This document shows, piece by piece, positions 1-25,017 of a DNA stretch of 25,017 bases (its first letter is position 1; the number at the start of each line of letters is the position of its first letter). The position numbers and the translations under genes are program-made. Source of the stretch: a virus; the IMG/VR virus record IMGVR_UViG_3300046543_000176, positions 1 through 25,017 of that record. The stretch is one strand, 5' to 3'. Under the pieces are notes generated by a model, which was not told where the DNA came from, searched no databases, and saw nothing but the letters and a program-made list of their open reading frames with translations.

Positions 1-1
1 A

Positions 2-262
2 TTACCGGCGAACGATCAGCAGATAGTCGCCGATGTCGTCAGTGCCCAACTGCGTGTCCAGATGCCAACCCGTCCGCCGGACCAGCCGCCGGACCAGCGC
101 GTGTGCCCCGGTCATCGCCCGCCGTCGCTCGATGTGGTGGTCGAGCCCGGGTAGCGGGACGTCGGCCACGCCCACCTGTTCGAGGTTGCGCCCGATCTCC
201 TTGGCTGTGGGTTCCAGACCCCGGAACGGGTCGCCCGGGATCGCTGATCGTCCGCTCGTCAT
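2..262 (-). CDS. Unknown small protein with strong ribosome binding site
   Basis: 86 residues from the ATG at 262, preceded by TAAGGAGG, one of the best ribosome binding sites in the window. The stop is TAA at 2-4, so the gene is complete. The sequence is Arg/Leu-rich. Residues about 18-40 form a helix with EPTAKEIGRNLEQVGVADV, followed by LDHHIERRRAMTGAHALVRR and a C-terminal strand (DDIGDYLLIVRR). No domain is recognised. It follows the hairpin after the membrane genes, so it may start the next gene group. Coding evidence is the strong ribosome binding site and protein-like composition. Confidence 0.68.
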   Translation of the reverse strand: MTSGRSAIPGDPFRGLEPTAKEIGRNLEQVGVADVPLPGLDHHIERRRAMTGAHALVRRLVRRTGWHLDTQLGTDDIGDYLLIVRR

Positions 263-295
263 GCGAGCCTCCTTACTATGTCCCGGACCGCCCGG

Positions 296-323
296 GTTAC
301 ACCCATTGAAACACCCCCGTCAA
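296..323 (-). promoter_or_regulatory. Possible promoter before the last gene
   Basis: On the minus strand, TTGACG (323-318, 5 of 6) and TGTAAC (301-296, 4 of 6) are 16 bases apart, between the hairpin and the gene at 2-262. The order hairpin, promoter, strong ribosome binding site suggests a new transcription unit, but the -10 is weak. Confidence 0.33.
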
Positions 324-335
324 TCCCCCTGCCGT

Positions 336-378
336 CGCGTGTCACGGGAGCCCCGACGATGGCCCTCCGTGACACGCG
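336..378 (-). terminator. Hairpin with 12-bp perfect stem
   Basis: CGCGTGTCACGG (336-347) pairs with CCGTGACACGCG (367-378). It lies 27 bases past the stop of the three-TM gene. No U-tract follows on the minus strand (the next bases are ACGGCAGGGGG), so it may be a U-less terminator or an mRNA-end stabiliser. Confidence 0.6.
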
Positions 379-404
379 GGATGGCGGGGCGGTGTCCGTG
401 TGCC

Positions 405-776
405 CTACGGCGTCTCGGTTGGCTCTCCGGGCGTCGTCGGCGGTTTGGGATGTCGGGTGTTCCACCAGTGGTCGAGTAGGATGCCGACGCCCACCCCGAG
501 ACAGAATACCAGCCACAGGAACCACGCGCCGATCAGCCGCCCGAGATGGCCGTCCTGCTCAACCAGCGCCTCGCCCGTCCGCCCGGCGTAATACAGCGTC
601 CCGAGGAACCCAAGGAACGCGACCGTGACGATGGTACGGATCGATGCCAGACGCCATGTCAGGAGCGGCTTTTGGGGTTGCGCCAGAACGAGCCCCCCGA
701 GCACCCCGCCGAGTACGGCCACCGACACCCCGCCCAATGTCCACACGGACAGAAAATCATTCCCGAAGGTGTCCAT
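405..776 (-). CDS. Three-TM membrane protein, holin-like
   Basis: 123 residues from the ATG at 776. Longer in-frame starts lie in the upstream gene and are rejected. Hydrophobic helices are about 12-33 (WTLGGVSVAVLGGVLGGLVL), 46-65 (IRTIVTVAFLGFLGTLYYAG) and 81-102 (LIGAWFLWLVFCLGVGVGIL), with a Pro/Thr-rich C-terminal tail. Three TMs and small size fit a class I-type holin that pores the membrane at lysis. No endolysin is in the window to confirm it, so an exclusion or transport role is also open. A strong hairpin follows the stop and may mark the end of this transcript. Confidence 0.76.
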   Translation of the reverse strand: MDTFGNDFLSVWTLGGVSVAVLGGVLGGLVLAQPQKPLLTWRLASIRTIVTVAFLGFLGTLYYAGRTGEALVEQDGHLGRLIGAWFLWLVFCLGVGVGILLDHWWNTRHPKPPTTPGEPTETP

Positions 777-1111
777 CAGGACCTCCTTCCCCCCGTGTTC
801 GGACGCGGCCTGTTCCCGGTCAGGCGATACAACTCGACGAGTTCGGCATGCGTCCTGTTGACTTGCGCTTCGAGTTCGTCGTTGCGCTTTTCCGCTGCTT
901 CGAGCCTGGGTTGGCACGACTCCAACTCCGTGACCCGGGCAGACAGTATGTCGATCCGGCCCTTTTGGGCGGTGATCAATGCCGCCTGTTCTGTCTCGAC
1001 CGAGCGAGCCAGCCCGGGCAACCCGAACTTCCGGGAGGCGAACGCCCCGACGATGTACGTCAAGATCGTGGCCGTGGCCCCGATAAACGCTGCCCACTCG
1101 ACCTCTGTCAT
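776..1111 (-). CDS. Membrane-anchored coiled-coil protein, spanin- or holin-associated-like
   Basis: 111 residues from the ATG at 1111. Residues about 6-24 (WAAFIGATATILTYIVGAF) form one membrane segment. A short basic linker follows, then residues about 38-95 make a long coiled coil (TEQAALITAQKGRIDILSA, ELESCQPRLEAAEKRNDEL). The C-terminus is basic (NRPRPNTGGRRS). This topology is like small phage membrane proteins of lysis or late cassettes, though no outer-membrane lipoprotein partner was seen. The stop and the next ATG share one base (TGATG), so it is coupled to the three-TM gene. The exact function is unassigned. Confidence 0.78.
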   Translation of the reverse strand: MTEVEWAAFIGATATILTYIVGAFASRKFGLPGLARSVETEQAALITAQKGRIDILSARVTELESCQPRLEAAEKRNDELEAQVNRTHAELVELYRLTGNRPRPNTGGRRS

Positions 1112-2562
1112 TTTGCGACACGGGCGATTACCATGCCGTCAGCGCCATCGCCGCCCTTGGGAGCCGTGCCCGAGCCGTTCCACGCCGCGCCGCCGCCGCC
1201 GCTCCCGGAGTTCGCCGTCGCATTGTTGCCCGCGCTGTTCGTCTGCGCGCCGCCCGCCCCTGAGCCGTTGTTGCCGGTACCCGCGCCGCCCGGAGTCGCA
1301 CGAGCGCCGCCGCCGCCGCCGCCGCACATGCCGCCCGTCGAGACGCCGTACGTCGGAGGAACCCACGACGCGAACGCCGTGGTGCCCGTGCCGCCATTGC
1401 CCGTGCCGTCGCCATTGACGCCCGCCCCCGCGTACCCGCCGCCCCCGCCGCCCTTGCCGGTGCCCGCTGTGTTCGGGGTGTACGAATGCGCGCCCGCGTT
1501 GCCGACGCCCGACGACGAGCCGCCCGCGATGTTTGGACGTCCGCCGCCGCCGCCGCCCGATCCAGTTGCAGAGCCGCCCGTCAGACCCGCGCCGCCGCCA
1601 TGCCCGCCGCCATGCGCCGTGGTCCCGGAGATGGAACTGTCGCCGCCGTCTGTGCCGCTTTGGGGAGATGCGGACGCGATGCCGCCCGGACCGAACGCGC
1701 CGACTGTGACCGCGAGCGTCGTGGACACGCTAACCCCCATCGCCGTGACCGCTTCGCCCGCCCCTCCGCCGCCGCCCGCCTGATTGCCGCCGCCGCCCCC
1801 CGCGCCGATCAACAGGAAATCCGCCGTGAGCGGAGTCGCGACGGTCAAGGTGTTCGAGCCGGAGGTCGTGAACGCGCAGTAGTAGAAATCGTCGTCCTCG
1901 TAGGCAGTACCACCCGACAGCGGGTTCGAACCGTAGGAACGCACGATCGACACTGTGACCGCGCGCCAGAGCGCCGACTGGCCAGTCTGGTTCGAGGTTG
2001 GAGTCGCGCCGTCGCCCGTCCACCAATCGCCGCCCGCGTTGCCGCTCGATCGCGTGGTGTAGGACGTGACGGTCTGACTTTTGGTCGTGGTCCCGGTGTT
2101 GACCCAATCGAACCCGACTGCCGTCGAACCGATCGAGATGCCCGGCACGGTTGACACGCCAGACGAGGCGCCGCTAAGTGGCGTTGCCGCTCGATATCCC
2201 GCGTTGCGATAGACGGTGACCCCGACGCGCTGTGCGTTTGACCACGTGCCGGACGACGTGTCCCCGGATTGAAGGTAGCGATATCCGAGTTTTGCCGGAG
2301 CGCCCGCGATGTCAGTCGTCGGGATTGTCGTCCAGCCCGCCGGGGTGGTGATCGCCGACGTCGAGCCGATCGCGAACACGAACGCGAGGTCGCCGGGGAG
2401 AGTGCCCGCCGGGAGGTTGACGTTGTTCGAGGAACCGGAGTTCGACGCCGAACCGACGAACGACGTGACGGGCGGGAACCGGTACGGGTTGATCTGAAAG
2501 TACGAGATGAACGCCGGGGCGAGCGACCACGCGAGCAGCAGTGCGAGAATGACTTGGATCAC
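1108..2562 (-). CDS. Glycine-rich tail fibre / adhesin-like protein
   Basis: 484 residues from the GTG at 2562, overlapping the upstream TGA as GTGA. The first 22 residues (MIQVILALLLAWSLAPAFIS) are hydrophobic, like a signal or anchor. Residues about 30-235 are beta-rich and Thr/Ser/Gly-rich, with the sequence TPLTADFLLIGAGGGGG leading into the next part. Residues about 248-484 are dominated by poly-Gly runs with Ser/Asn/Thr, and end GGDGADGMVIARVAK, the 'GG.GG.GvVi..y' end typical of Gly-rich phage adhesins such as S16-type gp38. The poly-Gly codons make a GCC/CCG low-complexity stretch in the DNA. It probably sits at the fibre tip and may vary with host range. It overlaps the next gene by ATGA. 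Confidence 0.82.
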   Translation of the reverse strand: MIQVILALLLAWSLAPAFISYFQINPYRFPPVTSFVGSASNSGSSNNVNLPAGTLPGDLAFVFAIGSTSAITTPAGWTTIPTTDIAGAPAKLGYRYLQSGDTSSGTWSNAQRVGVTVYRNAGYRAATPLSGASSGVSTVPGISIGSTAVGFDWVNTGTTTKSQTVTSYTTRSSGNAGGDWWTGDGATPTSNQTGQSALWRAVTVSIVRSYGSNPLSGGTAYEDDDFYYCAFTTSGSNTLTVATPLTADFLLIGAGGGGGNQAGGGGGAGEAVTAMGVSVSTTLAVTVGAFGPGGIASASPQSGTDGGDSSISGTTAHGGGHGGGAGLTGGSATGSGGGGGGRPNIAGGSSSGVGNAGAHSYTPNTAGTGKGGGGGGYAGAGVNGDGTGNGGTGTTAFASWVPPTYGVSTGGMCGGGGGGARATPGGAGTGNNGSGAGGAQTNSAGNNATANSGSGGGGAAWNGSGTAPKGGDGADGMVIARVAK

Positions 2563-4829
2563 GGCTTGGTGCCGAGCAGGGTCGCCTTCAAGCCGATCGC
2601 CGTGCCGTCGCCGATCTGGGTGCAGGTTATGAGGATCACATCGTCGTCGGCGAACGCGCTAACCGAGATCACCGGGGGAGTCGCTGCCGTGACACTTGTG
2701 AGTTCGGTGTTGTCAATCGTGATCGTCGTGGACAGGACCGTCGTGCCGTTCTTCCGGACATCGACGGTGAGGATCGACCCGGTCGCCTGTGCGGTCTTTA
2801 GGCTTGCGCGAACTCCCGTCAGGGTGAACGCGCATGGAGCGCGGAAAGTCACGCTAGATGCCGTCGTGACCGCCGACAGTTCGTTCGACAGTGCCGCCTC
2901 GATAGCGACGAAATCCGACCGCCCGTGGACGTGGTCCCGGTGCGCCGCCGTGCCCGCAGACCCGGTCGCCGCCGCATCGCCTGAACTCGAAGTCGTCGGG
3001 ACCGTGCCGTCGAAGATCGCAATCGTCGCGTCCGTCTTCACATAGGTCGCCGCCGAACCAGCGGAGTTGGACGTGCTGAACGTCAGTCCCGGTGTGCCGC
3101 CGACAGGCACGGTTGGACTCGCCGCCATCCCGTGCCGGTGGTCGGTCATTGCCGCGGCTGGTCCGGTCCCGGTCGCCGCCGCGTCCCCGAATGCGATCGT
3201 CGTCGGTGTACCCGCGCCCGTGGCGTGGACGTGGTCCGACTTGGACGGTGTCGTCGCAGAGCCGCCCGACGATGCGCCCACCGCCGCCGCCGACGAACCG
3301 AACGCGGGCATCCCGTGTTTGTGATCGCGCCGTGCGGCCTTGCCCGCCGAACCCGCCGCCGCCGAGTCGCCCATCGCCTGGGTTACGGGAGCCGTGGCGT
3401 CGAACACTGCGATCGTGGCATCCGTGGCGACTAATGTCGTGGCCGCGCCCGCCGAGTTCGTGGTCGAGAACGTCAGCGCCGGGGTGCCTGTCGTCCCGCC
3501 GCCGCCGCCCGTACCAGCCGCCCCGGGACCGAACAGCCGCACGTCTTGGACGACGCCCGCCGGACCGCCGGACAGGAACTGCCCGAACATGCCCGTCGCC
3601 GCTGTCGGGTCGCCCACTGCGAGCCCGTCTGTCCCGGAGGCGAACGCGAAATCGCCGCGCCCGACGTGGGCATCGGTCAAGACCTGCGTCACACCCGCCG
3701 TCAGGACCGCCGTGTCGTACTGATCCGGGCAGTCCTGCTCGATGAGATTGCCCAATCCGTCGAAATAGCCCACCACGACGCCGAGCACGTCCGCCTCGTT
3801 GAGCGTCGTCGTCGGCTCGACCATGTTCGCGAACCCAAGCGAGCGGACCAACGTGTTGATCGGGATCGTTGACCCGGTGGAGTTGTAGCCGTGGAAGAGC
3901 ACCCCCAAGCCCCACCCGTACTGATTGCCCGTTCCGCCATTGCGCGGGCGGAGGGTGTTCTTAACCTCTTTGACGAGATCGAGGATCGTCCACGTCGAAA
4001 GTTGCAGGAACGATGGCGGGGTGCCTCCGCCGACAGTCGAGGGCGGATTGGCCTCCGTAATCGATGCCCCGGACGTGTGCCCGACGATCAGCGTGTCATC
4101 GAGGGTCAGACCCGTCCCGCCGGAGCCCGACGTGCCCACCGTGACGATCTGCCGGTACTCCCGGTTGGCCCCGGTGTCAATGAGAATCCAGTCGTCTACG
4201 TGCCACGTCCCGCCCGTGTACTTGATGACCGACGCGCCGATCGACGAGTTGGCCGCGAGCGTGTTAGTCTGTGGCGGGTTCGCGGGCGGGACGGGACCGC
4301 CGCCCCGGTGTCCGCCGTACTGTGTCCGATAGGTCCCGTAGTCGCTGCTGTGGATTTGACGCCCGTAATATCCGGCGAGTTCGGAATATCCGGCGAACGC
4401 CCGGGGAAACTGATCCGCCGCGCATTCGTCCGGGCGGTTGACGTACGCCCCGGAATCCCAATTGCTCGCCGACGCGGACGCATGCATGATGCCGCCGAGC
4501 GTATTGCGGGACGTCCGCGACAAAGCGTCCGCATCGCCCATGTGCCCGCCGCATTCGTGCAACAGCGTGTACTTCAACTGCCGCTTGTTTAGCGACGAGT
4601 TCAGGTAGACGTCCCGGGAGTGTGGCGTCGTGAAGCCCCACGCTGCTTTGCCGCCCGGGATCGTGTAGTGGTTCGCGATCATCTGCGACGGCGAAAAGAT
4701 GTGCACGGTGACCGTATCGGTCAGGACCGTGTCGATGTCCACGGACATGTCGTTGAGCGCTTCGGTCAGGATGGCAATCTGGCCGGTGGACGCCCCCAAG
4801 ACGTCAACGTACGTGGAGATGAGCGTCAT
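2559..4829 (-). CDS. Tail fibre with N-terminal metallopeptidase-like domain and DHxH repeats
   Basis: A probable receptor-binding fibre. 756 residues from the ATG at 4829 (ATGA overlap). The first 170 residues resemble a small zinc peptidase: TLLHECGGHMGD (His91, Glu92, His96; one residue longer than HExxH) and RPDECAADQF (Glu135). Residues about 185-440 are a linker and beta region. From 452 there are two copies (452-509, 581-637) of a module ending in DHxH, with two extra DHxH sites (532, 563). The end (about 640-756: TFRAPCAFTLTGVRASL, then GSILTVDVRKNGTTVLSTT) is a domain found widely at phage fibre C-termini. The peptidase may degrade host surface material; that is inference. No cleavage test is possible from the sequence. 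Confidence 0.85.
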   Translation of the reverse strand: MTLISTYVDVLGASTGQIAILTEALNDMSVDIDTVLTDTVTVHIFSPSQMIANHYTIPGGKAAWGFTTPHSRDVYLNSSLNKRQLKYTLLHECGGHMGDADALSRTSRNTLGGIMHASASASNWDSGAYVNRPDECAADQFPRAFAGYSELAGYYGRQIHSSDYGTYRTQYGGHRGGGPVPPANPPQTNTLAANSSIGASVIKYTGGTWHVDDWILIDTGANREYRQIVTVGTSGSGGTGLTLDDTLIVGHTSGASITEANPPSTVGGGTPPSFLQLSTWTILDLVKEVKNTLRPRNGGTGNQYGWGLGVLFHGYNSTGSTIPINTLVRSLGFANMVEPTTTLNEADVLGVVVGYFDGLGNLIEQDCPDQYDTAVLTAGVTQVLTDAHVGRGDFAFASGTDGLAVGDPTAATGMFGQFLSGGPAGVVQDVRLFGPGAAGTGGGGGTTGTPALTFSTTNSAGAATTLVATDATIAVFDATAPVTQAMGDSAAAGSAGKAARRDHKHGMPAFGSSAAAVGASSGGSATTPSKSDHVHATGAGTPTTIAFGDAAATGTGPAAAMTDHRHGMAASPTVPVGGTPGLTFSTSNSAGSAATYVKTDATIAIFDGTVPTTSSSGDAAATGSAGTAAHRDHVHGRSDFVAIEAALSNELSAVTTASSVTFRAPCAFTLTGVRASLKTAQATGSILTVDVRKNGTTVLSTTITIDNTELTSVTAATPPVISVSAFADDDVILITCTQIGDGTAIGLKATLLGTKP
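2919..3476 (-). repeat. Repeated DHxH fibre modules
   Basis: Two long copies of an Ala/Thr/Gly-rich unit (residues 452-509 and 581-637 of the fibre) share LTFST.NSAG.A.T, TDATIA.FD and GD.AA.GSAG.AA.RDH.HG. Two shorter DHxH units lie between them (532-535, 563-566). HxH pairs in trimeric fibres such as T4 gp37 can hold metal ions along the shaft, so the modules may be shaft elements. The same motif appears once in the gene at 22433-22951. Confidence 0.7.
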
Positions 4830-6778
4830 GCGTTTCGGTAGTAGCGGAAAGCGACTGTCGAGTCAGCCCCGGGTGCGATGTTGATGGTCACTGTCTGCGA
4901 CCCGCCGTCCCACTCGTAGTCGGTCGCGTTGAGCACGATGCCGTCGAGTTTACATTCCGGGACGCCGACGCCGTTCCAGTCGCCGAGCGTGAAGGTCTGG
5001 TTGAACCCGTCGCACAATCCGTCTGTCGGCGGAACCCATTGCGTCTTCCCGGCGAGCGCCTGATTGCTGACCGGGACGCACGTGATCGACGTGTCCGAGT
5101 TCGACGAGTAGCGCCGGGTCTGGCCCTCTCCGCCGATGAGCGGCCCCCGGGTGTTGTCCACGAGTTCAGACCCGCAGAATGACCCGCCGCACTGCCAGTC
5201 CGGAGCGATGACAAGGGCGTACGTGTCCGCCGTGAACATGCTTCGGGGGATAAACACCTGCCACGCCCGGAACGGGTTGATCATCCCGAGCACGGTGTAG
5301 TCGTCGATGTCGAGCGGATCGGGCTGTCCGAGCCCCACCTTGAATGGGTGGTCGTCCGCCGAGCGACAAGCATGCCCGGCCCCGAACGACCCGTCCACTG
5401 GGTTCGCGCCCGTCGTGCTCTGGAACAGCACCCCGATGACGTCGGAGCCGATGCCCGACAGATCAACCTCGTACCACACGGCCTGATCGTGTCGCCCCGT
5501 CCAGTAGAAAATGCCCAACCCGGAGCATGGCCAGTCCGGGTCCGCCTGGGTTACCCAATTCTGGTTGTACGAGCCGACGAGTTTCGTCGTCGGGTTTGAG
5601 TAGGCGAACGAATCCGTGCCCGTCCACGGGACGACGATGTGCTCAGCGGAGCGCGCCGCGATCGAGATGGGCGAGCCGTTGGTCGTGCCGACGTCCCCCG
5701 ACGTGTTCTGCTTCTTGCTCCGCCGCCGATGGCGCAGTTCCCATGGCGACCGCATCGGCAGCGACATGTCTAGCGTCAGCGTCCAGACGCCCGGGGCGAC
5801 GGTCTGCCACGACACCTGCGAGATGCGCGTCCACGTCGGGGAGGCGAGTTTGAAGACTTCGCTCTGTACCTGTATGCGCATGCCCGCTTCGATGATCGTC
5901 GGGTCGGTGATGTAGGCGAGGTCGCAATGGTACGTCACCCGGTCTTCCGCCCGGGTCGCGAGCACCGCGTCTCCGTACGCCGTCAGGTCGCCTGTATCGT
6001 CGCTGTCCGGGTAGTTCACCGTGTCTTGGTGCACGAGGTCGTCGGCGTCGTGCCGGGTGATCGACGTGGTGTCTTGGATGATGACCGAGTTGCCCGCAGA
6101 CCCGATGACTTTCAGATCGTTCGCGAGGTTGTACGGGTCAGACTGCCGGGTCGGATTGGATGGCGCGAACGACGTGCTGCCGTCCGGGGAGGAATCGGTG
6201 ATCGAGATCGAAGCGTTGAACCCGACGTCCTCGTCGAGCCCGTGATAGTGCAGGTTCCGGCCCTTGTCCACGAACCACGTCTTAGCGGTTTGGTCCATGG
6301 CGTCCGCGAACACTTCGTCGAGGGTCGTGTCCTGATAAATCTTGGCAACCATGCCGATCGTGATCCCGGTCGAGACGTACGACGACGTGTCCACCGCCGG
6401 GCAGAACTCGGCCATCGCCGCGAGCACCCGGTCCGTGTCCAACTCGTCCGGGCGGTCCCAATACTCGATGCGGATGTGCGACAGGAGCAGGTTGTTGTCC
6501 TGCCACGAGTAGTTGTTGCCGCGCTTGATCGCGTCGTCTGTCGGGCGGGTCTGCCCCTGCGCTCCCAAGAACCCGTCGTGCAATACCGTGCCGTCCGTCG
6601 TCAGGGTGATGCGCCGCCCGGAGTAGGTGTCCAGATTGTCGTCGTCCCGGATGAACACGGAGCCCGTGCCCACCTGTCCGTCGAACGCCATGGCGACCGG
6701 GCGGAGTTGATTGCGGTCGTACGACGGGAGGTCGATCGGGTCGAGGTCTACCCCCGCGACGGTGAGAACGTCGCTCAT
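4826..6778 (-). CDS. Distal tail / hub protein (Tal-like N-terminus)
   Basis: Probably the tail-tip hub that closes the tube and carries the fibres. 650 residues from the ATG at 6778 (ATGA overlap with the tape measure). The first 330 residues follow the hub pattern: GVDLDPIDLPSYDRNQL, GSVFIRDDDNLDTYSG, then GTVLHDGFLGAQ, and later strands such as GMRIQVQSEVFKLASPTW near 301-318. A basic stretch (RHRRRSKK) marks a linker near 352. Residues about 375-590 form a Cys-containing, Trp-rich extra part (the CGGSFCGS site could be a disulphide), and 590-650 end with a small beta domain (LDGIVLNATDYEWDG, VAFRYYRN) common on tail tips. A separate Dit gene is absent, so this gene may combine both jobs. 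Confidence 0.72.
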   Translation of the reverse strand: MSDVLTVAGVDLDPIDLPSYDRNQLRPVAMAFDGQVGTGSVFIRDDDNLDTYSGRRITLTTDGTVLHDGFLGAQGQTRPTDDAIKRGNNYSWQDNNLLLSHIRIEYWDRPDELDTDRVLAAMAEFCPAVDTSSYVSTGITIGMVAKIYQDTTLDEVFADAMDQTAKTWFVDKGRNLHYHGLDEDVGFNASISITDSSPDGSTSFAPSNPTRQSDPYNLANDLKVIGSAGNSVIIQDTTSITRHDADDLVHQDTVNYPDSDDTGDLTAYGDAVLATRAEDRVTYHCDLAYITDPTIIEAGMRIQVQSEVFKLASPTWTRISQVSWQTVAPGVWTLTLDMSLPMRSPWELRHRRRSKKQNTSGDVGTTNGSPISIAARSAEHIVVPWTGTDSFAYSNPTTKLVGSYNQNWVTQADPDWPCSGLGIFYWTGRHDQAVWYEVDLSGIGSDVIGVLFQSTTGANPVDGSFGAGHACRSADDHPFKVGLGQPDPLDIDDYTVLGMINPFRAWQVFIPRSMFTADTYALVIAPDWQCGGSFCGSELVDNTRGPLIGGEGQTRRYSSNSDTSITCVPVSNQALAGKTQWVPPTDGLCDGFNQTFTLGDWNGVGVPECKLDGIVLNATDYEWDGGSQTVTINIAPGADSTVAFRYYRNA

Positions 6779-9700
6779 CCGCCGGTCCCCGGGTACGGCC
6801 CCTCTGGGCTCGTGTACACGCTGTATCGGGCGGTCTGTTCTTGGGTCAACGCCTGAGCGACCTGCTGCCCGTTGATGTTGATGTACACGGGCGACGGCTG
6901 GATCGTGATGTACACCGGCATCGCCTTAGACAACAGACCCTTCAAGCGGTCGCCCGGCTGTGCGGGCGGGGGTGCAGCGGGAGGTCCAGACGGCGACCCG
7001 GGCTGCGCGGGCGGGGCGACCGGTTGGCCATTGTTCCCGGTCGTCGTGGACGCCCCGCCGCCGAACTTCCGGAACCCGACGAACCTGATCTTGCCGTCCG
7101 GCCCGACTTGGTACACGGGCTCGTCCTTGGGCGGTCCGGAGGAATCGAGCGTGGACTGGATGCGGTTGAAGGCGTCCATGATGTCCTGCGACGTCAGGTT
7201 CGTCCCGCGCGCCATCGCTTGCGCCGCTTCCATCGTCATTTGGTAGCCCTTGGGCAGTTTGGCCACGATCTTGTCGGCCTCTGTCGCGTGGGCTTGCATC
7301 GTCTGCCACGCCTTGGTAATCGCCGCCGCGCCCTTGCCCGTGATGCCCTCTAGGTTCTTCAACGCTGCCGCCGTCATCTTGAACCCGTCCGGCAGACCTG
7401 CGAGGATGGCCTTGAACCCGGACAGGATGCCCGACGCCGCCTTGTTCACCCCGGCGTTGAGTTGGCTGAACGCTTGCATGATCTGGTCCGCCGAGACTTT
7501 GGTCCCGTGCGCCAGAGCCTGTGCCGCTTCCGCCGTCATGTTGAAGTCTTTGGGCAACTGCTTGACGATGTTCGACGCCTCGGACATGTGCTCTTTTAGC
7601 GTCGTCCAAGCCTTGCCGATGCGATCCGCCGAAACGCCCGCGAGTTTGGCCATCTGCTCCATCGCGGACTTACTCATGTTGAACTTCTCAGGCAGCGACG
7701 ACAGGAGCGCGTCGATCCGCTGCTGGACGGTCATCCCGCCCCCGCCACTCGAACCCGCCCCGCCGGGAGCGGACGGGATTTTGAACCTCTTCGGGTTGAC
7801 GGGCGTGAACTGCGACGTCGACGTCGAACCGACGTCCGCCCCGGTGTACCCCGGCGTGTTGTGCAGGATTTTGTTGATCTGCTTGGTTGTCAGGGTATCC
7901 TTCGTGTCCCGGTTCGCCGCCGGAGCGGAGCCCGGCCCGGGGGCGGTCCCCGCCGGGTGGTTGATTGTGTCCCCGACACCGTTCCACGTCGGGTCGCCCG
8001 GGACCTGCGACTGGATCATCACCCGAATCTTTAGGTTCGCGAGGTCCTGCCCGATAGTGTTCGCAGCGTCAGTCCAGCCGCGCGAGATGGCGAGCGCCTG
8101 AGCCGCCGACAGGTCCGCGATCGCTTGCTGCGTCTGGTTCGCGTCGAGATGCCCGCCAGACAGGATCGCTGAACTCAGGTTGACCAGCGCGTCCGAACTC
8201 TGCTTGGCCCCAAACGTGTTGGTAACCAACGACTCCCAAATGCCCTGATTACCGAGCACCTGATTGAGGTTCGCGAGGTTGCCCAACGCCTGGGTCGCGG
8301 TCTGCTGCGCCGCCCCGTCCGCTTGCGCTTGGAGGCTCGTCTGTGCTTGGTCCCGGGTGTTCATGAAGTCGAACCCGGTCTTGACTGCCTCGCCCACCGC
8401 GACGATCGCGCCCCAAATCGGCCCGCCCATCATCACTGCCCCGGCGATGGTTGCCAGCGGCCCGGCGAACGACTGGACGTCGCCCATCTTCCCGCCGCCG
8501 AACATGCCCATCTGAGTTGCGAGCCCCCCGGCGATTAGCCCGCCGCCGAGCAGTTTCGTCAGCATACCGCCGCCGCCGAGCATGCCGAGCGGTCCGCCCC
8601 CGCCGACGCCGCCCTCTTGGACCGTGAACATCGGGTTCGCCGGGGAGCCACGCCCGAGCAGTCCGCCCATGAGCGATGCGCCCACTTGCCGCGCCATGCC
8701 TTGGAACACGTCCCCGGCCACCGACTCGATCGACACACCGAACAGGAACTTTACCGTCTTGTCGGCGACGAACCCCTTGACGAGCAGGTCACGGAGCCCC
8801 GCTGGAAGGCTGTTCCAGAAACCCATGATCGTGCTAGCGAGCCCTTGGATCGTAGGCAGCACTTCGTCTTTGAAGAACCCGACGGCGTTCTCGCCGAACG
8901 TCATAAGGTTGGCGACCCACTCGTGGATCATCGCCCGGTTCTGCGGGCTAGCGAACCACTGCGTCAGCCCCTGCGTGACCTTGGTCAACTCCGGGAGCAA
9001 CTGCGCGCCGACGGTCACCTTCAACGCTTCGAGCGTGGTGTTGAAGTCGCGCTGCGCCGCCGCGTTCTGTTGGGCGATGGCCACGAGGTCCTGCTGGCCC
9101 AAGCCTAGCCGCTGCGCCTCGTCCGCCGCGTCCCCCATGCCCTTCGATCCGGCTTGCAGCATGGGCAGGAGCGTCTGCCACTGCCGCCCGAGCAGCGCGG
9201 TCATCGCCGCGTCCTTCTGGATGGCCGGGATCGACCCGTCGTTCATGTAGTCGCCGAGCCGCTGCAACATCGATTGCTGGTCGAGCAGATGCCCGGTGCT
9301 GTCCGTGATCGACAACCCGTACTGGTCTTGGAACTTCTTGGCGTCCTGCATCGTCTTGCCGTGCGCCATCATGTTCTTTGCCAGCATGCCCAACACCTTG
9401 ACCGCCGAGCCCGTATCGACGTTGAAGTGCTGCATCGTCGCGAGTAACAACTGCGACTGCTGATTTGTCTGCCCTGTTACAGTGGCGATCTGGCCCGCCG
9501 TGATGCCGAACTGTTCCGCCGCGTCGATGCTGTCCTTGAACCCACGAAACACGGCATACGCGCCGCCCGCCAGACCCGCCAGACCCGCGACCCCGGCGAC
9601 CTGCCCGATCTGCGACCGTAGATGGGTGAGCGCGTTGCCAAACCCGGACGTCACCTTGGACGCGCTGAACATGCCCGAACTCGCCCGGGCGGTCTGGTTG

Positions 9701-9789
9701 TTCAGTCCGGTGAGTTCGCCCTTGACCCGGGCGATGGTAGCGGAGGCTTCATCCTTCGCTTGGAGGACGATTGCGACGTCTTCGTTCAA
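6775..9789 (-). CDS. Tape measure protein
   Basis: Sets tail length and passes through the tube. 1004 residues from the TTG at 9789 (TTGA overlap with the chaperone stop). The N-terminus (VAIVLQAKDEASATIARVKGE) matches the typical tape-measure start, and a Gly/Ala segment at about 64-80 is hydrophobic. Residues about 85-345 are helical with QQ-rich turns, and 380-475 are Gly-rich and hydrophobic, a likely membrane-active part. Residues 699-898 hold two copies of a 100-residue unit (see the repeat entry). A Pro-rich linker (about 905-945) precedes the C-terminal strands (PVYITIQPSP, VYININGQQVAQAL). Only about 1 kb of extended helix suggests a tail of modest length. No peptidase domain was seen. 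Confidence 0.95.
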   Translation of the reverse strand: MNEDVAIVLQAKDEASATIARVKGELTGLNNQTARASSGMFSASKVTSGFGNALTHLRSQIGQVAGVAGLAGLAGGAYAVFRGFKDSIDAAEQFGITAGQIATVTGQTNQQSQLLLATMQHFNVDTGSAVKVLGMLAKNMMAHGKTMQDAKKFQDQYGLSITDSTGHLLDQQSMLQRLGDYMNDGSIPAIQKDAAMTALLGRQWQTLLPMLQAGSKGMGDAADEAQRLGLGQQDLVAIAQQNAAAQRDFNTTLEALKVTVGAQLLPELTKVTQGLTQWFASPQNRAMIHEWVANLMTFGENAVGFFKDEVLPTIQGLASTIMGFWNSLPAGLRDLLVKGFVADKTVKFLFGVSIESVAGDVFQGMARQVGASLMGGLLGRGSPANPMFTVQEGGVGGGGPLGMLGGGGMLTKLLGGGLIAGGLATQMGMFGGGKMGDVQSFAGPLATIAGAVMMGGPIWGAIVAVGEAVKTGFDFMNTRDQAQTSLQAQADGAAQQTATQALGNLANLNQVLGNQGIWESLVTNTFGAKQSSDALVNLSSAILSGGHLDANQTQQAIADLSAAQALAISRGWTDAANTIGQDLANLKIRVMIQSQVPGDPTWNGVGDTINHPAGTAPGPGSAPAANRDTKDTLTTKQINKILHNTPGYTGADVGSTSTSQFTPVNPKRFKIPSAPGGAGSSGGGGMTVQQRIDALLSSLPEKFNMSKSAMEQMAKLAGVSADRIGKAWTTLKEHMSEASNIVKQLPKDFNMTAEAAQALAHGTKVSADQIMQAFSQLNAGVNKAASGILSGFKAILAGLPDGFKMTAAALKNLEGITGKGAAAITKAWQTMQAHATEADKIVAKLPKGYQMTMEAAQAMARGTNLTSQDIMDAFNRIQSTLDSSGPPKDEPVYQVGPDGKIRFVGFRKFGGGASTTTGNNGQPVAPPAQPGSPSGPPAAPPPAQPGDRLKGLLSKAMPVYITIQPSPVYININGQQVAQALTQEQTARYSVYTSPEGPYPGTGG
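7096..7695 (-). repeat. Tandem 100-codon duplication inside the tape measure
   Basis: Four segments start with LP at residues 699, 745, 799 and 845, spaced 46, 54 and 46. Segments 1 and 3 share AW.T...H..EA..IV and segments 2 and 4 share MT.EAAQA.A.GT...S..I..AF. The real unit is therefore 100 residues, present twice (699-798, 799-898) and diverged. It looks like an old tandem duplication of helical structure, which would lengthen the tape. Confidence 0.8.
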
Positions 9790-10031
9790 TCGTCACCGCC
9801 GAACAGGTACTCGTCGATGGCATCGCGCATGTCCGCGACCTCTGCCCGGTCGAGCACGGCACGAGCCCGGTCGCCCGGGTTAAGCCCCTGCGGGATCGGG
9901 TGTGAAGATGCCTCGTCGAGCCGCTCCGCGATCCGGGCGACCCGCTGCGCGTCGAGTACCCACATGATCCGGACGACGTCTCCCGTGTCTGCGCTATCGA
10001 GTTGTTGGCGTGTCCACCCGGTGGACAGCAT
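9786..10031 (-). CDS. Tail assembly chaperone, downstream frame (gpT-like)
   Basis: 81 residues if translated from the ATG at 10031, which lacks a good ribosome binding site and lies three bases after the upstream stop. Most of it is probably made as the C-terminal part of the 224-residue frameshift product, where the frame upstream reads VQNLAKEDRDAVI and continues naturally into GWTRQQLDSADTGD. The helical C-terminus (RVARIAERLDEAS, then DRARAVLDRAEVADMRDAI) is typical of T-domain chaperones that contact the tape measure. Its stop overlaps the tape-measure TTG start (TTGA). A separate short product is also possible. Confidence 0.8.
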   Translation of the reverse strand: MLSTGWTRQQLDSADTGDVVRIMWVLDAQRVARIAERLDEASSHPIPQGLNPGDRARAVLDRAEVADMRDAIDEYLFGGDD

Positions 10032-10033
10032 GA

Positions 10034-10459
10034 TTACCGCGTCGCGGTCTTCTTTCGCGAGGTTTTGGACGCCGAGCCGTCCACGTGCCCATTGCCCAAG
10101 TGCTCGGCGGGAGGGTTTGGGGGTTGCATCGTCAGGATGACGTCACCCGCCCGGACGTCGGACAGGAGCGCCATTTTCTGAGTCGCCGACAACCGGTTTA
10201 CGTTGTACTCCGAGACGGGCAGCGGGACGAGCGTTCCCTCCTTCTCGCCCCGGGTCACGAGATTCCACCCCGTGATGCCGTCGCCTACCAGCCGGAGCAG
10301 GAACTCGCCCTCGCCCACGGCAGTCGCCGCTAAGACCGACATGCTCGCGTAGTCGTGCCGGTCCCGGACTTCGGCGGTGTCCCGCTCGTGCGGCTGTGTC
10401 GGGCAGTCACACTCGCCGAGATCGACGGGGTGACTGCCGATTACATCGTCTCTGCTCAT
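10034..10459 (-). CDS. Tail assembly chaperone, upstream frame (gpG-like)
   Basis: Bound to the tape measure during tail assembly in the lambda G/GT model. 141 residues from the ATG at 10459, overlapping the tail-tube stop by ATGA. The N-terminus has DLGECDCPTQPHERDT, then a strand-rich middle (EGEFLLRLVGDGITGWNLV) and an end rich in Lys/Arg/Thr. Its place between tail tube and tape measure, next to a second ORF in the -1 frame, is diagnostic for this pair. A canonical heptamer at 10121-10115 with a downstream stem would send some ribosomes into the second frame, giving a 224-residue fusion. Confidence 0.85.
   Translation of the reverse strand: MSRDDVIGSHPVDLGECDCPTQPHERDTAEVRDRHDYASMSVLAATAVGEGEFLLRLVGDGITGWNLVTRGEKEGTLVPLPVSEYNVNRLSATQKMALLSDVRAGDVILTMQPPNPPAEHLGNGHVDGSASKTSRKKTATR
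10070..10121 (-). promoter_or_regulatory. -1 programmed frameshift signal (CCCAAAC plus stem-loop)
   Basis: In the first chaperone frame the bases read C CCA AAC (10121-10115), a perfect X XXY YYZ heptamer. A 5-base spacer leads to an 8-bp perfect stem, CGCCGAGC (10109-10102) with GCTCGGCG (10077-10070), with a 24-base loop. Slipping back one base enters the second frame, which is open with no stop through to 9786 and has no start codon before 10031. A -1-frame stop lies about ten codons upstream of the heptamer, so the overlap is small. Spacing, stem and gene order all fit a lambda G/GT-type signal. Confidence 0.85.
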
Positions 10460-11823
10460 GCGGCATCCGGTAGATCGGAGATTTTGTTGACGACGACAAT
10501 CTCCGCGATGGAACTCAGGTCGTCGTCCTTGACGTACTGCCCGGTCATCGCGTAGCGGGTCGCCCCGTCCGACTCCTGAACCGGAACGCTCGTCACTTCG
10601 ACTGTGCCGTCCATCGTGATCGACTTCTCCGCCGCCGTCGTGCCCGGGGTTGCCGTGGTCACTGCCGACGCCGGAGCGGTGCCGCCCGTGAAGGAGTCTG
10701 TCGTGGTCATCTCTGCCACGTCCTGATAGCCCAACGAGTTGACGAACGTCACGATCCACGGCCCGCCATTCGGCCCGGTGACGACGACGTTGCCGTAACC
10801 GATGGACAGGAGCGACTGCAATGCCGCCTGAACTGCGCCCGCCGACGCGCCCGGAACGATCGGCCCCGTCGTGTCCGCACCGAACGTCGCGGTGAATGAA
10901 CCGCCCGATGGCGAACCCGTGATCGTGATGTGCTGGACCTCGTTCGTGCCGCCCACCGGGGAGCCCGATACCATCCAGCGCATGCGCCGGTCCGGGACCA
11001 CCGGGTTGACCGCGTCCTGCTCGAAGACGTCCCACACCTGCTCTTTGGTCGCCTCGATTGACTCGACGAGCGCCGTGTAGGTGATCGACACCTTGCCGCG
11101 TCCGTGGCCGTCTGGCCTGTCGTCCGTGCCGCCCTGCTTGCGGAGCAGAACGCCTGTCTCGATCGTGATGTCGAGCGACACGAGCGAATGGACCAACTGT
11201 GGCAGGTCGTCGAACGCCGTGGATACCGGACCGTAGTACAGGCGCGTCAGATGCCCCATTGCAGTCTCGGGTGCGTCCTGCACCGTCGGGTCTGCGGTGA
11301 ATGCGCCGATGGACGCCTTGTCGTAGCCGACGACTGTCGCCTCGATGGACCACGGGCTCGCGTTCCCGGGCTTCAATGCCGAGTACGACAAGCGGAGCCG
11401 GGTGCACAGCGCCCCGGGCACCTGATACACCGTCAGGTTATCGCCGACCTCGATCGACTTGGACACCAGCGTGTCGGCGTCGTTGTCAATCACGTAGTCC
11501 CACGTGTACAGCCCGTCGCCGTCTGGACCGGATGGCGAAACGCCGCCCGCGACTGCCCACTCCAACATCGAGATGACGTCTTCGTAGCGCATCTCGGAGC
11601 GGAGCGTCATGGACGACTCGCGGACGCCGAACGTGGACCGCCCGGGGTGCGCGTTGGCCAACTCGCCGTAATCCTCGTTCGGCGTGTTCGGTGCCCGGTT
11701 GAGGTCTGGCTCGCTTGCCGACTCCGCCGGATACAGGAAAATCGCCGGGGTTGGTATGCCTTCCGTCGCTTCGGCCCCTAGTTGGACCTTGTGGAAGGCT
11801 CGCTCGCCAGTGTTCAACGGCAT
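10456..11823 (-). CDS. Major tail (tube) protein with inserted Ig-like domain
   Basis: The repeating subunit of the tail tube. 455 residues from the ATG at 11823, preceded by GAGAGGG inside the upstream end. N-terminal strands (ERAFHKVQLG), ESSMTLRSEMRYEDV (69-83), then paired strands (YDKASIGAF, LDITIETGVLL) and a C-terminal helix/strand set fit the phage tail-tube fold. Residues about 291-396 are an extra domain reading EVQHITITG, SFTATFG, AGAVQAALQSL, GNVVVTG and GGPWIVTFV, a repeat domain seen on other phage and bacterial surface proteins. It splits the tube domain and probably decorates the tail. It is followed directly by the chaperone genes and the tape measure, the standard order. Confidence 0.88.
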   Translation of the reverse strand: MPLNTGERAFHKVQLGAEATEGIPTPAIFLYPAESASEPDLNRAPNTPNEDYGELANAHPGRSTFGVRESSMTLRSEMRYEDVISMLEWAVAGGVSPSGPDGDGLYTWDYVIDNDADTLVSKSIEVGDNLTVYQVPGALCTRLRLSYSALKPGNASPWSIEATVVGYDKASIGAFTADPTVQDAPETAMGHLTRLYYGPVSTAFDDLPQLVHSLVSLDITIETGVLLRKQGGTDDRPDGHGRGKVSITYTALVESIEATKEQVWDVFEQDAVNPVVPDRRMRWMVSGSPVGGTNEVQHITITGSPSGGSFTATFGADTTGPIVPGASAGAVQAALQSLLSIGYGNVVVTGPNGGPWIVTFVNSLGYQDVAEMTTTDSFTGGTAPASAVTTATPGTTAAEKSITMDGTVEVTSVPVQESDGATRYAMTGQYVKDDDLSSIAEIVVVNKISDLPDAA

Positions 11824-11826
11824 TTG

Positions 11827-12204
11827 CTATTCCCTCTCGTACAGCCCGCTCGCGGCGAGCCGCGACACGAAGTCATTATACTCGGCCTTGAAACCCTTCG
11901 CTCCGGGTTTGATCCGCTTGCGCACGTACACCAGCCGCTTCAAATCCGCCTCTGTAAGGTCCCGCGCCGGGACGCCCTGCTTGTGTGCGCGCTTGCTCCG
12001 GTCAAACCGGAGGACGACCGCAGACGACGCCACGGGAGCGCCTTCCGGGGCGGGGACGGGCACGGATGGCTCTGCCGCCGCAGACGGGCTCTCTTGGCCG
12101 TCGTCGGGGCTTCCCGTGGACGCGGGCGGGTCTACACCCATCGCGGCCCCGGCTGGTTGTTCAGATTGAGCCTCTCCCACGCGCTCACTTGCACTCTCAG
12201 CCAT
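11827..12204 (-). CDS. Small protein with acidic/Pro-rich N-terminus, unknown function
   Basis: 125 residues from the ATG at 12204, which has an AGGAAAAGG-type ribosome binding site. A later ATG at 12141 lacks one. Residues 1-60 are low-complexity (Ala, Pro, Ser, Glu, Gly). The second half is structured, with FDRSKRAHKQG and a helical segment LTEADLKRLVYVRKRI, then an Ala/Ser helix. It ends SGLYERE, closely matching the portal's C-terminal SGLYERS. The long overlap (73 bases) with the upstream gene is unusual here, but the start is supported. It sits just before the tail-tube gene, so a tail-assembly role is possible. Confidence 0.7.
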   Translation of the reverse strand: MAESASERVGEAQSEQPAGAAMGVDPPASTGSPDDGQESPSAAAEPSVPVPAPEGAPVASSAVVLRFDRSKRAHKQGVPARDLTEADLKRLVYVRKRIKPGAKGFKAEYNDFVSRLAASGLYERE

Positions 12205-12617
12205 ACCTTTTCCTCGTCTCCTTCGACTGCGAACCCTTTGATGAGCGCACTGTTACACGTGCCCCCGAGCATGCTGTTGTTGTGGATGGCGGTGAGCAGA
12301 CGCCCATAGAACGGGCTCGCGTCGATTTGCGCCTGGGCCACGTCTGCCCGGTCAAGGTACAGCCGACAGGTAAGATTCCAGTCGATCTCGGTGACCGTCG
12401 CGCTGCCGTCCCGGACGATGGGAGCGCCGGGCATCTCGACCGTCCACGTGAAAGGCTCGAGCCTTCCGCCCGCCGGGATCGGGGCGATGACCACGCCGCC
12501 CGGGAACGTGATCCCGGACGTGCCACACCCGAACGCCATCTCGATTCCCTCGACTGCGGACAGTCCGAGATAGGCCAGAGCATCGACGATCTTCTCGGGA
12601 GTAAAGACATCGGTCAT
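12132..12617 (-). CDS. Putative tail terminator / minor tail protein
   Basis: 161 residues from the ATG at 12617 (ATGA overlap). An in-frame ATG at 12629 is unlikely. An N-terminal helix (PEKIVDALAYLGLSAVEG) is followed by strands including FTWTVEMPGAP and WNLTCRLYLDRADVAQAQ, then a helical segment ending near LLTAIHNNSM and a C-terminal strand (KVWLRVQVSAWERL). Size and position before the tail-tube gene match tail-terminator proteins, which cap the tail tube at the neck. This rests on gene order and fold-like patterning rather than specific residues. The end overlaps the next gene by 73 bases. Confidence 0.65.
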   Translation of the reverse strand: MTDVFTPEKIVDALAYLGLSAVEGIEMAFGCGTSGITFPGGVVIAPIPAGGRLEPFTWTVEMPGAPIVRDGSATVTEIDWNLTCRLYLDRADVAQAQIDASPFYGRLLTAIHNNSMLGGTCNSALIKGFAVEGDEEKVWLRVQVSAWERLNLNNQPGPRWV

Positions 12618-13207
12618 TCCGCCCGCCATTTGAGCGCCCGGAGCATCGTCGCCTCGACCTGCGAGCGCGACTGCTGGTAGGCGTTCTCAAAGACGCGCAG
12701 CGGGGGAGTCTTGGACGAATACCCGCGCTTGCCGATGGCCCGGGCGATGAGGAATGCGAGCGACCGGACGCGCGACTCCTGCGACACCGCCGACAGAGTG
12801 CCCGTCGTGCGCCGCTGCCCCGCCGCGTTGTAGCCGATGTTCGACGACACGGACGACCCGATCTCGGGCTTGCGCGCGATCCATCGGGCGATAGCGTCGA
12901 TCGGGGGCTGCTTGCCAGACATCGACGCCCATCCGTACGACAGCGGGCGAGCCTCCGGGACCTCTGCCGAGTTGACGCCGATGCGGGCGGTCTGGTTCAG
13001 CCCCGAGCCCGTGACCTCGACGTGTATCTGCTGCTCGAAGTGGCCGGTGAAGTGGTGCGGGCGGACGATCTCGCGCGCCTTGGCCGCGATGATCTGGCCG
13101 GACTTGGAAAGCCCCGTGTGCAGTCCCGCTTCGAGGTTGGCCGGGTCGAGTTGCTTCAAGAGCGCCGTCAACTGCGCGCTGTTCACATTCACCCTGATCA
13201 GCGTCAT
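12614..13207 (-). CDS. HK97 gp10-like neck/tail-completion protein
   Basis: 197 residues from the ATG at 13207, overlapping the adaptor stop by ATGA. A longer frame reaching 13861 is an overlap artefact. The features are an N-terminal strand, a helix (LTALLKQLDPANLEAGLHTGL), then KSGQIIAAKAREIVRPHHFTG, the pattern of gp10 and minor tail-completion proteins ('..a..i...Ak...p..tG.L..si'). It continues with a beta section (QIHVEVTG, TARIGVN), a PLSYGWASM patch and a C-terminal amphipathic helix. It likely closes the neck or tail end during joining. Assigned from pattern and position. Confidence 0.72.
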   Translation of the reverse strand: MTLIRVNVNSAQLTALLKQLDPANLEAGLHTGLSKSGQIIAAKAREIVRPHHFTGHFEQQIHVEVTGSGLNQTARIGVNSAEVPEARPLSYGWASMSGKQPPIDAIARWIARKPEIGSSVSSNIGYNAAGQRRTTGTLSAVSQESRVRSLAFLIARAIGKRGYSSKTPPLRVFENAYQQSRSQVEATMLRALKWRAE

Positions 13208-13815
13208 CGGAGGAACCCGCCGCCCATCGAGTAGTCGGTGCACAGTTGCTTCACCTTGGACGTGAACGCCCGGGCGACTGTGACCGAGCCGAACGGGGTG
13301 AGCCCCAAGCGGTCGTCGTTGCCCACCCGGTCCGCGAGGTACGACCGGATGACCTCGATGATGGTCGCTTCGCGGGCGTCCACCGGGACGGCGACTCCGT
13401 ACCCCCACTTGGCCGTAACCGCGACGAGTTGGCCCGCCGCCCACGGCCCCTGCCGGGAGGTTAGCCCGATGATGGGCAGTCCGGACAGCGGTTCGAGCAG
13501 ATAGTCCCCCGGGGCGGTGAGCACGTCCTGTTCCGCGCCGTCCAGATTGAGCAGCGCAACCCGGGTGATCTCGATGCAGTCGTCGATCGGGAGGAACACG
13601 CCGCCCCTCCCGACAGACTGCCGGACCGACGCCATCGTGTCCGCGACGAACGACCAATCGCCCCGGATGCCGCGCCCGATCTTGACCATCCGCTCGATGT
13701 CGGCGGAGATTTCGGTGACCTTGGCCGCGATGACAGCGTCGAACGAATCGGACATCTTGGGGACGTCGCCCCCGAGCCGAGTCTTGACTTCGTCTGCCGT
13801 CGCGAGGTCGGTCAT
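13204..13815 (-). CDS. Head-tail connector (gp6-like adaptor)
   Basis: Probably forms the ring beneath the portal that links head to tail. 203 residues from the ATG at 13815 (ATGA overlap). The opening MTDLATADEVKTRLGG and a following helix with regular hydrophobics (FDAVIAAKVTEISADIERMV) match the 'yatvedv...l' start of HK97 gp6-type adaptors. Beta-rich segments follow (GVFLPIDDCIEITRVALL), then VTAKWGYG at about 135-142 and a terminal helix (IIEVIRSYLADR), all in the expected order. Gene position after the capsid strengthens the call. Confidence 0.75.
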   Translation of the reverse strand: MTDLATADEVKTRLGGDVPKMSDSFDAVIAAKVTEISADIERMVKIGRGIRGDWSFVADTMASVRQSVGRGGVFLPIDDCIEITRVALLNLDGAEQDVLTAPGDYLLEPLSGLPIIGLTSRQGPWAAGQLVAVTAKWGYGVAVPVDAREATIIEVIRSYLADRVGNDDRLGLTPFGSVTVARAFTSKVKQLCTDYSMGGGFLR

Positions 13816-14102
13816 TCTGCGGGTTCGGGCTCCGTGTCGTCCACTTCGTCGGCGTCGTCACCGGGCTCGTCCGACTCGTCGCCGCCGAGCGCCGCGATCA
13901 ACGCCTCTTTGCTCTGATTGGCCGGGATGCCCGCCGCCTTCGCTGCGGCTTGCAGATCGGCATACGAGACGTCCTCTCCGAGCCCCGACGATGCCCCTTC
14001 CTTGCCGTTTGCGTCGTCAGACGTATCCGTGGGGGTATTCGCGTCTTCGTCGTCCTCTTCGGTCGCCGGGAGTTCGCTCCCGTACCATCGATTGATTGCC
14101 AC
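13812..14102 (-). CDS. Acidic protein with SAP/LEM-like motif, unknown role
   Basis: 96 residues from the GTG at 14102, which has a good AGGAGG ribosome binding site eight bases upstream. The N-terminus (MAINRWYGSELPA) precedes an Asp/Glu/Thr-rich segment. Residues about 46-72 form a compact helix-extended-helix (YADLQAAAKAAGIPANQSKE), the pattern of SAP, LEM or Rho-N motifs that bind DNA or other helices. The C-terminal 25 residues are almost all acidic. Its position right after the capsid gene suggests a head accessory or completion role, which is inference. It overlaps the next gene by ATGA. Confidence 0.72.
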   Translation of the reverse strand: MAINRWYGSELPATEEDDEDANTPTDTSDDANGKEGASSGLGEDVSYADLQAAAKAAGIPANQSKEALIAALGGDESDEPGDDADEVDDTEPEPAE

Positions 14103-14125
14103 CTGCGTGACCTCCTGCTAAGTGT

Positions 14126-14171
14126 AGAGCGGACCGGGCAGGGAACCCAACTAGCCCACCCGGTCCGCTCT
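14126..14171 (-). terminator. Hairpin after the capsid gene, 13-bp perfect stem
   Basis: AGAGCGGACCGGG (14126-14138) pairs perfectly with CCCGGTCCGCTCT (14159-14171) around a 20-base loop, 31 bases past the capsid stop. There is no U-tract. It may partly terminate transcription or protect the 3' end of abundant capsid mRNA. Confidence 0.58.
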
Positions 14172-14202
14172 GTGTTGCCCGACGTCTGGGGCTACGCCGA
14201 GA

Positions 14203-15729
14203 CTAGGAAGCGACCCCGTCGCGGATGCCGACAATCGTGCCGCATCCAGCCGGGAAATACGCCTTCAAGCAACCCGCTGCGTACACGCCGAACTCGAACT
14301 TTCGGGCGACCTGCGCCCAATCGTACTGCGTGTACTCCCGACGCATGTCGATCTCGAACGGGTTCGGGACGTTCGTGCGCGGGAACGGCAGACGCTCTGA
14401 AATCGCGATGATCGTGCCCGGGGCGAGATACGGGTGAATCTCGATCGGGATGATCCGGGGAGCGGTGAACTTGTTGCGGTAGGAGTCCGCCACGAGTCCG
14501 CCCGTGACAGTGCCGTCCGCATTCACCTGCTGAACCCAACGGGTCGTGCCAGCAGCGTTGCCGCCCTGAACGATGGCCGTCGCGATGTTCTGTGCTTCCT
14601 GTGCGTTGACGATCAGAGCCGTTGGCCCGATGCGCCAGTGGTCCCACAGGTAGCGCAGCATGGCGTCGATCTCGGGGACGCCGTTGGCGTTGTCCGACGA
14701 GAGTTGAGCGCCCTGCATGTCGTGGAAATAGGCACCGTTGCCGGTGTACTGCGAGATCGCCGACGCCTCGATCTGCGGAATCAGCCCGTCGTATGACAGG
14801 GCGTCTGCCGTCTGATCTGCGAGGTTCGGGGTGTGGCCCGAGCCCGGCAGCGCCGCGAGCACCGTCGAGTCGATGATGATCGACGTCTGTGCCGTGGTGA
14901 ACGCGTAGTACAGCGTCCCGGAGTGTGTGCCGATGAACACGTTGTACGCGACCGCGCCGCGAACCGCGCCCCACGACAGGACAACCGACGTCTTGCCGGA
15001 GCCCGTGGTGAACGTGGTCAGGGTGCGACCGTCTGTCTCGTCCGAAGCATCGACGCCGCCCGTGCGACCTGTGGCCGCGTTGAGGTAGCCGTACGACGTC
15101 AGAGCCGAAACCGCGAAATCGTACGCCGTGGATGCCGTGAACGGACCTGCCGCGCTGCTGTCCGCCGCGCCGTATGGCGTGGTCATGGCTGCTGGCTTGC
15201 CGATCGCTTGGACGTTGCCGCCGAGGATGATCTTCTCTTCCTCGACCATGGTCGCCGCGAGCAGGTTGGCCGTGGCCTCTGCCCGGATGTCCATGAAGCC
15301 CGCCGCCGCATCGACCGCGTCGAACGTCACGAAGTCGTCCAGTCCGAACGTCTTGTACGCCTGTGAATGATCGACCTCTGCCGTCGAAACGACCGAGTTG
15401 CGGTTGCCTTCCGCGACCCCGGCCTTGATAGCCGTGGTGTTGATGCCCGTGATGGCGCGCCACTGGACCGCCGTCGAACCCGTCGCAGCGCCCTTCCGGG
15501 GAAACCGGTTGCGCAGCGGGGACAGGACGGGGAACAGGTTCTTCGCTGGTGCTTCGAGGTTGATACCGACGAGTCCCGTGGCCGTCGAAATGCCTTGGGT
15601 CGTCGCCTTGGCCAGCGGCAGATCAGCCGGGACCACGCCCTTGCTGAATGCGCGCTGGATGGCCTGAATGGTCTGTGCCGAACGCGGATCGTCCGACGCT
15701 CCCTGTGGGAGCACGAGTTGTCTAGCCAA
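14203..15729 (-). CDS. Major capsid protein with FnIII-like insertion
   Basis: The main shell subunit, probably of the HK97 fold. It has 508 residues from the TTG at 15729, with a GGAAGG-type ribosome binding site. The N-terminal region (1-60) is a likely scaffold-contact or cleaved segment. Core segments include FPVLSPLRNRFPRKG, VQWRAITGINTT, DDFVTFDA and LLAATMVEEEKIILGG (155-171). After residue 195 comes an insertion to about 305 with an FnIII/Ig look (TSVVLSWGAVRGAVAYNVFI, then TLYYAFTT). The core resumes with SYDGLIPQI and ends with IRDGVAS. The insertion makes it longer than a usual 300-400-residue capsid protein. It follows the protease-scaffold gene and is followed by a strong hairpin. 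Confidence 0.92.
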   Translation of the reverse strand: MARQLVLPQGASDDPRSAQTIQAIQRAFSKGVVPADLPLAKATTQGISTATGLVGINLEAPAKNLFPVLSPLRNRFPRKGAATGSTAVQWRAITGINTTAIKAGVAEGNRNSVVSTAEVDHSQAYKTFGLDDFVTFDAVDAAAGFMDIRAEATANLLAATMVEEEKIILGGNVQAIGKPAAMTTPYGAADSSAAGPFTASTAYDFAVSALTSYGYLNAATGRTGGVDASDETDGRTLTTFTTGSGKTSVVLSWGAVRGAVAYNVFIGTHSGTLYYAFTTAQTSIIIDSTVLAALPGSGHTPNLADQTADALSYDGLIPQIEASAISQYTGNGAYFHDMQGAQLSSDNANGVPEIDAMLRYLWDHWRIGPTALIVNAQEAQNIATAIVQGGNAAGTTRWVQQVNADGTVTGGLVADSYRNKFTAPRIIPIEIHPYLAPGTIIAISERLPFPRTNVPNPFEIDMRREYTQYDWAQVARKFEFGVYAAGCLKAYFPAGCGTIVGIRDGVAS

Positions 15730-15735
15730 TTGAGG

Positions 15736-17220
15736 CTACCTTCCCTGCTGCTGTTGCCTAATGGACTCGGCAGCGGCGAACTTCCCGAGCGCTTCTTTTG
15801 CGATCGGGTCGCTCATACCCTGAACCGCCTTCGCGAGGATGGCGTCTTGGGTCATGTCAGCCGCATCGCTGCCAAAGCGACTGAGATCGGGGACTGCCAG
15901 TGGACCACCGCTCATCGGCTGCGCCGCAATCGTCTTTGCGAGGTCCTCCTTTGCAGCGCTGAGCGCTTCGAGAACCTCCGCCTTCACGAGTACGAGATCA
16001 GCCTGGGTGACCGTTCCGCCCACCTTGGCCATGAGATCGTCAATAGCCCCTGCCGCCTTTTCCAGAGGATCAACTCCGGCAGCGTCAGGAGGGACCACCG
16101 CCGGAGTCTTATCGGCGAGCGCCGCGACCTTTGCCAGCGTCTTCCGGTTAAACCGGGCTCGCTTCTGCAACTTGGTCACTTTGCGCTGCACCTTGCGCGC
16201 CTCCGCCTTGCGGAGCGACTTGATCTGCGCCGCCATCTCGACGAGGTCGCTGTCCGACGCGTCGGCGTCCATGAGCGGCTCGGGCTCCATCTCGCCGTCC
16301 TCTTCATCGTCGGCGGGTTCGCCTTCTGCGGCCTCTGCGGACATCACCTTCATGGCGGTGTTGAGCAGACCTTGGAGGTCGCCCACGCCTTCGGTGTCGC
16401 CCTCTTCGGCCTCTTCCGCGATGGCGCACGTGATCTCTTCAATCGCGGCGAGTAGATGCTTGACGGTCTTATTGCCGCCCTTCGCGAGCGTGTCCATCTT
16501 GGCAAGGACCGCGCCCATCCGCTTTTTCGCGGACTTGGCCGATTTCTTGGCCTTGGACGTCTTGTTCCCGGGCGGGAATGGCGGTCCGCCCGCTGCCTGA
16601 TCCTGTGCTTCGCCCTGCTGCTTCTCCGGGTTGTCGCCCGTGTCGTCGTCGCCCTTCGGCGGGAACGGGTTGTCGGCCTTGGCAATCGGCTCGACCGCTG
16701 TCTTCTCGGACTTTGCCACCGGTTCGGTCTCCTTCTGCGGCTCGTCCGCTGTGTAGTCGCGCTTGGCCAGAGTGAATACGGCCTCCGGGTTGGACGGTCG
16801 ATCGACGTACGACGTCTCGCCCCACCACAGTTTTGTCAGACGACGGACCGACTTGCCGCCCTGCTTCTCCATGTTCCACGCGAGTTTCCGCCCGCCGATG
16901 GAGTAGCCCTTGTACACGCCCGTCAGGATTTTCTTGACCACGCCTGGGTCAACCGCATGGGACCGCCCGACGATCCGCTTGTTGTCGTCGTCAAAGTCGA
17001 GGTTCAGCATCGTGCCCGACGCGGTGTGCGGGTCGTGCATCTCGCGCATGTTGGCGAACTGCATGTAGTCGGTGGATGCGGCCTTGATCGCCTCGTAGTC
17101 CACGACCTCGTCTTCGGTGTCTACGGCCTCCGACGTGACCGGACCTTCGACGATGACTGTCCCGTCGGCCTGTGATTCTACCTTGGCAAACGGGACGAAA
17201 TAGCGGAACTCGTCAGACAC
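15736..17220 (-). CDS. Prohead serine protease (XkdF-like) fused to scaffold domain
   Basis: Probably assembles inside the prohead as scaffold and then cleaves head proteins before packaging. The 494 residues start with GTG at 17220. The protease part is about 1-150: a strand giving VIVEGPVTSEAVDTEDEVVD, then the candidate catalytic His in MREMHDPH (His62 or His65), then the candidate Ser in YKGYSIGG (Ser107), then SYVDRPSNPEA. This matches the XkdF-like serine protease pattern. Residues about 160-330 are a charged Lys/Glu/Pro-rich linker with an acidic run. Residues about 340-490 are helical (KSLRKAEARKVQRKVTKLQ, then Ala/Lys-rich helices), typical of scaffold proteins. It lies just upstream of the major capsid gene, as expected. 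The capsid reading starts six bases after its stop. Confidence 0.88.
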   Translation of the reverse strand: MSDEFRYFVPFAKVESQADGTVIVEGPVTSEAVDTEDEVVDYEAIKAASTDYMQFANMREMHDPHTASGTMLNLDFDDDNKRIVGRSHAVDPGVVKKILTGVYKGYSIGGRKLAWNMEKQGGKSVRRLTKLWWGETSYVDRPSNPEAVFTLAKRDYTADEPQKETEPVAKSEKTAVEPIAKADNPFPPKGDDDTGDNPEKQQGEAQDQAAGGPPFPPGNKTSKAKKSAKSAKKRMGAVLAKMDTLAKGGNKTVKHLLAAIEEITCAIAEEAEEGDTEGVGDLQGLLNTAMKVMSAEAAEGEPADDEEDGEMEPEPLMDADASDSDLVEMAAQIKSLRKAEARKVQRKVTKLQKRARFNRKTLAKVAALADKTPAVVPPDAAGVDPLEKAAGAIDDLMAKVGGTVTQADLVLVKAEVLEALSAAKEDLAKTIAAQPMSGGPLAVPDLSRFGSDAADMTQDAILAKAVQGMSDPIAKEALGKFAAAESIRQQQQGR

Positions 17221-17377
17221 GGACGACGCCTAACACGATCAGCAGGACGAGCGCGATGGACAGGACGAACACCACCCACGCGACGAGGTTCTGGCCCTTC
17301 GACTGCATGAGGAAATAGCCCGACACGACCGCGAGCACGAAACCCGCGAGCACCGCGACGAGGTTGGCTGTGCTCAT
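17213..17377 (-). CDS. 54-residue two-TM membrane protein
   Basis: A short gene that is easily missed. The ATG at 17377 overlaps the upstream TGA (ATGA), and the TGA at 17213-17215 overlaps the GTG start of the protease gene (GTGTCTGA). The product has two hydrophobic helices, residues 5-24 (NLVAVLAGFVLAVVSGYFLM) and 31-53 (LVAWVVFVLSIALVLLIVLG), with a Gln-Ser-Lys-Gly-Gln-Asn turn between. Perfect tiling between two genes and the clean membrane pattern support it as real. With the 73-residue protein it forms a membrane pair whose role (holin/antiholin, exclusion, assembly) is unknown. Confidence 0.7.
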   Translation of the reverse strand: MSTANLVAVLAGFVLAVVSGYFLMQSKGQNLVAWVVFVLSIALVLLIVLGVVRV

Positions 17378-17595
17378 TGTTTGGGAGCGCTAGCCGAAAC
17401 CGTCGCGGGTGAGTAGACGAACTGCCGGATGACTAGGCCCGCGATCACCGGGGTGACGCTAATCACGAGGTTTAGCAGGTTGAGCCCGCCCGCGCTCGTG
17501 ACGATGCCCGATGCCAACACCTGCTGTGCGACGAGTACGACGATTGTCGCGATCAGCCCGATGATAGCCGCCGGTTCTTTCTGGAACGCGCCCAT
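17374..17595 (-). CDS. Small two-TM membrane protein, holin-like
   Basis: 73 residues from the ATG at 17595, with a GGGAGG ribosome binding site. Two hydrophobic segments, about 9-28 (AIIGLIATIVVLVAQQVL) and 38-59 (LNLLNLVISVTPVIAGLVI), are joined by a short Gly/Ser loop. A short C-terminal tail ends with Lys-Gln. Length and topology fit a class II holin or a small inner-membrane protein such as a superinfection-exclusion factor. The sequence alone cannot decide. It overlaps the next membrane gene by ATGA, so the two are probably made together. Placement within the head genes, away from any lysis enzyme, is unusual for a holin. Confidence 0.75.
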   Translation of the reverse strand: MGAFQKEPAAIIGLIATIVVLVAQQVLASGIVTSAGGLNLLNLVISVTPVIAGLVIRQFVYSPATVSASAPKQ

Positions 17596-17620
17596 TCATA
17601 CCTCCCTCTTGGTGGGACGC

Positions 17621-17650
17621 AGTCTAACACAGGCTGATATGCCGCTGCAA
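17621..17650 (-). promoter_or_regulatory. Possible weak promoter downstream of the hairpin
   Basis: On the minus strand, TTGCAG (17650-17645) and TAGACT (17626-17621) are 18 bases apart. They lie between the hairpin at 17658-17692 and the ATG at 17595. Matches to consensus are only 3 of 6 and 4 of 6. The position after a terminator is what makes it plausible, as a way to restart transcription of the head genes. The ten bases GTGTTAGACT recur at 23422-23413. Confidence 0.28.
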
Positions 17651-17657
17651 GATACAG

Positions 17658-17692
17658 CGACACCCGGGCGATCCTCCTACGCCCGGGTGTCG
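17658..17692 (-). terminator. Terminator-like hairpin, 13-bp perfect stem
   Basis: CGACACCCGGGCG (17658-17670) pairs perfectly with CGCCCGGGTGTCG (17680-17692) around a 9-base loop. It begins three bases after the stop of the 86-codon gene. No U-tract follows on the minus strand, so it is either a U-less terminator, as in many high-GC bacteria, or an mRNA-stabilising stem. Confidence 0.62.
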
Positions 17693-17695
17693 TGC

Positions 17696-17956
17696 TTAGC
17701 GGTTATTCTGGATGTGAGAGATGATCGACGGGTCGAACCGCTCCTGCACCTTGACGACGACCTCGTAGCCGCCCTCCATCGGCTCGGCGAACATGACGTC
17801 CCCGAACTGCCGAGTTGGGTACAGCCGCTTCGCGAGCAGGGGAGCGACGATGAGCGCTACCTCTTCGTCGTCCGTGACCACGAGGACGGACACCGCCTCC
17901 GGCGTCTCGTCGTGCGTGGGCATCTGCTGCTGGACGGCTTGCTGAATGTCAGTCAT
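17696..17956 (-). CDS. Unknown protein, second gene of an independently promoted pair
   Basis: 86 residues from the ATG at 17956, overlapping the upstream stop (ATGACTGA). The N-terminus is Gln-rich. Then comes a beta-alpha-beta-like stretch, VSVLVVTDDEEVALIVAPLL, then an aromatic/charged C-terminal half. The first strand superficially resembles a receiver domain, but the protein is too short and the other receiver residues are absent. The stop is followed at once by a perfect 13-bp hairpin, which closes the unit. No function is assigned. Confidence 0.7.
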   Translation of the reverse strand: MTDIQQAVQQQMPTHDETPEAVSVLVVTDDEEVALIVAPLLAKRLYPTRQFGDVMFAEPMEGGYEVVVKVQERFDPSIISHIQNNR

Positions 17957-18251
17957 TGGAGTGGTCGCCCGAGTGCAGGAGCGGGAACGTGCAGCGGTCG
18001 CCGGTCCAGCCGGAGCCGCAATCGGTGGACCAGTGCCAGACCGTCGCGGCCTCGCGCTGCTCGGCTGCCTCGACGCACTCCTTGCGCGATGCCAACTGAT
18101 CGACCACGATGCGACCGTCGCCGTATGCAGCGGACGTGTACAGGTCCCAATCGCGCCCGGCGAACCCGGCCTCGTTGCGGATTGCCTCGTAAGCCACGCC
18201 CTTGACGTTGAACTCGTACTGGCCGCTTGCGTTCTTCTTGAAGTTCGTCAT
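17949..18251 (-). CDS. Unknown protein, first gene of an independently promoted pair
   Basis: 100 residues from the ATG at 18251, with an AAGGAG ribosome binding site eight bases upstream. Longer in-frame starts would read through the promoter and are rejected. The N-terminal third (GQYEFNVKGVAYEAIRN, then AGRDWDLYTS) looks like a small mixed alpha/beta unit. A segment DQLASRKECVEAAEQR follows, then a Trp/His/Cys-rich end (WHWSTDCGSGWTGDRC). Two Cys near residues 78 and 87 could pair or bind metal. No family is recognised. It lies directly after the promoter at 18301-18329 and overlaps the next gene by eight bases, so the two are probably co-transcribed and coupled. Acquired accessory (moron) status is inference. 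Confidence 0.72.
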   Translation of the reverse strand: MTNFKKNASGQYEFNVKGVAYEAIRNEAGFAGRDWDLYTSAAYGDGRIVVDQLASRKECVEAAEQREAATVWHWSTDCGSGWTGDRCTFPLLHSGDHSND

Positions 18252-18300
18252 TTCTCGTTCTCCTTCGTCAGCCGGGGGACCGCCCCGATCTGTTGACACT

Positions 18301-18329
18301 ATTAAATCACGCCGGGAACGTGCTGTCAA
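18301..18329 (-). promoter_or_regulatory. Near-consensus sigma-70-type promoter
   Basis: On the minus strand, TTGACA (18329-18324, perfect -35) is separated by exactly 17 bases from TTTAAT (18306-18301, 5 of 6 matches to TATAAT). It sits in the longest intergenic gap, about 50 bases upstream of the ATG at 18251. The surrounding DNA is locally AT-rich, unlike the rest of the window. TTGACA is repeated inverted as TGTCAA (minus strand, at 18298-18293), 31 bases away, so the promoter may also carry an operator. It would drive the genes at 17949-18251 and 17696-17956. Confidence 0.7.
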
Positions 18330-18418
18330 TATATCGCGTTGAATCCGCGCACCACCGCAGACGAGCCCCGGGGAGGCGACCCGTGCGGGCGGACGCCCAC
18401 GGATAGCGGTTCGGGCGT

Positions 18419-18619
18419 CTATGCCCCTTCCCGGGCGTCGTCTGCGCTTCCCGTGGACAGGTAGTACACCCGCGCCGGGGCTGCTTCGACCCGGGGGCAG
18501 AACCAGCACATCCGGGTTCGGTACTCAGCCCACACGCCGGGCTTGACCCGGACGCCGAGCACCTTCTTTTCCTGCATCCACGTGTGCCAGCCGAGCCGAC
18601 ACTTAATCCTGTGGAGCAT
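18419..18619 (-). CDS. Small basic Cys/Trp protein, unknown function
   Basis: 66 residues from the ATG at 18619, which has a strong AGGAGG ribosome binding site inside the end of the upstream gene. The sequence opens [14 protein letters not shown] and continues with [11 protein letters not shown]. The three Cys and the HxW pattern look like a degenerate zinc-ribbon, as in many tiny phage proteins described as 'lrC.lG.H.w ... R.C..Cg'. A longer in-frame reading upstream, to 18757, is rejected because it overlaps the upstream gene and is compositionally unlike a protein. Function unknown. Confidence 0.65.
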
Positions 18620-18836
18620 CGAAGACCTCCTGCGCGTACGCCGCCGCGTCGTCGTCCTCCGGGGCGAACTGGACTCCTTGATCGCCCTCGTGCGGCTGTC
18701 GGTGGTCGAACTCGCTCGACAGGATGTCGTCGGGGATGCCCACCGGGAACGCGTCACATGTCAGCGGTGACGCCGTGATCGGCCCTTTGTGGAAGTGCGC
18801 ACAGAACATGCACATCGGGGCAATGGTCGTGGTCAT
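18603..18836 (-). CDS. Small Cys-containing conserved phage protein, unknown function
   Basis: 77 residues from the ATG at 18836, 21 bases after the MuF stop. The N-terminus has CMFC (Cys9, Cys12) and a third Cys in [15 protein letters not shown], followed by [14 protein letters not shown]. This 'C..C.hf...C.AFP.GIP..I......H..P..GD.G..F' layout is, from memory, a recurrent small protein of phages and actinobacterial or proteobacterial genomes. The Cys/His set could bind a metal. The C-terminus is acidic. A ribosome binding site near the start is weak (GGGTGAG). It overlaps the next gene by 17 bases. No enzymatic role can be assigned. Confidence 0.72.
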
Positions 18837-18857
18837 GCTCTCACCCTAACAGACGGG

Positions 18858-20273
18858 TCAAGGCGTGAGCGCCATTCGCCGTATGCCGCCCGTGGCCTCC
18901 TTTTCGAGGACCGCTTGCACGTCGCGCGCCGCTTGGGTGTCCATGCCCGATGCCCACTCCGCGAAAGCCTCCGCCCATCGCTCGCTGAGTTTCGTAGCGC
19001 CATACCGCGTGGCGACCGAGACGCGATCCCCAAGGAACGTAAACCCGCCGTACGGATCGAGCCACCTGTCCATGACGTGGCCGTACTCGTGGACGAAGAT
19101 CGACTGCCGGGGAGTCAGCCCGGGCAGGTCAGAGTGCCATCCGCTGCGGACGTCCCGCGCCCACTGCGTCTCCAACTTGCTACCGCTGAACTTGCCGAAC
19201 CAGCCGTTGCCGAGCGTCATCCTCGATTGCGCCGTGGCACTGTACCCCCCGTTCACGTAGGCGTACGTGCCCTTGCCGACGACGTTCTGCGTCTCGACGT
19301 TGATGCTTTCCAGCGATGGCGGTTTGATGCCCATGTCGAACAGTTTCTGGTTGACCCCGTTCACCGCATCGACGATACCCTGCTGGTCGTCCACCTTCAT
19401 CCGGTCAAAGTTCAGGACCTGATTTGCGAGGTTGTCCAGCGATAGCGGCTCGTACACCGGGGCGGGCGGTGCCTCTTCGGGTGCTGGTTCGGGCGGTGCC
19501 TCTTCCGGCCCGGGTGCCTCGTCCGGCGTCACGCTGTCCGGGCTGTCAACCTCCGACGGATCAACGTCTTCGTCCGCCATCTCGTCGAACGACCGCCCAC
19601 AGTTCGGGTGCTCGATGCTGTTCGCGTCGGCGTCGTCCACCGTCCAAATCTGCCCGTCCGCCGCCGCGCACTCGTCGTCGTAGTCGGTCCCGTCGTGGAC
19701 CATGACATAGTGCGTGTCGTTCGCCCGGTACGCCGCGAGGTTGCCCGCATTCGCCGCGAGCGCAGACTCGGTCCGGGCAATCGTGTCGGCCCGGCCCTCG
19801 TACGTCTGCGTCACGTAGGCGGCGATGTCCGAGCGGAATGCCGCAGACGTGTACGTGTCGAACCCGGGACCGTCCACCGTCCGGGCGATAAACGAGTTCA
19901 GCCGGTCGCGTGTCGTGTCGTCGATCCCGGTAACCAGCGCCGCCCCCCGCGCCATGACGTAGTCGTACGCTTGCGGATTGGCCAGCGACCAAGCCTGGGA
20001 ACGGACGTCCGCCCGCTGCCACATCAAGCCGGTCTGAGCAAACGACGCCTTCTCGGCCTTCGGTCGCACCCGTCCTTGGAACGCCGCATCGAACACGGTG
20101 GCCAGTGCGTCCCGGAACTGCTCAAACCATGCGTCGTCGGCCCGTCCCCACACGTAGTCGAAGTGGCCCGAACTGTTGATCGCCGCTGCGAGGTCCTGAG
20201 CCTGTTGCCGGGCTCGTTGGGCTATGAGCGCTCGTAAAGCCCGGACGGATGAAGCCTTGACTCGACGAAAGGG
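18858..20273 (-). CDS. MuF-like head morphogenesis protein with C-terminal zincin-like domain (start uncertain; probably made by -1 frameshift)
   Basis: A minor head protein that works beside the portal during assembly and may be injected with DNA. Numbered from the Pro codon at 20273, the MuF core includes IARTE (165-169), HDG (193-195), DDECAAADGQIW (from 199) and HPNCGR (222-227), all hallmark residues. An acidic Pro/Glu-rich linker (230-275) leads to a second domain with HEYGH (395-399) and ERWAEAF (431-437), the layout of a zinc metallopeptidase with a third Glu ligand. The frame has no ATG, GTG or TTG between the GTG at 20426 (about 200 bases inside the portal) and the GTG at 20153 (already inside the protein). 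The coordinate given is the candidate slippage point. If shifted, the portal-MuF product would be about 1191 residues. Internal initiation at 20426 or 20486 is the alternative. Confidence 0.85.
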   Translation of the reverse strand, partial: PFRRVKASSVRALRALIAQRARQQAQDLAAAINSSGHFDYVWGRADDAWFEQFRDALATVFDAAFQGRVRPKAEKASFAQTGLMWQRADVRSQAWSLANPQAYDYVMARGAALVTGIDDTTRDRLNSFIARTVDGPGFDTYTSAAFRSDIAAYVTQTYEGRADTIARTESALAANAGNLAAYRANDTHYVMVHDGTDYDDECAAADGQIWTVDDADANSIEHPNCGRSFDEMADEDVDPSEVDSPDSVTPDEAPGPEEAPPEPAPEEAPPAPVYEPLSLDNLANQVLNFDRMKVDDQQGIVDAVNGVNQKLFDMGIKPPSLESINVETQNVVGKGTYAYVNGGYSATAQSRMTLGNGWFGKFSGSKLETQWARDVRSGWHSDLPGLTPRQSIFVHEYGHVMDRWLDPYGGFTFLGDRVSVATRYGATKLSERWAEAFAEWASGMDTQAARDVQAVLEKEATGGIRRMALTP

Positions 20274-22432
20274 ATGGCGGATGCACCCGCTTTCGCGAAC
20301 GCTTCCCGGACCTCTTCGGCGTTCGCGGCCTTGGCCAACTCGACACCGGGCAGGTCGAACTCCGACTCGAACCGGACGTCCGGCGACTTGCCCGCCCGCA
20401 GTGCCGCGAGCGACTTGCGCTGCCACTTGGCCAACTCGGTGTGAATCGCCTTGCGGTACTGCAACGACTGCATCTCGCGATCCCACGGCCCGGTCGCGTC
20501 GGCCACCTGCCCGATGTACGCCGGGATGAACTCCTTGCCCGCGTGTCGCGCCGCGAGCGAGCGATGCCAGCCGTCCGCGATCTTGTACTTGTTCGCCCCG
20601 GGGACTTGGACGAGCACGATCGGCACGACGAGGTCCGACTCGTCGATCTCGTCCTCGATCCTGTCCACGTTCTGCATGTCCCGCCCGCCCGGACGTCGTG
20701 CCATGTCAATCCCCGACAGTAGCACGTGTGGGTCGTAGCGCCACGCCGCGTCCTTGACCCAACCGAGCAACTCGGTGGGGTATTGCCGTTCGAGCGAGCG
20801 GAGGATGAGCCGATCGAGCCGCGCCTTGTTCACCTGCGACTGGCCCGGCATGGCACTCGGCCCGTCCGGTGTCGCGCTAGGCTTGCCCGCGTCGATCTGG
20901 GTCTGATCCTGCCCCCGGGGTTGAGCGTCGGGGGGGACGACCCCCGGAGGCAGGACCATGGGTGCGGGCGTCGGATTCGTGATCTCGGACACCGGTACGA
21001 CCGACTGGCCCGACACGACGGTTGGACCGAGCCCCGGAGGATCGATGTCGAGGATGTCTTCCGCGATGTAGTCGCTGGACATGACGCCCATCTGCCAATA
21101 CTGGAAAGCGCGCTGCGCCTGGGTGAGGCTGTCTTCGGCCTCTTCCATCTCCGGGAACCCGATCTCCAACTCGGGCTGCTTCAACGGCCCGGCGATGATC
21201 TTGTTGAGCACACCCTCCACGTGACGCACGAGCGCCTCGTTCCGCTCGTCGGACGTCTTGGCTTGGTTGTCGGCGAAGCCCTTCCCGCCGAGTCCGGACG
21301 ACTTGATCGTGAACCCGAGTTCCATCGGGCTGACGCCGTACGCGCCACACGCGACCATCATCAACCACTCTTCGACTTCGGGCTTGGGCTCGGGGTTGAT
21401 CTGCATGAGTTGCGAGCCCTGCCCGCCCGGGACGAACCGGAGCGACTGCCGCTGTGCGTCGTTACCCGCGAGGATACCGTCGAACACCTTCTGCAACTCG
21501 GCGATCTGCTGGTTGCCCCACGACTCCGGGACCGCATACAGCGTGGACGCCGGGATAGACCCGTCGGTGAAGTACGCCATGTCGAGCGTCTGTCGGCGGA
21601 GCGCCCGGTTCGTCGCGAGCAGGATACGCTCTGTCGGCGGGTGTCCGTAGGGCGAGCCAGCGTACGTCCAGAACGGGTCATACGACATCTGCGTGGTGGA
21701 GAACGCGGTGTTGTTGTCCGCCGTGACGAGCCGCTGGAAGAACGTCCACGGCATGCCCTTGATGATCTGCCGGTACGCGGCCATCGGCGGTTGCGGGATG
21801 CGCCCCCACAGGTCGATCAGCGGGAGGATCGTCGTGCCGTCGATGACTTCGACACCGTACAGGTCGCCGCCCTTGGTGAAGCGCAGATACAGCGTCGGCG
21901 TGTCGTACATAAACACTTGGTCAAGGTAGGCGTAAATCCACGAGCCCCACTGCCGCTCCTGATCCGGGGACTCGAAGAAACCGGTCAACTTGTTCGCGGG
22001 TTCGGCCAGTCGCTCTTGCCGGGTCAGACGGTCTGCGCGCTTCTCACCCTCGACCTTGCGCGGGCGGATGACCCACTCCAAGCGGCGAAAGTCGTCGATC
22101 CGCTTCTCCCGGGCGAGATTGGCTACATCGTAGTTGCGGCCCAACGCGTCGAGTGTGGCGAACGTGATGGGCTCGTAGCCCCGGGGACGGGTTTGGACAT
22201 TGTACCCGACGGGGTAGTCCCACCGCCGGGGCTCGACCTCTTCCGGGTGCTGTGGTCCGATGGGCAGTCCGGGACCAAGCGACGACACGACGTTCGGCCC
22301 GCCGAGCGCCGCCGTCAGTTCGGACAGGTCGGTAACCCGCGCCGCCTCCCCGAACCCGCCCGGCATAAGTGCGCCGGGCGGAGCAAACGACGACGGGGCG
22401 AGCGCCTTAGCGAGCCTCTCCCGGACTCCCAC
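20222..22432 (-). CDS. Portal protein with C-terminal ParB/Srx-like module
   Basis: Forms the dodecameric ring at the head vertex through which DNA passes and to which tail connectors attach. The 736 residues are longer than a typical 400-550-residue portal. The portal core is about residues 85-470: a DNA-contacting first half, then a segment around 290-350 (DGSIPASTLY, RFVPGGQG), then EWLMMVACGAYGVSPMELG at 355-373, the characteristic 'r..vA..fgvPp.llg' helix. A Pro/Gly/Gln-rich linker (484-534) leads to a second domain at about 560-645 containing PIVLVQV and KYKIADGWHRSLAA, the pattern of ParB/sulfiredoxin-fold GxHR domains. A basic helical tail ends in SGLYERS. The start is GTG at 22432, abutting the upstream stop. 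A CCCTTTC heptamer in this frame at 20273-20267 may shift some ribosomes into the MuF frame. Confidence 0.93.
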   Translation of the reverse strand: MGVRERLAKALAPSSFAPPGALMPGGFGEAARVTDLSELTAALGGPNVVSSLGPGLPIGPQHPEEVEPRRWDYPVGYNVQTRPRGYEPITFATLDALGRNYDVANLAREKRIDDFRRLEWVIRPRKVEGEKRADRLTRQERLAEPANKLTGFFESPDQERQWGSWIYAYLDQVFMYDTPTLYLRFTKGGDLYGVEVIDGTTILPLIDLWGRIPQPPMAAYRQIIKGMPWTFFQRLVTADNNTAFSTTQMSYDPFWTYAGSPYGHPPTERILLATNRALRRQTLDMAYFTDGSIPASTLYAVPESWGNQQIAELQKVFDGILAGNDAQRQSLRFVPGGQGSQLMQINPEPKPEVEEWLMMVACGAYGVSPMELGFTIKSSGLGGKGFADNQAKTSDERNEALVRHVEGVLNKIIAGPLKQPELEIGFPEMEEAEDSLTQAQRAFQYWQMGVMSSDYIAEDILDIDPPGLGPTVVSGQSVVPVSEITNPTPAPMVLPPGVVPPDAQPRGQDQTQIDAGKPSATPDGPSAMPGQSQVNKARLDRLILRSLERQYPTELLGWVKDAAWRYDPHVLLSGIDMARRPGGRDMQNVDRIEDEIDESDLVVPIVLVQVPGANKYKIADGWHRSLAARHAGKEFIPAYIGQVADATGPWDREMQSLQYRKAIHTELAKWQRKSLAALRAGKSPDVRFESEFDLPGVELAKAANAEEVREAFAKAGASAIPFVESRLHPSGLYERS
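20267..20273 (-). promoter_or_regulatory. Candidate -1 ribosomal slippery heptamer CCCTTTC (portal to MuF)
   Basis: In the portal frame the bases read C CCT TTC, a perfect X XXY YYZ heptamer. Slipping back one base gives CCC TTT and enters the MuF frame, which is exactly the -1 frame. The portal stop (20222-20224) comes 42 bases later, so unshifted ribosomes end there. A 7-bp stem, CCGGGCT (20244-20238) with AGCCCGG (20214-20208), lies 22 bases downstream, farther than the usual 5-9. Heptamers of this kind occur by chance, so the main support is that MuF otherwise lacks a sensible start. Confidence 0.45.
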
Positions 22433-22951
22433 TCAATCGCCGTCGAGGATCAGACCGAACGCGATAAGCGACGTCCGCAGCGCGTTGAAATCGGCGACCG
22501 ACACCGTGGTGACCTGCGTCGGGATAGCCGCCCGGTCCGCCGGGGCGAGCCCGTCACCGTCGTACACCGAGCCTGAGCCTGAGCCGCCGATGCTCCACCC
22601 GCCGCCTGTCTCGGCGATCTGGACGGCAGCGGCTGTGACGGTGAAGTTGCCACTCACACTGCTTGCGAAATCCGCGTCTGTTTCGAGGGCGATGCCCGCG
22701 TCGGCGGGAGCAACGAACCCGGACAGATCGAGATCGTGGGCGTGGTCGCTCCGGGACACGTCCGTCGCTTCGCCCGGCGTCTTGACGCCAGATGCCACGT
22801 CCGCCGGGTCGGAGTCCGAGAGGGTCGCCTCCCCTGCCACCCGGTCGGACAGCGCCGTCAGGTTCTCAGGGGCGGACAGACCCGTATCGACCAGCAGCGC
22901 CGCGATCTCGTCAGCCGATAGCGGGTCGCTGCCCTTCGGCAGTACGCTCAT
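22433..22951 (-). CDS. Putative virion protein with a DHxH fibre-type motif
   Basis: 172 residues from the ATG at 22951, which overlaps the upstream TGA as ATGA. An in-frame ATG at 22993 is less likely because it lies inside the upstream gene. The sequence is acidic, Ala/Ser/Gly-rich and low in Cys. Around residues 48-72 it carries a GEATDVSRSDHAHD segment that resembles the DHxH modules repeated four times in the fibre gene at 2559-4829. A Gly-Ser-rich stretch follows near 119-127, and the C-terminus (SVADFNALRTSLIAFGLI) matches the 'aLnaLraaGLi' ending common in phage structural proteins. I infer a surface appendage or decoration fibre made with the head genes. The catalytic role, if any, is unknown. 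Its stop directly abuts the portal GTG. Confidence 0.7.
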   Translation of the reverse strand: MSVLPKGSDPLSADEIAALLVDTGLSAPENLTALSDRVAGEATLSDSDPADVASGVKTPGEATDVSRSDHAHDLDLSGFVAPADAGIALETDADFASSVSGNFTVTAAAVQIAETGGGWSIGGSGSGSVYDGDGLAPADRAAIPTQVTTVSVADFNALRTSLIAFGLILDGD

Positions 22952-23373
22952 GACTGCTTCGCCCAAGTGCCGATGATGGCGGTGATCATCCAACCATCGA
23001 CGCCGTTGGACTGGACGCGGACCATGTCGCCGATGCGGTCAGACGCGCCCGAGTTGATGAGGTCCTTGTCCGCCGTCGCGGTGAGCCCGTTGCCCCGGAT
23101 GAAGTCGCTCGCGTCCGGCGACACCGACAGGCCCGTGCCCGACGAGGGAACGCCGCACTCGAAGTCGTACCACACCCCGTCGTTCGCCAGTGCTACGTCC
23201 GGGAGGGTGAACACGGCATCGACCACGCCGACGAATCGCTCGCCCGACTGATCTGCCGTTAGCGTCTGCGTCTCCTGCGACCGGTTGACCTTCTGCTTGC
23301 CCCGGGCGAACACGCCCGCCTCGGTCATCCCCGTGGCCGCGTCCTTGCGGTAGAACCCTGTCTCACCTGACAT
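22948..23373 (-). CDS. Virion-associated protein of unknown function (beta-rich)
   Basis: 141 residues, not assigned to a named family. The ATG at 23373 has an AGAGGA ribosome binding site that overlaps the terminase stop, so it is well supported as a gene. The N-terminus is polar. The middle has the pattern of a small beta-rich module (TLTADQSGERF, then FTLP, then YDFECGV), and the end reads GDMVRVQ...DGWMITAIIGTWA. From memory, similar Gly-Trp endings occur in phage tail-tip and head-surface proteins, so a decoration or fibre-attachment role is possible. It sits between terminase and portal, where most siphoviruses have no gene. It overlaps the next gene by an ATGA stop/start. Confidence 0.75.
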   Translation of the reverse strand: MSGETGFYRKDAATGMTEAGVFARGKQKVNRSQETQTLTADQSGERFVGVVDAVFTLPDVALANDGVWYDFECGVPSSGTGLSVSPDASDFIRGNGLTATADKDLINSGASDRIGDMVRVQSNGVDGWMITAIIGTWAKQS

Positions 23374-23377
23374 ACGT

Positions 23378-24709
23378 CTATTCCTCTTTCGCGGCTGCTG
23401 CTGCTCGGTAGTAGTCTAACACACCGGCCCCCTGTGTGACTAGTAGTTCTGACAGCGCCCACACGAGAGCGTCCATCCGGTCCGGCGACTTCGCGTCCCC
23501 CGGCATGAAGGAGCACATCTGGTCCTCCAACTCCGGGAACGTACCGACGTGATGCACCCGGCCCTGCTCGTACAACGCCGCGACGGGTTCGGCCCGGGCT
23601 CGCTTGCCCCGGGATGCGTGGACCGCCTTGTACGACACGTCCCGATCGACCATGCGCAGTGTCGCCTCCACGAGGTCGCCGCCGTTGTTGACCTCGCCGA
23701 TGACCCGGTCTGCGTTGCGGTCCTTGTATGCCCCGATTGCCCGCCTCGCCCACGCGATCGGTTTGACCCGGGCGGACTTGTCGTCCAGAACGTACGCCTC
23801 GTCCAGAGCGTCGATCCCGGCGACGATGATGCCCGACTCGTCGCTGTCCTCTTCGCTGGTAACCGCCGGGTCGATGGCGACCACGATCCGGACCAACTCC
23901 GGGGCTACGTCCCGCCGGGAGTCCTCGATCGACGCCCGCGTCCACAGTGCGCCCTCTAGGTCCTCCATGATCTCGGCGTTCAACTCCTGCCGCCCGAGTG
24001 CCGTCCCGCCGTACGTCTTGTAGAACGATTCGCGCCGCTCCACCGGGAGATTTGGGTTGTCGTCGGTCGCCGCCTTGGTGACGGTACAGGTCGCGTCTTT
24101 GAGCAGCAACTTCAATCGCTTACGGGGCTTGGGTGTCGTGGTCAAAACGCGCCTGGGATGCGGTCCAAGCCGGAGCCCGAGATCGAGCATCTGCCACGCC
24201 TCGTCGAGTTTCCTGCTTGCCGCGAACTCGTCCCACCAAATGAAACAGTGCTGCGGACCACGGAACCGCTCGACATCCTCCGGCCCGAAGCACCCGAACC
24301 CGTTCGCCACTGCGCCGTTAGGCCACGTCAACTCGGAATACAGCCGCGAGCCCGGGCGGTACTTGACCTCCGGGTTGAGCGACAACAGACCCGTCTCCCC
24401 GTTGATGCACGTGTCCACCACGTCATCGCCAGTCGGAGCGACAACGGCCATGCGGTGTGGCGTCTTTCCTTTGAGGCACGGCTCGCCCCGGGCGTGTTTG
24501 TCCATCGCGTTCGCCCCGGCAGCGGTCTTCCCGGCCCCACGGCCTCCGAGCAGCAACCACGTCGTCCAGTCGCCGGGCGGGGGCTCTTGGTACGGCAGCG
24601 CGGTCCAACCCGCCTCGATGTGCGACCGTCGAGCGGCCATGGCCAACGCCGTGATGACCAGCGCCCGGTGTGCGGCCTCCGGGTTTACCTTGGCAAGCGG
24701 GCTAGGCAA
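23378..24709 (-). CDS. terL: Terminase large subunit (packaging ATPase/nuclease)
   Basis: ATP-driven DNA translocase and headful or site-specific nuclease that fills the prohead through the portal. The 443 residues are a usual length. Walker A is GGRGAGKT at 55-62. Walker B is FIWWDE at 156-161, with the catalytic Glu at 161. The coupling motif TTTPKP is at 190-195. The RNase H-like nuclease domain begins near 273 with VVAIDPAV (Asp280), continues with IGEVNNGGD (Glu339), and ends with SPDRMDALVWAL (Asp410/Asp413) near 408-419. The start is TTG at 24709, immediately after the small-subunit stop, with only a weak AGGCGAG-type ribosome binding site, which fits coupling. The C-terminus overlaps the AGAGGA Shine-Dalgarno of the next gene. 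All motifs are intact, so the protein is probably functional. Confidence 0.97.
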   Translation of the reverse strand: MPSPLAKVNPEAAHRALVITALAMAARRSHIEAGWTALPYQEPPPGDWTTWLLLGGRGAGKTAAGANAMDKHARGEPCLKGKTPHRMAVVAPTGDDVVDTCINGETGLLSLNPEVKYRPGSRLYSELTWPNGAVANGFGCFGPEDVERFRGPQHCFIWWDEFAASRKLDEAWQMLDLGLRLGPHPRRVLTTTPKPRKRLKLLLKDATCTVTKAATDDNPNLPVERRESFYKTYGGTALGRQELNAEIMEDLEGALWTRASIEDSRRDVAPELVRIVVAIDPAVTSEEDSDESGIIVAGIDALDEAYVLDDKSARVKPIAWARRAIGAYKDRNADRVIGEVNNGGDLVEATLRMVDRDVSYKAVHASRGKRARAEPVAALYEQGRVHHVGTFPELEDQMCSFMPGDAKSPDRMDALVWALSELLVTQGAGVLDYYRAAAAAKEE

Positions 24710-25017
24710 CTACTCGCCTTGTTTGCCCTGTACCAGCGACTCGGCCTCCGCGAGCAGCGCCTCCGGGTCGAGCCCGTACTGCGCCGCGAGCCGGGTGGCC
24801 TCGTCCCGGAGCGAAATATCGATGGCGACCCGACGCCCGTACTTGTCCGGATGCCGCCGCTCCAACCACCACGCCGCCGCTTGCCACTCTTTCGGCATGG
24901 CGTTTCGAATGTACCCGATGGCCACGGCCTCTGCGTAGTCTTCCGCTTCTTTACAGGCGTTGTCGAACGTTGCCGATCGCTGCGTCATCTTCCACAGCGT
25001 GATTCGATGGATGCCAG
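24710..25017 (-). CDS. Terminase small subunit, 5'-truncated at window edge
   Basis: Probable DNA-recognition subunit of the packaging motor. The reading frame stays open to the right edge. The residues before the first ATG (24988) read GIHRITLWK, which fits the end of a helix-turn-helix (Gly-Ile...Thr-Leu-Trp), so that ATG is probably internal and the true start lies outside the window. The rest follows the small-terminase pattern: a Phe followed by an acidic helix (about residues 8-30 from the ATG), then AAAWWLERRHPDKYG, matching the family's 'aa.wlLerr.P..wg.r' signature, and a short acidic tail. The TAG stop directly abuts the TTG start of the large terminase, so the two are probably translationally coupled. 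The gene position supports the call as much as the sequence does. Confidence 0.82.
   Translation of the reverse strand, partial: GIHRITLWKMTQRSATFDNACKEAEDYAEAVAIGYIRNAMPKEWQAAAWWLERRHPDKYGRRVAIDISLRDEATRLAAQYGLDPEALLAEAESLVQGKQGE

Follow-up and report, generated by a model that had tools for sequence, protein, structure and literature searches.

Split and fused portal-MuF genes of tailed phages share a candidate -1 recoding site at their junction

The tail assembly chaperones gpG and gpGT of phage lambda resemble the arrangement described here in that a -1 slip late in a gene of the structural module attaches a second domain in a fixed proportion, but they are tail genes acting at another stage, whereas the present case concerns the portal vertex. 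According to PMC5009743, neither gpG nor gpGT is present in the mature virion, whereas the portal is a virion component. The capsid proteins of T7 (10A/10B) and Privateer are similar in that a frameshift yields a minor extended virion structural protein (PMC7881722), but the protein is the major capsid protein rather than the portal and no MuF domain is involved. Portal and MuF domains in one chain are found as in-frame fusions in Microbacterium phage clusters EA (part) and EB (PMC7302621) and, by record annotation, in Arthrobacter phage Sonali; the portions of PMC7302621 available describe gene fusions, with no recoding proposed. The gp6 and gp7 proteins of SPP1, in contrast, come from separate genes and bind non-covalently. 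The dnaX gene has a Shine-Dalgarno (SD)-like sequence upstream, a likeness to some of the fusions described below. Its tau/gamma system is also similar in that a -1 shift in the in-frame portal-MuF fusions would terminate early and give a shorter product (PMC4066793, in part), but dnaX is a cellular polymerase gene and the portal-MuF relatives also show the opposite wiring. No report of a portal-MuF frameshift was found in the literature searched.

In the window (the whole 25,017-nucleotide stretch analysed, from IMG/VR record IMGVR_UViG_3300046543_000176), portal and MuF lie in different frames and so do not form one open in-frame fusion (Table 1). Profile searches matched the portal core to PHROG 2662 at residues 65-476 (E 2e-30) and the MuF frame to PHROG 2468 (E 8e-13) and PHROG 2662 (E 2e-8), and a six-frame search placed the MuF half of PHROG 2662 at 19617-20267 (E 3e-11), beginning at 20267. 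The Pfam matches were weaker, with PF04233 at 27.5 bits (E 5e-6), slightly under its curated cut-off of 29.6, and PF02195 (E 4e-4 and 8e-5) also under its cut-off. A ParB-like segment like that of the window was also present in L060, L177/L258, L178 and L256. The window's MuF had no match in the phage collection, and an AlphaFold model of its frame made with no alignment had a mean pLDDT of 37 and was set aside.

Table 1. Positions of the portal, MuF and junction features within the window.
Feature	Position	Strand	Basis or remark
Portal protein gene, 0-frame product, 736 aa	20222..22432	-	ORF; GTG start, TAG stop
ParB-like domain, portal C-terminal part, residues ~587-646	20495..20674	-	Pfam PF02195
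Slippery heptamer C CCT TTC, in phase with portal frame	20267..20273	-	sequence
Overlap translated in both frames if the -1 model holds	20222..20266	-	frame 0: end of portal; frame -1: first residues of MuF
Candidate stem CCGGGCT/AGCCCGG, 22 nt 3' of heptamer	20208..20244	-	stimulator role unsupported
MuF reading frame entered after -1 shift, 469 codons + stop	18858..20267	-	open frame, MuF matches
Phage_Mu_F core match	19599..19808	-	PF04233
HEYGH motif, MuF C-terminal extension	19077..19091	-	sequence

The original prediction had placed a CCCTTTC heptamer at 20273-20267 in the portal frame, and this was confirmed as C CCT TTC on the minus strand, fitting X_XXZ_ZZN in frame 0 with its first base 49 nt upstream of the portal stop. 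It had also held that MuF lacks a usable start near the portal end, and no ATG, GTG or TTG was found in the MuF frame from -202 to +71 relative to that stop. The start codons nearest the junction are GTG at 20486 (previously given as ATG), followed by the correctly identified GTG codons at 20426 and 20153, and CTG occurs solely at -346 and +119 of the portal stop (scanned to +150). The junction is identical in five other IMG/VR contigs (L002, L003, L004/L061, L005, L006; >99.9% identity), which led us to reject a single-assembly error; being so nearly identical and without junction differences, these copies are evolutionarily uninformative.

Twelve window genes, 6367 codons in all, contain 18 in-phase heptamers of any kind, only two of which, CCCTTTC at 20273-20267 and one at 8824, have AAA, AAG, TTT or TTC in the A site. 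When codons were shuffled synonymously with the local protein sequence kept fixed, 5% of the shuffles placed a heptamer of this class among the final 21 codons of the portal. The predicted 7-bp stem does exist (20244-20238 with 20214-20208), but folding 3' of the heptamer was no stronger than in shuffles (z +0.93 to -0.7 over 40-80 nt; -0.4 to +1.5 over 100-120 nt; -1.2 over 131 nt), and neither a strong downstream stem nor a pseudoknot is supported. Rfam gave no match across 19900-20600 and no AGGAG or GGAGG lies up to 26 nt upstream of the heptamer, so that neither an SD-like sequence upstream nor a structure downstream was found in the window beyond chance. In the available text of Sharma et al., one proven frameshift case has no established stimulator and C_CC.U_UU.C is listed among the high-level frameshifting motifs in E. 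coli (PMC4066793).

Codon usage of the 14-codon overlap was poor in both frames and below that of all seven G GGA AAA relatives described below. The portal frame's typical usage ends about the heptamer and that of the MuF frame begins only near the portal stop; since the two change points disagree, codon usage neither proves nor refutes a switch. Without the 15-residue segment that separates heptamer and portal stop, the score fell by 4.7 bits against PHROG 2468 and by 0.2 against PHROG 2662. A profile of five PxPF(D/E)R sites (L096, L110, L225, L241, L047) missed the window junction, its best stretch lying elsewhere in the protein at 5.5 bits, a score reached by 30 of 3000 shuffled junctions, and because of this failure homology with the window's Pro-Phe site is not claimed. 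A profile of four ParB-type MuF domains found nothing significant at the window's MuF N-terminus (191 of 200 shuffled N-termini scored at least as high). By itself the window is suggestive and indecisive, and the relatives carry the case.

Relatives came from two scans, each limited to its best 80 (of 564 and of 589), so the samples are the relatives nearest the queries; for counting, loci were deduplicated on the C-terminal 150 residues of the portal frame. Among in-frame portal-MuF fusions, a heptamer of any kind stood just before MuF in 17 of 23, against 6.6-6.7 expected from synonymous shuffles. The excess was confined to the stretch adjoining MuF among ten tested, with none elsewhere in the gene. 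That stretch had been chosen after viewing the split relatives and the relatives' junctions; the replicate, with the same profile and stretch, consisted of 35 new loci, 26 of which had the heptamer (6.8 expected, P 7e-14). Restricting the A site to AAA, AAG, TTT or TTC gave 42 of 58 fusions against 6.9 expected among the best 80 of 564 and of 589 relatives, a sample from which 11 portals running off the contig and 20 fusions with a late-beginning MuF match had been dropped and in which near-identical genes of the L189/L191/L195 kind remain. E. coli genomes gave no match to L195. With one gene per 60%-identity cluster the count was 36 of 46 (11.1 expected); at 50% identity 10 clusters were left (6.8 against 2.0, median P 5e-4), and at 45% only two, without significance.

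No such heptamer lay within the tested stretch of the other 16 of the 58, nor within the stretch of 10 of the 20 late-MuF fusions, a count that missed the C CCA AAA of L177 (seen in the same contig as L258) because the stretch ended 14 codons early. The cultured phages Sonali and Mufasa8 both have C CCA AAA before MuF, where a -1 shift would end in a tail of nine codons past CCCAAAA. Portals found with no MuF nearby showed no excess of terminal heptamers (13 of 76, 18.4 expected), and three of four portals with MuF further off had one (0.95 expected). AGGAG or GGAGG occurred 6-26 nt upstream of 19 of the 42 heptamers against 8.7 expected, with pattern and range picked after looking; four-base patterns gave weaker results (17 of 42 against 10.8 at 6-17 nt; 25 of 42 against 21.0 at 6-26 nt), and the group's downstream folding effect was weak (mean z -0.66).

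Heptamers with X different from Z were in excess only in the slippery phase (21 against 8.0 expected; 9 against 7.3 and 4 against 3.3 in the other phases), whereas homopolymer heptamers were in excess in all three phases. This second pattern, together with the runs of 9-10 A in 13 of the 58 fusions, would fit transcriptional slippage rather than ribosomal frameshifting in A-run members, the window excluded, and for those members alone it is a possible, if rather unlikely, explanation. It leaves the C CCT TTC, C CCA AAA and G GGA AAA sites unexplained, where enrichment is limited to the slippery phase.

An in-phase heptamer was also found in 12 of the 15 loci where portal and MuF are separate and stand in a -1 relation (best 80 of 564 and of 589 relatives) and in none of five splits in a +1 relation. 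Fourteen of the 15 were deduplicated loci classed as -1-related, among which the copy L002 stands for the window; L256 was found later and added by hand; L147 was left out because it was noticed through its heptamer. The 12 are the window, L033, L041, L042, L044, L046, L076, L077, L249, L111, L112 and L256, with L111 and L112 99% identical. Their heptamers are the window's CCCTTTC, seven G GGA AAA, one A AAA AAG, two near-identical A-runs and one C CCA AAA. The portals of the seven deduplicated G GGA AAA loci are 48-86% identical to one another. In these phages the MuF frame already codes for the start of MuF before the portal stop is reached, with LDPER in L042 and L044 and variants of it in the others, like the IDRER of fusions. 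The heptamer is thus kept by position and phase in the -1 splits, with C CCT TTC itself seen in a split setting in near-identical copies only. Conservation in phase in start-less relatives, as the original prediction had proposed to check, was seen for the seven G GGA AAA phages, L249, L111/L112, L256 and L147, with the reservation that in L033, L111, L112 and L147 a TTG or GTG lies at the portal stop, where ordinary starts are possible.

The three -1 splits with no heptamer each offer a start codon at the portal stop, ATG or TTG (ATGA in L039, TTGA in L166, TAATG in L047), and the ParB-type relatives L178 (ATG) and L060 (GTG) likewise have ordinary starts in place of a recoding site. These five show that starts at the portal stop are used in the group, and a separate MuF protein could similarly be made in the window by re-initiation after portal termination at a non-standard codon, e.g., the ATA overlapping the portal stop (ctcATAGcc), near which the window's good MuF codon usage begins. 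We regard this as improbable, as the window has none of the ATG, GTG or TTG codons of those five at that place, ATA start codons are very rare, and the in-phase heptamer would be left as a 5% coincidence with the relatives' pattern unexplained.

Fused and split relatives were also found to swap frames around a kept site. L011 (fused) and L249 (split) have a common site with frames swapped, and their junctions seem, by eye, one base apart at the slippery run; L258 (fused) and L256 (split) are likewise swapped, and each has C CCA AAA as well as the ParB-like segment seen in the window. Such pairs could suggest that the window derives from an in-frame fusion disrupted not long ago by a one-base indel, leaving MuF lost or made by chance, unprogrammed slippage. 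This is less probable still, given that the junction is the same in five other contigs, the 469-codon MuF frame remains open and split lineages with in-phase heptamers recur. The poorest candidate is a late start at GTG 20153, lacking the first MuF helix, which costs nothing in PHROG 2662 (32.1 vs 31.8 bits) but drops 7.9 bits in PHROG 2468, has no SD-like sequence in the preceding 15 nt and leaves about 70 nt of open MuF frame past the portal stop unused.

We therefore return to -1 recoding at the portal-MuF junction, which we consider very likely to yield both portal and portal-MuF from one mRNA in the window. Most ribosomes on the portal mRNA would reach the portal stop and give the portal; a minority would slip back one base at C CCT TTC (Pro CCU to CCC, Phe UUC to UUU), bypass that stop in the -1 frame and make a single portal-MuF chain, computed at 1191 residues, in agreement with the length of about 1191 first predicted. 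The frameshift reading as a whole is supported by the arrangement in related phages, and the window's CCCTTTC is probably one example of the group's slippage signal. For the window itself the support is this likeness of arrangement, its own copies being near-identical only, no convincing stimulator having been found and the MuF N-terminus profiles being negative. A frameshifted portal-MuF had been expected to be unusual; the data instead suggest that it recurs in the group, together with the opposite wiring in in-frame fusions. In split genes the shift would add MuF and in fused genes it would drop MuF through early termination, so both wirings would yield the same two proteins, and the phages of the group appear to make the portal in two forms, one bearing a MuF domain and one lacking it. 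Portal rings are dodecamers, and a mixed pool would therefore build rings with a few MuF domains; we infer the slippage itself, its frequency and the ring stoichiometry. It is likely that a two-way recoding switch, conserved across a broad group of tailed phages, sets the MuF-bearing share of the portal ring, a slip being a gain in split genes and a loss in fused ones, with the wirings swapped by small indels and the slippery site kept.

In L099 and L169, an ADP-ribosyltransferase-like domain and one resembling inorganic pyrophosphatase lie in the -1 frame past a portal A AAA AAG heptamer. The same recoding may append other cargo, as in these loci.

Phage DNA passes through the portal, which is commonly regarded as a ring built from 12 copies of one chain. 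A recurring signal for two portal forms would imply mixed rings, and may determine the composition of this DNA-conducting ring. Two portal forms per mRNA would be a simple way to fix the number of MuF domains, or of MuF-linked cargo, per head. Many annotated portal-MuF "fusions" would conceal a second, shorter product, split MuF frames with no start codon would be wrongly annotated, and the change of wiring among relatives that retain the site would offer a rare view of how recoding evolves.

In the window, a 25,017-base IMG/VR virus record, the portal gene is followed in the -1 frame by a MuF domain that matched PF04233 slightly below the cut-off (E 5e-6) and PHROG 2468 with an E of 8e-13. 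This frame also matched the C-terminal part (profile 474-683) of the portal profile PHROG 2662, whose members therefore include natural portal-MuF fusions, and a six-frame search placed the first codon of this MuF half at the first post-slip codon (see table). The original prediction of a slippery CCCTTTC here, with no usable MuF start near the portal end, was borne out on both points, the MuF frame containing no ATG, GTG or TTG from -202 to +71 of the portal stop; the codon given as an ATG at 20486 is a GTG. The same junction was present in five other near-identical contigs.

Features of the window and of related phage loci (L-numbers); start codons are counted from the portal stop
Feature	Position	Strand	Remarks
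Window portal gene	22432-20222	-	736 aa; PHROG 2662 match
Window slippery heptamer C CCT TTC	20273-20267	-	in phase; starts 49 nt before portal stop
Window MuF half of PHROG 2662	19617-20267
Window ParB-like domain, portal C-terminal part	20495-20674	-	common to L060, L177/L258, L178, L256
Window HEYGH, MuF C-terminal extension	19091-19077	-	then further Glu residues
Window in-phase C CCA AAC	10121-10115	-	between major tail protein and tape measure genes
G GGA AAA splits			L033, L041, L042, L044, L046, L076, L077; portals 48-86% identical to one another
L249 split, A AAA AAG			GTG at +29
L111/L112 splits, A runs			GTG at portal stop, ATG at +14
L256 split, C CCA AAA			first start TTG at +47
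L098, +1 split	3463-3803
L099, -1 frame from portal A AAA AAA/AAG run	5272-6048		ADP-ribosyltransferase-like domain (PF03496, E 2e-16)
L169, -1 frame from portal A AAA AAA/AAG run	5359-6534		InPase domain (PF18823, E 9e-23)
L060, long insertions, ends intein-like	2434-8548		portal and MuF genes; judged by eye
L047, long insertion, ends intein-like	3500-6292		portal gene; judged by eye

Only two in-phase heptamers with AAA, AAG, TTT or TTC as the A-site codon were found in 6367 codons (12 window genes), and such a heptamer appeared within the final 21 codons of the portal gene in 5% of synonymous shuffles keeping the local protein sequence. According to Sharma et al. (2014; PMC4066793), C_CC.U_UU.C belongs to the motifs which in E. 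coli 'exhibit high level frameshifting'. The downstream stem pointed out originally was not supported as a stimulator, structure 3' of the window heptamer being no better than chance, and no AGGAG or GGAGG occurred within 26 nt 5' of it. Codon usage in the 14-codon overlap was poor in both frames, both attempts to match the MuF N-terminus by homology were negative, and the stretch of 15 residues from the heptamer to the portal stop added 4.7 bits with PHROG 2468 and 0.2 with PHROG 2662.

In other relatives portal and MuF form one open frame. The MuF start provided an anchor in 23 of the 29 fusions found first, and 17 of these 23 carried an in-phase heptamer in a 33-codon stretch whose last codon is MuF codon 5, compared to 6.7 expected from synonymous codon shuffles with each gene's own usage, with no excess at nine other positions along the gene. 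A replicate with the same profile and stretch (35 anchored of 49 new fusions) gave 26/35 compared to 6.8 (P 7e-14), with no excess at eight other positions. Pooled, 42 of the 58 fusions had heptamers with A-site AAA, AAG, TTT or TTC (6.9 expected); the excess for any heptamer persisted with one gene per 60%-identity cluster (36/46 compared to 11.1) and at 50% identity (6.8/10 compared to 2.0). Unanchored fusions had a linker heptamer of the same kind in 10 of 20 cases (1.8 expected). Among heptamers with X not equal to Z, the slippery phase alone showed an excess (21 compared to 8.0; other phases 9 compared to 7.3 and 4 compared to 3.3). Homopolymer heptamers, A runs with a single exception, were in excess in every phase and may act by transcriptional slippage. 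In the 42 heptamer fusions the -1 frame terminates after 0-53 codons, which would give a portal without MuF. Downstream folding was slightly stronger than in synonymous shuffles (mean z -0.66). AGGAG or GGAGG lay 6-26 nt upstream in 19/42 (8.7 expected), pattern and range having been picked after looking; four-base SD-like patterns gave 17/42 compared to 10.8 (6-17 nt) and 25/42 compared to 21.0 (6-26 nt). The Arthrobacter phages Sonali (L068) and Mufasa8 (L070) have fusions with C CCA AAA before MuF and nine-codon -1 tails; that of Sonali carries a NUDIX domain between portal and MuF.

Between relatives the frame relation can differ while the slippery site is retained. The portals of fused L011 (A AAA AAA) and split L249 share 71% identity, and the bases at their junctions are much alike. 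C CCA AAA is present in both L258 (fused, same contig as L177) and L256 (split), where the -1 frame PGWERDRQLAAQYAGRLARELQ resembles the in-frame PAWDHDQVLAAEFARQLARGLQ of L258. Both share the ParB-like segment of the window with L060 and L178, two loci with ordinary starts, so both recoding and ordinary starts occur within the window's closest architecture.

Portal relatives were gathered by several searches, two giving the best 80 only, and classed by portal and MuF frames. Among the loci found, including the best 80 of larger sets, an in-phase heptamer was present in 12 of 15 -1-related splits, namely the window, L249, L111, L112, L256 and seven deduplicated loci with an in-phase G GGA AAA, which lies 49-61 nt ahead of their portal stops. 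The comparison of relatives proposed originally showed heptamer splits with no nearby start and others with one. Four of the seven had no ATG, GTG or TTG from -60 to +45; L033 has a TTG at -1 and an ATG at +17, L041 an ATG at +29 and L077 a GTG at +29. In these splits the first MuF residues, IDRER in fusions, are LDPER in L042 and L044 and variants of the LDSGR or LARDR sort elsewhere. They are encoded in the MuF frame 5' of the portal stop, and would be lost if MuF translation began at an ordinary start codon at that stop. Where a -1-related split lacked a heptamer (L039, L047 and L166), a start codon was present at the portal stop. A thirteenth heptamer split, L147 (A run, TTG at the portal stop), was left out of the count since it was noticed through its heptamer. 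None of the five +1-related splits (L060, L178, L098, L118, L153), to which a -1 slip would be of no use, had a heptamer. L098 had neither a start codon from -60 to +45 nor a -1 heptamer and is a candidate for +1 slippage or a sequence error.

Further recoding candidates were observed. The -1 frames of L099 and L169 are candidate recoded portal extensions other than MuF, and a shift at C CCA AAC in the window could join a frame of about 100 codons to the 10031-9786 frame, making it a candidate G/GT frameshift for tail assembly chaperones. HEYGH with its further Glu residues resembles a zinc metallopeptidase motif, and the MuF extension holding it is possibly a domain carried by MuF; the extension had no Pfam match and matched PHROG 7153 'zinc-finger protease' only at E 0.02.

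No report of portal-MuF recoding was found in the literature searched, which covered few subscription journals and included PMC3711429, PMC5009743, PMC10885494, PMC7302621, PMC6316719, PMC7911831, PMC5576092, PMC7881722, PMC3556154 and PMC8008677. The PRFect paper (PMC10885494) names VIP2 and MuF-like genes, which it notes occur as one fusion gene, among the predicted cases it scored as false positives.

Most simply, a -1 recoding site where portal and MuF meet would let a single mRNA yield both portal and portal-MuF. The slip would append MuF in split genes, the window among them, and remove it in fused ones. Low-level slippage in split genes would presumably link MuF covalently, at a similar ratio; in fused genes the ratio would hinge on slippage frequency.
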